From a bacterium (GTDB lineage Bacteria > Patescibacteriota > Patescibacteriia > 2-12-FULL-60-25): 64,000 bases of DNA. Below are positions 1 through 64,000 of this stretch, piece after piece. The notes under the pieces were generated by a model, which was given only the letters and a program-made list of their open reading frames with translations, had not been told where the DNA came from and searched no databases. The position numbers and the translations under genes are program-made. The DNA lies in contig JAJYXM010000016.1 of the NCBI GenBank assembly GCA_021796435.1, positions 812,625-876,624 on the forward strand, read 5' to 3'. Positions within the stretch are counted from its first letter, which is position 1; every line of letters starts with the position of its first letter.

Positions 1-1
1 A

Positions 2-439
2 CTGACGCGCGATGACTCCAAGCGCATCAACGATTCACCTCGGCCTAAGGTGATCATAGCAGGTTCAGGCATGATGAACGGAGGACGCATCCTGCATCAT
101 CTGGTGAGATATCTAGGTGACGCAAGGTCGATGGTGCTGATCATCGGCTACCAGGCATCGGGCACGCTGGGCCGGCAGCTGTATAACGGCGAGAAGCATG
201 TGGAAGTATTGAGCGAACGGATCAACGTCAAAGCAGAAATCAAATCCATCGGGGCATATAGCGCACATGCGGATCAGAAGCAGCTTTTGAACTGGATCGA
301 ACAGGCGGAACAGCTCCCCAAACACGTCTACTGCACACACGGCGAAGAAGAAGCCTCCGCAGCATTAGCGACCCGGATCAACGAGGAATTCGGGATAAGC
401 GCCGACGTACCTCGCATCGGTGATACAATCAAACTATGA
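2..439 (+). CDS. MBL-fold/beta-CASP ribonuclease, C-terminal part (5' cut by window edge)
   Basis: The reading frame is open from base 2, so this is the last 145 or so residues of a longer protein. SGMMNGGR near the start of the visible part, then the late motif AYSAHADQKQLLNW, is the arrangement of the beta-CASP and RNA-specificity (RMMBL) regions of RNase J/CPSF-type metallo-beta-lactamase nucleases, which cut or trim RNA with two zinc ions. The His of SAHAD is a probable metal ligand and HGEEEA is the usual closing motif. The N-terminal HxHxDH motif lies outside the window. The stop overlaps the next start (ATGA), so the two genes are translationally coupled. The family call is firm; RNase J itself versus a YSH1-like paralogue cannot be decided. 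Confidence 0.85.
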   Translation: MTRDDSKRINDSPRPKVIIAGSGMMNGGRILHHLVRYLGDARSMVLIIGYQASGTLGRQLYNGEKHVEVLSERINVKAEIKSIGAYSAHADQKQLLNWIEQAEQLPKHVYCTHGEEEASAALATRINEEFGISADVPRIGDTIKL

Positions 440-1362
440 ATTGGATATTAGTGACCATATTGGGCCAGCTGTCTAACGGCGTGGCCTTCGCTATAGATAA
501 GATACTCTTGCGCTCGGCTTTCACGCGCAGCGCGACTTACGCAGGACTGGTCGGCTTGCTCTCGAGCATCATCCTGGTGGCAGTGCCTTTCGTCAGGATC
601 TGGCCATCAGACGGCAATCACTGGTTCCTAGCCTTCGTTACCGGCGCGACGTTCATCCTGGCCTTATGGGCTTTTTTCGCAGCGCTAGCCAGGGCTGAGA
701 CGACACGTATCGTGCCGATAGTCGGTTCGCTCATACCGATCTTCACTTTAGTCGGTTCTTTCGCCTTTTTGGCGGAAAGGCTGTCGGACAGGAGTTTCGT
801 AGGTTTCGCCCTGCTCATCATCGCCACGATCGTCCTCTCGAGCGGAAAGGCGGGTAAACCGAGCAGCCAAGCCATCTGGTTATCCGTGACGTCAGCCATG
901 CTGTTCGCGGTCTCATCCGTCGCAGGCAAAGCGGTCTATGGCGATGCCGGTTTTTTCGGCGGGTTCGTCTCGACCAGACTGTTCGCCGCGTTCACGGCTT
1001 TATTCGTCTTGACCCTGCTGGACCGTGAAGGTGGACGAGAAGCCTTATCCATCTTCATCAGACCAAAACATGGCGGCACCTCTAAGCACAAACAACCCGG
1101 CGCGACAGCAGCCTTGTTGGCGATGGTCGGACAATCACTTGGAGCGCTGGGATTCGTGCTTGTGCAATACGGGATCTCACAGGGCAGCCCTTCGATAGTC
1201 AACGCCATGCAGGCAGTGCAATACGCCTTCTTGGTCTTGCTTGCGCTCTTCCTCCGTCGCAGAGCACCGCAACTGCTGGGTGAAAACCTGACGAAGAAAG
1301 CTTTGATCCTAAAGATAAGCGCCTTGTTCGTGACGGCTATGGGCCTATTCCTGATCGTCTAA
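436..1362 (+). CDS. DMT-superfamily (EamA-like) transporter
   Basis: A 308-residue, very hydrophobic protein with about ten predicted membrane segments, the size and layout of drug/metabolite transporters built from two EamA repeats of five helices. A Pro-rich turn (PIVGSLIPIFTLVGSFAF, about residues 95-112) follows a charged ARAETTR loop, as is common in this family near the end of repeat one. The middle (about residues 190-225) is a basic cytoplasmic loop. The substrate cannot be told from sequence. The start overlaps the stop of the upstream nuclease by four bases, and the next gene begins two bases after this stop, so the three genes read as one operon. Confidence 0.85.
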   Translation: MNWILVTILGQLSNGVAFAIDKILLRSAFTRSATYAGLVGLLSSIILVAVPFVRIWPSDGNHWFLAFVTGATFILALWAFFAALARAETTRIVPIVGSLIPIFTLVGSFAFLAERLSDRSFVGFALLIIATIVLSSGKAGKPSSQAIWLSVTSAMLFAVSSVAGKAVYGDAGFFGGFVSTRLFAAFTALFVLTLLDREGGREALSIFIRPKHGGTSKHKQPGATAALLAMVGQSLGALGFVLVQYGISQGSPSIVNAMQAVQYAFLVLLALFLRRRAPQLLGENLTKKALILKISALFVTAMGLFLIV

Positions 1363-1363
1363 T

Positions 1364-2380
1364 ATGAATATCTCCGCGCTCGTGAAACTGATACTTGGGA
1401 TCATCCTGGTCGTCATCGTGGCGATCTTAGCTTTTCTTTTCGTCGGGTGGCCAAGCAAAACAGAAGGTGTGACATATGGCATGACTTTCAGCCGACCGTA
1501 CGCGGAAGAGCTCGGATTGGATGCTGATGCGGCTCTGGCCACCGCGCTGGACGACGTCGGGATACGCAGATTCCGGCTATCAGCCTACTGGAAACTGCTT
1601 GAACCGGTGGAGGGCAAATGGGATTTCACGACTTTAGACAAAGACATCGCAGCGATCGGTGCGCGCAACGGGAAAGTCGTGCTCGCCGTAGGGGATAAGC
1701 TGCCGCGTTGGCCAGAATGTTGGGGTCCTGATTGGTACAAGAAACTCGACCGCACAGACCAGCGCGCCAAGACCCTGCGCTACATCGAAACCGTGGTCGA
1801 ACGCTATCGCGACAATCCGACGATCGCGGCCTGGCAAGTCGAGAACGAACCGCACTTCAATTACGGGGATTGCCCTGCGCCGGATTATCTCTTCATACAA
1901 CAGGAAACCGAGTTCGTGCATGGCCTTGATCCGACCAGGCCGATACAGACGACCGACTCCGGGGAACTTTCCAGCTGGCTGACGCTCGGGGTGTTCGTGG
2001 ATAGGCTAGGCATAAGCGTCTACAGGGTCGTGCGCAATCCGATGTTGGGGAATCTGAACATACATTATTGGTTCTTGCCGCCTTACATATATAAACGCAA
2101 AGCCATACTGGCTCGGCCGTTCGGAGTGAAAGACGTCTATGTCAGCGAATTCCAGATGGAGCCGTGGAGCAACAAGTCCCTCGAAGAGACACCTGTCGCT
2201 GACCAGTTATCCAGCATGAACCTCAAACAGATGCAGGCGAATTTCAGTTTCGCGGAACGCATGGGATTCAAGGAAGTCGATTTTTGGGGCATCGAATGGT
2301 GGGAGTGGATGAAGGAAAAACAAGACCATCCGGAGTTCATCCAAGCGGCAAAGGAGTTCTGGGCGACTCACCAGCCTTAA
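1364..2380 (+). CDS. Membrane-anchored clan GH-A glycoside hydrolase-like protein
   Basis: A 338-residue protein with one N-terminal membrane helix (about residues 7-27) followed by a (beta/alpha)8-type domain facing outward. WQVENEP (about residues 155-161) is the acid/base motif of clan GH-A retaining glycosidases (families 5, 10, 39, 42), and VSEFQMEPW (about 260-268) supplies a Glu in the position of the nucleophile. The barrel edge pattern RFRLSAYWKLLEPVEGKWDF also fits this clan. The likely role is hydrolysis of a surface or environmental polysaccharide at the cell envelope; the substrate is unknown. It is the last gene of the operon that begins before the window edge. A degenerate relative without activity is possible, but both Glu residues are present. 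Confidence 0.75.
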   Translation: MNISALVKLILGIILVVIVAILAFLFVGWPSKTEGVTYGMTFSRPYAEELGLDADAALATALDDVGIRRFRLSAYWKLLEPVEGKWDFTTLDKDIAAIGARNGKVVLAVGDKLPRWPECWGPDWYKKLDRTDQRAKTLRYIETVVERYRDNPTIAAWQVENEPHFNYGDCPAPDYLFIQQETEFVHGLDPTRPIQTTDSGELSSWLTLGVFVDRLGISVYRVVRNPMLGNLNIHYWFLPPYIYKRKAILARPFGVKDVYVSEFQMEPWSNKSLEETPVADQLSSMNLKQMQANFSFAERMGFKEVDFWGIEWWEWMKEKQDHPEFIQAAKEFWATHQP

Positions 2381-2407
2381 GGAAAAATATTTTTTCGATA
2401 ATTTTAA

Positions 2408-3060
2408 AGGCGACGGGGTAGTACCGTCGCCTTACGCTGCTTGAGATCTCTGACCAGCCTCTCGAGGGATACGATCGTCCCTCGAGCCCACGGCAGGTAT
2501 CCAGTGGCCGCTGGATGCCGGGCCGACAACATCTACGTTCGCTCTTCAGGCTTTTCCGTCAAGGCGTGACGGAGACCGAACGTAAATGAACAGTCGGGTG
2601 AGCAGCCCATCATAGGCCGCTGCTACCGTGATTTGGGGTCTCTGCCGTTTTTAGGAGGCCAGCGTCTAACCAACCTAACGGCTATAGGGGGCGTTTTCGG
2701 CCGAATCCCCACCGATTTGCCGAATCGGAGGGTTGCCAGGCTCCCCGTCGGGGAAGACGGATCATCGCCTGGAGGCCGAAAGATATTCGGCTGTCCCATG
2801 CCTAGCCAACGGATTGGATTTCCACGCTTGAGAGCTCCATCGGCACTTCTTTGCTCTCATCCCCGGTCTTATGCGTGACTGCCTTGTGGGGAGGTTTATA
2901 GTTGCCGGATCCTACACATCCACCTCCAGCTAGAGAGCTTGGCTGTCACTCCATCGCAAGCCAGTATGCTCACGATTCGTACAACCATCCGCTCCATCCC
3001 TACCACTAAGCCCAAGATGGCAGAGAATTAACGATCCTGACACAAATCCGCCTTTCCGTC
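2408..3060. ncRNA. Candidate large structured RNA region (no known family recognised)
   Basis: About 700 bases without a convincing gene. Several perfect or near-perfect hairpins follow one another: AAGGCGACGG with CCGTCGCCTT at 2408, CTCGAGGGA with TCCCTCGAG at 2461, TCCGTCA with TGACGGA near 2569, CCGAT with ATCGG near 2712, GGAGGT with ACCTCC near 2890, and CACGC with GCGTG around 2823-2876 enclosing GAGAGC with GCTCTC. The density is far higher than in other gaps of the window. I checked by eye for RNase P, tmRNA, SRP RNA, group I and group II intron cores and saw none. Strand is undecided: GATAAT at 2397 could start a plus transcript, and TTGACG near 3052 a minus one. An 81-codon reading frame at 2633 has no ribosome site and runs through the hairpins, so I do not call it. 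Confidence 0.4.
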
Positions 3061-3100
3061 AAGATATCGAGGCGTTAAAGCGATCGATTGAGGTAAATTT

Positions 3101-3937
3101 TCACATCGCCAGAAGGGATAATCCGACGGCGCATAAGAAGAGCGCGATGAGTTTGATGGCGAGTTTTCTTTCGTGAAACGCGACTTTACCGCTCAAGACC
3201 GACCAAAAGACGGCAAGCGAACGTTTAGCTGCAACTATGACGGAAGCAGGGGCGAACAAGTAGGCATATGATTCGACCAAGCTACCAAGGGCAGCGATCA
3301 TCGATTGGCCTAGACTACGCCGGTGCCAAAATGCCTTGACTGCATCTTCCTTGTAAACGTATTTTGCCATGACAAAGAAAAAAACCAGCAAAAAGAAATT
3401 CACGATGGATTGATCGATTTCCGGTGAGTTATAGTTCGTGATGCTGTACTTATAAATACTGATAGTCAACGAAGCAAGGAACGCTGACAGCAAAGACAGT
3501 GCGGCTCCTTTACGACTCAATCCGTGGTTCATAAACAGGAAAAGCAAGGCCACCACTATGAACGCGACCCCCAACAACTGTAAGTAATCGAACTTGTAGG
3601 CAAGTACAAGATCATAAACCAATATAAGCGGGATGGTCAGAGTCCTCAAAAAACCATAAGTCGATCGGTCTGCTTTTGCGATTGCATGCAACGTAACAGA
3701 CGCGGTCAACATCTCAAGCACGACACGAATGGCAAGAAGGGGTAGGGAAGCCGAAGAAAAAACCAAACCATTCCGACGTATAACCAATATTACAATGAAG
3801 GCGATGGTGACAAGGCTCGAATTTATGAAACCAAAAGAAAACGGCGATTCGAGATGACGTCTGATACCGATTTTTCCGATTGACGTAGACAGTTCTTCAA
3901 AAAACGTACCCGCCAGCATCAACAAAACCCCAAACAT
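3101..3937 (-). CDS. DMT-superfamily (EamA-like) transporter
   Basis: A 278-residue hydrophobic protein with about ten membrane segments and the EamA two-repeat layout, unrelated in close sequence to the transporter at 436. MFGVLLMLAGTFFEEL at the N terminus and AKADRSTYGFLRTLTIPLILVYD at the end of the first half fit the family. I start it at 3937, not at the upstream start at 3979, because a perfect TATAAT lies at 3944-3949, six bases before this ATG. Transcription from it would begin at or next to the start codon, giving a leaderless mRNA. Substrate unknown. It stands alone, convergent with the operon on its left. Confidence 0.8.
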   Translation of the reverse strand: MFGVLLMLAGTFFEELSTSIGKIGIRRHLESPFSFGFINSSLVTIAFIVILVIRRNGLVFSSASLPLLAIRVVLEMLTASVTLHAIAKADRSTYGFLRTLTIPLILVYDLVLAYKFDYLQLLGVAFIVVALLFLFMNHGLSRKGAALSLLSAFLASLTISIYKYSITNYNSPEIDQSIVNFFLLVFFFVMAKYVYKEDAVKAFWHRRSLGQSMIAALGSLVESYAYLFAPASVIVAAKRSLAVFWSVLSGKVAFHERKLAIKLIALFLCAVGLSLLAM

Positions 3938-3943
3938 GCCTAG

Positions 3944-3949
3944 ATTATA
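3944..3949 (-). promoter_or_regulatory. -10 box TATAAT of the EamA gene; leaderless start
   Basis: TATAAT on the minus strand, six bases from the ATG at 3937. No good -35 is visible at 17 bases. The short distance means the transcript should start within a base or two of the ATG. Confidence 0.6.
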
Positions 3950-3984
3950 GCACGATGCGGAGCAATCGCTCCTGGCCAACGAAC

Positions 3985-4009
3985 AAGCGACGGGGGAGAT
4001 CCGTCGCTT
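3985..4009 (-). terminator. Hairpin terminator after the 85-aa gene
   Basis: Nine-base-pair stem AAGCGACGG with CCGTCGCTT and a 7-base loop, downstream of the minus-strand gene at 4031-4288. The following tract (minus strand CTTGTTCGTT) is only moderately T-rich. Confidence 0.5.
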
Positions 4010-4030
4010 TCTTGGTGAGTACGTGAGGCC

Positions 4031-4288
4031 TCAGCCGTACCAGAAGGTGTAGGCTCGACCGTCTTTCGAGCAGTGGACCTCGCGGCACAGGGGACCGAAG
4101 CTATCGCCGTCGGTCGTGATCCAGTCATGGACTTCGTAGCCCAAGACCTTGAGTCTGGGCTCAGCGACCTTTTCCTCCCAGTTGCGGTAGCGACCTTCAG
4201 ATCCACAGTAGTCGTCCAAAGAGACGTCTCCGAGGACTTCGAGGATTTCCTGGACCACAGCCTCTTCTGCTAGCAGTGCCTGTGACAT
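4031..4288 (-). CDS. Hypothetical 85-aa protein
   Basis: I do not recognise the family. The 85-residue product is acidic in its first half (QALLAEEAVVQEILEVLGDVSLDDY), then mixed, and ends in a GRAYTFWYG tail. Two Cys (CGS and CREVHC) could bind metal or be structural. It looks cytoplasmic, with no signal or membrane segment. The start at 4288 is chosen because AGAAAGG lies eight bases upstream; a longer version from 4354 has no ribosome site. It has its own terminator and a promoter that mirrors that of typA. It belongs to a small set of genes in this window with a clear Shine-Dalgarno site, unlike most host genes here. Confidence 0.6.
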   Translation of the reverse strand: MSQALLAEEAVVQEILEVLGDVSLDDYCGSEGRYRNWEEKVAEPRLKVLGYEVHDWITTDGDSFGPLCREVHCSKDGRAYTFWYG

Positions 4289-4344
4289 GAAAGACCTTTC
4301 TGCCGCCCGCTCTTGATTGAGTTTGGCGGCAAATCGAACGTTAC

Positions 4345-4373
4345 AAAATATCATATTTTTGCCTTTTTGTCAA
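4345..4373 (-). promoter_or_regulatory. Promoter of the 85-aa gene (TTGACA-17-TATTTT)
   Basis: On the minus strand TTGACA at 4368-4373, a 17-base spacer and TATTTT at 4345-4350. The -35 and spacer (ttgacaaaaaggcaaaaat) match 18 of 19 bases of the divergent typA promoter. Confidence 0.65.
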
Positions 4374-4412
4374 TATATACACCAGAAACGGAAACAGGAT
4401 TGCCCCAATTCT

Positions 4413-4441
4413 TTGACGAAAAGGCAAAAATCAGGTATCAT
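4413..4441 (+). promoter_or_regulatory. typA promoter (TTGACG-17-TATCAT)
   Basis: TTGACG at 4413-4418, 17-base spacer, TATCAT at 4436-4441, ATG at 4453. The start point should fall near 4448, leaving a leader of about five bases and no ribosome site. Confidence 0.7.
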
Positions 4442-4452
4442 CTGCCGACTAT

Positions 4453-6261
4453 ATGGAACTCCGCAATATCGCCATCATCGCCCACGTCGACCACGGTAAA
4501 ACTACCTTGGTTGATTCGCTTTTGAAGCAATCCGAAACTTTCAAGGAAAAAGGCCTGGAAGGCGATACGATCATGGACTCCAACCCGCTGGAACGTGAAA
4601 GGGGTATCACCATCTTCTCAAAGAACGCAGCCGTGGTTTATGGAGGAGTGAAAATCAATATTGTCGATACTCCAGGACATGCTGATTTCGGCGGCGAGGT
4701 CGAGCGCATCATGAACCTTGTAGACGGCTGCCTATTATTGGTAGATGCCAAGGAGGGCCCGATGCCTCAGACAAGATTTGTACTCAAAAAGGCTTTGGAT
4801 GCCGGCCATCGAATCATTTTAGTAATCAATAAGATAGACAAGCCCGAAGCCAGACCTGACTGGGTTTTGGACCAGACGTTCGACCTCTTTGTTTCACTTG
4901 GCGCTACGGATGAACAGACGGATTTTCCGGTAATTTATGCTTCGGCCAAACAAGCGAAAGCTGGTTTTGAGCCAGACTTGGCAGCAATGACGGATATCAA
5001 GCCTTTATTCGAGACGATAATCAAAGAAATCCCTGCTCCCAAAGTCGACGCCGAAGGCCCACTCCAGGTTTCAGTCGCGAACGTCTCTTACGACAACTAC
5101 AAAGGCAAAATCGGCATCGGTCGCGTACGTCGCGGAGTCTTCAAACCCGGTTCAGTCGCCTGGATCAACCGCGAAGGCGTAGTCAGCCCAGCAAAAATTT
5201 CGAGCTTGATGATTTTCGACGGCATGGGAAGGACAGAGGTAGCAGAAGCCCCAGCTGGTGAGATAGTGGCTTTTTCAGGCATCGAGGGCGTCAATATCGG
5301 TGAGACTGTCGCCGATATCAACCATCCGGAAGCTTTGCCTGTACTGAAGATAGAAGAACCGACGGTCAAGATGACTTTTGGCGTCAATACTTCTCCCATG
5401 GGTGGTCAGGAAGGGCAATACACGACTTCACGCAATATCAAGGAAAGATTGGAGCGCGAACTGCAGAATGACGTGGCGCTGCGCGTCGACTCGAGTGAAA
5501 GTACCGACGGTTTCGAGGTATCCGGGCGCGGTGAGTTGCATCTTGCGATTCTGATCGAAAAAATGCGCCGTGAAGGTTATGAGCTTCAGGTCTCAAGGCC
5601 GCAAGTCATCTTCAAGACAATAGATGGCACAAAACAGGAACCTTTCGAGGAAGTCTCCATCGAGGTACCGGAAAACATGAGCGGTACGGTCATCGAGAAG
5701 TTAGGCAAACGCAAGGGCGAGATGAAGGACATGCGTTCAGAGAACGGCACGACCTACATGGAGTTCGAGATACCTACGCGCGGCCTTATCGGCTACCGCA
5801 ACGAATTCGTGATGGATACGCGCGGGCAAGGCATCCTGAATGCGCTATTCATCGGCTACCGCCCATACATCGGAGAGATTGGCAACATGAACCATGGCTC
5901 GCTCATCGCACATGAAACAGGCGAGAGCAACTCATACGGCCTCAAGATGGCGCAGGAGAGGGGACAGTTGTTCATCGGTCCTGGCGTGCCGGTCTATGAA
6001 GGCCAGGTGATCGGACAGAACGCTAAACCAGAGGATCTGGTAGTGAACGTGTGTAAAGAAAAGAAACTCTCGAATATGCGTTCCAAGGGCGATGGCGTCG
6101 CCTTGGCCTTGGATGTCCCACGGCACATGGGCTTGGAAGAAGCTTTGGAATACATAGGAGACGATGAATTGGTGGAAGTGACGCCAAAATCAATCCGCAT
6201 CAGAAAGACCTTGCTGAAGGACTATCAACGCAAACGCGCTTCTGGTGGCAGCCAAGAATAA
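4453..6261 (+). CDS. typA: Ribosome-associated translational GTPase TypA/BipA
   Basis: A full-length 602-residue TypA/BipA, the EF-G-like GTPase that binds the ribosome and helps 50S assembly and growth under stress. GTP-binding motifs are intact: G1 HVDHGKTT (residues 11-18), switch-region RERGITI (about 48-54), G3 DTPGH (72-76) and G4 NKID (126-129). Domains II and III follow, then the BipA-specific C-terminal domain with GRGELHL and the late motif [10 protein letters not shown]. The length is normal for the family. The start follows the divergent promoter by about ten bases with no Shine-Dalgarno. It is a single-gene unit closed by a strong terminator. Confidence 0.97.
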
Positions 6262-6268
6262 GTAAGGA

Positions 6269-6298
6269 CTTCCCGGCTAGTAACCGGGAAGTTTTTTT
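6269..6298 (+). terminator. Rho-independent terminator of typA
   Basis: CTTCCCGG and CCGGGAAG form an 8-bp stem with a CTAGTAA loop, followed by seven T. Confidence 0.95.
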
Positions 6299-6430
6299 AT
6301 ATAATGTAAGTCTTGTAAAAAACATAAGTTTAATTTAACTGCTGTGCGTCTTCTAGTTTATTTAGAATATTTGCCTTAATTTAGGCATTTTATTTTGGCT
6401 TATTTTAGCTTAATTTTGTAAGTCTTATAC

Positions 6431-6459
6431 TTGACAAAATGCTTGTTTTGTGATATGCT
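6431..6459 (+). promoter_or_regulatory. Promoter of the small membrane-protein cluster (TTGACA-17-TATGCT)
   Basis: A consensus TTGACA at 6431-6436, 17-base spacer and TATGCT at 6454-6459. The 130 bases between the typA terminator and this site are A+T-rich and show no gene. The leader is about 40 bases and carries GGGGAGG before the first start. Confidence 0.8.
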
Positions 6460-6506
6460 AGTTTTTGTAACTTGAAAATAAGGGCTTTTTAGGGGAGGCA
6501 TAACCC

Positions 6507-6674
6507 ATGGCATCTCCTGACACTGGGGACGTGACTGTCCCCGTATTGGCGGTTGGCGGCATCGCGCTACCATTCGTCGTGGCATTGGTCTTCTTCCTGG
6601 TCGTCACAATCCCGCTCGCTCTGATGAGTCTTGGTATCTTGTTCATCATCGGCTTCGCCCAGTTCATGTCCTGA
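6507..6674 (+). CDS. Small membrane protein, 55 aa (cluster gene 1)
   Basis: ATG at 6507 with GGGGAGG nine bases upstream; the product is 55 residues and almost wholly hydrophobic after a short polar head (MASPDTGD). Two membrane segments fit (about residues 10-29 and 31-52). It is the first of four tiny membrane-protein genes that share one promoter, strong ribosome sites and a hairpin after each stop. No family is recognised. A two-helix product this short could be a membrane-complex subunit, a regulator or a toxin; the sequence does not decide. Confidence 0.6.
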   Translation: MASPDTGDVTVPVLAVGGIALPFVVALVFFLVVTIPLALMSLGILFIIGFAQFMS

Positions 6675-6767
6675 ACTGGCCACATCCCTGGGAACGTCAT
6701 CCTAGACGTTCCCGCTTCCCCCAAAAAGCCAAATCACCGTACACGCTACACAGAGGAAAGAACCAAC

Positions 6768-6866
6768 ATGAGTCTGTCCGAAATCGTTTCGTTCACGTTC
6801 AAGTTTTCTTTCGTCTTCGCACTCTTTGGCGCCTGGCGCTGGTACTTGCGGCAACTAGCCCTCTAG
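6768..6866 (+). CDS. Small membrane protein, 32 aa (cluster gene 2)
   Basis: ATG at 6768 follows GAGGAAAG at a good distance. The 32-residue product has one helix (VSFTFKFSFVFALFGAWRW) and an Arg-containing tail, so it would sit in the membrane with a positively charged end inside. It lies between hairpins 1 and 2 of the cluster. The evidence is the ribosome site, the hydrophobic composition and the repeated layout around it; it is too short for homology. Confidence 0.5.
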   Translation: MSLSEIVSFTFKFSFVFALFGAWRWYLRQLAL

Positions 6867-6964
6867 ACCGCGCACATCAAAAAGAATGGAATGAGTCCTT
6901 CGTTCCACCTCTCCTTGGGACACCGAGCAATCTCGTTCGGAATCCAAAGCCGGAGGAATGTACC

Positions 6965-7252
6965 GTGGACAACAAGAACGATGACAGGATGACCTGGTTC
7001 GAATTCGCGTGCATTATCATTGCCGTGTTCCTCACAGCACTTTGCGTCAGCAAGATCGGCTGCGACGTGAGCGACCCCTACCTCAAGGCGGGCGATCAAC
7101 TCATGATCCTCGTTACCATCGGCGGTACGTTGATCGCAGGCATTGTCGCCATGTTCTTCTCCGGAGCGCTCACCTTCCAGGCACTCGTGTACGCCGAAGA
7201 GCTTGGCATCATTGAAGGCGGTCTCCACCTGCCTCCTGAAGATCAGCCCTGA
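6965..7252 (+). CDS. Small membrane protein, 95 aa (cluster gene 3)
   Basis: A GTG start at 6965 preceded by GGAGGA. The 95-residue product has an acidic N-terminal head (MDNKNDDRM), a first membrane helix (about residues 12-30), a loop with a Cys, a second helix (about 47-69) and a cytoplasmic-looking tail ending PPEDQP. Family unknown. It is flanked by hairpins 2 and 3, whose sequences are near copies, which ties it to the same cluster. Confidence 0.65.
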   Translation: MDNKNDDRMTWFEFACIIIAVFLTALCVSKIGCDVSDPYLKAGDQLMILVTIGGTLIAGIVAMFFSGALTFQALVYAEELGIIEGGLHLPPEDQP

Positions 7253-7354
7253 GGTCGTTCGACCCAAAACCTTCTCGGGAACGAGTCCTTCGTTCCCGCC
7301 TCTCCTTGGGAGTCCGATGCAACAACGCAACGGAACCCGAAGACGGAGGAATCC

Positions 7355-7567
7355 ATGAACGATATGATCTGGTACGTTCTGTCGCTCATTTCAGTGTTTG
7401 TGACCGGCTTCGGCTTCGGTCAGCTCATCGCGGGAGTTCGCCCCGCACTTCGACAGAAGTTCCTGAACGAGCATCTGGGAAGCAGGCAGGAGACGGAGCT
7501 CGACAAGGAGTTCCGTGCCTGGTGCGAACACAATCATCCCGTTCGCTACCACCTCTTCGTCCGCTGA
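7355..7567 (+). CDS. Small membrane protein, 70 aa (cluster gene 4)
   Basis: ATG at 7355 with GGAGGA upstream. The 70-residue product has one N-terminal helix (about residues 5-27) and a charged soluble tail (RPALRQKFLNEH, then ETELDKEFRAWCEHNHPVR). A single-span protein with the tail in the cytoplasm is likely. It is the last of the clear cluster genes. A 15-codon frame at 7635-7682 follows with GGAG upstream, but its stop falls inside the terminator stem, so I do not call it. Confidence 0.6.
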   Translation: MNDMIWYVLSLISVFVTGFGFGQLIAGVRPALRQKFLNEHLGSRQETELDKEFRAWCEHNHPVRYHLFVR

Positions 7568-7661
7568 TATCCTTCACCCTCGGGAGCATTGTCCAGACGC
7601 TCCCACCCCTTCTTGAACCATGGAGTAAAACTCAATGACTGAAGAAGGGACAAATACGAGT

Positions 7662-7692
7662 ACACCCTCTACCGAGCAGTAGAGGGTGTTTT
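7662..7692 (+). terminator. Terminator of the small-gene cluster
   Basis: An 11-bp perfect stem ACACCCTCTAC with GTAGAGGGTGT, loop CGAGCA, then TTTT. It lies between convergent genes. Confidence 0.8.
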
Positions 7693-7700
7693 GGCGCGCT

Positions 7701-8333
7701 TTAGCGGCGGCGCGAGGAAAGGGGAGGTTCGACGTCCAGACCGATGGCGCGGAGGTGCGTGTAGGTCTGTTTTTCGGAGGGTATCTCCGAAAGGTCCTCG
7801 AGGAGTGACTGAATGCGTTTCGAGAAGTTTTCGTCGACCACGGTGGTCGGCGTAAGCACCAAGTACGACTCGTTGCGACGGCTCCTTATGTCGTCGTTCG
7901 GATACCAGACGACCAGAGGATGTCGTGACTCGTCTTCGGCCGGGTCTGAATCGAAACGTCCGAGGCGTTTCGCATTGGTGAAAAAGAACGGATCCTTGAC
8001 CGGATCTAGGTAGAGGATCCACAACCCCTTGTTAAGGTTGGGGAACGAATCGCAGAGCTGCCTGCGCTTAGCCAGGACCGTCAGAGGGATGGGGTTGGTC
8101 CGAGTCAAGACGATGTAAGGCGGATGAACGCCAGACACCACCTCATTCAACCTGCCTACCATGCGCAGGAAGGATTTTTCAGCGGCCTCCGAGCCGGGTT
8201 GACTGCCCCAAGGTCCGTCAAAAACACGCTGTACGTCGCCGCCAGCCTTGACGACGAACATCAGACATTGTTCCTGCCTATCTCGGTCAGATAGCGCGCC
8301 GTAGGGGAAAAGGACGATCGGTTTCTGGTTCAC
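7701..8333 (-). CDS. Hypothetical 210-aa protein
   Basis: A soluble 210-residue protein from a GTG at 8333 with GGGAGG nine bases upstream. I do not recognise the family. Visible features are an N-terminal strand-like stretch (KPIVLFPYG), an Arg- and Pro-containing core with IVLTRTNPIPLTVL and LWILYLDPVKDPFFF, and a very basic end (PPLSSRRR). The pattern alternates strands and helices, as in alpha/beta enzymes, but no catalytic motif stands out. It is a single-gene unit with a strong ribosome site, facing the small-gene cluster across the shared terminator. Confidence 0.65.
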   Translation of the reverse strand: MNQKPIVLFPYGALSDRDRQEQCLMFVVKAGGDVQRVFDGPWGSQPGSEAAEKSFLRMVGRLNEVVSGVHPPYIVLTRTNPIPLTVLAKRRQLCDSFPNLNKGLWILYLDPVKDPFFFTNAKRLGRFDSDPAEDESRHPLVVWYPNDDIRSRRNESYLVLTPTTVVDENFSKRIQSLLEDLSEIPSEKQTYTHLRAIGLDVEPPLSSRRR

Positions 8334-8437
8334 ACTTCCGTACCTCCCGGAGGAGGCAACTTAAACATTTATCCAAGCAAAATGCAAACCCTCGCCAGTT
8401 CTTTTTCCGTGTGATAAAGTCGCTCTCGCAACAGCTT

Positions 8438-9019
8438 ATGCGCAATGAAGTAGTATTGGACATCGAAACGCAAAACACCTTCCAAGACGTCGGGGCGTAC
8501 AATCCATCTTTGCTGCAGATATCGCTGATCGGTTGCTATTTTTATGAGACGGACACCTTCGAGGCCTTCTTGGAGGAAGACCTACCCAAACTCTGGCCGA
8601 GACTGGAACGAGCAGACAGGGTGATAGGCTATAACCTGTTCGGTTTCGACTACCCCTGCATGCAGTCCTATTACACCGGCGACTTCAGGAACATCCCGAC
8701 GATAGACGTGATGGTGGAGATAGAGAAGCGGATCGGTTTCAGGGTCAAGCTTGATGACGTCGCACACGCCACGTTGGGCATCGGAAAAAGCGGACATGGC
8801 CTCCAAGCGGTCGAATTCTGGAAGAAAGGGGAGATAGACAAGCTGCGCGACTATTGCCTGCAGGATGTACGCATCACGCGCGACGTATACGACTACGCCA
8901 TACAGAACCAGCACGTCTTCTATTTCGACAGGATGGGGCAGAAGCAACGGGTGCCTATGCCGATACTGCCGGCAGAGGCCCAAAACAAAAGCCCCCTGAA
9001 CCTCTCTTTGGGGTTATGA
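8438..9019 (+). CDS. 3'-5' exonuclease-like protein (DEDD/RNase H fold)
   Basis: A 193-residue protein with the motifs of DEDD exonucleases: LDIET (about residues 7-11, Exo I), VIGYNLFGFDYPCM (Exo II, with Asp) and DYCLQDVRITRDVY (Exo III, Tyr-x3-Asp). These residues bind two metal ions that remove nucleotides from a 3' end. The small size, without HRDC or polymerase domains, suggests a stand-alone nuclease. I start at 8438 because GATAAA at 8413 looks like a -10 box and would put the upstream GTG start (8411) inside the promoter. The role (DNA or RNA trimming) is not known. Confidence 0.75.
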   Translation: MRNEVVLDIETQNTFQDVGAYNPSLLQISLIGCYFYETDTFEAFLEEDLPKLWPRLERADRVIGYNLFGFDYPCMQSYYTGDFRNIPTIDVMVEIEKRIGFRVKLDDVAHATLGIGKSGHGLQAVEFWKKGEIDKLRDYCLQDVRITRDVYDYAIQNQHVFYFDRMGQKQRVPMPILPAEAQNKSPLNLSLGL

Positions 9020-9047
9020 ACAGGTAACACTTAAGCTTGACCCTCGA

Positions 9048-9095
9048 CTACTACATCTTGTGGTATAATCAGAAAGCGACCACAAGATATAGTGG
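9048..9095 (+). promoter_or_regulatory. nrdJ promoter with tandem NrdR-like boxes
   Basis: A perfect TATAAT lies at 9064-9069. It sits between two 16-bp sites whose starts are 32 bp apart: CTACTACATCTTGTGG at 9048 and CCACAAGATATAGTGG at 9080. The known NrdR box is acaCwAtATaTwGtgt; the second site matches 13 of 16 positions and the first matches the core C-w-A, AT and T-w-G. NrdR boxes are known as pairs a whole number of helix turns apart at ribonucleotide reductase promoters, so a repressor here would cover the -10. The -35 (TTGACC at 9037) is spaced too far away. Confidence 0.7.
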
Positions 9096-9340
9096 TCGGC
9101 GGTCAGAACCAGTGCCAGACGGATAACGTGAAGCAATCCAGAAAAATCTCCAGCGCGGCCAAAATAGCCCGTCAGGGGATGGCACGCGGCATCACGCACT
9201 TCCCGGTAAACACCGGGACGCCGCATTTGACCGTCAGTCCGCCAAAGCGCTTACGCAGGCGGAAAACCCATCCAAGCAAAGGCTTGGGCGGTTTATTGTC
9301 TCGACTTAAAGTCGCTGACGATTTAATACATCCAAAAAAA
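9076..9340 (+). ncRNA. Structured 5' leader of nrdJ, candidate riboswitch
   Basis: The expected start of the nrdJ transcript is near 9076, giving a leader of about 280 bases, very long for a genome where most leaders are near zero. It holds CGACCAC/GTGGTCG, CGGTCA paired with TGACCG 120 bases later, TCCCGGT/ACCGGGA, GCGGC/GCCGC around it, CCAAGC/GCTTGG and CGACTT/AAGTCG. NrdJ needs adenosylcobalamin, so a cobalamin-sensing leader is reasonable, but I see only a weak match to the cobalamin riboswitch core (GTGAAGCAATCC). A conserved RNA motif upstream of nrdJ genes has been described elsewhere; whether this is the same is untested. An 83-codon frame at 9092 is probably spurious. Confidence 0.5.
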
Positions 9341-9356
9341 TAATTAATCCAAGGGT

Positions 9357-12300
9357 ATGTCCGACTCAAATGTTTTCAGCACTCCCACGACGACCGAACT
9401 GGAATCAGCCGCTTCTTCGTTATGGCGCGAAGTCACTTCGCTCAAGAACATACGCAAGACGGATGGGCGCGTCGTAGAATTCAGCCCAGAGAAGTTCGAA
9501 GCTTCCATCCGTTCGGCTTGCCGTGCGGCAGGAGTGGAATCGGAGAAGACGATAGCGAAGATCACGGAGAACGCGCTTTCGCGGCTGCATAGGAAGTTCG
9601 ACGGACATACCGTTCCCGGGGCAGCCGATATCCGGGAAGTCATCAGTATTACGCTGATCGACTCCAACTTATTGCACGTAGCCAAGAAATACCTGGGATA
9701 CAAGTTGGACAATAAGGCACACGACGGAAAACCGCGCTACGGCAAGGGCATCAGCGTCAAACGTTTCTATACCAAAGCAGGCGTGCATCCATACGATGAA
9801 TTGGAATGGGATTTCCGCGACGCCTCCATCACCAACGAAAAAGGCAAAGTCATCTTCGAACAGAAGGGAGTCGAGATGCCGAAATCCTACAGCCAGACGG
9901 CGACCAACATCATCGTCTCGAAGTACTTCCGTGGACGGCTAGGCACGCCGACGCGCGAGACTTCCATGCGTCAGGTCGTAGACCGCTTGGCCAAGACCAT
10001 CTCCGACTGGGGACGCACCGCCGGTTATTTCGCTACAGCCGAAGACGCGGAGATCTTCGAGATGGAGCTGACCTCAATCCTGATCAACCAACGCGCCGCT
10101 TTCAACAGTCCGGTATGGTTCAACGTCGGCGTGATACAACAGCCGCAATGTTCGGCGTGTTTCATCAACTCAGTGAGCGACGACATGCGCTCCATCCTGA
10201 ATCTGGCGGTGACGGAGGGCATGCTGTTCAAGTTCGGTTCGGGTACAGGCTCCAACCTTTCGAGCTTGCGTTCATCTAAAGAGAACTTAGGCAATTCATC
10301 CGGCAAATCCTCCGGTCCGGTCTCGTTCATGCGCGGGTTCGACGCCTTCGCCGGCGTCATCAAGAGCGGCGGCAAGACGCGCCGCGCCGCCAAGATGGTC
10401 ATGCTGAACATCGATCATCCCGATGTTGAGGAATTCATCTGGTGCAAAGCCAAGGAAGAGAAGAAAGCCCATGCCCTGATCGATTCTGGTTTCGACGGCG
10501 GCATAAACGGGGAGGCCTATTCTTCCGTATTCTTCCAGAACGCGAACAATTCGGTTCGTGTCACGGACGACTTCATGCACGCAGCCGAAGAAGACCGCGA
10601 CTTCTGGACCAAATACGTCTTGAGCGGTGAACCGTGCGAAAAATTCCGCGCCAAGGAGCTGCTCAAGCAGATCTCGGAAGCGACCTGGGAATGCGGAGAT
10701 CCCGGCCTGCAGTACGACACGACCATCAACAAATGGCACACTTGCCCGAACACGGATCGTATCCACGGCTCAAATCCATGTTCCGAATACATGTTCCTGA
10801 ACGATTCATCCTGCAACCTGGCCTCCGTGAACCTGATGCAATGCCGCAAAGCCGATGCATCTTTCGACGTGGCGGCCTTCGAACATATCTGCCGGATCGT
10901 GATAACGGCACAAGAGATAGTCGTCGGCGCATCCAGCTATCCGACGCCGGCCATCGAACAGAACTCGCACGACTACAGGCCGCTCGGATTAGGCTATGCG
11001 AACCTCGGTGCGCTGCTCATGTCCAGCGGCGTGGCTTACGATTCGGATGACGGCCGCAACGTCGCAGCCGCCATAACATCCGTCATGTCAGGCGTGGCTT
11101 ACGAACAGTCGTCGCACATCGCCGAAAAGATCGGTGCGTTCAACGGCTATGCAAAGAACCGTGAGCCGATGCTGAAAGTCATGCGTATGCACCGTGAGGA
11201 GGCGGACAAGATAAATCCAACCAACCTACAGGCTGACCTATACGAACGCGCCAAGACCGCCTGGGACGAGGCCATCGAATATGGTACGCGCAACGGCTTC
11301 AGGAATGCGCAGATTTCCGTACTTGCTCCGACCGGGACGATCTCCTTCCTGATGGATTGCGACACGACCGGAGTCGAACCAGCGATCTCACTCGTATCCT
11401 ACAAATGGCTCGTCGGCGGCGGCATGATAAAGATCGTCAACCGTACGGTCCCGGAGGCGTTGCACAAACTGAAATATAGCGAGACCGAGATACGCAACAT
11501 CCTGGACTATATCGACAAGAACGATACCATCGAAGGTGCTCCTGGACTGAAAGAGGAACACCTGCCGGTCTTTGACTGCGCTTTCAAACCAGCCAAGGGA
11601 AAGCGTTCGATCAATTATCGCGGACACCTGCGCATGATGTCGGCCGTTCAGCCTTTCCTTTCCGGCGCCATCTCCAAGACAGTCAATCTCCCCAACGAGG
11701 CGACCGTCGAGGATATCGAGAAGGCGTACATAGAAGCGTGGAGACTAGGTCTTAAGGCCGTTGCCGTATATCGCGATGGATGCAAACGCTCACAGCCGCT
11801 GACCACCACCAAACAAGAGGTAAAAGACAACGAAAAGAGCGTTGCGCCAGTCGTCGTCGCACCGGTGGAGGTACCTTATGCGCGCCGACGTCGCTTGCCG
11901 GATGAGCGCAAATCCATCACGCATAAGTTCAAGGTCGGTTCGCACGCCGGATTCATAACCGTAGGCCTATACGACGACGGCACGCCGGGTGAGATCTTCA
12001 TAACTTTGAGCAAAGAGGGGAGCACGCTGCGCGGGATGCTCGACGCCTTCGCCACTTCAGTCTCCATCGGCCTGCAATATGGCGTACCGCTCAAGATCCT
12101 GGTCAACAAATTCGCCCATGTACGCTTCGAGCCGTCCGGCTTTACGCAGAACGCCAATATCCGCGTCGCCAAATCGGTCATCGACTACATCTTCCGCTGG
12201 CTGGGCATGAAGTTCCTGGAGCCGGAAGAATGCGCAGCCTTAGGCATCAACACGATACCGGAGGCAGCAGCTGTCTCGCTGGAGAACGAAGACACTAAAG

Positions 12301-12503
12301 CCCTGGAAGATGCTAAAGACAGCTTCGAGGCAAACGAGCATCAGCCCAGCCTACTGGAGCACGCCGCCGAATCGAATAAGCTCACCGCCACGATAGACAA
12401 CCAATCAGACGCGCCGGCATGTGATACCTGCGGATCCATCATGGTGAGGAACGCAGCCTGCTATAAGTGCCTGAACTGCGGAGCGACTTCTGGTTGCTCT
12501 TGA
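9357..12503 (+). CDS. nrdJ: Adenosylcobalamin-dependent ribonucleotide reductase (class II)
   Basis: A 1048-residue class II reductase that turns ribonucleotides into deoxyribonucleotides with a radical made from adenosylcobalamin, without oxygen. The order of domains is an ATP-cone (about residues 27-115), the ten-stranded barrel with redox Cys in QCSACFINSV, the NPCSEYMF motif with the radical Cys and Glu, PTGTISF, a TSCPD-type domain (about 840-950) and a zinc/redox tail with CxxC pairs ending in CLNCGATSGCS. All key Cys are present. It is controlled by the NrdR-like promoter and long leader. cobO, which makes its cofactor, lies 1.2 kb downstream on the same strand. Confidence 0.97.
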   Translation: MSDSNVFSTPTTTELESAASSLWREVTSLKNIRKTDGRVVEFSPEKFEASIRSACRAAGVESEKTIAKITENALSRLHRKFDGHTVPGAADIREVISITLIDSNLLHVAKKYLGYKLDNKAHDGKPRYGKGISVKRFYTKAGVHPYDELEWDFRDASITNEKGKVIFEQKGVEMPKSYSQTATNIIVSKYFRGRLGTPTRETSMRQVVDRLAKTISDWGRTAGYFATAEDAEIFEMELTSILINQRAAFNSPVWFNVGVIQQPQCSACFINSVSDDMRSILNLAVTEGMLFKFGSGTGSNLSSLRSSKENLGNSSGKSSGPVSFMRGFDAFAGVIKSGGKTRRAAKMVMLNIDHPDVEEFIWCKAKEEKKAHALIDSGFDGGINGEAYSSVFFQNANNSVRVTDDFMHAAEEDRDFWTKYVLSGEPCEKFRAKELLKQISEATWECGDPGLQYDTTINKWHTCPNTDRIHGSNPCSEYMFLNDSSCNLASVNLMQCRKADASFDVAAFEHICRIVITAQEIVVGASSYPTPAIEQNSHDYRPLGLGYANLGALLMSSGVAYDSDDGRNVAAAITSVMSGVAYEQSSHIAEKIGAFNGYAKNREPMLKVMRMHREEADKINPTNLQADLYERAKTAWDEAIEYGTRNGFRNAQISVLAPTGTISFLMDCDTTGVEPAISLVSYKWLVGGGMIKIVNRTVPEALHKLKYSETEIRNILDYIDKNDTIEGAPGLKEEHLPVFDCAFKPAKGKRSINYRGHLRMMSAVQPFLSGAISKTVNLPNEATVEDIEKAYIEAWRLGLKAVAVYRDGCKRSQPLTTTKQEVKDNEKSVAPVVVAPVEVPYARRRRLPDERKSITHKFKVGSHAGFITVGLYDDGTPGEIFITLSKEGSTLRGMLDAFATSVSIGLQYGVPLKILVNKFAHVRFEPSGFTQNANIRVAKSVIDYIFRWLGMKFLEPEECAALGINTIPEAAAVSLENEDTKALEDAKDSFEANEHQPSLLEHAAESNKLTATIDNQSDAPACDTCGSIMVRNAACYKCLNCGATSGCS

Positions 12504-12595
12504 AGATCGCCTAACAACAAAAAAAGCCGACAATTGAATAGGTGCTGCAACAATGATATTTTCAGTCCATTAATCAATTCAGACACATAAGCCCT

Positions 12596-13177
12596 ATGTC
12601 GAACGAACAAATGCCGTCAGCCGAGAATACGATCGAACAGCAAGTCAAAGGCATCGTTAGTGAACTAGAGTCTAACCGCCTAAGGAAAGAAAGTCTTGGC
12701 GGCCCTATAGAAGTCACAGCTGATCCGGTTAAACTCAAAGAATCCAATGAGCTGACCCTCAAGACTTACGAAATAGCCAGGCGTTTCAAAGCATTGGTCG
12801 AAGAGTACGTTTCAAAATTCGGTCTTGCAGGTTTATTCAAAGATGTGTGCGATTCCTACAAAAGGGTGAAGAATATCGGCTTAGTAGACCTCTTGAGGCC
12901 AGCCGTTGATGCGGCCGCAAAAAAAGCCGCAACGGCAGATGATTTCTCGAGATTGTTACAGGAGATCGATAAGATAGATATCGCGGTCTTGCGCATGCAT
13001 GCTCTGGCGGACTTGCGTTACCGGGTAGGCTTGGCTGCGACTAAAGAAAACACCCAAGACTCCGAAAAGCTCAAAGCCCTGCATGCAGAGCTGATGAAAA
13101 GGGAGGGTCTGTACACTGACGACGAGGGGATCACAAAAGAATGGGTCATAGATAATGACCCTGAACCGAAAGAATGA
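12596..13177 (+). CDS. Hypothetical 193-aa helical protein
   Basis: Family not recognised. The product is soluble, 193 residues, rich in Lys, Glu and Ala, and is predicted to be mostly helical with heptad-like stretches (about residues 12-75 and 105-165). An acidic tail (WVIDNDPEPKE) ends the protein. There is no signal peptide and no Cys-rich or catalytic motif. It begins 90 bases after nrdJ and ends before a good terminator, so it may share the nrdJ transcript or have its own start. A structural or regulatory role is possible but not shown. Confidence 0.6.
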   Translation: MSNEQMPSAENTIEQQVKGIVSELESNRLRKESLGGPIEVTADPVKLKESNELTLKTYEIARRFKALVEEYVSKFGLAGLFKDVCDSYKRVKNIGLVDLLRPAVDAAAKKAATADDFSRLLQEIDKIDIAVLRMHALADLRYRVGLAATKENTQDSEKLKALHAELMKREGLYTDDEGITKEWVIDNDPEPKE

Positions 13178-13215
13178 CCTAAGAAAACATCTGCAAGATA
13201 CCCAACGATTCAGTA

Positions 13216-13237
13216 GGGCGCGGGTTCCGCGCCCTTT
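13216..13237 (+). terminator. Terminator after the 193-aa gene
   Basis: GGGCGCGG and CCGCGCCC form an 8-bp stem with a 3-base loop, then TTT. Confidence 0.75.
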
Positions 13238-13298
13238 GCGGTATCAAGTCCATCAAGTTATCATTACCTGAAGGTTATAACTAAATTTAAAAGCAAAT

Positions 13299-13682
13299 AT
13301 GACTACTTGCGTAATCGGATCACTGCGTAACTTAGGGCGGATAGAGGACATCGCCAACGAGTTGCGCCAAAAAGGGCAAAAAGTGCTTATGCCGATGGAT
13401 ACCTCCGGAGCGCACTTCGCGGACCGCGTCCAAGCCAAAAGCGAATTCATGAAAGGCATGTACGAGCAGATCAAGAGCTGTGATGCTGTCTTGGTGGTGA
13501 ATGACGCTCCACGCGCCGGCATGGAAGGTTACATCGGGCCTAACACCTTCTTGCAGCTCGGGATGGCCATGGCCTTGGGCAAGCGGCTGTACGCGCTTTC
13601 CAAGTGGGACCAGAACCTGCCGTATAACGAAGAACTGGAAGCGATGGACATCAACGTCATAGACCTGCAGCAACGCTTCTGA
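13299..13682 (+). CDS. Nucleoside 2-deoxyribosyltransferase-like protein
   Basis: A 127-residue Rossmann-like protein. CVIGSLRN at the N terminus, then SCDAVLVVNDAPRAGMEGYIGPNTFLQLGMAMALGKRLYAL (about residues 62-100), is the pattern of nucleoside 2-deoxyribosyltransferase and related small nucleotide-binding proteins. NTFLQLGMA resembles the segment with the catalytic Glu, but Gln stands where Glu is expected, so transferase activity is doubtful. Members of this group without the Glu often have unknown roles. It is followed after one base by cobO; a TATAAC box at 13274 may serve both. Pairing with cobO and nrdJ points to nucleotide or cofactor metabolism. Confidence 0.65.
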   Translation: MTTCVIGSLRNLGRIEDIANELRQKGQKVLMPMDTSGAHFADRVQAKSEFMKGMYEQIKSCDAVLVVNDAPRAGMEGYIGPNTFLQLGMAMALGKRLYALSKWDQNLPYNEELEAMDINVIDLQQRF

Positions 13683-13683
13683 C

Positions 13684-14241
13684 ATGACAGACGAGAGGGA
13701 AATACGCTGGGGCTTGATCCAGGTCTTCACCGGGGACGGCAAGGGCAAGACCACCGCCGCCCTAGGTACAGCGTTGCGTGCTGCGGCCTTGGGAAAAAAA
13801 TGCGCGATCATCTATTTCGATAAAGGCGGCGAAAGCCATTATTCGGAACGCATCATCCTGCGAAACAAGGTGCCGGAGATCGAGATATATCCGACTGGGT
13901 TGGATAGGATAGATTCAACAGGGAAATTCAGGTTCGGCGTGACGGATGAAGACAGAGCCGAAGGAAAGCGCGGTCTGCAGATACTGAAGGATCTGATCGC
14001 CAAAGAGGCTTATGACCTGATCGTCTTGGACGAGATAAATCCCTCCACACATCTCGGCATAATAGACGAAGATTCGGTGCTCGGTATGATAAGCGAAAGA
14101 TCAAGCAAAACAGAACTGATCTTGACCGGACGTAATGCGCCACAGAGTTTCTTGGAGTTGGCTGATTTGGTGACGGAGATGGGATTGAAGAAACATTATT
14201 TTTATCAAGGCGTGAAAGCTCGCGAGGGATTGGATTATTGA
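13684..14241 (+). CDS. cobO: Cob(I)alamin adenosyltransferase (CobO/BtuR type)
   Basis: A 185-residue P-loop enzyme that moves the adenosyl group of ATP to cobalamin, making adenosylcobalamin. The Walker A motif GDGKGKTT (about residues 18-25), IVLDEINP (about 118-125), TGRNAP and the final KHYFYQGVKAREGLDY are the CobO/BtuR signature, and the length is normal. No cobalamin synthesis gene is visible in the window, so the enzyme most likely acts in salvage, supplying cofactor to NrdJ encoded just upstream. The start lies one base after the stop of the preceding gene, so translation is coupled. Confidence 0.93.
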   Translation: MTDEREIRWGLIQVFTGDGKGKTTAALGTALRAAALGKKCAIIYFDKGGESHYSERIILRNKVPEIEIYPTGLDRIDSTGKFRFGVTDEDRAEGKRGLQILKDLIAKEAYDLIVLDEINPSTHLGIIDEDSVLGMISERSSKTELILTGRNAPQSFLELADLVTEMGLKKHYFYQGVKAREGLDY

Positions 14242-14324
14242 AATCTGTCTAAGTTGTGTTCTTGAGTGGTTGTGGGATTTTTCGCGTATTTTATGCTATC
14301 CTTTGGCCATTCTGACAGTCAATT

Positions 14325-14981
14325 ATGCCGTATAAATTAATCTTGGCTTACGCAGTCCTGGGAGCTTCGGCCTTCTTTTACGCAGTATTTTGGGTCTGGG
14401 CCATAATACACGCTGCCTCTACTCCCCAAGCCGGCAAACAACAACGTATTTTCTGGTCCATCTCCATGCTCATCAATCCGCTGGCTGCGGTCTGGTATTG
14501 GTATATCTGGAAACGTTGGACCTTCTGGATTCTGTTCACCCCGCTTTTCGGCTTCTTTCTGTCTCTGCCTTTCATCGTCAGGTCGCTGATGACAAAAGGG
14601 GACGAGACTTTCTGGACGAACACGCTGTTCGCCTTAGGCACCTACAGATTGATCGTCTTCGCGGCCATCCTGTTGATATTCCCACTATTATTACGTCTGG
14701 CCGCATTATTGCACCTAGGGAAGAATTTCGACCTTGAGCCTAAAGCGCGTAACGACTGGGTCATCTCGATCGCTTTGCCGTTCTTCGGCTTCGGCGCCGG
14801 TTTGGCTTATTGCGCCAAATATCGTCGTACTTGGGCGATCGCCAGCCTCATCTGGTGGGCCTTGGCGGCATGGAGTTTCTACCTGATCGCCGGGAATGTG
14901 ACTAAACTGCTGGCACCGATAGGCGAAGAGAAACGTGAACAGTTCAAGTCGCAGCAGATGACGTTCGTCAGACCGATATGA
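14325..14981 (+). CDS. Polytopic membrane protein of unknown function
   Basis: A 218-residue protein with about six membrane segments (roughly residues 5-27, 43-60, 66-86, 105-130, 145-162 and 168-192), rich in Trp and Tyr (WYWYIWKRWTFW). I do not recognise the family; the Trp-rich turns are typical of several uncharacterised CPR membrane proteins. A TATGCT box at 14293 with TTGTGG 16 bases upstream is a plausible promoter about 25 bases before the start. The stop overlaps the dedA start (ATGA), so the two proteins are likely made together at the membrane. Confidence 0.7.
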   Translation: MPYKLILAYAVLGASAFFYAVFWVWAIIHAASTPQAGKQQRIFWSISMLINPLAAVWYWYIWKRWTFWILFTPLFGFFLSLPFIVRSLMTKGDETFWTNTLFALGTYRLIVFAAILLIFPLLLRLAALLHLGKNFDLEPKARNDWVISIALPFFGFGAGLAYCAKYRRTWAIASLIWWALAAWSFYLIAGNVTKLLAPIGEEKREQFKSQQMTFVRPI

Positions 14982-15607
14982 CCGAGTTACTTACAGGTTT
15001 CATCACGCAAAACATCAGCACCTTCAGCTATGGTGCAGTCGGGATTCTGATGGCCTTGGAATCGGCGAACATACCCATACCGAGCGAAGTGACATTGCCT
15101 TTCGCAGGGTTCTTGGCATCCCAGGGACAAGCTAATTTCCATCTGATGGCTCTGGCCGGAGGATTGGGTTGCCTGGCGGGTTCTATACCCTCGTACTGGA
15201 TAGGCAGGAAGCTGGGGAGGCCCTTTTTGGAGCGTTACGGCAAATGGTTCTTCATCACGCACAAACAGATGGCGTTGGGCGATAAGTGGATGGATAAGTA
15301 CGGTAATTCGACCTCATTTTTTTCGCGTCTTCTGCCGGTCGTCAGGACCTTCATCTCATTCATCGCCGGCGTCTGGGAGGCTCCATTCTGGCCCTTCGTC
15401 CTGCTGACCTTTTTGGGGTCTTGGATCTGGTCGTATGTGCTCGTCTACATCGGTTTCAAGATGGGGGAGAACTGGGCCATACTGCATCCTTATTGGCAAA
15501 AATTCGACGTGATCATCATCACGCTCATAAGCGGAACCATATTAGGCTACGGCTGGTACCACTGGAAAGAAGCGACAAAAAAAACAGATCAAAAAAGCTC
15601 CGGATGA
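14978..15607 (+). CDS. DedA-family membrane protein
   Basis: A 209-residue DedA/VTT-domain protein. PIPSEVTLPFAGFLAS (about residues 32-47) and the later RLLPVVRTFISFIAG (about 117-131) with its conserved Arg are the family motifs; they form re-entrant loops that let DedA proteins move phospholipids or undecaprenyl phosphate across the membrane. SYWIGRKLGRPFLERYGKW links them. Lipid-carrier recycling for wall or polysaccharide synthesis is the likely role. The start overlaps the upstream membrane protein. Oddly, the stop codon lies in the loop of its own terminator. Confidence 0.92.
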   Translation: MTELLTGFITQNISTFSYGAVGILMALESANIPIPSEVTLPFAGFLASQGQANFHLMALAGGLGCLAGSIPSYWIGRKLGRPFLERYGKWFFITHKQMALGDKWMDKYGNSTSFFSRLLPVVRTFISFIAGVWEAPFWPFVLLTFLGSWIWSYVLVYIGFKMGENWAILHPYWQKFDVIIITLISGTILGYGWYHWKEATKKTDQKSSG

Positions 15608-15619
15608 CCGGAGCTTTTT
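15592..15619. terminator. Bidirectional terminator between dedA and the acidic protein gene
   Basis: AAAAAGCTCCGG and CCGGAGCTTTTT form a 12-bp stem with the loop ATGA. It has A-runs and T-runs on both sides and serves the convergent genes. Confidence 0.95.
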
Positions 15620-15622
15620 CAA

Positions 15623-15937
15623 TCAATCTTCGTATTCGACTTCCATGTTGAGCGGCAAATCTTCGTACTTCTCGGCCAGCTCTTCGAGCTCCTGAAGGCC
15701 ATCAACCGGTTCGTCTACGACGGCGTCAGGATCTTCATCCTCTTCATCTTCTTCGTCATCCTCATCGTCCTCATCTTCATCTTCTTCGTCGTCTTCTTCC
15801 GCTTCTACATCTTCGTCCTCATCCTTTTCATCATCGCCTATGACCCTGAAACCGGAGGCTTGGATTTCATCTAATGGCTCATCCTCGAACACGTCGAACT
15901 CATCGCTGGGAATATTGAGAAAATTAAGTGCACTCAT
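15623..15937 (-). CDS. Extremely acidic protein, 104 aa
   Basis: About residues 45-80 are an almost unbroken run of Asp and Glu, made of DED and DEE repeats. The N terminus (MSALNFLNIPSDEFDVF) and C terminus (LEELAEKYEDLPLNMEVEYED) are also acidic but look foldable. Such tails occur in RNA polymerase delta subunits and in proteins that mimic nucleic acid or bind basic proteins; I see no delta-type N-terminal domain here. The start is set at 15937 because GATAAT lies 12 bases upstream, fitting the short leaders of this genome. The function is unknown. Confidence 0.7.
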   Translation of the reverse strand: MSALNFLNIPSDEFDVFEDEPLDEIQASGFRVIGDDEKDEDEDVEAEEDDEEDEDEDDEDDEEDEEDEDPDAVVDEPVDGLQELEELAEKYEDLPLNMEVEYED

Positions 15938-16089
15938 ATTATTTATTATTATCGGCATTACGAGTATAAACGCCGTGCGCCTATGACGTAAACCATTTTC
16001 GTAAGCATGAAGATAGCAGATCGTTTTAGGGTTGAAAAGCCCAGCTTGTCAAGGGTGCTACAAAGACACTAAAAGCGCGCATAGAGGTT

Positions 16090-17184
16090 GTGTTTTTCGT
16101 GTCTGCATGGCAGTCTGTATGGACACTTATGACGGAAAACTTGTCTTTATATCTGTTGGTTTTCTTGGGGATACTCATCATCTGCAGCGTGTGGATCATC
16201 ATCGCGATATCGAGGATGAAAAAAGGCGGATCCTCGACTGACGGACAGATCATAACCATGCTACAGAACCAGATGGCGCAGCTCCAGAAGGACCTTGGCG
16301 ACAGGATGGGCCAAACGCACGAGACTGTGCGCCAAAGTTTCGCTACTTCCGCCGGCTTGGTCAGGGACGTGACGGAACGCATGACTAAAGTGGAGGAGAT
16401 CTCAAGGCAAGTCCTCACCGAGACCAACGAGCTGCAGAAGCTGCAACAGATGCTGAAGAACCCCAAACAAAGGGGAGTATTAGGCGAATATTTCCTTGAG
16501 ACACTTCTTAAGAACATCCTTCCTCCGGAGAACTTCCAGATGCAATATCGCTTCAATGATGGGGAAATTGTCGATGCTGTCGTCTTCATAAAAGACAAGA
16601 TCGTCCCGATAGATTCAAAATTCAGCCTCGAGAACTACAATCGACTGGCGGCCGAGGAGAACCAAGCGGAACGGGAAAAACTGGAGAAGGTGTTCGTGAA
16701 CGACCTGAAGATGCGCGTCCACGAGACCGCCAAGTATATCCGACCGAACGAAGGCACCATGGACTTCGCATTCATGTTCATCCCGCACGAGGCCATCTAC
16801 TACGATCTATTGATAAACAAGATCGGCGCCGTCACGGAAGACACGGAGAGTATAATCCAACGCGCAGCTTCCAAATATCACGTCGTGATAGTTTCGCCGA
16901 CTTCCTTCCTGGCGTATCTCCAGACCGTCCTGCAAGGTCTTAGGGCGATGCAGATAGAAGAGCAGGCCAAAGAAGTCATATTGAGGGTCGGGGAGTTGGG
17001 TCGTCACCTGGGTACGTATGAAAAGCATTTCAAGAGTGTAGGCAGCAATTTGAGTACAGTAGTGAATCAATACAACCTCGCCAGCAAAGAGTACGCCAAA
17101 ATAGACAAAGACGTACTTAAGCTCTCCGGAGCCTCCTCCGGCTTCCAGACCGATTTGCTGGGCAAACCTGAATCCGAAGAATGA
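16090..17184 (+). CDS. rmuC: RmuC-family protein
   Basis: A protein of about 360 residues with an N-terminal membrane helix, a coiled coil (about residues 55-125) and the RmuC domain. LKNPKQRGVLGEYFLETLLKNILPPENF and VDAVVFIKDKIVPIDSKFSLENYNRL, with VDAV and PIDSKF, are the restriction-endonuclease-like core of the family. RmuC limits rearrangements at inverted repeats in E. coli and is probably a nuclease. The start is uncertain: GTG 16090, GTG 16099 (AGAGG upstream) and ATG 16129, which begins just before the helix, are all possible. The stop overlaps the next start (ATGA). Confidence 0.9.
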   Translation: MFFVSAWQSVWTLMTENLSLYLLVFLGILIICSVWIIIAISRMKKGGSSTDGQIITMLQNQMAQLQKDLGDRMGQTHETVRQSFATSAGLVRDVTERMTKVEEISRQVLTETNELQKLQQMLKNPKQRGVLGEYFLETLLKNILPPENFQMQYRFNDGEIVDAVVFIKDKIVPIDSKFSLENYNRLAAEENQAEREKLEKVFVNDLKMRVHETAKYIRPNEGTMDFAFMFIPHEAIYYDLLINKIGAVTEDTESIIQRAASKYHVVIVSPTSFLAYLQTVLQGLRAMQIEEQAKEVILRVGELGRHLGTYEKHFKSVGSNLSTVVNQYNLASKEYAKIDKDVLKLSGASSGFQTDLLGKPESEE

Positions 17185-17786
17185 AAATAACAAAACGCCA
17201 AAAGATTTTCGCAGCAGTGCTGGTCGTCGGCATGTCTTTGGTCTTGGGCGACGTACAGTTGGGGAACTTAAGCAAGCTAGAAAAAGCCGAAGATCCCTCG
17301 GTCAAATATGACATAGCGATGGTGCTAGGCGCCAGCGTACAGGGTGATGAACCATCAGATGCCCTGCGTGATAGACTGCTGGTCGGCCTCGATGCATACA
17401 AGAAGGGTGAAGTGAAGAAAGTGCTGCTGACAGGGGATGATGGAGATTTCCATCGTGATGAGATAAGCGTCATGCATGAGTTCCTGACGGTACATGGTGT
17501 GCCGGAAAGCGATATCCTGGTTGATCCGAAAGGTTATCGCACCTATGAAAGCTGCAAGAACGCAAAAAACGAACGTCCGGGAGAAAAAATCCTGATCATT
17601 ACCCAGCGCTTCCATATCGGACGATCCTTGTTTTTGTGCAATCGGTTAGGCGTCGACGCTTATGGCAGGACAGCTGATCTGAGTAAGTACGATAAGATAT
17701 ACCAATTTTGGGGAAGAGACCTTTTGGCGAGCTATAAGGCTTGGTGGGATATATACATATTAAAACCGGAGAGTCCGGCAAAATAA
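17181..17786 (+). CDS. SanA/YdcF-like DUF218 protein
   Basis: A 201-residue protein with an N-terminal membrane anchor (about residues 8-24) and a DUF218 domain. DIAMVLGASVQGDEPSDALRDRL, VKKVLLTGDDG, GYRTYESCKNA and ILIITQRFHIGRSLFLC appear in the order of the SanA/ElyC family. In E. coli these inner-membrane proteins affect the envelope barrier and wall-precursor metabolism; the exact reaction is unknown. It overlaps rmuC by four bases, forming a two-gene operon. Confidence 0.88.
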   Translation: MKITKRQKIFAAVLVVGMSLVLGDVQLGNLSKLEKAEDPSVKYDIAMVLGASVQGDEPSDALRDRLLVGLDAYKKGEVKKVLLTGDDGDFHRDEISVMHEFLTVHGVPESDILVDPKGYRTYESCKNAKNERPGEKILIITQRFHIGRSLFLCNRLGVDAYGRTADLSKYDKIYQFWGRDLLASYKAWWDIYILKPESPAK

Positions 17787-17793
17787 AGCAAGA

Positions 17794-17812
17794 CCGGACT
17801 TGAGAAGTCCGG
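17794..17812 (-). terminator. Terminator for the 143-aa minus-strand gene
   Basis: CCGGACTT and AAGTCCGG make an 8-bp stem. On the minus strand it is followed by TCTTGCTTTATTTT. On the plus strand it also follows the SanA-like gene. Confidence 0.75.
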
Positions 17813-17826
17813 CCGTCGGGGACATG

Positions 17827-18258
17827 TCAGTCCTTCGTTGGAGGAGGTGGTGGTATTGTAGGCACGGAGTCCGGGCCGAATTTCTTGAGCAGTACGGAAA
17901 CCTCAAGACAAATGCCCAGAAAGGCATTGATTTTGGCCTTGTTATTGTTCAGACCTTTTTGATCGTAGCTGCCCGCAAGGACATTGAGCCAGTACGGGAT
18001 TCTCTTTGAGACCGTTTCCCTCCGGTCGAAAGACATCTTTACTACGATGTAGTGGCAGTAGTTGCCTAGGACATCGTAGCGCTCTCTGTACCAAGGCTTG
18101 CCTGGCGACTGGTGCAGCGTCTTAGACAAGAGAACCAACAGCCTGCTGACATCATGGCGATAGATCGCAAAGCCTTTTTCGTACATGATCGTTTCGACGA
18201 AACGAGTCAGCTCTCCAGGCGGTTTTTCGGCGTCCTGCATGGTCATTTTTCCGTTCAC
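17827..18258 (-). CDS. Hypothetical 143-aa protein
   Basis: Family not recognised. The product is soluble, mixed alpha-helical and basic in its middle (HHxVSRLLVLLSKTLHQ-like, RERYDVLGNYCHYIVVKMSF), and ends in a Pro-rich tail (TIPPPPPTKD) that could be a flexible linker or a binding site. There are three possible starts (GTG 18258, ATG 18246, ATG 18240), none with a strong ribosome site. It is a single-gene unit with its own terminator, convergent with the rmuC operon. Confidence 0.55.
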   Translation of the reverse strand: MNGKMTMQDAEKPPGELTRFVETIMYEKGFAIYRHDVSRLLVLLSKTLHQSPGKPWYRERYDVLGNYCHYIVVKMSFDRRETVSKRIPYWLNVLAGSYDQKGLNNNKAKINAFLGICLEVSVLLKKFGPDSVPTIPPPPPTKD

Positions 18259-18538
18259 TTGATGTAAAGACCGAAAAAAATCTTAACGTGATGAGGTCCG
18301 TGGGTCAAGGGAGAACCGAAATAAAAGGAGACGTGGTCTTTACCGTTTCAGAACCCAGGAGTAAGATGGCACCTGCTCTTTCTGCAACTGATGGCTTAAA
18401 CGGCTGTTCTCCGTAGTTGACCGACATTAAAAGCAGACCCTCCCATATTCCGACCACGACAACACTTATTTCAGGCCTCGATAGGCGATGCTAGGTCGGA
18501 GGTATCGCAACCATGTTCGTGTTTGGAGGACAGAAGGA
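18259..18538. other. Intergenic region with possible upstream ORF
   Basis: No certain gene. TTGACC at 18417 with a weak -10 near 18440 may drive the lipoprotein gene. A 27-codon frame at 18333-18416 (GTG start, AAAGGAG directly upstream, an in-frame ATG at 18366 with AGGAG) could be a small upstream ORF; the evidence is thin. Confidence 0.3.
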
Positions 18539-19690
18539 ATGCAGAAGATCGGAACCATTGGCTTTTTCGCGATCGCAACCGCAACCCTAGCAGGGTGCGC
18601 CGTTTCGACGGCCCCCACGGACGACAGAAAGGAGGTGAGTAGCCAATCTGAACCCCTGATTGCTCCGGGGATGTTGAGCGACGACTATTCTCCGCTTGTG
18701 GCGGGGAGTGGCGAAACAGTCGCTGCGTTCAACCCGATGCTGGGACAAAGCCCGGAAAACGTGACGTTCATCGGACAAGATGCGTTCGTCACATCGCTGC
18801 TGAGCGGGGAGATCCTACGCGTCAGCGAAGACGGCACTGTCACGAGCATCCATGTACCGGTGCCTCCGGGCACGTTCGTCGCCGGAATCCAGGCCCATGG
18901 CAGCAATGCACTGGTCTTCTCCGCAGCCCTGATCACGCAGAACGGACCAGTGGGCAGCTACGTCTACAAGCTGAACATCGACACGCTCGACCTGCAGGAG
19001 CTGGCATACATGCCGGGAGCAGCGCTCAACGGCCTCGCGATCGAAGATCTCGGAGGCGTGGAGAGTTGGCTCTCAGTCGACGCGATGGCGCCGAGTGGCG
19101 TCATCTGGAAGGGGAGTCTCGAGGGCGGACCGGCAGCGGTCTGGTACGAAGGACCCGCTGTCCAGCCGAATGCGTCGTACGTGGTCACGCCCTGCAATCC
19201 GCCTATGCCAGTCGGAGGGAACGGCGCCCGAGCCTATACCGAACTCGGTATGAGGTCACTGGTCGTCTCGAACACCACGGGCTCGAGCGTGACCAAGATC
19301 CCTCTGCTGCAAGACAGTACGCCGGGTCAAGAAGCTCTCTGGTACGACACCAGTGCGGCTCCGTGGTACCCCGACGACATCTGGCCCGACCACTGCGGGA
19401 TACCCGGGTTCAGGCGTGGCGCATTCATCGCCACACACGGTCAGCACCGGATCCTCTACGGCAACCCCTACACCGGCAGACAGACCGAGCTCACGACCGG
19501 ATTGGACTGTGACGGTCCTACGGCGGTCGTCGTGCACGGCCAGTGGCTCTATGCGACGTGCGGAGGAGACCCGCTCATTTGCCGGCCGGATCAGAACGGC
19601 AATCCTGACCCAAGCCTCAGCAATCTCGGTACGCCCGCCCTCAAGCGCTGGAAGCTCAAGTGGACGTACCTCCTGCCCTGTAGGCCGTGA
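18539..19690 (+). CDS. Secreted lipoprotein, beta-propeller-like
   Basis: A 383-residue protein with a lipoprotein signal: a basic start (MQK), a hydrophobic core and the lipobox LAGC, so Cys 19 or so would be lipid-modified and the rest exported. The body is made of strand-rich blocks with repeats of the type VYKLNIDTLDLQEL, GVIWKGSLEGG and VVVHGQWLYATCGGDP, which resembles NHL/SMP-30-type propellers. It has paired Cys (CNPP, DHCG, LDCDG, TCGG, LICR), so disulfides are likely. ATG 18539 is chosen because GGAGGACAGAAGGA lies directly upstream. The strong ribosome site and higher G+C differ from nearby genes and hint at transfer. Confidence 0.7.
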   Translation: MQKIGTIGFFAIATATLAGCAVSTAPTDDRKEVSSQSEPLIAPGMLSDDYSPLVAGSGETVAAFNPMLGQSPENVTFIGQDAFVTSLLSGEILRVSEDGTVTSIHVPVPPGTFVAGIQAHGSNALVFSAALITQNGPVGSYVYKLNIDTLDLQELAYMPGAALNGLAIEDLGGVESWLSVDAMAPSGVIWKGSLEGGPAAVWYEGPAVQPNASYVVTPCNPPMPVGGNGARAYTELGMRSLVVSNTTGSSVTKIPLLQDSTPGQEALWYDTSAAPWYPDDIWPDHCGIPGFRRGAFIATHGQHRILYGNPYTGRQTELTTGLDCDGPTAVVVHGQWLYATCGGDPLICRPDQNGNPDPSLSNLGTPALKRWKLKWTYLLPCRP

Positions 19691-19721
19691 ACTACGCGGT
19701 TGACGGACCTACCTGACGAAG

Positions 19722-19763
19722 CCCGACTCGCTCCGAATCCTCATCGGACGCCGGTCGGGTTTT
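19722..19763 (+). terminator. Terminator of the lipoprotein gene
   Basis: The outer stem CCCGAC/GTCGGG encloses an inner stem TCCGA/TCGGA, and TTTT follows. Confidence 0.75.
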
Positions 19764-19783
19764 AACGTTGCTATCATCCTACC

Positions 19784-19812
19784 TTGAAGGCTTAGGGCTC
19801 GAAGCGTAATAT
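19784..19812 (+). promoter_or_regulatory. Promoter of the threonine aldolase gene (TTGAAG-17-TAATAT)
   Basis: TTGAAG at 19784, 17-base spacer, TAATAT at 19807-19812. ATG is at 19823, so the leader is only about four bases. Confidence 0.65.
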
Positions 19813-19822
19813 CGAAAAAACT

Positions 19823-20854
19823 ATGAAATACATGTTCTATAATGATTATTCGGAAGGTGCTCACCCAAGGATACTGGAGGCCTTGATGAAGACGAACCTT
19901 GTGCAAGAAAACGGCTATGGAGAAGACGAGTATTCTATGGAAGCCGCGAAGCTCATACGCTCGGCCATAGCCAAGCCTGGCGCCGCGGTACATTTAGTTT
20001 CCGGTGGTACGCAAGCGAACCTGCTTGTCTTAGGCGCATTGCTTAAGCCTTACCAATCCGTCATCGCTACAACCTCGGCTCACATCGCCGTACATGAAGC
20101 TGGTGCGATAGAGGCGACGGGGCACAAAATAAATACCGTCGAAAGCAAGGACGGAAAAATCACACCGCAGCAGATCAGGGAGGTCGTCGCGGCTCATGCT
20201 GACGAGCACATGGTACAACCACGCGTCGTATTCATTTCGCAATCCACCGAGGTCGGCACCATCTACTCAAAAAAAGAGCTGACGGATATTTCCGCCGTCT
20301 GCAAAGAACTCAATCTGCTTTTATATGTTGACGGCGCAAGACTTGCTTCAGCTCTGACGAGCGTAAGGTCGGACATTGACATCGTGGAATTAGCTGGACT
20401 GGTCGACGTTTTCTATATCGGCGGGACCAAAAATGGTGCGCTCTTGGGTGAAGCGATCATCATAGTCAATCCTGATCTGCAGTCAGACTTCAGATACCAT
20501 CTGAAACAGCACGGCGCGTTGCTTTCGAAGGGGAGAACGATCGGCGTACAGTTCGGAGAACTGTTCAGGGACGGCCTGTATCTCGAGCTAGGACGTCACG
20601 CGAATATCATGGCACAGAAGCTGGCTGACGGCTTACGAGCTTCAGGCTTTGCATTCCTGACAGATCCGGCGACGAACCAGATTTTCCCGATTTTACCTAA
20701 TGGGCTTATCGAGAGGCTTAAGGCTGATTACGGATTTCATCTCTGGCAAAAAATAGACGACAGCCAAACAGCGATCAGACTCGTCACCTCGTGGGCGACG
20801 GGGGAGGAGGCGGTCGCTGGGTTGTTGGAGGAGATGAGGAGAATACAGAAATGA
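19823..20854 (+). CDS. ltaE: Low-specificity L-threonine aldolase
   Basis: A 343-residue fold-type I PLP enzyme that splits threonine or allo-threonine into glycine and acetaldehyde. GYGEDEYSMEAAKLIR, SGGTQANLLVLGAL (phosphate-binding loop, about residues 60-73), LYVDGARLASAL with the cofactor-binding Asp and Arg (about 170-181), and FYIGGTKNGAL with the Schiff-base Lys (about 200) are all in order. The length is normal. It is a single-gene unit directly left of the candidate attachment site of the prophage element. Confidence 0.9.
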   Translation: MKYMFYNDYSEGAHPRILEALMKTNLVQENGYGEDEYSMEAAKLIRSAIAKPGAAVHLVSGGTQANLLVLGALLKPYQSVIATTSAHIAVHEAGAIEATGHKINTVESKDGKITPQQIREVVAAHADEHMVQPRVVFISQSTEVGTIYSKKELTDISAVCKELNLLLYVDGARLASALTSVRSDIDIVELAGLVDVFYIGGTKNGALLGEAIIIVNPDLQSDFRYHLKQHGALLSKGRTIGVQFGELFRDGLYLELGRHANIMAQKLADGLRASGFAFLTDPATNQIFPILPNGLIERLKADYGFHLWQKIDDSQTAIRLVTSWATGEEAVAGLLEEMRRIQK

Positions 20855-21035
20855 AATAAATTTTCAGAGAAAAAAATTTTATATTTATTTCTTTTGATAA
20901 GTGAATTCACGAAGTCCGTAAATTCGTTTTATTGTCTCAATAGGGACCAAAAGGGACAGACCTGATTTTTTCATTTTTTGCGGTGGGGTAGAGGAGCGAG
21001 CTGGCGTAAACGCGTATCTATATCGGATTAACTTA

Positions 21036-21063
21036 GCGTCGCACAAATCAACTTACGTGACGC
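21036..21063 (+). other. Candidate left attachment site (Xer/dif-like, 11-6-11)
   Basis: Arm GCGTCGCACAA, six-base centre ATCAAC, arm TTACGTGACGC. The first arm is identical to that at 57029, on the other side of the tyrosine recombinase gene. The arms are partial inverted repeats (GCGTC.CAC against GTG.ACGC), as in tyrosine-recombinase core sites. The second arm starts with TTA as XerD arms do, but is otherwise unlike the E. coli dif arm. Confidence 0.45.
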
Positions 21064-21093
21064 AAAATACCCCTATTTTTAGCAGATTATTGG

Positions 21094-21122
21094 CCGTTCA
21101 CCCTTATAGGGTGGGCGGTTTT
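21094..21122 (+). terminator. Hairpin with T-run near the left end
   Basis: CCGTTCACCC pairs with GGGTGGGCGG (10 bp with two G-T pairs), loop TTATA, then TTTT. Part of it, TAGGGTGGGCGGTTT, recurs at 55973 just before the recombinase gene. Confidence 0.6.
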
Positions 21123-21159
21123 CTTTATCTCTAGGATATCAGAATAACCGCCCACCGCG

Positions 21160-21184
21160 AAGCCGCTGTCAATCAGCGGCTTTT
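21160..21184 (+). terminator. Hairpin with T-run upstream of phage genes
   Basis: AAGCCGCTG and CAGCGGCTT form a 9-bp stem with loop TCAAT, followed by TTCGTTTT. It could stop host read-through or attenuate early phage transcription. Confidence 0.65.
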
Positions 21185-21356
21185 CGTTTTGGCGCGGTGT
21201 CCGGTAGGGCTGGGCGGGTTCATTGAAACCGCACCTGCCAAGCATGGACCGGACACCACGCGGGGACACAAGGCCGCCCCAAAAAGGTCGACCGCGCCGG
21301 CGGTTCATCCGGCAGTTCGAGGACTTATTCAATTCATTCTTAGAGGACAAATATCT

Positions 21357-22202
21357 ATGCTCAAAATCATCAACACCGGCGATCCGTCGGTAAAACCTCC
21401 GCTCGTCATGCTCGTGTATGGCGAAGGCGGCGTCGGCAAATCAACGTTCGCATCAACCGCTCCAAAGCCGCTCATGGCGGACTGCGAAAACGGTTCGAAG
21501 TATTTCGGTTTGCGCGGGATCAAACTCGACGTGGCTCATGTCGAGAAATGGTCGGACATGCGGGAGTACACCGAAGCGCTCAAGAAAGACGGCTACGAAA
21601 CCGCCGTCATCGACCCGATCGGCGAACTCATGGAAAAGCTCATGCGCCACATGGTGGCTCTCGGCGATTCCAAGCTCGTGCAAAAAGACGGCTCCCCGAG
21701 CCAAGCCGGCTGGGGATGGCTCAGAAAAACCATGCGCGACTACGTGAAGGTGCTCCGGGACTCCGGCATGCACGTTCTACTCGTAGCGCACGTGGACGAC
21801 AAACCTGACGAAGATCGGGTGCTTTTGCGTCCGCTCATCACGACTAAGGTATCGAAGGACATCGTCAACATGGTCGACGTGGTCGGCTACATGACGGTTG
21901 TACAAACAGGCGACGGCGAATCGAAACGCGTCATATTCGTGGATCCATCATCTGACAAATTCACGGCGAAAGACCGCACCGGCCAGCTCGGAAAAATCAT
22001 CGAGCCAGACTTTTCGAAGATCATCAAGGCCGTCCATGGCACTGAAAGCTATGCGTGGTCAAAGAAACCTGTTGAACCTGCGGGTTCCAATATCCCGCTT
22101 GGTACACCAAAGGGGAATCAAACCCCGCCGGAACCTAAGGTTTCCGTCGATCCTAATCAGGCACTCGAAACCGCCCGAACCAAGGTCGCGGCAGCCGTCT
22201 AA
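21357..22202 (+). CDS. Phage Sak4-like/RecA-fold ATPase (AAA_24 type)
   Basis: A 281-residue P-loop ATPase. The Walker A motif GEGGVGKS (residues 22-29), AVIDPIGEL as Walker B (about 80-88) and HVLLVAHVDD (about 140-150) match phage Sak4-type single-strand annealing helpers and AAA_24 proteins. The C-terminal 45 residues are Pro-rich and flexible. It starts a module with a RecB-like nuclease and an SSB-tailed protein, the usual set for phage recombination-dependent replication. ATG 21357 is the first Met of the conserved part. Confidence 0.82.
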   Translation: MLKIINTGDPSVKPPLVMLVYGEGGVGKSTFASTAPKPLMADCENGSKYFGLRGIKLDVAHVEKWSDMREYTEALKKDGYETAVIDPIGELMEKLMRHMVALGDSKLVQKDGSPSQAGWGWLRKTMRDYVKVLRDSGMHVLLVAHVDDKPDEDRVLLRPLITTKVSKDIVNMVDVVGYMTVVQTGDGESKRVIFVDPSSDKFTAKDRTGQLGKIIEPDFSKIIKAVHGTESYAWSKKPVEPAGSNIPLGTPKGNQTPPEPKVSVDPNQALETARTKVAAAV

Positions 22203-22207
22203 CCCAT

Positions 22208-22987
22208 ATGGCTGAAAAAATCACCGAGAAGCTCTACGGCGGAGCAATCACCCTCGAACACCTGCCTGACTCGCATCGTTACCGCATCGAGGGGTCGAAA
22301 GAATACCTGCTTTCGGTCACGGCTTGCACGGGCATCATCGACAAGTCCCGATTCCTCATTCCATGGGCAGTCGGGCTTGCCGAGAAGCACCTGCGTTTAT
22401 TCCTTGAATCCAACACCGGACCGTTCACGGTTGAGGAAATCGTACCGATCATCGAGGAAGCCGTCCGCCAGCACCAGATCAAGAAGGAACAGGCGGCATC
22501 GATTGGAGACATGGTGCACGCTTACGCGGAAGCGTTTGCGCTCGCAGTCATCCACCGATCCGACGTTCCATCCATACCAGACGATTCGGATGAACGTGTC
22601 CGCGCCGGCATCAACGCGTTCCTGAATTGGTTCAACGAACACGACGTGCGGTTCCAGCACGCCGAAAAGCTCATCTACTCGCGCGTCCACGGATACGCGG
22701 GATTGGTCGATGCGATCGCGACCGTCAACGGCAAGCGAATGCTCATCGACTACAAAACGGCCAAGGGTGTGTACACGGAAATGCGTTACCAAGTCGCCGG
22801 TTATTGCCTCGCATATGAGGAAGAGAACGGCGAGGTGCTGGACGGCGCCGTGATCCTGCATTTCGACAAGGAATCGGGGGTCTGCACGCCGTATGAGTAT
22901 TCGAAGGAAGACTTCAGGGTGGACGAGTCCGCATTCTTAGCCTGCCTCGCGCTCAAGAGGCGCGAGAAGGAATTAGCCAAAGCCTGA
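22208..22987 (+). CDS. Phage PD-(D/E)XK exonuclease, RecB/Cas4-like
   Basis: A 259-residue nuclease. GDMVHAYAEAFA (about residues 98-109) supplies the His/Glu helix and HGYAGLVDAIATVNGKRMLIDYKTAKG (about 160-187) the Asp and the Asp-Tyr-Lys metal site, followed by RYQVAGYCLAYEE with the conserved Gln. This is the order of RecB-family nucleases used by phages to resect double-strand ends for annealing. It starts five bases after the ATPase stop. Together with that gene and the SSB-like protein it forms a recombination cassette. Confidence 0.82.
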   Translation: MAEKITEKLYGGAITLEHLPDSHRYRIEGSKEYLLSVTACTGIIDKSRFLIPWAVGLAEKHLRLFLESNTGPFTVEEIVPIIEEAVRQHQIKKEQAASIGDMVHAYAEAFALAVIHRSDVPSIPDDSDERVRAGINAFLNWFNEHDVRFQHAEKLIYSRVHGYAGLVDAIATVNGKRMLIDYKTAKGVYTEMRYQVAGYCLAYEEENGEVLDGAVILHFDKESGVCTPYEYSKEDFRVDESAFLACLALKRREKELAKA

Positions 22988-22988
22988 T

Positions 22989-23264
22989 ATGGAAAAAACT
23001 TACACATACGACGATCTTCAGGCGAAGGCGCACTCACTATCCATGTCACTCGCGAAGGATGGAGAGCTGTTTAAAGCCGTGATCATGCAAACCGCATCTT
23101 CGATTCTTGCGAACGAGGAAAGTCATGACAGATACGGTAAAACCCAGCTCAGCCAAACAATCGCAGTTCTTGAATGGAGAAAAGCGATCGAGGGTGCGAA
23201 AGATTCTCTCACCGTCGAACTCGAGGACACCAATTCCGATTCGTTCGCGGATGAGACGTTCTAA
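22989..23264 (+). CDS. Hypothetical phage protein, 91 aa
   Basis: A 91-residue acidic, helical protein that starts one base after the nuclease stop. No family recognised. The N-terminal 75 residues would form two or three helices and the C terminus is acidic (LEDTNSDSFADETF), a tail style seen in single-strand-DNA partners. Its position inside the recombination cassette suggests an accessory role there. Confidence 0.6.
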   Translation: MEKTYTYDDLQAKAHSLSMSLAKDGELFKAVIMQTASSILANEESHDRYGKTQLSQTIAVLEWRKAIEGAKDSLTVELEDTNSDSFADETF

Positions 23265-23275
23265 CCACCAAACCT

Positions 23276-23521
23276 ATGTCACGAAAAATCGGAGCTTTAT
23301 GGCTCAAAGAAACCAAGGACGGAAAGAAATACTTTTCCGGCGTGCTTGAGGATCTGCGCGGTGAAATCCGCATCGCGATCTTCAAGAACGACCGTAAGGA
23401 AAAGGAGAATCAGCCGGACTACCAAATCATCGTTTCCGAGGAACGGCGGGAACAGCATGCGCCGGCCGACCAGACGTCCACCGCGACCGATGAGGTCAAC
23501 TTGGACGACATCCCGTTTTGA
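23276..23521 (+). CDS. DUF736-like small protein with SSB-type C-terminal tail
   Basis: An 81-residue protein. IGALWLKETKDGKKYFSGVLEDLRGEIRIAIF (about residues 4-36) followed by QPDYQIIVSE resembles DUF736 and other small OB-like phage proteins. It ends in NLDDIPF, the acidic tip with a final Phe by which SSB proteins recruit partner enzymes. A single-strand-DNA-binding role is therefore likely in this cassette. The overlap at the stop suggests coupling to the next gene. Confidence 0.7.
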   Translation: MSRKIGALWLKETKDGKKYFSGVLEDLRGEIRIAIFKNDRKEKENQPDYQIIVSEERREQHAPADQTSTATDEVNLDDIPF

Positions 23522-23529
23522 TCCGCGTT

Positions 23530-23814
23530 ATGCAGGAGGCACAACGCACAACCCATGCGGCGCCGTTCCGCCGCATGGGTAGGGATGAACAGGCTAGAAA
23601 CGTCTCGCTCATGCAAAAACGAAAGGTCGGACAGATCCGTTCGCTCGACTGGGTGTTGAACGTGGTCGAGCGAATGAGGGTACGCGAGCAAAACGATATG
23701 GCGCGCATGGCATTCGAGGACGTCGTGAGAGCCGTATCCCGTCAACGCGAGAAGGAGATTAAAGATCTCTCGATCCTAGATGAAGACGCGCGCACTTTTG
23801 CTCGCAGTTACTGA
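23530..23814 (+). CDS. Hypothetical phage protein, 94 aa
   Basis: A basic, helical 94-residue protein with many Arg (KRKVGQIRSLDWVLNVVERMRVREQ) and no Cys or membrane segment. I start at ATG 23530; an upstream TTG overlaps the previous stop and is possible. No family recognised. It lies between the SSB-like protein and the HTH protein, so nucleic-acid binding is reasonable, but there is no direct motif. Confidence 0.5.
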   Translation: MQEAQRTTHAAPFRRMGRDEQARNVSLMQKRKVGQIRSLDWVLNVVERMRVREQNDMARMAFEDVVRAVSRQREKEIKDLSILDEDARTFARSY

Positions 23815-23815
23815 T

Positions 23816-24436
23816 ATGGGAAAGGTGTCGTACCCATTTGCCGCGCTTCCCAATCAAGTCTGTCGCGGAGGCCACGGCGCAATCAATGTCGCCGTGTTGG
23901 CCGTACTGCTCAGCCATGGGCGCACGTCTGCCTCCGCGCAGACTCTGGCGAATGAAATCGGGTGCGATCGGAAAAGCGTGTTCAAATCATTTAAATATTG
24001 GCAGACCGAAGGTCCAAGTCACGGAATCCATCTGCGAACGGGGGAAAGGAAGGGATGTACGACGGTGATCGAGATAGACATTTTGATCTGCCATCAAGAA
24101 TCCACAGCCAGTACCGAAAACGGTACGGGTACAGAAAATAGCCAATACCAAAAAGGGAACACGGCAGTACCGAATACGGAACGGGCACCCGTACCAAAAA
24201 CGGCACACAAAGAAGAACCCGTTAGAAGACCCCTGAAGAAGAATCTCCCCCTACCCCCTCAAGGGGGTGAAGGAAAGATATTCGTTCCGGGGAGGGGACC
24301 GAGGCGAGCCAAGCCTTACATCGAAGGTGATCTGGCGCGATACGACGAAGAGCGGGGAGTCTGGCGCGTTCGCATCTACACAGGCGAGTGGGTGGACTAC
24401 GGAGGCGACGCGAAAAAACATCTCGTATGGAAATGA
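23816..24436 (+). CDS. Phage winged-helix/HTH protein, replication-initiator-like
   Basis: A 206-residue protein from ATG 23816. The first 80 residues contain a helix-turn-helix with ASAQTLANEIGCDRKSVFKSFKYWQTEG (about residues 38-65), the type found at the N terminus of phage replication proteins and some regulators. A Gln/Thr/Asn-rich linker (about 95-140) and a C-terminal 50-residue basic domain (PRRAKPYIEGDLARYDEERGVWRV) follow. A palindromic C/G tract (CCCCCTCAAGGGGG, near 24257) lies in the linker coding region. It may bind the phage origin or act as a regulator. Confidence 0.6.
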   Translation: MGKVSYPFAALPNQVCRGGHGAINVAVLAVLLSHGRTSASAQTLANEIGCDRKSVFKSFKYWQTEGPSHGIHLRTGERKGCTTVIEIDILICHQESTASTENGTGTENSQYQKGNTAVPNTERAPVPKTAHKEEPVRRPLKKNLPLPPQGGEGKIFVPGRGPRRAKPYIEGDLARYDEERGVWRVRIYTGEWVDYGGDAKKHLVWK

Positions 24437-24627
24437 CCAAGCATGCAAAAGATTCCATCCAGATCACCTGCGCGGCTCATGATTATCGGCCGCCGACGCA
24501 GAGTCAGCGTCTCCGAGCAACTCTCTATCGGCTCTGGGAACGCTCCGGATCGCAAACGCCGTTCGAGGATTGGTACCGAGATCGCATGGACAGAATCATT
24601 TCCCGCTTCCAGCGGCTTCTTGATTAA
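24427..24627 (+). CDS. Hypothetical phage protein, 66 aa
   Basis: A 66-residue protein from ATG 24427, overlapping the end of the HTH gene by ten bases. It is basic and helical, with TQSQRLRATLYRLWERSG and an Arg-rich end (RDRMDRIISRFQRLLD). No family recognised. Small Arg-rich phage proteins at this position are often DNA-binding or regulatory. Confidence 0.5.
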   Translation: MEMTKHAKDSIQITCAAHDYRPPTQSQRLRATLYRLWERSGSQTPFEDWYRDRMDRIISRFQRLLD

Positions 24628-24645
24628 AAAGCGGAACCACAAATT

Positions 24646-24822
24646 ATGCAGCAAAAGGATATCGTCGCGCGTTTTCGCGAAAAGGAAAACGCTGACAAAT
24701 TTGCAGAGAAAGCGAACCGACGGACATTCGAGTCCGTTACGGTCGAACAAAGAAACGGGCTATGGGAGGTCAGGCTCGTGCCGGTCCGAAAGATACCAAA
24801 ATTCGAACCTCCAAAAACATGA
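24646..24822 (+). CDS. Hypothetical phage protein, 58 aa
   Basis: A short frame from ATG 24646 to a TGA at 24820. The product is 58 residues, charged and helical at first (VARFREKENADKFAEKANRR), then strand-like (FESVTVEQRNGLWEVRLVPV). It fills the gap between neighbours exactly, which is the main support. Confidence 0.5.
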   Translation: MQQKDIVARFREKENADKFAEKANRRTFESVTVEQRNGLWEVRLVPVRKIPKFEPPKT

Positions 24823-24825
24823 ACC

Positions 24826-25224
24826 ATGATAGCCCAACGCAATTTATTCAAGGTCGACGCGCTCTCCATCCTCATCATGGGTTCGGATGGCCACGCATAT
24901 CTGCTCCGGCGAAGGCGCGGCTCCATTCATGTCTCGATGGCCGAACTTGCGAAGTGGGCAGAGAGACGGATCTGGCAGGTCGAGGACATTCCTAGCAAAG
25001 AAGAAAACTTGATCTGCTCATTGAACGAAGCGTACGAACGATATCTTTCTTGCAAAGAACAGGAGCTCGAACTCTCAGCGGATCGCTGGCTATGTACGGC
25101 GGATCGGCTCGCAGGAAGAGTATCTGACCTTGTAGAACGGGGACACGAAATTCCAAAGACCATTATCGTGCACATCGACAAACCTCCGCCTCTGTTCGCT
25201 CCAACTGTCAGAAAACGTGGATAA
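24826..25224 (+). CDS. Hypothetical phage protein, 132 aa
   Basis: A 132-residue soluble protein that starts three bases after the previous stop. No family is recognised. The N-terminal half has strand-like stretches and an Arg cluster (LLRRRRGS); the second half is helical with two Cys (LSCKEQELEL, LCTADR) and ends in a basic tail (VRKRG). Its place is between the replication genes and the nuclease and methylase genes. Confidence 0.55.
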   Translation: MIAQRNLFKVDALSILIMGSDGHAYLLRRRRGSIHVSMAELAKWAERRIWQVEDIPSKEENLICSLNEAYERYLSCKEQELELSADRWLCTADRLAGRVSDLVERGHEIPKTIIVHIDKPPPLFAPTVRKRG

Positions 25225-25264
25225 GTAAGCATTTCCAAGCCTTCGCGCGCCTATGCTTGTACGC

Positions 25265-25594
25265 ATGAGGGAATCAGACATCCAATACGCCATACTCGCG
25301 AACCTTCGCTACCGGAACATTCTCGCATTCCGTTGCCAGCCTGCGCCTATTCCAATTCGGAAGGGGAAGGCGATAATCGGCTTCCGAAAATCGGACGCGT
25401 TCAACGTAGGCATGCCAGACATCGTCTGCGTGATCAACGGTCTGTTCATCGGCATCGAGGTCAAGTCGCCGGAAGGACGACAGCGCGACGAACAGAAGCT
25501 CTGGCAAAGACGCATCGAGTCAGCTGGTGGCACGTACGTGCTCGCGCGTGCTTGGGAAGACGTCGCGGATGCACTCGGAATCAAAGCCGTATGA
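25265..25594 (+). CDS. VRR-NUC domain nuclease
   Basis: A 109-residue stand-alone VRR-NUC (PD-(D/E)XK fold) protein. GMPDIVCVINGLFIGIEVKSPEGRQRDEQ carries the catalytic Asp and Glu-x-Lys, and an Arg-rich N-terminal ESDIQYAIL helix precedes it. In phages these act as Holliday-junction or flap nucleases. ATG 25265 is preferred over 25253 because the domain starts at once. Its stop overlaps the methyltransferase start. Confidence 0.85.
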   Translation: MRESDIQYAILANLRYRNILAFRCQPAPIPIRKGKAIIGFRKSDAFNVGMPDIVCVINGLFIGIEVKSPEGRQRDEQKLWQRRIESAGGTYVLARAWEDVADALGIKAV

Positions 25595-26784
25595 AGTATT
25601 TTTCACTTTTTACCGGTGTTGGCGGATTCGAAATTGGCATCGACAATGCATATGACGTGGGTACTCAACCAACAGACTCGAAATCCAAATCGGCCAAGCC
25701 TCAAGTATTCAAGCGGAGGAAGCGGGCCTCTATGGAAATGGGATTGCGCGTTCTGCCTGCCGACGAACGGGGGCGGAGGGCAATATGTGTTGGTTTTTCC
25801 GAAATCGATAAATATGCGAGCTTGGTCTTGCGCTATCGGTTCCCTAATACAAAGAATTATGGAGACATCCAAAAAATTAGCTGGAAAGACGTACCCGACT
25901 TTGACCTTCTTGTCGGAGGTAGTCCATGCCAAGACTTGTCCGTCGCTGGAAAGCGAGCCGGACTCGAAGGTGCAAGGTCGAGCCTGTTCGCGGAATACGT
26001 CCGCGCCTTGCACGAGAAAAAGCCACGCGATTTTATCTGGGAAAACGTTAAAGGCGCTCTGTCATCGAACGGAGGCCGAGACTTCGCCGTCATTCTCGAT
26101 TCGCTGGCCGAAGAGGGCTACGCTCTCTCATGGCAGATTCTCAACGCAAGAGATTTCGGCGTCCCTCAAAACCGCGGACGCGTCTTTATCATCGGTACTC
26201 GAGGCGAACGTGCACGAGAAATATTTTTTGAGCCGCAAGGTGCTCAAGCGAATCTTAGCGAAATCACGTCTCGGGTCGCTCAAGCCGAACGCGTCTATTC
26301 CGAGCACGGCGTCGCGCGGACTCTCAAAGCAAACGGCGGAGGCATAGGCGCGAAGACCGGTTGTTACGCCGTTCGCTGCCCGCTCAAGTACCTGAACCGG
26401 AACCAGAAGAAAATCGAAGGCGACTACGCTTTCACGATCGATGGAGCCAACACAGGAGGAATCGCCTTCATCGATCTCAGCACGAAAGACCCGAAAATCA
26501 CGTCTGCCGCACGGACGATCCAGGCCCGATATGCCAAAGGATATAGCCATCGCACAGCCGAGGTTTCCGGTGTTACGGACGGCATCCGAGTCAGGCGCCT
26601 CACCCCGCTCGAGTGCGAACGCCTCATGTCATGGCCGGACGAGTGGACGCGATGGGGTATCGACGAAAAGGGGAACGAGATCGAAATGAGCGATACCCAA
26701 CGGTACAAGATGTGCGGGAACGGCATCGTGAGCAGAGTTGTCGAACATATCGCAAAAATAATCCTATGCAATACGAACAAGTAA
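25591..26784 (+). CDS. DNA (cytosine-5) methyltransferase
   Basis: A 397-residue C5-methyltransferase with motif I FTGVGGFEIG (about residues 7-16), motif IV GGSPCQDLSVAG with the catalytic Cys (about 110-121), motif VI WENVKG, motif VIII QNRGRVFIIG and motif X GNGIVSRVVEHI at the end. The target-recognition part lies between VIII and X. About 50 residues are inserted after motif I. There is no restriction partner next to it, so protection of phage DNA from host restriction is the likely purpose. It overlaps the genes on both sides. Confidence 0.92.
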   Translation: MKYFSLFTGVGGFEIGIDNAYDVGTQPTDSKSKSAKPQVFKRRKRASMEMGLRVLPADERGRRAICVGFSEIDKYASLVLRYRFPNTKNYGDIQKISWKDVPDFDLLVGGSPCQDLSVAGKRAGLEGARSSLFAEYVRALHEKKPRDFIWENVKGALSSNGGRDFAVILDSLAEEGYALSWQILNARDFGVPQNRGRVFIIGTRGERAREIFFEPQGAQANLSEITSRVAQAERVYSEHGVARTLKANGGGIGAKTGCYAVRCPLKYLNRNQKKIEGDYAFTIDGANTGGIAFIDLSTKDPKITSAARTIQARYAKGYSHRTAEVSGVTDGIRVRRLTPLECERLMSWPDEWTRWGIDEKGNEIEMSDTQRYKMCGNGIVSRVVEHIAKIILCNTNK

Positions 26785-27989
26785 AAATTACCGCGCTCAA
26801 GCCGGCAGAATACAACCCACGTTCCATCAGCGAGCGGGAACTCACGAAGCTCACGGACTCCATCCGCGCGTTCGGTTTTGTGGATCCGGTCATCGTTAAT
26901 GCGGACAACACGGTCATCGGCGGGCACCAGCGCATCAAAGCGGCGGAACGCATCGGCATGTCTGAGGTTCCATGCGTACGTGTCGATATTCCAAAGGATC
27001 GGGAACAGGCATTGAACCTCGCACTCAATCGTATTTCGGGTGAATGGGACATGGATCGTTTGGCCGTCCTGTTGGAACAGCTCGACGCGGAATCTCGAAA
27101 ACTTTCCGGTTTCGACGAACAGGAGATTACCGAAGCCTTGAACCGTTTGCTGAAGCAGCCGATGGAAGACGAATACGATCCGGTATTGCCCGAGAATCCC
27201 AAGACGAAAACCGGGGAGATGTATCAGCTCGGGAACCATCGTTTGCTTTGCGGCGACTCGACGAGTCCCGAAGCGTTCGATCGTTTGCTCGAGGGGAATA
27301 AGGCTGACATGTGTTTTACCGATCCGCCATACAACATGGGCTACATCGGCGGTTCGGGTAAGCGCAGGAAAAAGATTGCCAACGACGAAATGCCTCGGGA
27401 CGAGTTCGTCGCGTTCCTGCGTAAAGTCATGGCCAATCTTGTCGCCAATGTGACCGGCGCGTTCTACGTCTGCATGTCATACGGCGAGCTTCATTCGCTT
27501 TGGCAGGCGTTCACGGATGCTGGTGGTCATTGGCAGGGATACATCGTTTGGGCGAAACAACGGTTCACTCTTGGCGGCTCCGATTACCAGCACCAATCCG
27601 AGCCGATCATGCATGGGTTATCCGAAGAGGAATCTTCAAAGCTCGACGAGACAAACGATGCAGAAGCTTTGCCTATCCTGTATGGATGGACACGCCATGC
27701 ATGGTACGGCGGAAGGAAGCAGGGCGACGTTTGGTTTTTCGATCGTCCAACCAAGTCTCCAGAGCATCCGACTATGAAACCGGTCCGGCTTTGCGCCAAG
27801 GCCATCATGAACAGCGCGCCGCAAGACGGAATCGTGCTTGATTGCTTCGGAGGTTCCGGTTCAACGCTCATTGCCGCCGAACAGGTCGAACGGCGGTGCT
27901 ACATGATTGAAATGGATCCCGCATATTGCGACGTTATCGTCGACAGATGGGAGAAATTCACCGGACGGAGTGCTGTAAAGTTAGCCTAG
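26766..27989 (+). CDS. ParB-like domain fused to DNA adenine/N4 methyltransferase
   Basis: A 407-residue two-domain protein. Residues 1-140 are a ParB/Srx-type domain with FVDPVIVNADNTVIGGHQRIKAAERIG (GGHQR is the conserved motif). Residues 165-407 form an amino-methyltransferase of the beta class, with catalytic TDPPYNMGY (about 188-196) and the SAM-binding motif DCFGGSGSTLIAAE (about 362-375). The fusion is known in phages and mobile elements. It overlaps the cytosine methyltransferase by 19 bases, giving the phage two different base modifications. Confidence 0.9.
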   Translation: MQYEQVKITALKPAEYNPRSISERELTKLTDSIRAFGFVDPVIVNADNTVIGGHQRIKAAERIGMSEVPCVRVDIPKDREQALNLALNRISGEWDMDRLAVLLEQLDAESRKLSGFDEQEITEALNRLLKQPMEDEYDPVLPENPKTKTGEMYQLGNHRLLCGDSTSPEAFDRLLEGNKADMCFTDPPYNMGYIGGSGKRRKKIANDEMPRDEFVAFLRKVMANLVANVTGAFYVCMSYGELHSLWQAFTDAGGHWQGYIVWAKQRFTLGGSDYQHQSEPIMHGLSEEESSKLDETNDAEALPILYGWTRHAWYGGRKQGDVWFFDRPTKSPEHPTMKPVRLCAKAIMNSAPQDGIVLDCFGGSGSTLIAAEQVERRCYMIEMDPAYCDVIVDRWEKFTGRSAVKLA

Positions 27990-28011
27990 TTTTGGGTTTT
28001 TGGGTTTTCGT

Positions 28012-28389
28012 ATGCCAAATCCGACCACTGCACGGGAGAATGGAAAACGCGGAGGAAGACCGCTCGGGACTTTGAATCCGGAAACCATCAAGCGGAACGA
28101 GATGCGCCAGAAGATGCTTGCTCGCATCGAGCAGGAATTCAATCCGCTCATGGACGCCGCTCTCGATCTTGCGAAAGGTATCGTGGTGTACGTTCCGGGG
28201 AAGGACGGCAAGAAATCCAAGGTATATGAACGCGAACCGAATACAGACATGGTCAAATACCTGCTCGACCAATCGGCAGGCAAGGCACTGACGTCTGTCG
28301 AAATGTCCGGAGGCTTGAGCATCGATAATTTGCAGGACTTCATCTACTCGCTCTATGGCAAGTCGGCGAACAGAAGGAATCCTGCTTAG
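28012..28389 (+). CDS. Probable small terminase-like phage protein
   Basis: A 125-residue protein directly before the large terminase and overlapping it by 35 bases. It starts with a basic PNPTTARENGKRGGRPLGTLN stretch, the style of DNA-binding tails in small terminase subunits (R-G-R-P). The helical middle (MRQKMLARIEQEFNPLMDAAL) could oligomerise. Position and the Arg-rich start are the main support. Confidence 0.6.
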   Translation: MPNPTTARENGKRGGRPLGTLNPETIKRNEMRQKMLARIEQEFNPLMDAALDLAKGIVVYVPGKDGKKSKVYEREPNTDMVKYLLDQSAGKALTSVEMSGGLSIDNLQDFIYSLYGKSANRRNPA

Positions 28390-29725
28390 GCTCCAACGCG
28401 ACCCCGTTGGTTTCGTGAAGCTCTGTTGGCCGGATGCTGTACTCTGGGAGAAGCAGATAGAGGTTGCGGAATCTGTTGTCGGCCACAAACGCGTCACCGT
28501 CAGATCGGGACATGGCGTCGGCAAGTCTTGGCTCATGGCGCGTCTTGCTATCTGGTTTTTGACCGTATTCAAACCGTCCAAGGTCGTAACGACCGCTCCG
28601 ACATGGACGCAAGTCGAGAAAGTGCTCTGGGGTGAGATCGCTGCTGCATACCGATCGTCGCGTATTCCGCTCGGAGGCGAATTGCTTTCGACCCAATGGA
28701 AGGTTTCGGAAGATTGTTTCGCGCTCGGTATATCAACGCGCGAGGGTGTCGACCAGCGCGATTTTGGCTCCACAAAGCTCCAAGGTTTTCACTCACCGAA
28801 TTTATTGGTCATTCTCGACGAAGCTGCTGGCGTACCGCCAGAAACGTGGACTGGCGCGACATCGCTCGCTACGGGGGCAAACAACCGCATTGTGGCGATT
28901 GGAAACCCCGCGAGTCCGTCCGGTCCGTTCTACGACACCTTCAAGAGTCCGATCTGGCACAAGATCGAAATCTCATGTCTCGAGCACCCTAACGTTACAA
29001 CGGGTGAGATTGTCATTCCCGGTGCTGTTTCGTCCGAATGGGTCGAGGAACGCAGGGCAGAGTGGGGTGAAGGCAGCCCGCTATTCCAAGCGAAGGTGCT
29101 CGGACAATTTCCCGTCGAAGGATCGGACACGCTCATTCCGCTTTCATGGGTTGAACGCGCCGTGCATGCGGAAGTCGCCGGAGACGAACGTAAGAGCATC
29201 GGATGTGACGTTGCTCGTTTCGGCGAGGACGAGACCGTTATCTTCAAATCCCTTGGCAACACGTATGAGCTGGTCGAGTCCGTCAACAAGCGTGCAACGA
29301 ATGAGACGGCCGGTCGGCTCGTACTTGCGGCCAAAGATTCAGGTGCGGAATTCGTGGCAGTCGACGACACGGGAGTCGGCGGAGGCGTCACCGACATGCT
29401 ACGCGAGCAGGGGATGTCCGTGGTACCCGTGAATTTCGGTTCGTCTGCGGAAGACTCGGAACGATTCGCCAATCTCAAGGCTGAAATATTTTGGTGCTTA
29501 CGGGAAGACTTCGAGAAGAATCTTATCTCCATTCCCAACGATCCGGTGCTCATCAACCAGCTCGCATCTATCAAGTACGCGATGACATCGAAAGGTCAGA
29601 TCAAGATCGAGTCGAAGAATGACGCCAAGAAGCGGGGATTGCGATCGCCTGATCGCGCGGATGCGCTCGCAATCTGCCACTACGCTAAACGCGCCAACTG
29701 GATTCCAGAGATGCTGTGGATATAG
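28355..29725 (+). CDS. Phage terminase large subunit
   Basis: A 456-residue packaging motor. The ATPase half has Walker A SGHGVGKSW (about residues 51-59), Walker B LLVILDEAAG (about 146-155) and the coupling motif IVAIGNPA. The nuclease half has the acidic residues CDVARFGEDE (about 285-294), FVAVDDTGVGGG (about 330-341) and SPDRADALAI near the end. It pumps DNA into the prohead and cuts it. ATG 28355 overlaps the small gene upstream. Confidence 0.95.
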   Translation: MASRRTEGILLRLQRDPVGFVKLCWPDAVLWEKQIEVAESVVGHKRVTVRSGHGVGKSWLMARLAIWFLTVFKPSKVVTTAPTWTQVEKVLWGEIAAAYRSSRIPLGGELLSTQWKVSEDCFALGISTREGVDQRDFGSTKLQGFHSPNLLVILDEAAGVPPETWTGATSLATGANNRIVAIGNPASPSGPFYDTFKSPIWHKIEISCLEHPNVTTGEIVIPGAVSSEWVEERRAEWGEGSPLFQAKVLGQFPVEGSDTLIPLSWVERAVHAEVAGDERKSIGCDVARFGEDETVIFKSLGNTYELVESVNKRATNETAGRLVLAAKDSGAEFVAVDDTGVGGGVTDMLREQGMSVVPVNFGSSAEDSERFANLKAEIFWCLREDFEKNLISIPNDPVLINQLASIKYAMTSKGQIKIESKNDAKKRGLRSPDRADALAICHYAKRANWIPEMLWI

Positions 29726-29762
29726 CGGGCTTTTGCGTTCGCGTTTTTGCGATGCTTACGCC

Positions 29763-31865
29763 ATGAATTTCTTTGATCGCGTGAAGGAGACGTGGCGCTT
29801 CTACCGAAGTGGCAAGAGCATCGCCGAAGTCGGCCACGCGTTTTCATCTTGGTTGAACGGAACCTCAAGCGTTGCGTTCGGTTGGCAGTTCAAAGCTGCC
29901 AAGCTTCTCGGCGAAACCGTGGGCTACGCCGCCTTTCGTTTGTATCGCATCAAAGCTGACGGTTCTTGGAGCGAGATTGACTCGCATCCAGCACTCGATC
30001 TTTTGCACCAGCCGAATCCGATCTCAACCCATTCAGAATTGCTTGAGATGCTCAGCATGTCACTCGACTTCTACGGCAATGGGTATCTCTACATGGACGG
30101 CGCGGATTCTCCAACAACAAAACCAAAGGCGTTGTATTTTCTGAAACCGCAGAACGTCACCATCATCCGAACCGATTCTTTTCCCGAATCCGTCATCGCC
30201 TACAAGTATCGACATAAGTCACGTGAATACGTTTTCCAGCCGCACCAGATTTTGCACATCAGGGAATCCAATCCAGACGACCCGATTCTCGGATTCGGCG
30301 CGGTGCAAGCCATGTCAGACTCGGTCGATCTCGATCTATCCGCCCGCCAATGGAATCGGGCATTTTTCCGTAACAGCGCACGGCCGGATCTCATCCTCAA
30401 ATCCAAATTCAAAACGCGCGAGCAGATGGATCCCATCCGCATGCAGTTCGAAGATCGCTATCGCGGGACTGAAAACGCGCACAAGGTCGCAATTCTCCCC
30501 GATGGCGTTGAGCCGGACAAGATGGGTTGGAGCCAGAAGGAGATGGATTTCGTGGAACAGCTCAAGTGGTCCAGAGATGACATTTTGTCCGGACTGCGGA
30601 CTCCCCATGTCGTACTCGGTCTTGGAGCTGGCGAGAACCTGAATCGTGCTACCGCCGAAGCAACGAACTACATCTACGCGCTTCGCACTGTCATGCCGAG
30701 ATTACGACGTATCGCAACATTTTTGAACGTCCTGCTCATCCCGCGATTTGGCAAGGATTTGGTCATCGAATTCGACAACGTTGTTCCGGAAGACGAGGAC
30801 TTGGCAATCAAGAAACGCGTTGCCGCACTCGGAGGCGCACCGTATGAAAGCGTCAACGAAGTGCGTGACGAACTCGGACTTGAACCGATCGAAAACGGCG
30901 ATTCGGTCATGGCGTCGTTTACACAAACCCCCGTTGGCTCCCCGAAAGTTCAACCCAACAAGACCGTGGCGCCACGCTCGGCTTATCTGGCATCCAAAGA
31001 AGCGAAACGCATCAACGAGAGCAACGCCAAAGTCGAATCAGCGGTCAGCTCCGTCGCCTCGAAGGCTGCAGACGGATTCGTTCGCATTCAAAAAGTTTTC
31101 AAACTCATGCAGGAGGAGGCGCGATGGCGGGCATTCGTAAAACGCGTCACGCCATACGAGAAACTCATCAAAAAGACGATGGCAGATTACGCGCAAGGCA
31201 TGGCTGAACGCGCCTCGGCAAACCTCGAAGAACAGTCCAAGGCATTTGACCTTGCAACTCTGATCGATCCGCGATCCGAAGTCCGCATCATCGTGAGCGC
31301 GGTGCGTCCGATTTTTGACGACCTGTATCGAAGTGAGGGAAGAACTTCCGCCGATCTCATCGGAGGCGCATTCGACGATACGACCGCTCGCGTCCATCAG
31401 GCGGTAAACGATGCCGTCGGACTCATGGCCGAAACGTATCAGGAAGAAACAACGCGTCTGTTTAGGGACGCTCTCAGAGACGGACTCGACGCAGGCGAGG
31501 GGATCGACAAGCTCAAGAACCGCATCAGCGATATTGGCGAATTTTCATCCGATGTTCGTGCAGAACGCGTGGCAAAGTCCGAAGCGTTTCGCGTAGCGAA
31601 TATGGCCGGACGGGAAGCGTACCGTCAGTCTGGCGTGCAAAAGCTTGTCTGGTACACGGCGGCCGACGAACTCGTTTGTGAATTCTGCGCCCCACTGCAC
31701 GGAACCGTAGTCGGCATCGACGAGAATTTCTACGACAAGGGCGATGTGGTGCAGGGATCTGATGGCGGAACCATGCCCGTCGATTACGCAAATGTCACCG
31801 GAGGCGCACTTCATCCAAATTGCCGATGCCAAGTGGTTCCGCAAGTCGAAGAACTACAAAACTGA
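29763..31865 (+). CDS. Phage portal protein fused to MuF-type head morphogenesis domain
   Basis: A 700-residue protein from ATG 29763. Residues 1-410 are an HK97/SPP1-type portal (HPALDLLHQPNP, FYGNGYLYM, HIRESNPDDPILGFGAVQA and LGAGENLNRATAEATNYIY). Residues 560-700 carry a MuF-like minor head domain with SEAFRVANMAGREAYRQSG, then ELVCEFCAPLHGTVV and LHPNCRC, whose four Cys/His groups would bind zinc. Portal and MuF are usually separate genes; here one frame covers both. Both act at the DNA entry vertex. Confidence 0.9.
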   Translation: MNFFDRVKETWRFYRSGKSIAEVGHAFSSWLNGTSSVAFGWQFKAAKLLGETVGYAAFRLYRIKADGSWSEIDSHPALDLLHQPNPISTHSELLEMLSMSLDFYGNGYLYMDGADSPTTKPKALYFLKPQNVTIIRTDSFPESVIAYKYRHKSREYVFQPHQILHIRESNPDDPILGFGAVQAMSDSVDLDLSARQWNRAFFRNSARPDLILKSKFKTREQMDPIRMQFEDRYRGTENAHKVAILPDGVEPDKMGWSQKEMDFVEQLKWSRDDILSGLRTPHVVLGLGAGENLNRATAEATNYIYALRTVMPRLRRIATFLNVLLIPRFGKDLVIEFDNVVPEDEDLAIKKRVAALGGAPYESVNEVRDELGLEPIENGDSVMASFTQTPVGSPKVQPNKTVAPRSAYLASKEAKRINESNAKVESAVSSVASKAADGFVRIQKVFKLMQEEARWRAFVKRVTPYEKLIKKTMADYAQGMAERASANLEEQSKAFDLATLIDPRSEVRIIVSAVRPIFDDLYRSEGRTSADLIGGAFDDTTARVHQAVNDAVGLMAETYQEETTRLFRDALRDGLDAGEGIDKLKNRISDIGEFSSDVRAERVAKSEAFRVANMAGREAYRQSGVQKLVWYTAADELVCEFCAPLHGTVVGIDENFYDKGDVVQGSDGGTMPVDYANVTGGALHPNCRCQVVPQVEELQN

Positions 31866-31920
31866 TTGTGGATAACGAAACGATTCCGCGTCTTTAACCC
31901 GATACGCTTTAACCCAAGGT

Positions 31921-32736
31921 ATGCAAACCGAAAAACTACAACTCAAAGCATCCGTCACCAAAGCCGCAGACGGACGGGTGACGATCGTGGCGAGCGACGA
32001 AACGATCGACCGTTCCGGCGAGGCGATTCCCGTTTCAAGCTGGGATCTCTCGAACTTCCAAAAGTCGCCGCGCCTGCTCATCGATCACGACTATTCCGTG
32101 AAGTCCATCGTCGGACTCGCGGAGAATGTTCGCTCAGAAAATCGACAGCTGTTATTCGAACCGCTATTCCACGACATCACGGATGCGGCTCGGGAGACGA
32201 AAGTAATGGTTGAGCAAGGTTTTCTCGACACGGTATCCGTCGGATTCATTCGCAATCAGGCGCAAGACGGGTCGATGAAGAACGAATTGCTTGAGATCAG
32301 TTTCGTAGCCGTTCCCTGCAATCCGAATGCCCGAACGCTTTCCGTCAAAGACATCGGAGACACCGAAGCGAAGGCGGTCGAAGCGTTCATCGGAAAGACG
32401 GAGGAACCCGAAAAGCCCGAAAAGCCGAAACAACCAGAACCGGCGGAGAAGGCAGGACGGACGATCTCATCGGATACGCGGGCGCAAATTGAAAATGCCA
32501 TCAACTTATTAGAACAAGCGAGCGGTGCTTTGGAGCAGCTCTTAAACGGGGCGGAAGCGCAGAGTACCGAGGGGAAGGATGCCGTCGATGGCGGCACCCC
32601 GAAACAAAGGTCGAGTGACGAAGGGTCTGACGAAGAAGTCTTCAAGCAATGGCTTCTCCAGCGTCAGGTCTTGCGTGCCGTGAACACGGCAACCTCGGAA
32701 GCTCTCGCAAAGAGCAAATTATTCATCCGTAAATAA
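31921..32736 (+). CDS. HK97-type prohead protease, with scaffold-like tail
   Basis: A 271-residue protein. The protease region (residues 1-140) has FQKSPRLLIDHDYSVKSIVG with the catalytic His and FLDTVSVGFI with the Ser, followed by LLEISFVAVPCNPNA, which matches the HK97 protease pattern. Residues 155-235 are Glu-, Pro- and Lys-rich and probably disordered, and the C-terminal 40 are helical, so the protein could double as scaffold. It lies directly before the capsid gene. Confidence 0.93.
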   Translation: MQTEKLQLKASVTKAADGRVTIVASDETIDRSGEAIPVSSWDLSNFQKSPRLLIDHDYSVKSIVGLAENVRSENRQLLFEPLFHDITDAARETKVMVEQGFLDTVSVGFIRNQAQDGSMKNELLEISFVAVPCNPNARTLSVKDIGDTEAKAVEAFIGKTEEPEKPEKPKQPEPAEKAGRTISSDTRAQIENAINLLEQASGALEQLLNGAEAQSTEGKDAVDGGTPKQRSSDEGSDEEVFKQWLLQRQVLRAVNTATSEALAKSKLFIRK

Positions 32737-32741
32737 TCTCT

Positions 32742-33929
32742 ATGTTGAAAGAACTCGAACAGTTCAAAACAGAACTCGCGGAAGACATAAAAGGTCACCT
32801 TGATACCGCTCTCCACGAGAAAGTGAAAGCACTCATCGGTGACGAGCGTGCAGGCATGGTGCGCGAAGCCGTCGAGCAATTGAAGCTCGAACGCATCCTT
32901 TTGGGACACGACAAGACCGGTTTGTCCGACGCCCAGAAAACCGAATTCGCCAAATTTGTGAAGACGGTCGTGCTGCAAACCAAATCTGGCGAAGCCATCA
33001 TTGGCGATCAGGACTCGCGTGGTGGATACCTCGTGCCGACCGAAGTCGCCAACGCCATCTTGCGCATCGCTGCAACCGTTGGCGTGGCCGTTTCACAGTG
33101 TGCGCGTTGGGAAATGAAAGGCGACGAACTTGATATCCCTGCCTACGGGGGTTCGTTCCTCGAGGGCGAATATCTCGGCGTCGATGCCGTCGGAAACGTC
33201 ACGGGCATCACGTTCAAGACTGCCCGCCTCATCGCCAAGAGCTGGCAACTCGCATTCGTGTTGGGCAAGGATTTGCTCGCCGAAGCAACGCCCGCCGTCG
33301 CAGATTGGCTCATGGCACTCGCCGCCGAAGCCATGTCAAACATGATCGACAAGCAGGTGTTCGCCGGAACCGGCCATCCGTTCGTCGGCATCATGGCAAG
33401 CAAAGAAGTGAACACGTACTCGCTCGGGTCAGGCAAAACGGGCTTTGATTCGTACAAGGTCATCGACGATTCGTCCGATGTGATCGCAAGCGTGGAAGAA
33501 TCCACCCTCGACTCGGCTGCCTTTTATTTCAGCCGAACGGTCTGGGCGAAACTTCGCGCACAAAAGGACGACGCCGGTTTCTACGTCCTGCAACTCGCAG
33601 GCTTGAACCCGCAGACGCTCTCGGTCAGCCCGCAAAACGGCGGACCGAAGCCGGCTGGCTCGATCCTCGGATTCCCAGTCTACACCGTGCGCCATCTCCC
33701 CGCGTTCAGCGATTCCGCCGCCGGAACCAAGTTCGGCGTGTTCGGCACGCTCAAGGCGGTCGGCCTCGGCATGAAGAACGAAATGGAAATGGATCGCTTC
33801 ACCAGCGGTACGTTCGGCGGGAAGGAAGTCGCCTTGGCTCGCCAGATCGGCATGGTCATGGGCAACCGCCATGCGGCCGTCATCTCGCTCCCACAAGCAC
33901 TCACCGCCATCAAGACGGCAAGCTCCTAA
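32742..33929 (+). CDS. HK97-fold major capsid protein
   Basis: A 395-residue capsid protein. The first 85 residues form a helical delta domain that the protease would remove. The fold core shows GGYLVPTEVANAILRIAATVGVAVSQCARWEMKG, then WQLAFVLGKDLLAEATPAVADWLM and FVGIMAS, and the end has GFPVYTVRHLPA and RQIGMVMGNRHAAVISL, the order of HK97 capsids. Five bases separate it from the protease. Confidence 0.95.
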   Translation: MLKELEQFKTELAEDIKGHLDTALHEKVKALIGDERAGMVREAVEQLKLERILLGHDKTGLSDAQKTEFAKFVKTVVLQTKSGEAIIGDQDSRGGYLVPTEVANAILRIAATVGVAVSQCARWEMKGDELDIPAYGGSFLEGEYLGVDAVGNVTGITFKTARLIAKSWQLAFVLGKDLLAEATPAVADWLMALAAEAMSNMIDKQVFAGTGHPFVGIMASKEVNTYSLGSGKTGFDSYKVIDDSSDVIASVEESTLDSAAFYFSRTVWAKLRAQKDDAGFYVLQLAGLNPQTLSVSPQNGGPKPAGSILGFPVYTVRHLPAFSDSAAGTKFGVFGTLKAVGLGMKNEMEMDRFTSGTFGGKEVALARQIGMVMGNRHAAVISLPQALTAIKTASS

Positions 33930-33933
33930 TCGT

Positions 33934-34113
33934 ATGAGCGCCTTCAAAGTCTTGAAACCGATCATCGTCCACGGCGACCGTAAGGAAGCGGGGGAGACGG
34001 TCGAACTCTCGAATGAGGAGGCGCTCGCCTACGGTTCGGAGTATCTCGCCAAGGAAGGGACGCCGAAAATTAAGCGGGCGTCCAAATCTCATTCACTCAA
34101 ACCACACGTATGA
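33934..34113 (+). CDS. Hypothetical phage protein, 59 aa
   Basis: A 59-residue basic protein from ATG 33934, four bases after the capsid stop. It has a short strand-rich part (FKVLKPIIVHGDRKEAGETVELSNEEA) and a Lys/Ser tail. Small proteins of this type after the capsid often help head completion. Its stop overlaps the next start. Confidence 0.6.
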   Translation: MSAFKVLKPIIVHGDRKEAGETVELSNEEALAYGSEYLAKEGTPKIKRASKSHSLKPHV

Positions 34114-34526
34114 ACACAGTGGCAGAAAACATCAACGTCCTCGCCTCGCTGGGTCCGGCTACGCTCACCGCAAGCACGGACGGAACGGTCGTGGACACGA
34201 TGGGCTTCGACAACCTGCAAGCCGTCATCGCGGCTGGCACGATCGATACCCATGACACGGACGAAACCTACGCCGTGAAGCTCCAAGAAGGAGCTGAGTC
34301 CGACGGATCGGACATGGCCGACGTCGCCGGCTCATCAGTGACCATCACCGAATCAAACCAGCTCAAGACGATCGGTGTAAACGGCCTCGGAACCGGCAGC
34401 CGCAAGCGCTACATGCGCCTCGTGCTGACGGCCGCAGGAACGACGCCATCGATCGACCTCGCTGGGTTGTTCAACCTCGGAAGCGCGGCTCAGAATCCGG
34501 CTATCGTGCCGGACGCCGTGGTCTAG
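34110..34526 (+). CDS. Possible head decoration/structural protein
   Basis: A 138-residue, Ala-, Gly- and Thr-rich protein with alternating strands and few charged residues (STDGTVVDTMGFDNLQAVIAAGTI; GSRKRYMRLVLTAAGTTPSI). Such composition suits an exposed virion protein, and its place right after the capsid fits a decoration protein. No specific family is certain. Confidence 0.6.
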   Translation: MNTVAENINVLASLGPATLTASTDGTVVDTMGFDNLQAVIAAGTIDTHDTDETYAVKLQEGAESDGSDMADVAGSSVTITESNQLKTIGVNGLGTGSRKRYMRLVLTAAGTTPSIDLAGLFNLGSAAQNPAIVPDAVV

Positions 34527-34540
34527 ACGGGGCGGCCTTT

Positions 34541-34587
34541 GTCGGGGAGTCGAGCATGCTCCCCGACAGTCCCGCATCGTTTAGAAT
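34541..34587 (+). promoter_or_regulatory. Hairpin and -10 box before the connector gene
   Basis: GTCGGGGAG and CTCCCCGAC form a 9-bp stem (34541-34567) with no T-run. TAGAAT at 34582-34587 lies six bases before the ATG at 34594, so a late promoter with a leaderless start is possible; no -35 is clear. Confidence 0.45.
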
Positions 34588-34593
34588 ACTGCT

Positions 34594-35211
34594 ATGGCCA
34601 CGACCGCATTCGCGCTCACCACGCTCCAACGGGTCAAAGACCGGCTCGGACTCACGAGCTCGGGTTTTGATTCGCTTTTGGAACGCCTGATCAACGCGTC
34701 CACGGATCTCATCGAGTCGTATTGCGGACGGCGCTTCAAGGAGACCACCTATTCCAACGAAGTCTATCTGGTCGAATCCGAAGGCGCTCGGATGCTCATG
34801 CTGAAACAGGCGCCGGTCACGGCTCTCTCAAATCTGCAATACCGCGCGGGAGTCCCGTCCGCTCCATCATGGACGGATTTCCTGTCCACGGATTACGAAC
34901 TCGTGGGCGACGGTTCGTCAGGACTTATCCGCATCTACGGAGGCGTGCCGAGCGGAACCAACAATATCCAAGTCGGGTACACGGCCGGTTACAAAATCGA
35001 TTTTTCTCACGATACGGACGCGACGAAACACACGCTCCCGTTCGACTTGTCCGACCTCTGCGAGCGGATGGCTATCAAAGCCTTCAAAAAGCGCGAAAGC
35101 GTGGGCAAGAGCCGCGAACAGGCCGGAGAAGCCATGGCGATGTGGATGGAGGCGCTCGAGCCCGAAGAACAGCTCGCGCTCGATCGTTACCGACGCGTCT
35201 ATCTCGGTTGA
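34594..35211 (+). CDS. Phage head-tail connector, gp6-like
   Basis: A 205-residue protein with LTTLQRVKDRLG and LLERLINASTDLIESYCGRRF at the N terminus (the gp6/DUF of HK97-like connectors), a strand-rich middle (YTAGYKI) and a helical C terminus. It joins the portal ring to the neck. It sits between the head genes and the neck genes, as in HK97-type phages. Confidence 0.85.
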   Translation: MATTAFALTTLQRVKDRLGLTSSGFDSLLERLINASTDLIESYCGRRFKETTYSNEVYLVESEGARMLMLKQAPVTALSNLQYRAGVPSAPSWTDFLSTDYELVGDGSSGLIRIYGGVPSGTNNIQVGYTAGYKIDFSHDTDATKHTLPFDLSDLCERMAIKAFKKRESVGKSREQAGEAMAMWMEALEPEEQLALDRYRRVYLG

Positions 35212-35212
35212 T

Positions 35213-35599
35213 ATGCCGATCACGATCCGCATCCGGAACCTCGATGACCTAAGGATGGCCGTCGCGAGATATCCGCGTACGTCGCTCGAATATATCGACG
35301 AGGCGCTGGATCGATCCGTCGACATCGTTTTGAATTACGCGCTTCCGCATCGCGGCATCGTCCCGTACAAGACGACCCGCATGTCGCAATCGTTCAAGGA
35401 AGGAATCGTACGCGGAAACCTCTGGCGCGCCGTCGGTCCCACGGTTGAATACGCGATCTACGTGGACCAAGGCACGCGGTACATCACGCCGCGCCGGTTC
35501 ATGGAGAAACTCGCCCAGGCATCCGAGCATCTCATCAACAAACGCTTCGACGAAGCCGCGCAGAAGATCGTCGAGACCATGCGCGTTCCCGCTTTTTAA
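35213..35599 (+). CDS. HK97 gp10-like neck/tail-completion protein
   Basis: A 128-residue protein with an N-terminal strand and helix, GTRYITPRRFMEKLAQASEH and the AIYVDQGT motif of HK97 gp10-type (minor tail) proteins. It starts one base after the connector gene. Role: closes the head or joins the tail. Confidence 0.8.
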   Translation: MPITIRIRNLDDLRMAVARYPRTSLEYIDEALDRSVDIVLNYALPHRGIVPYKTTRMSQSFKEGIVRGNLWRAVGPTVEYAIYVDQGTRYITPRRFMEKLAQASEHLINKRFDEAAQKIVETMRVPAF

Positions 35600-35600
35600 T

Positions 35601-36038
35601 ATGTCTCTCGTATCCATCCGTTCCGCATTGAAGTCCAAGCTCGACGCCCGCAAGACCGCCGGCGTTTTGGGCGAGGTTTATGACGGCGAACAAGACCAGA
35701 TGAAGCTCGACATCGCGAGCTATCCCGTGGCCGAACTTCGCAGGGCGCCGTCGGAAGGCTCGTACTTCACGAACCAAGAAGATTTGATCGAATACCAATT
35801 CGATATTTTGCTTTACGCAGAAATGGACAATGCAGGAACATCGGCGGCGGAGAAGTCTCTGGATTCCATCATCGACGACCTCATCTACCAATTCGCCCAC
35901 GACCGTACGCTCGGAGGCGTATGCGACGGCGACGTGTATCCTGCGCTTTCGCGGTCGGGCGTCATCGAATGGCGAGGCAAGCCCCATTACGTTTCGGTCA
36001 TTACTCTCAAATGCCGGAAGGTACAGGGGAATGCCTAG
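35601..36038 (+). CDS. Probable tail terminator protein
   Basis: A 145-residue protein from ATG 35601. The pattern of an N-terminal helix (SIRSALKSKLDAR), strands YQFDILLYAEM, a helix AAEKSLDSIIDDLIYQFAHD and a final strand (PHYVSVITLKCRKVQ) is that of gpU/gp11-type tail terminators. Position between the gp10-like gene and the tail tube supports this. Confidence 0.65.
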   Translation: MSLVSIRSALKSKLDARKTAGVLGEVYDGEQDQMKLDIASYPVAELRRAPSEGSYFTNQEDLIEYQFDILLYAEMDNAGTSAAEKSLDSIIDDLIYQFAHDRTLGGVCDGDVYPALSRSGVIEWRGKPHYVSVITLKCRKVQGNA

Positions 36039-36089
36039 CTGTGGATAGCTTAGGCTTTCCAAGTCTGCGGATGGATACGCTTCATCCGT

Positions 36090-36302
36090 ATGATCGAGAA
36101 AGCCGAAAACAAGGCGTTTGCGTCCGCACCCCGTTCGAAGAGCGAGGAGCGAAGGCTCGCCGTCCAAAATGAAGCGCGAGGCGAAGCGCAAGAGTTTTAT
36201 TTCAGCGCGGAAGGCGGGCGTCCGCCTACGACCATCGTCGCCGATTCATTCGAAGAGGCGGTCGCCGAATACAACCGCCGTTTTGATATTTCCACTCCAT
36301 AA
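36090..36302 (+). CDS. Hypothetical phage protein, 70 aa
   Basis: A 70-residue protein, basic at first, then acidic (PPTTIVADSFEEAVAEYNRRFDIS). It fills the gap before the tail tube gene. The C-terminal half resembles small beta-alpha modules, but no family is recognised. Confidence 0.5.
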   Translation: MIEKAENKAFASAPRSKSEERRLAVQNEARGEAQEFYFSAEGGRPPTTIVADSFEEAVAEYNRRFDISTP

Positions 36303-36305
36303 CAT

Positions 36306-37274
36306 ATGTCCAAATTTACAGGTTCCCGCATTGATCTCGGCGTAGGCAAAGAAACCGTCCGAGGCACGGCCGTAGCCCCGGGCTATTGGCTCCGTCCGTC
36401 TGAAGTTTCTATTGATGAACGCGTCGCGCATGCGGTCGACGAGTCGTCCCGCAATCTCATCGAGAATTCCATCGACGCCCAAGTCGTGGAGAAATTCGCA
36501 GCAGGAAGCTTCACGCTCCCTGTCCGAGACAAGTCCATCGGGTTGCTCATGCTGTCGCTATTCGGATCCGTTACCGACACGACCGTCGAAACCGGCGTCT
36601 ACGACCATGCGTTTTCCGTGCTGCAGTCCAACCAGCACCAATCGCTTTCCGTGCACCTCAAGGAGCCGAACGCGGGCAAGGACTACGCGCTCGCCATGCT
36701 GACCGATCTCGAATTCGCGGTCGAGCTCGACAAACACGCGATGGCCAAGTTCGGATTCCGTTCCAAGACGGGAGCGTCGCAAGCACGCACCGCAACCTAC
36801 GTCGCAGAAAATATTTTCTTGCCGACGATGGGAGATATCCGGCTCGCATCCAGCATTTCCGGATTGAACGCCGCCACGCCGATCAAGGTGCGGAAGGTGA
36901 CGGTCAAAATCGGGAAGAATGTGGACGACGACCGAGCACTGGGCAGCGTCGACCCGATCGACATCCTGAACCGCCAATTTCAAGCGGAAGGCGAGCTCGA
37001 ACTCGTGTATGACGACCAGTCGCAAGTCACTAACCTGCTCGGCAATACGGCTCAAGCGCTCCGCGTCGATTTCCTGAATTCGGCGGTCACGATCGGCGTT
37101 TCATCGAGCCCGCGCATCCGATTCGAATTCGCCAAGGTGATTCTCGAAGAAGTCCCGCGCAAATTCAACAAGGGAGACATCGTCACCCAGACGCTCAAGT
37201 TCAAGGCGTATTACTCCGAAACGGATTCGTCGATGCTCACGAGCACCGTACGGAACACGGTCGCGAGCTACTGA
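36306..37274 (+). CDS. Phage major tail tube protein
   Basis: A 322-residue protein, strand-rich throughout. The N-terminal GSRIDLGVGKETVRGTAVAPGYWLR and the later pattern VEKFAAGSFTLPV, LLMLSLFGSVTD and VYDHAFSVLQSNQHQSLSVHL match the family of siphovirus tail tube proteins found in many prophages. The protein stacks as rings to make the non-contractile tail. No sheath gene is present, so the tail is long and flexible. Confidence 0.8.
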   Translation: MSKFTGSRIDLGVGKETVRGTAVAPGYWLRPSEVSIDERVAHAVDESSRNLIENSIDAQVVEKFAAGSFTLPVRDKSIGLLMLSLFGSVTDTTVETGVYDHAFSVLQSNQHQSLSVHLKEPNAGKDYALAMLTDLEFAVELDKHAMAKFGFRSKTGASQARTATYVAENIFLPTMGDIRLASSISGLNAATPIKVRKVTVKIGKNVDDDRALGSVDPIDILNRQFQAEGELELVYDDQSQVTNLLGNTAQALRVDFLNSAVTIGVSSSPRIRFEFAKVILEEVPRKFNKGDIVTQTLKFKAYYSETDSSMLTSTVRNTVASY

Positions 37275-37275
37275 T

Positions 37276-37356
37276 ATGCGGGGCTGCCTCATTCCGGTCG
37301 GAATCATGGCGGCGGCAATCATCATCGCCTTTTATTCAATCCTAACCGCCGTCTGA
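37276..37356 (+). CDS. Tiny membrane peptide, 26 aa
   Basis: ATG 37276 to TGA 37356, one base after the tail tube stop and one base before the holin candidate. The 26-residue product is a single helix (VGIMAAAIIIAFYSILTAV). It could be a second holin or a holin partner. The tight packing between neighbours is the main support. Confidence 0.5.
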   Translation: MRGCLIPVGIMAAAIIIAFYSILTAV

Positions 37357-37357
37357 T

Positions 37358-37600
37358 ATGGACCCATCTCTCCTTAAGGATCTCGGGAGCCTCGGTCCGG
37401 CTCTCGGATCCGTGGCCGTCATCGGAATCATCTGCTGGAAGCTCTTGCAGATATTCGAAAAACACGGCGCAGCCATCGAAAGTTTTTCTGCAGCCCTCCA
37501 AGGGCAGACCGAAGTGCTGAAAGAAATCGACAAGAACATGCAGGCCAACACCCAAGCTACCGAACGCATGTCTATGCTGCTCCAAAAATCACCCAACTAA
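37358..37600 (+). CDS. Holin candidate, 80 aa
   Basis: One membrane helix (about residues 12-31, GPALGSVAVIGIICWKLLQIF) is followed by an amphipathic, coiled-coil-like tail (about 35-75). This is the layout of single-span BhlA/UviB-like holins. It lies 250 bases upstream of the amidase gene, as in lysis cassettes. Confidence 0.65.
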   Translation: MDPSLLKDLGSLGPALGSVAVIGIICWKLLQIFEKHGAAIESFSAALQGQTEVLKEIDKNMQANTQATERMSMLLQKSPN

Positions 37601-37626
37601 TCCATTCATTCTTTAACCTCACTCAT

Positions 37627-37842
37627 ATGCTTTACCGATTCATCAAGAAGGACGGGAACGTCGAACGCATCGGCGATATCGATGCCGAATCTCTCGAAAC
37701 CAAGCTTCAGGGCTACCTGAACGACGGATTTGAACTCGCGACAGCCGAAGAACACGACCAGCAAGTCATCGGCGCCGTGAACAAACAGCTCGAAGAAGCG
37801 AACGCCAAAATCGCCGAGCTCGAAGCAAAGACCGCCTCCTAG
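37627..37842 (+). CDS. Hypothetical phage protein, 71 aa
   Basis: A 71-residue protein with a small alpha/beta start (MLYRFIKKDGNVERIGDIDAE) and a coiled-coil end (VIGAVNKQLEEANAKIAELEAK). No family recognised. It lies between holin and amidase. Confidence 0.5.
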   Translation: MLYRFIKKDGNVERIGDIDAESLETKLQGYLNDGFELATAEEHDQQVIGAVNKQLEEANAKIAELEAKTAS

Positions 37843-37857
37843 GCGGTCTGTTTCTAT

Positions 37858-38427
37858 ATGCAGAGAAAGCTATTCGTCGATCTTGGCCATTCTAAACGAT
37901 GGCCAGGAGCAGTCGGCATCAAATCCGAGGTTGATTGGAATCGCGCGATCTGGGCATCGCTTCAACCCATACTCCAAACACTTTGCGCGAAGAAGGGCTG
38001 GACACTCATTCCTGTCCCCACAAGCTTTTTTATTGAACTCTCGGCGAACAGCAATCTTGTCCGGCGCATCAAGTGGATCAACGCGCGTTCAAAGCCATCA
38101 GATCTTTTGCTTTCGATCCATGGCAATGCCGCGACCAATCCGAATGTCAGAGGTGTCACAACGTGCTTCATAGGCGGTTCAGAGTCGGCGAGACTTGAGG
38201 CAATCAAACTTTCCCAAGCCTACTCGCAGGCTACGGGAGTACCCGTTTGGAATGGGGGAGCGTTCGACGATCGAAACGGACGATTCGGAAGGATAGGAAT
38301 GGTACGGGACACGACGCCGTTCGCATTGCTGGTTGAGGCGGGATTCGTTACGAACCGGCAGGATATGGCAACGGATATCCAAAAAGCAGCGCAGGGCATT
38401 GAGTCTTTTTACGCAGCAAATTTTTGA
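37858..38427 (+). CDS. Endolysin: N-acetylmuramoyl-L-alanine amidase (Amidase_3)
   Basis: A 189-residue zinc amidase that cuts the bond between MurNAc and L-Ala in peptidoglycan. VDLGHS at the start gives the first His, LSIHGNA (about residues 85-91) the second, and LLVEAGFVTNRQD (about 160-172) the catalytic Glu. EVDWNRAI provides the other zinc-side Glu. No cell-wall-binding domain is attached. It shows that the host wall contains peptidoglycan, in line with PBP2 and Alr in the window. Confidence 0.9.
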   Translation: MQRKLFVDLGHSKRWPGAVGIKSEVDWNRAIWASLQPILQTLCAKKGWTLIPVPTSFFIELSANSNLVRRIKWINARSKPSDLLLSIHGNAATNPNVRGVTTCFIGGSESARLEAIKLSQAYSQATGVPVWNGGAFDDRNGRFGRIGMVRDTTPFALLVEAGFVTNRQDMATDIQKAAQGIESFYAANF

Positions 38428-38535
38428 TAAGCAAAATCGCGCAATAATCACGCACAGATCGCGCAAAGTTTTTTGAAAATACTCTTGTGGACAATCCGCT
38501 CTCCTCGACTGGGCGGATTGTTATTTTTATCCCAT

Positions 38536-38850
38536 ATGAAAATCGATCTCTCCAATGCCCAATGGGCGGAAGTCAAAGACTCATTCAGCTGGGGCGAACG
38601 CCGCCGAATGCAGGAGGCAAGTCCCTACGCAAAAGCCAAGGAAGGCGAGACTGTCGAACCGAGCCTACTCAACGATTGGTCGGCTAACTTACTGACGAAA
38701 TTCGTAACCGCTTGGTCATTTGAAGAACCGATCACGAAGGAGTCGCTCGAGAACAATCTCACAGCCGCAGAAGGGGAGAGTTTGCTCGATCAAGCCCTCC
38801 AAGCAATCGGTTTCCGCTCCAAGCCTGAAGACGGCCCAAAAGCGCGTTAG
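38536..38850 (+). CDS. Tail assembly chaperone (gpG-like), 0-frame product
   Basis: A 104-residue protein between lysis and tape measure genes, the position of lambda gpG. I start at ATG 38536. It is helical and acidic in its second half. Near its end it carries CCCAAAA at 38835-38841, with codons CCA AAA in frame, a perfect X-XXY-YYZ slippery site, seven bases before a stable hairpin. Ribosomes that slip by -1 continue to 39038 and make a longer gpGT-like protein. Confidence 0.8.
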   Translation: MKIDLSNAQWAEVKDSFSWGERRRMQEASPYAKAKEGETVEPSLLNDWSANLLTKFVTAWSFEEPITKESLENNLTAAEGESLLDQALQAIGFRSKPEDGPKAR

Positions 38851-38881
38851 AGCACCTTGTCGAGGGACGAGGTTCCGCTCT
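38835..38881 (+). promoter_or_regulatory. Programmed -1 frameshift signal (slippery site plus stem-loop)
   Basis: CCCAAAA at 38835-38841, a 7-base spacer, then outer stem AGAGC/GCTCT (38849-38853 with 38877-38881) around an 8-bp inner stem ACCTTGTC/GACGAGGT with loop GAGG. The 0-frame stop TAG is at 38848. The -1 frame is closed by TGA at 38826, upstream of the slip, and open downstream to 39038. Confidence 0.88.
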
Positions 38882-39038
38882 GCTCATATCCGAGCGCGAT
38901 CTCGCCCTCGCGAGCAGAAGGATCGAAGCGTTCCTGCTCTGCCGCGAGTTTGGCTGGACGTGGCGGGATCTTGAGGACGCACCGGCAGACGTCGTCGAAG
39001 ACTTTCTATACCTCCTAACCCATGGCAACAAACGCTAA
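38842..39038 (+). CDS. -1 frame extension of the tail chaperone (gpGT-like)
   Basis: The -1 frame has no start codon of its own and adds about 65 residues after the slip, for a fusion of about 167. The extension is protein-like: LLISERDLALASRRIEAFLLC, then EFGWTWRDLEDAPADVVEDFLYLL. The second part resembles the T domain of tail chaperones, which recruits tail tube protein to the tape measure. It ends 17 bases inside the tape measure gene. Confidence 0.8.
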
Positions 39039-41346
39039 GCTCCAAATCGCTATCGAAGCGTCGAACAATGCGACGGGGCAATTGAAGTCGCTCGAAAACG
39101 ATTTGCGTGGCGTTTCCACGGCCACGGATTCGTCAGGAATGGGTTTTGGGAAACTTGTCGGAGCCATCGGACTCGGTAATCTTGCGGCGAACGCGGCCAG
39201 TTCAGCGTTCAACGCCCTCGGAGATTTTTTGAAAGGAACCGTCACCGCAGCCGAAGAAGCGGAAGCCACGCAAGCCCAGCTCTCGGCGGTTTTGAAATCC
39301 ACGGGCATGGCAGCGGGCGTCACTGCCCAAGCGGCGAACGACCTCGCCGGTCAAATGTCGAATCTCACGACGTTCAGCAAAGACCAGGTGCTCGCAGGAG
39401 AGAACTTGATGCTGACGTTCACCAAGGTGAGCAAACAGGTTTTTCCAGATGCGATCCAAGCCGCGCTCAATGTGAGTACCGCCATGGGCAGCGATCTGCA
39501 TTCATCCGTCATCCAGCTCGGCAAAGCGCTCAACAATCCGGCCGAAGGACTCACAGCACTCACGCGTATCGGCGTTTCCTTTACCGAACAACAGAAGGAA
39601 CAGATTCAGACGCTCGAAAAGGCGGGGAAGACCATGGAAGCCCAGAAGCTCATCTTGGCCGAGCTCTCAAAGGAATTCGGCGGATCCGCAGCAGCTGCGG
39701 CGAATACGTATCAAGGCAAAATCAAGCAGCTCGACAATTCGCTCCATGAAATCCAAGAGAATATTGGCAAGACCGTTTTACCGGCGATGGATTTGTTTAT
39801 TAACGACGCCGTTGCAGCAGCGAAATCGGCGCAAGTTTCGACTTCGAAGAACGATACTTGGTCGCGCAGTTTTTACAGTCTCGCATCAGGCGCGAAGGCG
39901 GCGGGTTATGTCTTGGAAGGCGTGGCGTATGCGGTGCTCGCTCTTGGCTCGGTATTGGTCGGAGGTGCTATAGAAGCGGTTGCATTTGCAACGGACGTCG
40001 CCAAATCGTTTCAGCGCATTGGAGAAATCGGCAAGAACGTTTACTCGGCGCTTGCTAAGGCGCTCACTGGCGATTTCGACGGAGCTCGAGCCGCTATGGA
40101 ACGCGCATCCAACGCATTCGACTTCTCTGGCTTCCACGCGTCGGTCAAGCAGGTCAACAACACGATTGGTGCATTCGCAACTGACATGGATTCCGCATTT
40201 ATCAAGGCGGGCGAGGCCATGAAGGAAGGCGTGGTCCAGCAAGGATTCAAGCCCATCGAAGACGCTGCTCCGGTCGTGAAGCAACAAATCATCGATTCCA
40301 TCGGCGGAGGAGCTTCGCAAGGCGCATCCAAAGCGTCCGAAGCCCTATCTAAAATCAAGGACGATGCGAAGCAGACGCAGACCAAGCTCAGCGAACTCAT
40401 TCGCGACTACACGCAGAAATCTTCGGACCAGCTCGACGCGTACAACCAGAAGATCGCGGACATTGCGTCGAAGATGGCGCAGCTCCAAAGCGATTACGCC
40501 AAATCGACCGCAGACAAGCAGAAACAATACCAGGACGAACAGCTACAAATGTTCATGGCGCATCAGGACAAGCTCGCTCAATCCCAAAAGGATTTGGCAA
40601 GCCTGAAGAACGACCTGCAAAAAACGGACGATGCCGATCGGCAAAAAGAATTGCAATCTCGAATCACGGAAATTCAGAAACAGTTGGACGCGGAACAAGC
40701 TATCGTCAATCAGTACGCATCGCTCAAAGCCGACGCGGAGAAATTCCGCGCAACGACCGACCTCGAACGGTTGCGTTTGAAATACGAAGACGAGAAACAG
40801 CAGGACAAAATCGCATTCGACCAGAAAATGGCTGCTCTCAAGGCCGACATGCAGAAGGAAGAGGACGAACACAAGAAGCAGACCGAACGCCTCAAGGAAG
40901 AGACCACGCACCGGTTCGATTTGCTTTTGCAGGAGTACAAGGACGGATACGACAAGATTATCGCCGAGTCGAAGGCGAAGCATGCTGAGCTCGCGGCGAT
41001 CGAAGCTCAAGTCCAAGCCACGGTACAAGCCATCCAAAACGCCCAAAATGCCATCAAATCCGCGCCGTCGGGGTCGGCTGCGATTATTCCGCAGACCCAT
41101 CTCGCATCCGGCGGAATCGTCACGAAACCGACCATCGCACTGATCGGCGAATCCGGTCCGGAAGCCGTCATACCGCTCGGGGGAAACTCGGGACAGCTCT
41201 CGCAGCCGGTTTCGGTTTCCATTATGGAAGGCGCAACCGTGAACGTCTCGAATCAGGCCGACGAGACGAGGCTTGCGCGTACGGTCGCGAAGGAACTCGC
41301 AAAAGTCCTGCAAGGCAACCGCTACGGCTTAGCGGCGCAAATGTAA
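39022..41346 (+). CDS. Phage tape measure protein
   Basis: A 774-residue protein. The N-terminal 250 residues match phage tail tape measure domains (LKSLENDLRGVSTATDSSGMGFGKLVGAIGLGN..., VLAGENLMLTFTKVSKQVFPDAIQ). Two hydrophobic segments lie near residues 295-325. A long coiled coil rich in Lys, Asp and Gln follows (about 440-680), then LASGGIVTKPTIALIGESGPEAVIPLGG, a conserved C-terminal tag in many tape measures. It sets tail length. Confidence 0.95.
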   Translation: MATNAKLQIAIEASNNATGQLKSLENDLRGVSTATDSSGMGFGKLVGAIGLGNLAANAASSAFNALGDFLKGTVTAAEEAEATQAQLSAVLKSTGMAAGVTAQAANDLAGQMSNLTTFSKDQVLAGENLMLTFTKVSKQVFPDAIQAALNVSTAMGSDLHSSVIQLGKALNNPAEGLTALTRIGVSFTEQQKEQIQTLEKAGKTMEAQKLILAELSKEFGGSAAAAANTYQGKIKQLDNSLHEIQENIGKTVLPAMDLFINDAVAAAKSAQVSTSKNDTWSRSFYSLASGAKAAGYVLEGVAYAVLALGSVLVGGAIEAVAFATDVAKSFQRIGEIGKNVYSALAKALTGDFDGARAAMERASNAFDFSGFHASVKQVNNTIGAFATDMDSAFIKAGEAMKEGVVQQGFKPIEDAAPVVKQQIIDSIGGGASQGASKASEALSKIKDDAKQTQTKLSELIRDYTQKSSDQLDAYNQKIADIASKMAQLQSDYAKSTADKQKQYQDEQLQMFMAHQDKLAQSQKDLASLKNDLQKTDDADRQKELQSRITEIQKQLDAEQAIVNQYASLKADAEKFRATTDLERLRLKYEDEKQQDKIAFDQKMAALKADMQKEEDEHKKQTERLKEETTHRFDLLLQEYKDGYDKIIAESKAKHAELAAIEAQVQATVQAIQNAQNAIKSAPSGSAAIIPQTHLASGGIVTKPTIALIGESGPEAVIPLGGNSGQLSQPVSVSIMEGATVNVSNQADETRLARTVAKELAKVLQGNRYGLAAQM

Positions 41347-41347
41347 T

Positions 41348-42199
41348 ATGTCCGTTTATCAGCTTGATTCCGCAAGACTTGATACTGCCCTCTGGGACGG
41401 CCTTTCGCCGTCTCCGCCTTCGGGATCAACGGACGAAATCGTTTTCAATAATTACGGCCTGCAAAACGCGAACATACGAACTAGATTCGTGAAGGTTTCA
41501 GCTCCGACTCTGGATCTCCAGAAGCGAGCATACCCGCGTGCGCAAGGTGGATATGCCGAGACGGCCTATTGGCGCGAGACGCATATCGTCTTGCGGGGAA
41601 CGGTGAAGGGTTCGAGCCGGACTGACATGGAGTCAAGGATGGACGCGATGCGCCAGAATCTATCCGTGTTTGGCGGCGTGCTCAAGATCCCGTGGGCCGG
41701 TTCATATCGATACTACGAATGCTACGCGATCGGACTCGATCGGATGTTCCAAGAACGCGACCACTTCCACATGACCATGTGTCCGTTCGAGGTTGAACTT
41801 GTCGCGCTCCAGCCGTTTGGCAGAGACCAGATCAGGACATCGACGGACGTGCCGACGCCCGTTACCGCATCTCCGACCGTCATGGGATTCACGAATGCCG
41901 GAACGGCGGAAGCGGATTCAATCGCATATCTCACGCTCGTGACCGCAGGAACCGTTTCGCAAATCACATGGGAGAACTCGACGAACGGGGACAAGCTCAT
42001 TATTTCCGGAAGTTTCACGAACGGCGACCAAATCGTCATCGACGGAGAGAACAAACGGGTGACGAAGAACGGCTCCGACATCGATTACACGGGCATCCTG
42101 CCGAAGATTATTTCGGGTTTGAATTCTTTCAAGATAACGCTCACCGGATCGGGGTATTCGATCGCGGTGACCGAAGTCCATTACTCACGTTATTTCTGA
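41348..42199 (+). CDS. Distal tail protein (Dit-like)
   Basis: A 283-residue protein, strand-rich, directly after the tape measure. SAPTLDLQKRAYPRAQGGYAETAYWRETHIVLRGTVKGSSR resembles the N-terminal belt of siphovirus Dit proteins, and ENKRVTKNGSDIDYTG the insertion/galectin-like half. It forms the hub at the tail tip and anchors receptor-binding proteins. Confidence 0.75.
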   Translation: MSVYQLDSARLDTALWDGLSPSPPSGSTDEIVFNNYGLQNANIRTRFVKVSAPTLDLQKRAYPRAQGGYAETAYWRETHIVLRGTVKGSSRTDMESRMDAMRQNLSVFGGVLKIPWAGSYRYYECYAIGLDRMFQERDHFHMTMCPFEVELVALQPFGRDQIRTSTDVPTPVTASPTVMGFTNAGTAEADSIAYLTLVTAGTVSQITWENSTNGDKLIISGSFTNGDQIVIDGENKRVTKNGSDIDYTGILPKIISGLNSFKITLTGSGYSIAVTEVHYSRYF

Positions 42200-42200
42200 T

Positions 42201-44159
42201 ATGTCTCTACAAAAACTTTACGTCTTGGATCGCGCGTCGTTCCTGCTCGACGCCCAGCTTCTTTCGTCGCTTTCAGTAGGAACATTTACGGGTTCGTCAT
42301 CGTCCGTACTCGGTACGCAGTCGTGGAACATGCCGTCTACGCACAAGGCCGTTATCACGATTGAGCAAGAGCAGATTCTCGTATCCGGAATGTCCATAAC
42401 CGGCGGAACGATTACCTGTACGATTGACACGCGAGGATACAACGGCACCACGGCTGCCACCCACGCTGCGGGTTCGCTTATCGAAATTCATCTCACCAAA
42501 GCGCACTACGACCAATTGCAGGACTATCTCGCGACGCTCGACGATGGCGGCTACATCGTCCAGTCAGCCGTCACGACGATCGCATCCGCGACTAGCCACA
42601 CGATCAGCGGAGACAAGACGGCTACATTTACCGTCGGACGCGTGTATCTGTTCAAGGTTTCAAGCACTTGGTATCGCGCGCTCATCACCGCCGTATCATA
42701 TGGAGCTCCCAATACAACAATCACGCTGCTCGGAGACGGGTTGCCTGCTGCGGGAACCGTCATAGCCGCAGGTTTTGAATTCAACCAATCGGTCAACAAA
42801 GCCGTCGACATCGAGCTGATCAAACAAGTCACGACCGCGCCGAGCGTAAATCCGCCGGCTGGGTATCTTTTTCTTTGGACGAAGAACGGGGGATGGTACA
42901 CGCGCGATCCATCAGGGAATGTGCGCTACATGAATCGCGTGACGGCCGCTGTTTCATCCTCGAGCGGGGTGCTTACGCTCGACTGTTCAACGGCGAACTT
43001 TTTCGAGTGCACGCTCACGGAAAACATCACTGGCGTGACGTGGCAGAACGGTACGGACGGCGAGACGTATATTCTCCGCATCAAGCAACACGCATCAGCT
43101 GCGAAGACAGTCATTCTTGGAACGTCAGGGGGAATGCGTTACTCGAACACGATTTCCGGTTACACGGCATCCACGGACTTGTCCTCATCGGATTATTTGG
43201 AATTCATCTACAACTCTGACGCATCGAAGTGGGATATTGTGCGCGTCATTCTCGGAGCCCAGACCTCGCCATCCGCTTCATCGTTTTTGGACTACACGAG
43301 ATTGTTCGGTGACGGTTCGGATGGCGCGGCGACCCTCGATGGATCCGCAACGGTTACCTGGGCTTCAAAGGTTGGTTCGGTTTACACAATGACGCGCGAT
43401 TGTTTTTGCACGACGCTCGTCATTAACACGGGCGTAACGCTGGATACTGCCGGGTTTCGTGTCTATTGCTCGACATCGGTTTCCATCACCGGCACGTTGC
43501 GCCGTGTTGGCGGAACGGGAGGGAACGGTTCAGGTGCTTCGGGAGGCATCGCCGGTGTCACTACGGGCGGTTCAACGCCCAACGGAGGCGCAGGTGCTAC
43601 TGGAGCCAACGCTCCTTCCTCGACAGGCAACAGCGCTTCGAATATCACGGCTGACGGGCTTGGTGCTGCCGGAGGAGGGGGAGGCGGATCGGGTTCGGCC
43701 GGCGGCGGATCGGGCGCGACCGTTACCCTTACGAACGTTGGATTCAAATCCGCTTGGCTCTTTGAGGCCATGATGAATCCGGGAACGCTAACCGCCTTAA
43801 AAGGCGGGGGAGGTGGGGGAGGTGGAGGTTCTGGAAACGGTGGCGCCGTTAACTCGGGCGGAGGCGGCGGAGCAGGTGGTGGCGGCGTGCTTTGGGTTTC
43901 AGCTCAGACAATCACGATCAACGGCGGAGGGCTTGCTCATGCCGACGGAGGCCAAGGTGGTGCTGGAGCTGGTGCGTCCAATGATGGCGGAGGGGGAGGT
44001 GGAGGAGGCGGTCAAATCTTTCTCCGTTACCGCACGTATTCGAATTCCGGTACGGTTCGAGCCAACGGAGGCACTGGTGGTGCTGGTCACTCCGGCGGTG
44101 GCACGGGTACCACGGGAACGGCTAACGCAAGCGTTCCGATCACGCTTCAGATCCCATAG
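42201..44159 (+). CDS. Tail fibre/adhesin with polyglycine domain
   Basis: A 652-residue protein. Residues 1-400 are strand-rich and Thr/Ser-rich, typical of virion fibres. About residues 430-640 are a glycine-rich region with many runs of four or more Gly (for example around 43675-43690, 43805-43832 and 43985-44010) separated by short Ala/Thr/Asn blocks. Polyglycine sandwiches of this sort are found in some phage adhesins that touch the host surface. The repeats make the DNA prone to slippage, so variable host recognition is possible. Confidence 0.75.
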   Translation: MSLQKLYVLDRASFLLDAQLLSSLSVGTFTGSSSSVLGTQSWNMPSTHKAVITIEQEQILVSGMSITGGTITCTIDTRGYNGTTAATHAAGSLIEIHLTKAHYDQLQDYLATLDDGGYIVQSAVTTIASATSHTISGDKTATFTVGRVYLFKVSSTWYRALITAVSYGAPNTTITLLGDGLPAAGTVIAAGFEFNQSVNKAVDIELIKQVTTAPSVNPPAGYLFLWTKNGGWYTRDPSGNVRYMNRVTAAVSSSSGVLTLDCSTANFFECTLTENITGVTWQNGTDGETYILRIKQHASAAKTVILGTSGGMRYSNTISGYTASTDLSSSDYLEFIYNSDASKWDIVRVILGAQTSPSASSFLDYTRLFGDGSDGAATLDGSATVTWASKVGSVYTMTRDCFCTTLVINTGVTLDTAGFRVYCSTSVSITGTLRRVGGTGGNGSGASGGIAGVTTGGSTPNGGAGATGANAPSSTGNSASNITADGLGAAGGGGGGSGSAGGGSGATVTLTNVGFKSAWLFEAMMNPGTLTALKGGGGGGGGGSGNGGAVNSGGGGGAGGGGVLWVSAQTITINGGGLAHADGGQGGAGAGASNDGGGGGGGGGQIFLRYRTYSNSGTVRANGGTGGAGHSGGGTGTTGTANASVPITLQIP

Positions 44160-44161
44160 CT

Positions 44162-44626
44162 ATGGAGAGGAAACCCGTTTCTGAGCTTTGTATCTATGTG
44201 CCGGATCACCTGATATTGAAAGTCATGGAAGAATTATCCGAACGTAATCCGTTCCTCGAATGTGCGGGGAAGACTGTGCCCGGACTTCGCTACGCGTACA
44301 TCGCTCGTTCAGATAATTTCAAAAGCATTTGGAACGTCATAGAACACATAGGCTTCAAGCCTACGAAGGTGTTTCTTGAGGAGCTCCTGCCGTGTTCCTA
44401 TGCGGACCATGATTCGGAAAACTTCAAATGGAATATTTCGAGAACCCACATTCCGATTGCGACGAATGAATCTGCAAAGTACCTCTGGGGCAAGTCGGAA
44501 ATGAATCTCAAGGTTGGGAGGCTGTATGCGGTCGACCCGTTCGTTCCCTTCAGGCTCTCGAATGAAGGGTTTAGCGGCCGGCTACATCTGGTAATCGATG
44601 TTGACGCCGACGATTGGAAATTATGA
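44162..44626 (+). CDS. Possible degenerate aspartyl/asparaginyl hydroxylase-like (cupin-fold) protein
   Basis: A 154-residue protein inside the tail region. Its second half, SRTHIPIATNESAKYL, then LKVGRLYAVDPFVPFRLSNEG and GRLHLVIDVDADDW, follows the order of Asp/Asn beta-hydroxylase and related 2-oxoglutarate oxygenases (R.HIPI.TN, G..Y..D, R.HL..D). The His expected before the Asn in H.v.N is replaced (VPFRLSN), and the first H-x-D is not clear, so iron binding is doubtful. It overlaps the next gene. It may be a structural use of the fold. Confidence 0.5.
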   Translation: MERKPVSELCIYVPDHLILKVMEELSERNPFLECAGKTVPGLRYAYIARSDNFKSIWNVIEHIGFKPTKVFLEELLPCSYADHDSENFKWNISRTHIPIATNESAKYLWGKSEMNLKVGRLYAVDPFVPFRLSNEGFSGRLHLVIDVDADDWKL

Positions 44627-45705
44627 GCGCTCAAGCGGCACGATTTTTCGCAAAGGTTTATTCGAGCAACGGAGTTACGTTCCGTAGAGTTTTGGATTCC
44701 GGAATCTTGCTATCGGTACCGCGCATCGTGCGCGAGGTCAACAAACCGGCAGGGGAGATCGTTCTTGATCTCGCCTTGCCATGGGACGGCTTCGGCTATG
44801 GATCAACGATCAATCTTTTTGATCTCGTAAAGGTTTACATCGTAAACGACGCCAATCCTGGTGGACTCTTGGTCTACCAAGGCCACATCATCGAAGCGAA
44901 TGCGCTCTACGATGCCATGAGTAATCACGTCTCGCTCCGAATTTTCCCGATTGATGCATTGATCGGTAATGCGTTTTGGGTGGGCACCGGCTACACGGTG
45001 AGTTACGCAAGCGCGGATATCGACACAATGTTTTCAGACGCGATCAACGACCTCAATTCCGTCCACGGAACATTCTTTTCGAAGAACCTTGGCAACCCAG
45101 CCTTGTCGGTATCTGTAAATTTCGTTCAGAAGACGCATCTTGAAGCGCTCGGCTCGGCTTTTGATTTTCTGGATGCGACCTGGTATTGGCGGGTTCGACC
45201 AAATGGGCAGATCGACCTTCAGCAATATTCCGATGTGACCGCCACGCACACGCTCGCCCTTGGTAAAAATGTCGATTCAATCCAAACCGGCAAATCAATT
45301 TTGGATGTTAAAAACCTTGTTAGGTTGGGATGGGGGAGCGGACCCACATATGCCGTCTATTCTGATGCCACGAGTCAATCTGCTTACGGACATCGCGATG
45401 AGGCACTGTCTGATTCGGGAATCCAAAATAGTAGTTCAGCTGACTCCAAGGGGAACGGCGAGATCGCTCGGCTGAAGAGCCCGTTCACGAAAACTCAGAT
45501 AACGGTGAACGCGAATTACGCGATCGAAACCATTCTGCCAGGGGATACGGTTAAGATTTCGAACATCACGAGCGGAGCATCTTCATTTTTGTCCGGTCAG
45601 GTGTTGCGGATTCAGCGGGTTGAGTACGATGGAAGCCTAGCGATTTTGCATCTTTCTGATATTTCAAATGTATTTGGTCGTGAAATTAAAGCGCTAAGCG
45701 ATTGA
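44623..45705 (+). CDS. Tail hub/baseplate-like protein
   Basis: A 360-residue protein from ATG 44623, overlapping the previous stop. The pattern (LVKVYIVNDANPGGLLVYQGHIIEANALYD, then a helical part and LPGDTVKISNI near the end) resembles tail-associated hub proteins (gp27-like/Tal N-terminal) that cap the tail tube. It is the last phage-like gene. Confidence 0.65.
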   Translation: MSAQAARFFAKVYSSNGVTFRRVLDSGILLSVPRIVREVNKPAGEIVLDLALPWDGFGYGSTINLFDLVKVYIVNDANPGGLLVYQGHIIEANALYDAMSNHVSLRIFPIDALIGNAFWVGTGYTVSYASADIDTMFSDAINDLNSVHGTFFSKNLGNPALSVSVNFVQKTHLEALGSAFDFLDATWYWRVRPNGQIDLQQYSDVTATHTLALGKNVDSIQTGKSILDVKNLVRLGWGSGPTYAVYSDATSQSAYGHRDEALSDSGIQNSSSADSKGNGEIARLKSPFTKTQITVNANYAIETILPGDTVKISNITSGASSFLSGQVLRIQRVEYDGSLAILHLSDISNVFGREIKALSD

Positions 45706-45759
45706 ATCCTTGATTTATTGGGGTATCTGTGTTATTTTTCGGTTAAATATAACATTTTT

Positions 45760-47598
45760 ATGATGAAGTTTTTGGCATCAAAACAGGGGAAGCGAGCGCG
45801 TGCTTTTTTGATTTTAAGTTTTTGCGCCGTAGTATTCTTTGGTTTTGCTGCCTTGAGCGCATCGGCCTATCAAGAAAAATACGCCGATCGCATTCATCCA
45901 GGAGTCACCATCCAAGATCTTGAAGTCGCGGGCATGTCAAAAGAACAGGCATTTCAAACTCTTGACAACAAGGCTGATGAGGCTTTGAAAGATGGATTAC
46001 GTTTTTCATATCAAGGGAATATTGTGGTGCTGCCTGTCATTCTTAGGAAAGCAGACGGTACCCATGGGCATCAATTTATCGATTTCAACTTTAAGCAGGC
46101 CGTTGATGATGCGTATACAAAAGGGAAGGAGGGAAGTGCACCTGAAAAAGTATTAGAAGGAATCAAGCTATTTGTATTCTCAACGGATGTTCCATTGGAA
46201 ACGAGAGTTGACGAATCTGCTTTAGAGAAGGAATTGAAGAATAAACTTGCAAATGTATTCGTAGCGCCTCAGGATGCAAAGCTTGATTTTGAAATCTCAA
46301 AAACTGGAAAAGCAATTGTCACTGTACAATCTGAGCAGCAGGGTAGTGCTCTTGACCTGCTCTTTTTATCAAATACGTTGAAGAGCCAGGCAAAAGATTT
46401 GAATTTTATTGCTGTTCAAGTAAACCCCAAGGCCCTGTACCCGTCACTGTCCTCAAAAGACGTTGAGCCACTTATTTCTCAGGCTGAGAGCTGGCTAAAG
46501 CGAGCTCCATTGAAACTTGTAGGGGAGGGAAAGACGTGGTCGATTGATGAGAAGATGCTTTCCAGATGGATCACTGCATCATCAAGCAATGCCGGTGCAG
46601 TTTTAACCCTCGATTCAAAGGTCGCAAAAAGTGATTTTGATGCCTTAATGAAAGGCATTTTGCAAGAGCCAAAAAACGGTAAGCTCGTTCTTGAGGGTGA
46701 GCAAGTCAAGGAATTTATTGCTCCGCAACAGGGTATCATCTTAAATTTACAGGCGAGCCTTGAAAGAGTTGAGCAAAGCCTCGGCCGTGGCGCCACAAGC
46801 ACGGATCTAGAGCTTCGACGAGAAACGCCGGTAATCGAGGGTACGGATGCCGAGCGTCTTGGGATTCGTGAAGTCGTTGGTTTAGGACGCTCTGACTTTT
46901 CGGGTTCACCTACTAACAGACGGAAGAATATCGCTCTTGGCGCATCTAGGTTGAATGGGATCATCCTTGCCCCGGATGAAGAATTTTCTATGTTAAAAGC
47001 GCTTGGGACCATCGATCAGAAGCACGGATGGTTGCCCGAGCTTGTTATCAAGGAGGGCAAGACCGTTCCGGAAGATGGCGGTGGGTTGTGTCAGATCGGT
47101 ACGACTGCCTTTCGTGCCGCTCTGGATTCAGGCCTGCTCATTACCCAACGCCGCAATCATAGTTATCGTGTCCGCTATTATGAACCTGCGGGGACAGACG
47201 CAACGATTTACGATCCGCAGCCAGATTTTCGTTTTAAAAACGACACCGGCAACTCTGTGCTGATTACGACGGCGATCAGGGAGGATGAGGTTGTTTTTAC
47301 TTTTTGGGGAACAAAAGATGGGCGTGTTGTTGGAGAAATTAAGCCTCGTATCTTTAATATTGTTCCGCCACCACCAAAAAAGACTATTCCCACGACAGAT
47401 TTACCAGTTGGAAGAACGAAATGCACCGAATCAGCGCATGCTGGCGCGGACGCATCTTTGGATTACGTCGTTACTTACGCAAATGGTGAAGTAAAGAAGG
47501 AGACTTTTAATAGTCATTATGTGCCTTGGGGCGCAGTCTGTTTGGTGGGCGTTGAAAAAATGCCTGAGGAAGGTGCGGCTTCAGGCGTTGTTAATTAG
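45760..47598 (+). CDS. VanW-family envelope protein with PG-binding domains
   Basis: A 612-residue protein from ATG 45760. A signal anchor (about residues 14-37) is followed by two PG_binding_4-like repeats (HPGVTIQDLEVAGMSKEQAFQTL) and the VanW domain (about 380-540) with NRRKNIALGASRLNGIILAPDEEFSM, GGGLCQIGTTAFRAAL and NHSYRVRYYEP. VanW is linked to glycopeptide resistance clusters, but its reaction is unknown. A G5-like end with Cys follows. TATAAC six bases before the ATG suggests a leaderless mRNA, unlike a late phage gene, so this is probably the first cargo gene. Confidence 0.88.
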   Translation: MMKFLASKQGKRARAFLILSFCAVVFFGFAALSASAYQEKYADRIHPGVTIQDLEVAGMSKEQAFQTLDNKADEALKDGLRFSYQGNIVVLPVILRKADGTHGHQFIDFNFKQAVDDAYTKGKEGSAPEKVLEGIKLFVFSTDVPLETRVDESALEKELKNKLANVFVAPQDAKLDFEISKTGKAIVTVQSEQQGSALDLLFLSNTLKSQAKDLNFIAVQVNPKALYPSLSSKDVEPLISQAESWLKRAPLKLVGEGKTWSIDEKMLSRWITASSSNAGAVLTLDSKVAKSDFDALMKGILQEPKNGKLVLEGEQVKEFIAPQQGIILNLQASLERVEQSLGRGATSTDLELRRETPVIEGTDAERLGIREVVGLGRSDFSGSPTNRRKNIALGASRLNGIILAPDEEFSMLKALGTIDQKHGWLPELVIKEGKTVPEDGGGLCQIGTTAFRAALDSGLLITQRRNHSYRVRYYEPAGTDATIYDPQPDFRFKNDTGNSVLITTAIREDEVVFTFWGTKDGRVVGEIKPRIFNIVPPPPKKTIPTTDLPVGRTKCTESAHAGADASLDYVVTYANGEVKKETFNSHYVPWGAVCLVGVEKMPEEGAASGVVN

Positions 47599-47644
47599 GA
47601 AGATGGCTAGGATTAGCCATGTTTTTATGATCGGATAATCGCTC

Positions 47645-47673
47645 TTGTTTGATGGAATCGTAGGTGTTATTAT
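47645..47673 (+). promoter_or_regulatory. Promoter TTGTTT-17-TATTAT, leaderless
   Basis: TTGTTT at 47645-47650, 17-base spacer, TATTAT at 47668-47673, ATG at 47681. Only seven bases separate the -10 from the start codon. Confidence 0.7.
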
Positions 47674-47680
47674 TTCGCCG

Positions 47681-48082
47681 ATGGAATTCAAGAAAATAAC
47701 TGCTCTGTTTTTATTAGTAATCCTGGGAGTTTTTTCAGTCATTTTTTCAGTTTGTCAGCCATTTTTTTTGAATTCGCAAAACCTAGCCGTTGCTGCCGAG
47801 GTTGGAAAGTGTCAACCGTGGGTTCCTATTGATCAGTGTGATGCAACACATTCTTCATGTGAAGTCGCTTGTTATGTCAGTTGCCATCGTATTGACACGA
47901 TTAACAGCCAATCAAATAGTCGATGTCAAGAACTGAAAAATACCATTGCGACGAGAACTTCTTTATTCACAGAGATAGACCTTCGACAAGAACCACCGGT
48001 TGGTTTCTTTCCTCCGAGACTTGCGTTTGACCCATTGAACATACAAAAAAGATTAGCGTCTTTGGGGGTATACATATCTTAA
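47681..48082 (+). CDS. Secreted cysteine-rich protein, 133 aa
   Basis: A signal peptide or anchor (about residues 6-40) precedes a small domain with eight Cys, arranged as KCQPWVPIDQCDATHSSCEVACYVSCHR and SRCQEL. Multiple disulfides are expected outside the cell, so it is a likely client of the thioredoxin-fold proteins encoded just downstream. No family recognised. ATG 47681 is set by the promoter. Confidence 0.65.
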   Translation: MEFKKITALFLLVILGVFSVIFSVCQPFFLNSQNLAVAAEVGKCQPWVPIDQCDATHSSCEVACYVSCHRIDTINSQSNSRCQELKNTIATRTSLFTEIDLRQEPPVGFFPPRLAFDPLNIQKRLASLGVYIS

Positions 48083-48157
48083 AGAATGAGTTTTGAAAAC
48101 GTAGTTTTGCTGCGCTTTTTGGTATTTACGAATTAATTCATTATTCATTACGACTAT

Positions 48158-48937
48158 ATGCTTGATCAAACTCAAATCCCCCCAAAGTACGCCTTCTATA
48201 TGGGACTCGCCGTCTCAATAGCGATTTGCAGCACTGCGGGCGTAATTTTCCTAGGGTCCATGTTTTTAAAGGGTGGTTTTACTGACACCGCGAAAGCCTC
48301 GGCACCCTCTCTGGCGGCAGCTGCGCCACAAAGACAAGCGCCATCGCCAGGCAACCAGGGACAGCCGGACGAGCCAGTGGCTGGACCGGTAAAAGCCGTT
48401 GATCCAAAAGTCGACCACATCCGTGGCGATAAAAATGCGAAAGTTTTCGTGATTGAATATTCGGATTTTGAATGTCCTTTTTGTATCCGCCATCATCCGA
48501 CGTTGCAGAAACTGGTGGAAGAATACAAAGGAAAAGTCGCATGGGTCTATCGCCACTTCCCGCTTAGCTTCCACCAAAACGCACAAAAAGAAGCAGAGGC
48601 TTCTGAGTGTGCGGCCGAACTTGGCGGGAATGATGCATTCTGGAAGTACGCAGACAAGATTTTTGAGCGTACAAAGGGCAACGGAACCGGCTTCGCGCTG
48701 GATCAATTAGTGCCATTGGCAAAAGAGATCGGCTTAGATGAAGGAAAATTCAAAACCTGTTTGGATAGTGGCAAATACGCACAAAAGATCCAAGACGAAA
48801 TGAATACAGGCTCTACGGCTGGTATCAATGGAACGCCAGGGAATATTATCTGGACCAAAGACGGTAAAACACAGATTCTTTCAGGCGCTGTGCCGCTTGA
48901 TTCTTTGAAAGCCGCCATTGACCCTCTGTTGAAATAG
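48158..48937 (+). CDS. DsbA/BdbD-like thiol oxidoreductase, membrane-anchored
   Basis: A 259-residue protein with an N-terminal helix (about residues 12-36), an Ala/Pro/Gln linker (45-75) and a DsbA-like domain. The active site is FECPFCIRHHP (CPFC, about residues 105-108), and GINGTPGNIIW supplies the cis-Pro. It would oxidise or isomerise thiols of exported proteins. First of three thioredoxin-fold genes in 3.9 kb. Confidence 0.9.
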   Translation: MLDQTQIPPKYAFYMGLAVSIAICSTAGVIFLGSMFLKGGFTDTAKASAPSLAAAAPQRQAPSPGNQGQPDEPVAGPVKAVDPKVDHIRGDKNAKVFVIEYSDFECPFCIRHHPTLQKLVEEYKGKVAWVYRHFPLSFHQNAQKEAEASECAAELGGNDAFWKYADKIFERTKGNGTGFALDQLVPLAKEIGLDEGKFKTCLDSGKYAQKIQDEMNTGSTAGINGTPGNIIWTKDGKTQILSGAVPLDSLKAAIDPLLK

Positions 48938-48962
48938 AGCTGAGCGAGGAAGTCGGAAAATT

Positions 48963-50159
48963 ATGCAATTAACGACGAATATAAATGAAAGTGACTTCTC
49001 GTATTTGGACGATAAAATTGTCTATCTTGATTCAGCGTGCCAGACATTGCGTCCTCAGCAGGTCATTGATGCCATGGCGGAGTACTACCACAAATATAAT
49101 TCTTGCGGCGGACGGGTAAAGTACAATTGGGGCGTAAAACTTGATGAACAAATACGGGAGACAAGAAACAAGGTGCTGTCATTTGTCGGAAAGTCGCCTT
49201 CGGAGTATGCCGTGGCGTTTACGCTCAACACCACTTATGGCGTCAATTTGGTTCTGGGTCAGTTGCCATTCAAATTCAAGAGAATCGTAACTTCTGACAT
49301 TGAACATAATTCGGTGTTCTTACCGACGATGACAGCCGCAAAGAGAATGGGGATTCCGCGGATTGTGTTTCAGCGTTTAACGGACGGGTCGCTGGCATAC
49401 GAAAAGGACGATCTGTCTGGAGCGGTCGTGGTTCTGAATAGCATGTCCAATATAGATGGCCGCGAACTCGTGAATTTGAAAGAAGTTGCCAGCGACGCTC
49501 ATAAGGCAGGCGGGATAGTGCTTATTGATGCCGCTCAAGGCATAAGCCATGGACAAGAGATCATACGCGAGAGCGGCTTTGACGGACTATTCTTTTCCGG
49601 TCACAAGATGTATGGACCCAGTATCGGGGTAATTGTTATCAAAAAATCCCTTCTTACGGAGCTCGATATCAACTTTATCGGTGGCGGTATGGTTGAAGGC
49701 GTGGAAGCTGAAGCATACCGGCTGATATCAGATCCGGACGATTTGAGCAGCAGACTGGAGGTCGGCTTACAGGATTTCGCTGGAATTATCGGCCTGAATG
49801 CCTGCCTCGACTGGCTTAAAAGCTACAGACCAGCAGGAATGTCCGCCGATACCCATCAAGGACAGCTTGCTAAGCTCCTTTTTGAGGAGCTCTCCAAAAT
49901 CTCAGGGTTGAGACTTATTAACAGCTCGCCTAGTCCTATTGTGAGCTTCTATTCGGACAAGATCGACGCTCATCGGTTGGCAATATTCCTTTCCGCTCAG
50001 AATATTATGGTGCGGAGCGGTTACTTCTGCTGTCATTACTATCTGAAGAATCTGAAGTTGTATCCGCCTCTTGTGCGAGTCTCGCTCGGTCTTAACAATA
50101 CGAAGGAACAGGTCAAATCGTTCGTAAAAATCTTACAAACGATAATGATTCATGCTTAG
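48963..50159 (+). CDS. Cysteine desulfurase-like aminotransferase class V
   Basis: A 398-residue PLP enzyme of the SufS/CsdA group. IVYLDSACQTLRP at the start, DIEHNSVFLPTM, VLIDAAQGISHG, FFSGHKMYGPSIGV with the PLP Lys, and VRSGYFCCHYY near the end with the catalytic Cys are in place. It removes sulfur from cysteine for Fe-S clusters or other thio-cofactors. There are no SufB/C/U genes next to it; a ferredoxin is encoded 5 kb downstream in the same cargo. Its place between two Dsb-like genes is unusual. Confidence 0.88.
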   Translation: MQLTTNINESDFSYLDDKIVYLDSACQTLRPQQVIDAMAEYYHKYNSCGGRVKYNWGVKLDEQIRETRNKVLSFVGKSPSEYAVAFTLNTTYGVNLVLGQLPFKFKRIVTSDIEHNSVFLPTMTAAKRMGIPRIVFQRLTDGSLAYEKDDLSGAVVVLNSMSNIDGRELVNLKEVASDAHKAGGIVLIDAAQGISHGQEIIRESGFDGLFFSGHKMYGPSIGVIVIKKSLLTELDINFIGGGMVEGVEAEAYRLISDPDDLSSRLEVGLQDFAGIIGLNACLDWLKSYRPAGMSADTHQGQLAKLLFEELSKISGLRLINSSPSPIVSFYSDKIDAHRLAIFLSAQNIMVRSGYFCCHYYLKNLKLYPPLVRVSLGLNNTKEQVKSFVKILQTIMIHA

Positions 50160-50162
50160 AAT

Positions 50163-51236
50163 ATGTTTTGCATCGCGGCATTTATCATTTTTGCGATCTT
50201 AGGGATTTTTTCAGCCAGCTACAGATCTTTGGCGAAAAAAGCCTGGAAGTGCACGCTTCGAAAGATGACCTTTAGGCCATGTGATATTAACTTTCAGGAA
50301 GAGGCCAAGGCTAGGCTCTTGGGAAGATTCGTGATCACCAGGCCGCGATTAGCCAAATTCCTTGATCGCTGGATCGGGGTATTTGCTTCGGCCTTTGTCA
50401 TTCTGAGCGCTTGGAGCCTTCTTGTGGTCTTGAACAGCGGACTCAATCTCCTCGTTTACGATACATGCAATCCGAACAATGCCGAATCCTGTTCGTTAGC
50501 TGGAGAAGCCTGTGGCATAACATCAGGAAAACCGGGCTTTTGGCTATCATTAAAAGAAGGACAAATAATCGCCTGGGCTAAAGACGGCGTGTTCACACTT
50601 GGCGATACCATAACGATGATCCCGAATCGGTTCAAGGCATGGAATCCGAAGGAATTCATATCTGACTCCAACACTTATTACAAACAATACGATTCGAACA
50701 AGCCAGTAGCTCTTGAAATAATCGATCCGAGTTGCAAGTTTTGCGCCAAGCTGTTCGGTAACATCAAAGAAACCGGTTTTGCAGATAGATATAACCTCAC
50801 GTACTTGTTATATCCGATTCCGGATACGAAACAGCCGGGTGGGTATCGCTTCCCGAACTCCAAAATGATTGCCTTATATCTAGAAGCGGTAAAGCTCAAT
50901 CCATTAATTTCGACCGCTACGCCGGCGGATTGGCAGATTTTGGAAAGGGTATTCGCCGGAAAAGACACGGATAATGTTGATTACCAAATTAAATTCAATA
51001 CGGTATATACAGCCCAAGAAGCCGAAAATGTGATTCTGTCTTGGCTTAAGGATATTGGGTATATCGACGCACAGATAAGCAAGATACGAGAAACGGCCAA
51101 TTCTGATGATGTATGGGCAAGTTTAGTTAAACAAAGAGAGATAGTAAAAGATAGAATACATACGATCAAAATACCCACGATCATGTTTGACGGCAGGAGG
51201 TATGATCGGGCGGTGGGTCCGGAAAAGCTCAAATGA
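50163..51236 (+). CDS. Membrane protein with C-terminal thioredoxin-fold domain
   Basis: A 357-residue protein with membrane segments at about residues 2-20 and 73-95, a Cys-rich loop (TCNPNNAESCSLAGEACG) and a thioredoxin-like domain with EIIDPSCKFCAKLF (CKFC, about residues 191-194) and cis-Pro in IKIPTIMF. It starts three bases after the desulfurase gene. The combination of a Cys-rich loop and CxxC suggests a membrane electron-relay partner of the soluble Dsb-like proteins, in the way VKOR/DsbB or DsbD partners work, though it is not clearly either. Confidence 0.75.
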   Translation: MFCIAAFIIFAILGIFSASYRSLAKKAWKCTLRKMTFRPCDINFQEEAKARLLGRFVITRPRLAKFLDRWIGVFASAFVILSAWSLLVVLNSGLNLLVYDTCNPNNAESCSLAGEACGITSGKPGFWLSLKEGQIIAWAKDGVFTLGDTITMIPNRFKAWNPKEFISDSNTYYKQYDSNKPVALEIIDPSCKFCAKLFGNIKETGFADRYNLTYLLYPIPDTKQPGGYRFPNSKMIALYLEAVKLNPLISTATPADWQILERVFAGKDTDNVDYQIKFNTVYTAQEAENVILSWLKDIGYIDAQISKIRETANSDDVWASLVKQREIVKDRIHTIKIPTIMFDGRRYDRAVGPEKLK

Positions 51237-51260
51237 TTTGACATTAATAAACGCATTACC

Positions 51261-52052
51261 ATGGAACTAACTGAACAAGAAAACCATATACTTACTAAGC
51301 GAGAACGAAAAGAACTGCGGCGACAAGAAAAAGCCAGGGAAGAACAGACGCGACAACGCTCAAATGTAAGAAAGAAGTGGACAAAGCGAATCGCACTCGC
51401 ACTCGTTATCGCTGGGTCAATCGGCGGATTTTTCTGGTACGAATCAGGCAGACCAAAGGTCTCCACCGACGAACTACTCACAGTGGCCGCGGACGATTGG
51501 ATTAAAGGGAATAAAGACGCTTCCGTTACGCTCGTTGAATATTTTGATTTTGAATGTGAGGCGTGCGGTGCGTATTATCCGGTTGTGAAACGATTGGCTG
51601 AAGAGCTTGGTAACGAGGTACGGTTCGTGAACAGATATTTCCCCTTACCTGGACACAAAAACAGCATGACGTCAGCACTTGCGGTCGAAGCCGCCGGCAG
51701 ACAGGGGAAATATTGGGAGATGCATAATATTCTTTTTGAAAATCAGAGAGACTGGGGGGAGAGACAGGCGTCCGATCCCAAAATCTTTGAAAACTACGCA
51801 CGGCAAATAGGACTCGATATGGAACGTTATGGTAAAGATATTGCCTCGCAGGAAGTAAAAGACCGTATAGAACGAGATCTCAGGGCGGGGCAGGAACTTG
51901 GCCTTGAGGGCACCCCTTCATTTTTTCTGAACGGCAAAAAGATAGAAACCCCACGCGGTTACGAAGCCTTTAAGACATTGATACAGTCAGCTATTTCTGA
52001 ATCGTCAAAACCACTTAATGGTCCGACTTCAAGCAATGCCTTAAATGAATAA
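51261..52052 (+). CDS. DsbA-like thioredoxin-fold protein
   Basis: A 263-residue protein with a charged cytoplasmic head (about 1-48, many Arg, Lys and Glu), one membrane helix (about 52-70) and a DsbA-like domain. The active site FECEACGAYYP (CEAC, about residues 96-99) and LEGTPSFFLNGKKIE with the cis-Pro are present. Unlike its upstream relative it has CEAC instead of CPFC, so its redox potential probably differs. Confidence 0.9.
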   Translation: MELTEQENHILTKRERKELRRQEKAREEQTRQRSNVRKKWTKRIALALVIAGSIGGFFWYESGRPKVSTDELLTVAADDWIKGNKDASVTLVEYFDFECEACGAYYPVVKRLAEELGNEVRFVNRYFPLPGHKNSMTSALAVEAAGRQGKYWEMHNILFENQRDWGERQASDPKIFENYARQIGLDMERYGKDIASQEVKDRIERDLRAGQELGLEGTPSFFLNGKKIETPRGYEAFKTLIQSAISESSKPLNGPTSSNALNE

Positions 52053-52111
52053 GACTTCTCTTTCTAATTCATTCCAAATCAACTTATTATTAATTCTCTG
52101 CAATAAATATT

Positions 52112-52783
52112 ATGCTTGACGCACAAAGAACGGATAACGATACGGGCGCCGAAATTACATCTGAAAACAACAAAGCGAAGACCAAATCACCAACTTCTAA
52201 ACGATTTTTCTATTACGGCCTTTCCATTGGAGCTGCTATACTCATTCTGATCACGTGCGCATGGTTAGGTCGAGGATTGTTCGTCGCGGCAGTTGTGAAC
52301 GGAACCCCTATCAGCCGACTTTCTGTTGTTAGTAGTTTAGAAAAACAATCCGGTAAAACCGCACTCGAGTCACTCATCAGAAAAAAGCTGATTGACGATG
52401 AGACGCGCAAAAAGAATGTAACCGTAACGGATGACGAGATCGGAAAAGAACTCAAGCAAATCGAAGCGCAGGTCGCTTCGCAAGGAGGGACGCTCGTAGA
52501 TGCTCTTAATGCGCAGGGCATGACGATCAATCAACTACGGGAGCAGATTGAGATCCAGAAAAAGATAGAAAAGTTACTTGGGGATTCGGTATCGGTGAGT
52601 AATGAAGAAGTGGAGGCCTATATCTCCGAAAACAAAATCGAACTCCCGAAAGACAAGCAACCCGAAGAAGCAAAAGCGGCACTGAAAGAGCAACTCAAAC
52701 AGCAGAAATTCCAGCAAGCGGCTCAAAAATGGGTGTCTGATTTAACCAAGAACGCGAAAATTCAGTATTACGTTAATTACTAA
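52112..52783 (+). CDS. SurA/PrsA-N-like membrane-anchored chaperone
   Basis: A 223-residue protein with an anchor (about residues 34-52) and a SurA N-terminal-like domain: VVNGTPISRLSVVSSLEKQSGKTALESLIRKKLIDDETRKKNVTVTDDEIGKEL. The peptidyl-prolyl isomerase domain of full PrsA is missing; the C terminus is coiled. It would help exported proteins fold next to the Dsb-like enzymes. Confidence 0.8.
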   Translation: MLDAQRTDNDTGAEITSENNKAKTKSPTSKRFFYYGLSIGAAILILITCAWLGRGLFVAAVVNGTPISRLSVVSSLEKQSGKTALESLIRKKLIDDETRKKNVTVTDDEIGKELKQIEAQVASQGGTLVDALNAQGMTINQLREQIEIQKKIEKLLGDSVSVSNEEVEAYISENKIELPKDKQPEEAKAALKEQLKQQKFQQAAQKWVSDLTKNAKIQYYVNY

Positions 52784-52825
52784 TTACATGAAATTGGCTA
52801 ATGAAAAATAGAAGAGTAGGCTATC

Positions 52826-54790
52826 ATGGACGCTATGACCGACATTGAGCTCAAAACATCAACATGTGACCATTGCGAGTCCGATGCGAAAAAAGCTTCG
52901 GGCAGTGTTCCCGTAGTTAATTGGAAAAAGATTCTCACCATAATATCGGCATCCTCGCTCGTATTGGCTTGGGTTTCAGGATGGCTTTCGCTACCCGAAG
53001 CGATGGTGAGGTACCTTTACTACTTCTCAATTGCGTCAGGTGGTTATTTTGTTGCGTTGGCCGCTATACGAGGTCTCTGGCGCCAGCGGTTTCTGAATAT
53101 TGATTTTTTGGTCACGGTGGCGGCTATTGGCGCGATCTATATCAATCAACTTGCAGAGGCGGCTTCTGTGATCCTTTTCTTTTCTCTGGCGGAGTTTTTT
53201 GAAGATTTTGGAATGGAAAAATCGAAGAAAGCCCTCGAATCTCTGTTAAATAAATCTCCACAAACCGCCTCACTAAAAAATGGAAAGACTGTTTCCGTAG
53301 AGGATGTCAAAATCGGCGATATCGTCATTGTGAGGCCTGGAAATCTTGTACCGATGGACGGTGTCGTAGTTGAGGGCATCTCTTCAATCGATGAAGCCAC
53401 GATCACAGGTGAGTCGATCCCGAAAGATAAGCGAGAAATGGATACGGTTTTCGCCGGAACTTTGAACCAAAATGGCTATTTGGAAGTGCGCGTAACAAAA
53501 GAGAGTAAAGATTCAACATTCGGGAAAATAATTCAGCTCGTAGAACGCGCACAAGCTTCGCGTGCTCCAGTGCAGGAGTTTATCGACACATTCGCTAAGT
53601 ATTACACACCGGCCATCGTCGGGATCGCATTTCTCATGGCCACTGCTCCACCTGTTTTTTTTGCCGGTGTATTTCAGGATTGGCTGTACAGGGCGCTTGT
53701 TCTTCTTGTGATCGCATGTCCTTGTGCCCTGGTCATTTCTACTCCCGTTGCCATCGCCTCGGCAATTGGTGGCGGGTCACGTCGGGGTATTCTTATCAAG
53801 GGCGGCAAGTATCTTGATCTATTAAGTCGCATTAAAGCAGTGGCTTTTGATAAGACGCGAACGCTCACTGAAGGGCGTCCTATCATTTCCGAAGTTGTGA
53901 CGTTTAATGGATTTAAAGAGGAAGACGTTATTGCTGACGCTGCGGGCATTGAGACTTTTTCGTCCCATCCGTTGGCGCAGAGCATTGTCGAATTCGCGCA
54001 GGAGCGAAAAATCGTTCCACATGCCATGAGTACATATGAGAACGTAGCTGGAAAAGGGGGAAAGGCGGTTTGCCTCATCTGCAACGATCTCAAGCACTGC
54101 ATCGGAAACCTAAAATTCATTGGAGCAGAAAGTACAACTGGTGAGGAGATTATTTCGAAAACGGGAGAATACGAAAAACAGGGAAAGACGGTTGTATTGA
54201 TCAGCGAAGGGGACCGAGTTATGGGCGCCTTAACGGTTGCTGACAAAATACGGGACAGCTCTAAAAAGACCATACAAAAACTAAAAGAGCAGGGGGTCGA
54301 ATCTGTTATTCTGACCGGTGATAATCAACATACGGCTGACTTTGTTGCGAAAGAAGTGGGTATTAAAACGGTTTACGGATCGCTTTTGCCCGATGAGAAG
54401 GTTAAGAAAGTAGAAGAATTAAAAACTCAATTTGGAACGGTCGCAATGGTTGGAGACGGCGTAAACGACGCACCGTCCCTGGTCACTGCTAACGTGGGTA
54501 TTGCGATGGGTGCAAGCGGGAGCGATGCGGCTATTGAAACAGCTGATGTTGCACTTATGAATGACAATCTCCTGAATGTACCAACGGCGATTCAGCTTGG
54601 AAAACGAACAGTGAAAACGATACGTCTAAATATTGCCGCCGCTCTCGGGGTCAAAGCGTTTTTCCTCGTTCTAGCCTTGGCTGGTTTCACGCATTTGGAA
54701 TATGCTATCGGGGCCGACTCTGGGATGGCGATGTTGGTTATTTTGAATGGTCTTCGTTTATTTTCCGTCGAAAAACCATCTGACCCTTAG
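52826..54790 (+). CDS. Heavy-metal P-type ATPase (Zn/Cd type) with altered DKTGT motif
   Basis: A 654-residue P1B ATPase. TGES (about residues 194-197), ACPCALVIS (C298 and C300), SSHPL, TGDN and GDGVNDAP are all normal, and the last helices have LGVKAFFL and ADSGMAMLVILNGLRLF, as in Zn/Cd exporters. The phosphorylation motif reads DKTRTLT at residues 342-348 instead of DKTGTLT; codon 345 is CGA (53858-53860), one base from GGA. The N terminus has only a CDHC-type pair (TCDHCES). The change may impair transport or be a sequence error. Confidence 0.9.
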   Translation: MDAMTDIELKTSTCDHCESDAKKASGSVPVVNWKKILTIISASSLVLAWVSGWLSLPEAMVRYLYYFSIASGGYFVALAAIRGLWRQRFLNIDFLVTVAAIGAIYINQLAEAASVILFFSLAEFFEDFGMEKSKKALESLLNKSPQTASLKNGKTVSVEDVKIGDIVIVRPGNLVPMDGVVVEGISSIDEATITGESIPKDKREMDTVFAGTLNQNGYLEVRVTKESKDSTFGKIIQLVERAQASRAPVQEFIDTFAKYYTPAIVGIAFLMATAPPVFFAGVFQDWLYRALVLLVIACPCALVISTPVAIASAIGGGSRRGILIKGGKYLDLLSRIKAVAFDKTRTLTEGRPIISEVVTFNGFKEEDVIADAAGIETFSSHPLAQSIVEFAQERKIVPHAMSTYENVAGKGGKAVCLICNDLKHCIGNLKFIGAESTTGEEIISKTGEYEKQGKTVVLISEGDRVMGALTVADKIRDSSKKTIQKLKEQGVESVILTGDNQHTADFVAKEVGIKTVYGSLLPDEKVKKVEELKTQFGTVAMVGDGVNDAPSLVTANVGIAMGASGSDAAIETADVALMNDNLLNVPTAIQLGKRTVKTIRLNIAAALGVKAFFLVLALAGFTHLEYAIGADSGMAMLVILNGLRLFSVEKPSDP

Positions 54791-54811
54791 ACTGTGTTGA
54801 CTCATTGAAGT

Positions 54812-55327
54812 ATGGATTTAGTCATATTTTGGACGTTATTTCTATTGGGGCCTATACCCATCATACACATTTTATTGCATGCATTTTTAGGAGTTTGGCG
54901 GCGATGTCCAAGAAAATTTTATCAAACCGCATTCGGTGTCTGGATTTCGTTTTTCTTTTTTGCAAAATGGCAAGCTGGCAATCTCGATGTTCTATTCACG
55001 CCGCCTATGTGGCTAAAGATTCTCTGTACGATCGCTATCGTGAACTTATTTTTTCTTATTGTTTGGTCGATCATGACCCTGAAACCAAAGCGGTTTTTTC
55101 TCTGGGCGACCCTTCAGCTTGAGTCGGTGCAGCAGAAAAAAATTAGCCTTGGGCCTTATATGTATTTTCACCACCCAGCTTATACTGCTTATATCGTTAT
55201 TGCCTTCGCGGCGTTTTTTGGCACGGGACGAACCGTTCTTCTGGCTTTCGCCGGTATGTTGAGCCTATTGATGTTGATTGTCATATTTCAAGAAAATCAT
55301 GAGCTGGTGGAACGTCTTGAAAGATAG
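54812..55327 (+). CDS. Membrane methyltransferase of ICMT/PEMT type
   Basis: A 171-residue protein with about five membrane helices. GPYMYFHHPAYTAYI near residues 108-122 and ENHELVERLE at the end match the SAM-binding regions (GpY.y.rHP.Y and E) of isoprenylcysteine and phospholipid methyltransferase families. The last Tyr-rich block seen in longer members is absent, so it is a short form. Substrate unknown. Confidence 0.75.
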   Translation: MDLVIFWTLFLLGPIPIIHILLHAFLGVWRRCPRKFYQTAFGVWISFFFFAKWQAGNLDVLFTPPMWLKILCTIAIVNLFFLIVWSIMTLKPKRFFLWATLQLESVQQKKISLGPYMYFHHPAYTAYIVIAFAAFFGTGRTVLLAFAGMLSLLMLIVIFQENHELVERLER

Positions 55328-55373
55328 GACTATCCTTTATACGGCGTTTTCATCGTTTTTTCTCGATGACCGT

Positions 55374-55401
55374 TTGTCGGAGCTTGCTGATTTAATACAA
55401 T
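55374..55401 (+). promoter_or_regulatory. Promoter of the ferredoxin gene (TTGTCG-16-TACAAT)
   Basis: TTGTCG at 55374-55379, 16-base spacer, TACAAT at 55396-55401; the ATG at 55423 follows with a leader of about 14 bases. Confidence 0.5.
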
Positions 55402-55422
55402 ATAACTTATTGTTTCAGCCAT

Positions 55423-55698
55423 ATGAATAACCTAAATCTTAAAGATCCTAAAAATCCGTCTGGACCCATTGCTATTCTTGGGCACAAGATTTATGTGGAC
55501 AGAAATCTCTGCATAGGGGCAGCTTCATGTGTTGCCATTGCCCCAAATGCTTTTGCGCTGGACGATGAGCAGAAAGCGGTGATTCTGGATACTGCGGATC
55601 ACGAGACAATGGAGACTATTATCCTGGCGGCTCAATCGTGTCCGGTAGAAGCAATCATTATTGAAAACGAGCGGGGTGAAAGAGTCTGGCCAAAATAG
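55423..55698 (+). CDS. Single-cluster ferredoxin
   Basis: A 91-residue ferredoxin. DRNLCIGAASCVAIAPNAF and AAQSCPVEAI give three cluster Cys; the position that in four-Cys ferredoxins holds the second Cys is Ala (C-IGA-ASC), so a 3Fe-4S cluster or a 4Fe-4S cluster with a non-Cys ligand is likely, as in P450-type ferredoxins. It may serve as the electron donor or as the Fe-S product linked to the cysteine desulfurase in the same cargo. Confidence 0.88.
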   Translation: MNNLNLKDPKNPSGPIAILGHKIYVDRNLCIGAASCVAIAPNAFALDDEQKAVILDTADHETMETIILAAQSCPVEAIIIENERGERVWPK

Positions 55699-55990
55699 GA
55701 ACTTGACGTCTTTTTCGCGCTAAGCGACAAATGGGACTGCCAGTCATTATTCCTAGCTCCCCACCGGCGAACCGCTTGAGCCTCACGGCGCGTCCTACCC
55801 TAATCAGGAGGATGATATTCCAGCAAGCGATCGTTTGGACAGGATTTGCCTTAGGGCATTGCATCTTTTGGTTAGGTGCAATAAGTTCTAAGGTACAGGC
55901 TTCACGCATGCAAATGCATGGCGTCTGCGATCCGCCCATCCGAAACCGCAAGGACTGGAATCCGAGCGGGAGTAGGGTGGGCGGTTTCAT
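55699..55990. other. Intergenic region before the recombinase
   Basis: No gene. A stem of CCGCCCATCC (55932-55941) with GGGTGGGCGG (55975-55984) ends six bases before the recombinase ATG and could control it. TAGGGTGGGCGGTTT (55973-55987) is also found at 21107-21121. Confidence 0.6.
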
Positions 55991-56869
55991 ATGCGCGAAC
56001 CTACGGGGTTAACGCTTCAAGAGGGTCTTTCTCAATTCACGGAATGGGGTATGGGCAAATACTCCAGCAATACGGTGAGGACGTATACCGACCTCATCGA
56101 ACGATTCATCGTGTTTGCCGGCGACAAGCCGCTCGCAGACATAAAGGTGACCGAGATCGCCAAATATCACGGCTATCTCAAAAACAAGGACTACGCCGAC
56201 TCATCCGTCGCGTTCATGATGGTGGCTCTGCGTCAGTTCATGAAGTACCTGTTCCTGCGGCACGAAATCACTTGGGACTACCAGCTGGTGTCAGTCCCGA
56301 AGTACGTCAGCAAGTCGTATGCGCCCGTAGAGACGGAAGACGCGAGATCTATGATCGATGGAATCCGCGCCGAGAATTTTCGGAGCCTGAGAGACAAAAC
56401 AATGCTCTCGTTCCTCTATTCGTCCGGCGTTCGCGTCGCCGAGCTCTGCTGCCTCGAAACCAAGGATCTCCATATCCAAGACGGCCACGGTTCTATCATC
56501 TCAAAAAAGAACCGCCAGCTCCGTATGATCTTCTGGGACGACGCAACAGCGCAGCTCATGAAAGAATATTTGCCTCAAAGAAACCTCTGGGCATCGTCCG
56601 ACGCGCTGTTTATCTCGATGGATCGTAAAAATAGGGGAGGGAAGCTCTCTACTCGTTCCGTGCAGCGTCTGGTAGCCGATCTAAGACCCAAATCAAACAT
56701 CTCACCACACTCATTCCGCCATGGCTTAGGCATGCGCGCCGTAAAGTCGGGGATACACCCTCGATATATCCAAAAGATACTCGGCCACAAGAACATCAAT
56801 TCGAGCCAAATCTATCTGGACGTTCATGACGAAGATGTCGTCAAAGCGTACCAAAAGATCGCGGCCTAG
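55991..56869 (+). CDS. Tyrosine recombinase/integrase (XerC/D type)
   Basis: A 292-residue recombinase, the size of XerC/XerD. The N-terminal SAM-like domain (about residues 8-95) is followed by the catalytic domain with Arg in SSGVRVAELCCLE (about 150), Lys after the beta-turn (SKKNRQ), HSFRHGLG (about 248-255, H-x-x-R), GHKNINSSQIYL with the His and the nucleophilic Tyr (about 275). All catalytic residues are present. It lies 160 bases from the right attachment-like site and is the only recombinase in the window, so it is the candidate enzyme for the element. Confidence 0.93.
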   Translation: MREPTGLTLQEGLSQFTEWGMGKYSSNTVRTYTDLIERFIVFAGDKPLADIKVTEIAKYHGYLKNKDYADSSVAFMMVALRQFMKYLFLRHEITWDYQLVSVPKYVSKSYAPVETEDARSMIDGIRAENFRSLRDKTMLSFLYSSGVRVAELCCLETKDLHIQDGHGSIISKKNRQLRMIFWDDATAQLMKEYLPQRNLWASSDALFISMDRKNRGGKLSTRSVQRLVADLRPKSNISPHSFRHGLGMRAVKSGIHPRYIQKILGHKNINSSQIYLDVHDEDVVKAYQKIAA

Positions 56870-56891
56870 AATCCGTATGGGAATTCATTAT

Positions 56892-56920
56892 TTGACCCTT
56901 ACGGGAAGGTAAGGTATCTT
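56892..56920 (+). promoter_or_regulatory. Strong promoter pointing out of the right end (TTGACC-17-TATCTT)
   Basis: TTGACC at 56892-56897, 17-base spacer, TATCTT at 56915-56920. No plus-strand gene lies between it and the right attachment-like site at 57029; beyond it are minus-strand host genes. In a circular form it would read across the joined site toward the gene at 21357. The 110 bases after it hold no frame I can support. Confidence 0.55.
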
Positions 56921-57028
56921 AGTGATCAAGCGAAAGGGCAGAGGACTTTAAAACTTATAGCAGCGGTTTCCATAAGCGGGGAACGTGCCAAAATCAGCCA
57001 CATTGCGTGGTTTTAAAATGATGGTGAT

Positions 57029-57056
57029 GCGTCGCACAATATATGTTAGACGACAC
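57029..57056 (+). other. Candidate right attachment site (Xer/dif-like, 11-6-11)
   Basis: Arm GCGTCGCACAA (identical to 21036-21046), centre TATATG, arm TTAGACGACAC. The centre and second arm differ from the left site, while the spacing is the same. It lies 160 bases after the recombinase gene and 100 bases before the end of the first right-side host gene. Confidence 0.45.
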
Positions 57057-57158
57057 TAGATAAGAGCTTAATTTCTTCAAAGGTAAAAAAATGGTTTTCA
57101 GCCATTATGGCGAAACCTAAATTGAACTTACCCTTATAACAATCTTTTTATCGGATCC

Positions 57159-57995
57159 TCACTTCACGTAAACCTTTCCAGGTATCCTGATATCTATATA
57201 CTCGTTGATTTTCACATTGACCGGCTTGGACGCCATGAATTTCTTATAGACCTCTATTTGCCCGTTTAAAGGCGTTTTAAGGTCATAGTAGACCTCATAA
57301 CCGTCCTCTGAAACGACTTTCAGCAGATCTGAGCTAGGACTAGACAGTCTGAAGTACCTGAATTTTATCCCAGCGTCGTTTAAAGCCTTATACGCCTCAA
57401 GCCAGGTCTTTACGTAGTCTGAATCAGTCACCTGATAACCAGCTGCAGCAAGTTCAGGTAAATCGCAAACAACAAGCGGAACTGACTTTGGGTTAGCGAG
57501 TGATTTATTAGAGAGGCGGGCATCTATATCAGCCTTGGCCTTATCATCCACCAAACCAGCGACCATACCTTGCGTATCAATCATCAAATATTGTCCCTGC
57601 GAGTCCATCACCACACTCCTCTGCCTCTCCTCTACCATGAGTCGTAAAATATTTGGATATACTTTATCCACAGTTACGTTTTCAGCAAAAAGTTCGTTCT
57701 TAAGTGCGGCTGATAATTTTTCTGTATCCATGAAAACGAGATTCTCGTTACCCCACGGCCTCCACCCTCCCCTAGCCAATATCTGATGAGTCGTCGAAAC
57801 TACCTCCCCTTTCTGTAAGGTGTCCAGGTCATTTATCTCTATATCAGCCAACTGGTAATATCCGGAATTCATGACGAACCACGCCGCGCCGGTCAAAAGA
57901 CATAAGACGACCAAGAGCAGCGAGAAGTATTTCGCCTGCTTCCAGGATCGCCTCATCTGTAACTCCGGATTGTTTGTTTCTATCCTGAATTTCAT
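57159..57995 (-). CDS. FtsQ/DivIB-like divisome protein
   Basis: A 278-residue protein with a short cytoplasmic head, one membrane helix (about residues 22-43), a POTRA-like domain (YYQLADIEINDLDTLQKGEVVSTTHQIL, then FAENVTVDKVYPNILRLMVEERQRSVVM) and a beta domain. This is the FtsQ layout. It starts three bases after alr, so wall-precursor supply and division are co-transcribed. The low-copy FtsQ sequence is weakly conserved, so the symbol is left out. Confidence 0.78.
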   Translation of the reverse strand: MKFRIETNNPELQMRRSWKQAKYFSLLLVVLCLLTGAAWFVMNSGYYQLADIEINDLDTLQKGEVVSTTHQILARGGWRPWGNENLVFMDTEKLSAALKNELFAENVTVDKVYPNILRLMVEERQRSVVMDSQGQYLMIDTQGMVAGLVDDKAKADIDARLSNKSLANPKSVPLVVCDLPELAAAGYQVTDSDYVKTWLEAYKALNDAGIKFRYFRLSSPSSDLLKVVSEDGYEVYYDLKTPLNGQIEVYKKFMASKPVNVKINEYIDIRIPGKVYVK

Positions 57996-57998
57996 CGT

Positions 57999-59165
57999 TT
58001 AGACTACGATACGTGGCAAAGTCGGGTTGATGCGTGTCACGACTTCGTAATTGATCGTTCCGATCTTAGCCGCCAAGTCCTCGGCCGAAATCCTGTCTTT
58101 GCCTTGTTTGCCCAATAGGACAACCTCATCTTCTACCCTGGCTTGCGGCACTTCCGTAACATCGATGACGCACATATTCATGCAGATGCGGCCAACTACC
58201 TTGCATCTGTGTCCGCGAACCAAAACTTGTCCGACTTGCGACAAACCACGGCGGTCATACCCATCCCAGTAGCCGATGGGCAGGACAGCCAACTTGGCGT
58301 CGCGCGAGACTTTTTCCGTCAGGCCGTAACTTACAGGCGTATTCTTTTTTACGCTCTTTATCTGCGCTATCACGGTCTTCCAGGTCAAGACAGGCTCAAG
58401 ATCAATCAGCCGCTTTTCGCGTTTGGCCACAGCTTGCGTCTCTTTGGATGGCCATAGACCATACATGGCGATTCCGACACGCGCGAGGTTGAAGTATGTC
58501 TCAGGATAAAGGATGGCCGCCGCGCTGCACGCCGTATGTTTCCAGGGCGGATCGATGCCGATTCTTATTAGATTATCCAGGTTCTCCTGATAACGCTTAA
58601 GCTGCAGCTCGGCATAGCTTGAATCAGTCGTATCTTCGATATTCGCGTAATGCGTCGAGGCGCCTTCGATGACGACACCAGGGACTTTAAGCAGGCTTTT
58701 TGCGAGATCTAAAAGCTGTTTACCTGCGACGCCTTGTCTTGTCGTGCCGGTTTCGATCTTAAGATGGACATAAGCAGCTTTTGCGGTCTTTGAGGGATGG
58801 ACGCCCAGCGGTTTCAGTTTCAGGCTGCGCAGCGCCTTGACTGTCTCCTGGTTGTAGGCCATGAATGACAGGCTATTATCCACACAATTGCGCAAACGTG
58901 AGTTCAGCGTATAGCCCAGGACGAGTATCGGCTTTTTGATGCCAGCTTTACGTAAAGCCAAACCTTCATCGACATTATCGACGCCAAACCAAGCCACGCC
59001 GTTTTTATCTGCTATCTTGGCGGTTTCCGCCAGTCCGTGGCCATAGGCATTGGACTTTACGACAGCCATCATCTTCGCTCCACCGAGAATCGACTTGAAG
59101 CCTTTGATGTTATGGCCCAAAGCGCGCGCCGAGACCTCTACGCGAGTCTTATGTAAGTTTTGCAT
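57999..59165 (-). CDS. alr: Alanine racemase
   Basis: A 388-residue PLP enzyme that makes D-alanine for peptidoglycan. RVEVSARALGHNI at the start, MMAVVKSNAYGHG with the PLP Lys, IETGTTRQGV, SYGLTEKV with the catalytic Tyr, and GRICMNMCVIDVT are in order. GYWDGY replaces the usual GYADG. I start at ATG 59165 because the domain starts there; a longer frame to 59219 has no support. It is the first gene of a pair with the FtsQ-like gene. Confidence 0.93.
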   Translation of the reverse strand: MQNLHKTRVEVSARALGHNIKGFKSILGGAKMMAVVKSNAYGHGLAETAKIADKNGVAWFGVDNVDEGLALRKAGIKKPILVLGYTLNSRLRNCVDNSLSFMAYNQETVKALRSLKLKPLGVHPSKTAKAAYVHLKIETGTTRQGVAGKQLLDLAKSLLKVPGVVIEGASTHYANIEDTTDSSYAELQLKRYQENLDNLIRIGIDPPWKHTACSAAAILYPETYFNLARVGIAMYGLWPSKETQAVAKREKRLIDLEPVLTWKTVIAQIKSVKKNTPVSYGLTEKVSRDAKLAVLPIGYWDGYDRRGLSQVGQVLVRGHRCKVVGRICMNMCVIDVTEVPQARVEDEVVLLGKQGKDRISAEDLAAKIGTINYEVVTRINPTLPRIVV

Positions 59166-59274
59166 GCTACCTATTTTCGCTAAAAAACAGGTTTTCGTCC
59201 AGTAGAGAGACCTCTTCACAAAATTACCTAAAGCCGCTTGCTGGACTGGCGTGCCCTTCTGGCTGGCGACCGAA

Positions 59275-59295
59275 ATCCCGGGACAAGCCCGGGAT
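59275..59295. repeat. REP-like palindrome between serS and alr
   Basis: ATCCCGGG and CCCGGGAT form an 8-bp stem with a 5-base loop. The same ATCCCGG...CCGGGAT core occurs at 62788. The rest of the 180-base gap shows no gene. Confidence 0.6.
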
Positions 59296-59343
59296 GAAAG
59301 TGCTGCGTGGTTTTGCAGCTCAAATAATCATTGACTACAAATT

Positions 59344-60612
59344 TTATCCAATCTTGGAAAATCCGCAGTACGGTATAAGAGGCGTCGGGATCTCTATGGT
59401 ACCATCGGACTGTTGATTGTTCTCCAGCAGCGCTATCAGGGCGCGTGAAATCGCGAACGCAGTCCCATTCAGCGTGTGAGCGAACTCCATGTTCCCCTCT
59501 TCGTTCTTGAACCTGACGTTCAAGCGCCGCGCCTGAAAATCCGTACAGTTGGATGCGGAGGTGACCTCGCCCCAATCCCCTTTTCCGTCGTTACGTCCCC
59601 ACATCCAGGCTTCGAGATCGTACTTGCGATAAGCCGGACCGCCAAGATCCCCTGAGCAGATATCCAGGACGCGGAATGGGATATTCAGGGATTTGAACAG
59701 ATTCTCTTCATGACGGATAAGCTCGGCATGCAGTGCCTCGGACTGCTCTGGCGTGCAGAAGACGAACATCTCGATCTTAGTGAACTGATGGACCCGATAC
59801 AGGCCATACGACTCTTTTCCGTATGAACCGGCTTCGGTGCGGAAACAGTGCGACAAGCCGACGTATTTGAGCGGCAAGGTAGATGCATCAAGCACTTCGT
59901 CTTTGTGATAGCCGCCTAACGGGATTTCCGCAGTGCCGACCAACGAGAGGTCCGTGCCTTCCAGCGAGTAGATTTGGGTCTCCGGACCGCGCGGCTGGTA
60001 GCCGGTACCAAGCAGTACCTCATCGCGTGCGACATCTGGTGTGGAGATAGGGATAAAACCTTCTTTAGTCAGGTAGTCGAAGGCGTAACGGGTCAACGCT
60101 TGCTCGAGTATAGCGGCCTCGTGCTTCAAGAAGTAGAACTTGGCGCCAGCGACTTTGGCTCCGCGATTGAAGTCTATGAGGTCGTATTTCTCGGCCAAAG
60201 CGACATGGTCGAGAGGCTTCTCAAGCTGTACGACTTCTCCGACGACCCTGACTTCTTTACTCCCTTCCTCTTTCAGGTCTTTCGGCGAATCCGGATGAGT
60301 CAAATTAGGGAAAGCCATCAAGCCCGCTTTCCAGGCGCTGTCTAAGGGTTCCAACGAGGATTCTTTGACGGCCAACTCATCCTTGAGCCTCTTCCCTTCC
60401 TCGATCAGGTTCGGGCGCTCTTCAGGCGTGGCTGATTTCATCTTTTCCGCCACGGCGTTCCTATTGGCGCGCAGCTCTTCCACGACGCGCATAAGTTCCA
60501 GACGTTCAGCATCAGCCTTAAGCCAAGCATCGACGTCGACTTTCACGTTGCGCCAATGGCAGTTCTCCTTTACCTCTTCCGCGTGTTCGCGGATATATTT
60601 TGGATCCAGCAT
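59344..60612 (-). CDS. serS: Seryl-tRNA synthetase
   Basis: A 422-residue class II synthetase. The N-terminal coiled-coil arm (about residues 28-105) that holds tRNA-Ser is followed by motif 2 (SHCFRTEAGSYGKESYGLYRVHQFTKIEMF) and motif 3 (LNGTAFAISRALIALLEN), and by EVTSASNCTDFQARRL. All are intact. ATG 60612 is preferred to the TTG two codons upstream. It sits alone between the cytidylyltransferase and alr. Confidence 0.96.
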   Translation of the reverse strand: MLDPKYIREHAEEVKENCHWRNVKVDVDAWLKADAERLELMRVVEELRANRNAVAEKMKSATPEERPNLIEEGKRLKDELAVKESSLEPLDSAWKAGLMAFPNLTHPDSPKDLKEEGSKEVRVVGEVVQLEKPLDHVALAEKYDLIDFNRGAKVAGAKFYFLKHEAAILEQALTRYAFDYLTKEGFIPISTPDVARDEVLLGTGYQPRGPETQIYSLEGTDLSLVGTAEIPLGGYHKDEVLDASTLPLKYVGLSHCFRTEAGSYGKESYGLYRVHQFTKIEMFVFCTPEQSEALHAELIRHEENLFKSLNIPFRVLDICSGDLGGPAYRKYDLEAWMWGRNDGKGDWGEVTSASNCTDFQARRLNVRFKNEEGNMEFAHTLNGTAFAISRALIALLENNQQSDGTIEIPTPLIPYCGFSKIG

Positions 60613-60705
60613 AGTCAATTACAAATTACGAATTACAAATGACGAATGAAGAATCGGAGAAATCATCTGAATCTGAATTTTCACTTGATGGCTCTTCGTA
60701 ATTCC

Positions 60706-61170
60706 TCATAGGGGTAGTCCTCTCTCTTCGTATTCCGCATCCTGGAATCCCTGATCCTCTTCCCGGTCGCGGTCGACATAGTTGATCTTGAATATCTCCG
60801 GACTGAACTGCTCACAGCGTACGACCGTGGCGGATAGTCCGCGGCGAGCCAATTCCGCATCCAGATTCTCCGTGAACGCCTCCTGATCATGACCCAGGCA
60901 GATGATATCGGGCTTCACCTCTTCGATGATGCGATACTTATCGTCCAAATAGCCAAGACGGGCATCGTCGACCAAAGGATGTTCACTGACGGTCGAGAGT
61001 CGGTGCTGTTCGTTGTTGTCGGGCAGATCTCCGGTTATCTCCACGATGGTCGTATCACACGCCACGACCACGACCAGTTCGTCAGCCATATCTTTAGCCT
61101 GCCTGAAATAATCCTCATGTCCTGCATGCAGACCATCGAAGGCGCCGAAACACATGGCTATTTTCTTCAT
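60706..61170 (-). CDS. Cytidylyltransferase/adenylyltransferase-family protein
   Basis: A 154-residue nucleotidyltransferase. GAFDGLHAGHEDYFRQAK near the start carries the H-x-G-H motif and IICLGHDQ the second signature; the ISSTxxR motif is replaced by a Glu-rich tail. Members activate glycerol-phosphate, ribitol-phosphate or FMN/heptose with CTP or ATP. The size fits TagD/RfaE2-type enzymes. ATG 61170 is four bases after lysS ends, so the two genes are coupled. Confidence 0.8.
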   Translation of the reverse strand: MKKIAMCFGAFDGLHAGHEDYFRQAKDMADELVVVVACDTTIVEITGDLPDNNEQHRLSTVSEHPLVDDARLGYLDDKYRIIEEVKPDIICLGHDQEAFTENLDAELARRGLSATVVRCEQFSPEIFKINYVDRDREEDQGFQDAEYEERGLPL

Positions 61171-61174
61171 ATCC

Positions 61175-62677
61175 TCATTCTTCTCGCGCTTCCTCGCTCC
61201 CCTCCTGGCTAGGTCGCAATGTGGGGAAAAGGATGACTTCCTTAAGGTTCGGAGCACCAGTCAGGAAGGCGGCCAGGCGGTCTATCCCGAAACCCATCCC
61301 GGAAGTAGGCGGCATACCGTGCTCCAAGGCGCGCAGGAAGCCTTCATCTATACATTGCGCCACTTCGCTCCCCTGTTCGCGCAGTGCCTGTTGTCCTTCC
61401 AGATGTTTGCGCTGGATCAATGGGTCGGAAAGTTCATGGTAATACGCATTGACGACTTCCGCGCCCATGACCACCAGCTGGCATGAGGAGCTTTTCGTCG
61501 GATCATCCGGATGCACCCCAGCCAAAGGTTTGAGCTCGGCCGGATAGTCGAATATCCAGGTGGGTTGGATTATATTAGGTCTGGCTGTTTTTTTGTAGAG
61601 CTCATCGAAGTGTTCGCCTAGACCATGGCATTCGCCGAAATCAAGACCCAGCTTCTTGTCCTTTGCGGCGGCAACGACCTCTTTTTCGTCGTGCAAAGTA
61701 TCGATATCGATGCCGCAAGCTTGGAGGATGGAATCGCGGAAAGTGATGCGCGGATAAGGCGCGGAGAAATCGATGGATTCGCCGCTCTCCTGCGTCACCT
61801 TCAGGCTGCCGACAGAGGCTTCGACCGCTTTGACCAGCATGTCTTCGAGGAAAGAGATGAATTCCTCTTTCGTCGCATAAGCCCAGTACAGCTCGATCAT
61901 GGTGAATTCCGGGTTGTGGGCATAGTCGATACCCTCGTTGCGGAAACATCGGCCTATTTCATAGACCTTATCGAATCCTCCGACGACCAGTCTCTTCAGA
62001 TAGAGCTCCGGTGCGATGCGTAGGTAAAGGTCGATGTCCAATGCGTTATGGTGCGTGATGAAGGGGCGGGCATTGGCTCCGCCCGGAATAGATTGCAGGA
62101 TCGGGGTTTCTACTTCGACGAAATTTCGGGCGTCGAGATATTGACGGAGCGAAGAGATCAGGCGGGAGCGGGCCAAAAAGCGTCCTTTGACCTCGGGATT
62201 GCTGATCAGATCAAGCTCGCGTTCGCGATAGCGTTTTTCGACATCCTGCAGGCCATGCCACTTCTCCGGTAACGGCAAAAGCGCTTTGGAGAGGATGCGC
62301 CATTCCTGGACTTCGAGCGACCTTTCGCCGCGCTTCGTCTGGAACAAGGTGCCTTTGGCTTCGACGATATCGCCCGGGTCGATAAGATCGCTGAAAATCT
62401 TGAACGACTGTTCTCCGATCGTGTCCTGTTTGACCACGATCTGGATCTTACCGGTGCCATCGACCATGTCAGCGAAAAGCAACGAACCATGCAGGCGCGT
62501 AGTCATGAGGCGTCCAGCCAAGGTCAATACCTTGGAAGAGGCACTCCAAGCGTCGAATTCGGCTAAGGCAGCGGAAATCTCCGTATCGCGTCTGCTCATG
62601 ACCGGATAGGGTTCGATACCGAGCTCTTTGAGTTTAGCCAGCTTCTCTCGTCTGACTTGTATTTCGTCCTGCAACAT
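61175..62677 (-). CDS. lysS: Lysyl-tRNA synthetase (class II)
   Basis: A 500-residue LysRS. An OB-fold anticodon domain (about residues 50-145) precedes motif 1 (RSRLISSLRQYLDARNFVEVETPILQSIPGGANARPF), motif 2 (YEIGRCFRNEGIDYAHNPEFTMIELYWAY) and motif 3 (PPTSGMGFGIDRLAAFLTG). The length is normal. It charges tRNA-Lys. Only 174 bases separate it from greA. Confidence 0.97.
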   Translation of the reverse strand: MLQDEIQVRREKLAKLKELGIEPYPVMSRRDTEISAALAEFDAWSASSKVLTLAGRLMTTRLHGSLLFADMVDGTGKIQIVVKQDTIGEQSFKIFSDLIDPGDIVEAKGTLFQTKRGERSLEVQEWRILSKALLPLPEKWHGLQDVEKRYRERELDLISNPEVKGRFLARSRLISSLRQYLDARNFVEVETPILQSIPGGANARPFITHHNALDIDLYLRIAPELYLKRLVVGGFDKVYEIGRCFRNEGIDYAHNPEFTMIELYWAYATKEEFISFLEDMLVKAVEASVGSLKVTQESGESIDFSAPYPRITFRDSILQACGIDIDTLHDEKEVVAAAKDKKLGLDFGECHGLGEHFDELYKKTARPNIIQPTWIFDYPAELKPLAGVHPDDPTKSSSCQLVVMGAEVVNAYYHELSDPLIQRKHLEGQQALREQGSEVAQCIDEGFLRALEHGMPPTSGMGFGIDRLAAFLTGAPNLKEVILFPTLRPSQEGSEEAREE

Positions 62678-62787
62678 ACGCTGGCAAGATTAACTGTTGG
62701 TAAAAAAGAATGCAACGGAAAATATCAACACTTGGCTGGCACAGCCGTTCAAGGCTATTCTACTTGTCATGGCCAGCAAAAAAGCTC

Positions 62788-62809
62788 ATCCCGGCATTCG
62801 AGCCGGGAT
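62788..62809 (-). terminator. REP-like palindrome serving as greA terminator
   Basis: ATCCCGGC and GCCGGGAT form an 8-bp stem with a 6-base loop. On the minus strand it is followed by GAGCTTTTTTGC, which fits termination of greA. Its core matches the palindrome at 59275. Confidence 0.75.
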
Positions 62810-62851
62810 TTTGACTTTGATCAAATGAATGATTCTTGTTGAGCAGGACCG

Positions 62852-63319
62852 TCACGAGATTGATACAATTTTGTATTCTATCGTTCCACCTGGAGTCTCT
62901 ACATCCACCTTCTCGCCTTTCTTGCGATCCAAAAATGCACTACCGAGCGGAGATTCGTTGGAGATCAAGCCATTCAACGGATCGGCTTCGTTGGAGCCGA
63001 CTATCTTGTAGGACTTCTTTTTGCCTCCAGAATATTCCAATTCCACTGTCGAACCGATGCGCACCGTGTCGGTTTCGCCTTCTGATGTGATGACGGAGAC
63101 GTTCTTCAACATCTCCTCTATCTGGCGGATACGGGCGTGGGTCATGGCCAAGTCATCCTTGGCATCGTGATATTCGGCATTTTCTGACAGATCGCCTAAA
63201 GACTTGGCTGCATCTACACGATTAGCCAACTCACGCAATCTGACGGTCTTCAGTTCCTCTAACTCGACTTTGAGTTTTTCCAAGCCGTCAGCGGTTATGT
63301 ATGTCACTTTGTCGGTCAT
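62852..63319 (-). CDS. greA: Transcription elongation factor GreA
   Basis: A 155-residue GreA. The N-terminal coiled coil has TADGLEKLKVELEELKTVRLRELANRV and the tip with DLSENAEYHDAK (the acidic Asp and Glu that reach the RNA polymerase active site), and the C-terminal domain has GSTVELEY, then GLISNESPLGSAFLDRKKGEKVDVETPGG. It rescues backtracked polymerase. ATG 63319 is the family start; a TTTATA box overlaps it, so a leaderless start is again possible. A hairpin TACGCGC/GCGCGTA lies upstream (63333-63357). Confidence 0.96.
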   Translation of the reverse strand: MTDKVTYITADGLEKLKVELEELKTVRLRELANRVDAAKSLGDLSENAEYHDAKDDLAMTHARIRQIEEMLKNVSVITSEGETDTVRIGSTVELEYSGGKKKSYKIVGSNEADPLNGLISNESPLGSAFLDRKKGEKVDVETPGGTIEYKIVSIS

Positions 63320-63423
63320 ATAAATCATCAAATACGCGCCGAATCAATCAGCGCGTACGTTTTTTCTCTCTTATATACAGATTAGAACAAGGCCTGAAAC
63401 ATGTCAAATACGCCCTACAAAAA

Positions 63424-63999
63424 TCAATCACCTGCGGACTTATTCGCATACCAAGCCCTCAACACATCCATAGCCACAGGGATGGCGGTGCGCGAACCCT
63501 CATCCCCTTCTTCGAGCAATACCGTGACAACGATCTCTGGTTTATCGAAAGGCGCGAACGCCGTGAACCAGGCGTGATTCGGCCGGTCGTTACGCCACTG
63601 TGCCGTACCCGTTTTACCGGCGGCTTCAAACGGCAAGGCTTTCAGCGCCGTACCTGAACCGTAAACGACAGTATCGCGCATACCCAACCTGACCGTTTGG
63701 ATATAGCTCGGATCGGCTATGGTTTCCGTGGGCAAAGAGAAGCCATCTTGGGTCTTCACCACATGCGGAACCAATTTATGACCGCCGTTGGCGATCTCAC
63801 CGGTGAATAGCGCGACCTGCAACGGCGTAACAAGAAGATCGCCTTGGCCGATGGAAAGGTTGTACGTATCGCCGACATACCACCTCTCCCCTTTTGTCTT
63901 CTCTTTCCACTCGGCAGAAGGCACGAAACCGGAACTTTCTCCCGGCAGATCCAGACCCGTCTCACTCCCCAAGCCGAAACGGCGCATCCAGTCAGTCAA
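63424..63999 (-). CDS. mrdA: Penicillin-binding protein 2, transpeptidase C-terminal part (cut by window edge)
   Basis: The frame is open to the edge, so this is the last 190 residues of a class B PBP. RFGLGSETGLDLPGESSGFVP, GDTYNLSIGQGDLLVTPLQVALF and the KTG box in AAGKTGTAQW show the transpeptidase domain; the SxxK Ser is outside the window. The GLDLPGE and IGQG patterns are those of PBP2/MrdA, the elongation-specific enzyme, although an FtsI-type is possible. It crosslinks wall peptides that end in D-Ala made by Alr. Confidence 0.9.
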   Translation of the reverse strand: MTDWMRRFGLGSETGLDLPGESSGFVPSAEWKEKTKGERWYVGDTYNLSIGQGDLLVTPLQVALFTGEIANGGHKLVPHVVKTQDGFSLPTETIADPSYIQTVRLGMRDTVVYGSGTALKALPFEAAGKTGTAQWRNDRPNHAWFTAFAPFDKPEIVVTVLLEEGDEGSRTAIPVAMDVLRAWYANKSAGD

Positions 64000-64000
64000 C

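Follow-up and report, generated by a model that had tools for sequence, protein, structure and literature searches.

Within a prophage, or what remains of one, in a Patescibacteria genome, two overlapping reading frames very probably encode a pair of tail assembly chaperones of the lambda G/GT type, made by a programmed -1 ribosomal frameshift. The 0 frame encodes a short protein, G, and the -1 frame an extension, T, which would be produced as a G-T fusion. The whole stretch of 64,000 nucleotides that was analysed is called the window below. It was compared with a close relative, the viral contig IMGVR_UViG_3300022666_000338, which appears under the handles L004, L014 and L017, and with more distant homologues in viral contigs and in Patescibacteria genomes.

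Anatomy and gene context of the junction

The features of the window are as follows.

36306..37274, plus strand: tail tube or major tail protein, 322 aa; Pfam Phage_tube_2 (E 2e-15); 38% identical to the tube protein of G012, another Patescibacteria genome
37858..38427, plus strand: amidase endolysin, context outside the frameshift, between tail tube and G; Pfam Amidase_3 (E 1.3e-13); present in L017
38536..38850, plus strand: G, putative 0-frame tail assembly chaperone, 104 aa; open reading frame from ATG 38536 to TAG 38848-38850
38835..38841, plus strand: candidate slippery heptamer C_CCA_AAA, read in the sequence; unchanged in L004/L017
38841..39038, plus strand: T, putative -1 extension, 65 codons and stop, without a standard start; phrog_9001 (E 5.5e-4); hhalign to sister T domains (E 4.5e-9)
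38848..38850, plus strand: 0-frame stop TAG, two codons past the heptamer; kept in L004
38849..38881, plus strand: stem of a 5-bp outer and an 8-bp inner helix; fold z -2.5; within bases identical in L004
39022..41346, plus strand: tape measure protein; phrog_27166 (E 2.2e-33), Pfam TMP_2 (E 1.8e-6)

All the elements named in a preliminary description of this DNA lie where it had placed them. CCCAAAA is in phase with G, as claimed, and the two codons GCG CGT separate it from the TAG of G. The -1 frame, described as closed upstream, startless and open for 65 codons, is closed by a TGA at 38826-38828, contains no ATG, GTG or TTG, and runs open from 38829 to the TAA at 39036-39038; the predicted G-T fusion has 167 aa, 65 codons of it after the slip. 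The end of T overlaps the start of the tape-measure gene by 17 nt. The expected 8-bp hairpin within a 5-bp outer stem begins 7 nt past the heptamer. Its outer helix pairs AGAGC (38849-53) with GCTCT (38877-81) and its inner helix pairs ACCTTGTC (38854-61) with GACGAGGT (38866-73), including one G.U pair, around the loop GAGG. The predicted energy was -22.3 kcal/mol for 61 nt, a value matched by 3 of 200 shuffles. Adding flanking sequence to 38920 allowed a competing fold to win, and adding it to 38960 brought the described stem back. An Rfam search of the window returned no match.

The slippage itself, its rate and the roles of the two products in assembly we infer as follows. Most ribosomes would terminate at TAG 38848 and yield the 104-aa G. 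A smaller number would pause at the stem, both tRNAs would slip back one base at C_CCA_AAA, and the slipped ribosomes would read on through T and release the 167-aa fusion. If lambda is a guide, G, both free and as part of GT, would coat the tape measure protein encoded by the gene that follows, T would bring in the tail tube protein, and both chaperones would have left by the time the tail is finished.

T might instead be translated alone, with initiation at a non-AUG codon or reinitiation by ribosomes that have terminated at the end of G; in that case there would be no fusion. Termination-reinitiation is common in phage operons, and the -1 frame of the window does hold a few near-start codons, namely CTG 38880, ATA 38886, ATC 38922 and CTG 38934 and no others. 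This account is contradicted by the lack of ATG, GTG and TTG codons in the T frame of L017 as well as of the window. The frame is also closed only 6-7 nt before the heptamer, and an in-phase heptamer is kept through several letter changes across relatives (see below), which independent initiation would not require. We consider separate translation of T very improbable.

The lambda slip site is GGGAAAG, whereas the window has CCCAAAA; the window also differs from lambda in having a lysis cassette between tail tube and G, and the two G proteins show no detectable similarity. What the two systems share is the position before the tape measure gene, a short G with a -1 extended GT, and an X_XXY_YYZ site near the end of G (PMC5009743). 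In the lambda model, G and GT, the rarer of the two, attach to the tape measure protein, T brings in tail tube subunits, and both chaperones depart before the tail is complete; such -1 G/GT frameshifts before tape measure genes are widespread in long-tailed phages (PMC5009743). The earlier label 'lambda-like' thus holds for mechanism and gene order but not for sequence, as sequence homologues of G were detected in one contig only. The identification as a gpG/gpGT-type chaperone pair is supported by the tube and tape-measure context, by the match of T to the PHROG tail assembly chaperone family phrog_9001 and by the conserved junction, and 'textbook' is a fair word for this -1 frameshift.

G alone had no significant family match (best E 0.05-0.1, to chaperone families), and its profile found nothing useful among solved structures. 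The predicted model of G is all-helical (pLDDT 70.5), which it has in common with the YqbN/HK97 gp13/Rbstp2171 fold. Its best match to a solved structure was a weak one to YqbN (3KLU; Z 4.4, rmsd 4.2, 70 residues aligned), followed by a match at Z 2.6. YqbN is a phage tail assembly chaperone, and a similar Z level was reported for another divergent chaperone-like protein (PMC9603447). With a model confidence of 70, the 3KLU match is below the level that would prove a shared fold and too weak to establish that of G. With the G and T models as queries, Foldseek found no match in BFVD at E 0.001, although a few low-ranked matches of the G model carry a tail assembly chaperone annotation. The G-T fusion had no match at E 1 among 50,697 phage records.

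G and T immediately precede the tape measure gene and lie downstream of the tail tube gene, from which G is separated by three lysis-region ORFs. These form a lysis-like cassette at 37358-38427 (an 80-aa ORF, a 71-aa ORF and the Amidase_3 endolysin). The same cassette is present in L017 (2459-3529) and absent in G012 (L184), where G directly follows the tail tube gene. L017 has two extra ORFs between endolysin and G (3568-4459), encoding a 181-aa protein with a zinc-peptidase-like TIAHEIAH motif and a membrane-like protein, so that the gap between endolysin and G resembles a hot spot for insertions. The short gaps upstream of the endolysin (37829-37849, z -5.8) and of G (38491-38521, z -4.3) each hold a strong hairpin that resembles a terminator, inside what is expected to be a single tail operon. 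L017 also has a terminator-like hairpin before G (4471-4495, z -2.7), with another stem sequence.

We scanned for the bare pattern, defined as an ORF with a slip site near its stop and a -1 extension of at least 40 codons. It occurs five times in the window, counting both strands, and is therefore weak evidence when taken alone; position and homology make the evidence strong. Among 75 viral contigs, collected solely through their tape-measure protein, the regions upstream of the tape-measure genes gave 45 matches in 90 kb (0.50 per kb, at 43 of the 75 loci). The background in the same contigs was 0.022 per kb: outside those regions, 548 kb of the same strand held 12 matches, and 637 kb of the opposite strand held 14. 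The pattern is thus 23-fold enriched upstream of the tape measure, in a set of contigs that are not all independent.

Conservation of the junction in a close relative

The contig of L004 and L017 is a 90% identical relative with the same genes as the window. G of L017 is 89% identical in protein, with a nucleotide divergence of about 15% and changes in 37 of 101 codons. The heptamer and the stop are unchanged and the stem falls within 72 identical bases (38844-38915), so the expectation that aligned relatives would keep both heptamer and stem was borne out here. In the T frame we counted 11 synonymous and 2 nonsynonymous codon changes relative to L017. On this comparison of codons, selection at the protein level is evident, and the -1 frame is maintained as protein.

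Codon changes are scarce around the junction. Only one of the first 25 T codons is changed, a lower proportion than in G (Fisher p 0.001) and than in the tape measure gene (p 0.0004). The unchanged run relative to L004 extends over 24 codons at the junction (p 0.004), compared with 20 codons at the start of the tape measure gene (p about 0.03-0.04), and we regard the run at the junction as only moderately unusual.

The same comparison bears on whether G and T are one normal gene that was split, either by an indel introduced in sequencing or assembly or by a mutation that arose recently as the prophage decayed. Loss or gain of a single base would produce just such a pair of frames, and the window may derive from an assembly of uncultivated material. 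This account is contradicted because the identical junction stands in an independent viral contig, despite the divergence in G. Homologous T domains elsewhere also lie in a separate -1 frame, and no in-frame fusion was seen. A broken gene is thus a highly improbable source of the two frames. One apparent in-frame G-T fusion, a 269-aa open frame in G012, was rejected: here the -1 frame happens by chance to stay open across the G ORF, at a normal -1 overlap with AAATTTT.

T domains and slip sites in distant relatives

In six viral contigs (L007-L012) a homologous T stands behind a different G, and the heptamer AAATTTT is followed directly by TAG. The T of the window is homologous to that of these contigs and of L182 (the hhalign match listed above). 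A profile search for T in 381 class-level and 380 phylum-level genomes found it in 12 other Patescibacteria genomes. The junction of one, G148, is cut by the contig end, which leaves 11 testable junctions.

AAAAAAA: G121, G150, G539 and G397; T in the -1 frame
AAATTTT: G012; T in the -1 frame
AAATTTA: G593; T in the -1 frame
GGGTTTT/TTTTTTA: G528; T in the -1 frame
AAATTTT/TTTTTTA: G374; T in the -1 frame, site 9-14 codons before the stop
TTTTTTA: G313; T in the -1 frame, site 9-14 codons before the stop
C_AAT_TTC, non-canonical: G579 (L192, reverse strand about 1483-1540); T in the -1 frame, conserved stem present
Run of ten A: G314 (L187); T in the +1 frame

A canonical heptamer with T in the -1 frame was found at 9 of the 11 junctions. 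The site of G579 possibly works by slippage of one tRNA. In the lineage of G314, the +1 frame of T after ten A suggests transcriptional slippage or a different shift. An automatic count placed a heptamer at at least 16 of 19 junctions, against about 3 expected from codon shuffles; 16 is a lower bound, as L012 was counted as a +1 overlap yet has AAATTTT-TAG.

Distant homologues do lose CCCAAAA. The preliminary description had named such a loss, together with that of the stem, in homologues that keep the two frames, as an argument against frameshifting. Yet another canonical heptamer takes its place in the nine Patescibacteria junctions and in all six AAATTTT viral relatives, so that the loss of CCCAAAA supports frameshifting rather than refuting it. 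L007-L012, G012 and G593 resemble the window in their homologous T with the motif CREFGWTW, the -1 shift, a stop near the heptamer and a downstream stem; they differ from it in heptamer and stem, and in some of the contigs T is separated from the tape measure by small ORFs.

The stem of the AAATTTT-type sites was aligned in nine sequences. Its positions were paired in 96.6% of cases, compared with 46-55% when the stem was slid along the alignment; three pairs were changed on both sides, and none of 500 shuffles reached the covariation score. The stem of the window was compared in two sequences only and is identical in them, and thus shows no covariation itself.

The frame could also be changed by transcriptional slippage, with RNA polymerase rather than the ribosome responsible, through the insertion or omission of a base. 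Some relatives have long A runs at their junctions that fit such a process, above all the ten A of G314 with its +1 T. In the window, however, CCC is followed by no more than AAAA, and the run in the AAATTTT relatives is five T long; runs as short as these are poor substrates for transcriptional slippage. These short homopolymers, together with a stem at ribosomal spacing that is kept with compensatory changes in relatives, contradict this explanation, and we give it hardly any credence for the window.

It is possible, though somewhat less likely than not, that phages of Patescibacteria have their own clade of frameshifted tail chaperones. A single T-domain family would then extend across many host families, with its slip site swapped repeatedly (CCCAAAA, AAATTTT, AAAAAAA, AAATTTA, GGGTTTT; in G314 perhaps a +1 or transcriptional event) and the frame relation mostly constant.

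Host and significance

The preliminary description had placed the frames in a prophage of the candidate phyla radiation (CPR), and the surrounding genes agree with it. The phage block is flanked on both sides by genes for BipA, ribonucleotide reductase, SerRS and LysRS, and lies on a contig of 1.52 Mb in a genome of 1.63 Mb. The LysRS is closest to that of Ca. Uhrbacteria (66%), followed by Ca. Magasanikbacteria (60%). Judged by LysRS affinity and by the flanking host genes on so large a contig, the block is a prophage or prophage remnant in an Uhrbacteria-like Patescibacteria genome.

Host-like genes also occur at 45718-54790, between the tail genes and a XerC-like integrase (55991). They encode a VanW protein, apparent thioredoxin-fold or DsbA-type proteins, a class-V aminotransferase and an apparent P-type ATPase (52826), and their GC content is about 0.45, compared with 0.55 in the phage part.

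The mechanism has long been known, while its presence in this host group appears to be unreported in the literature searched: our search found no paper joining G-T frameshifting to Patescibacteria. Two Burkholderia phage papers containing CCCAAAA were considered as reports of a slip site and rejected, since the letters stand in ribosome-binding-site text.

The finding extends G/GT frameshifting to phages that infect a large section of the bacteria, one that has scarcely been brought into culture, here with an uncultivated bacterium of very small genome as host. It brings no new principle. The practical gain lies in annotation, as a T-domain profile lets gene callers recover a part of the protein that is otherwise missed, and in a supply of natural slip sites for testing. 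Most interesting is the repeated replacement of one slip site by another within a single T-domain family, which, if true, would amount to a natural experiment on which slippery sites work on the ribosomes of bacteria with reduced genomes.
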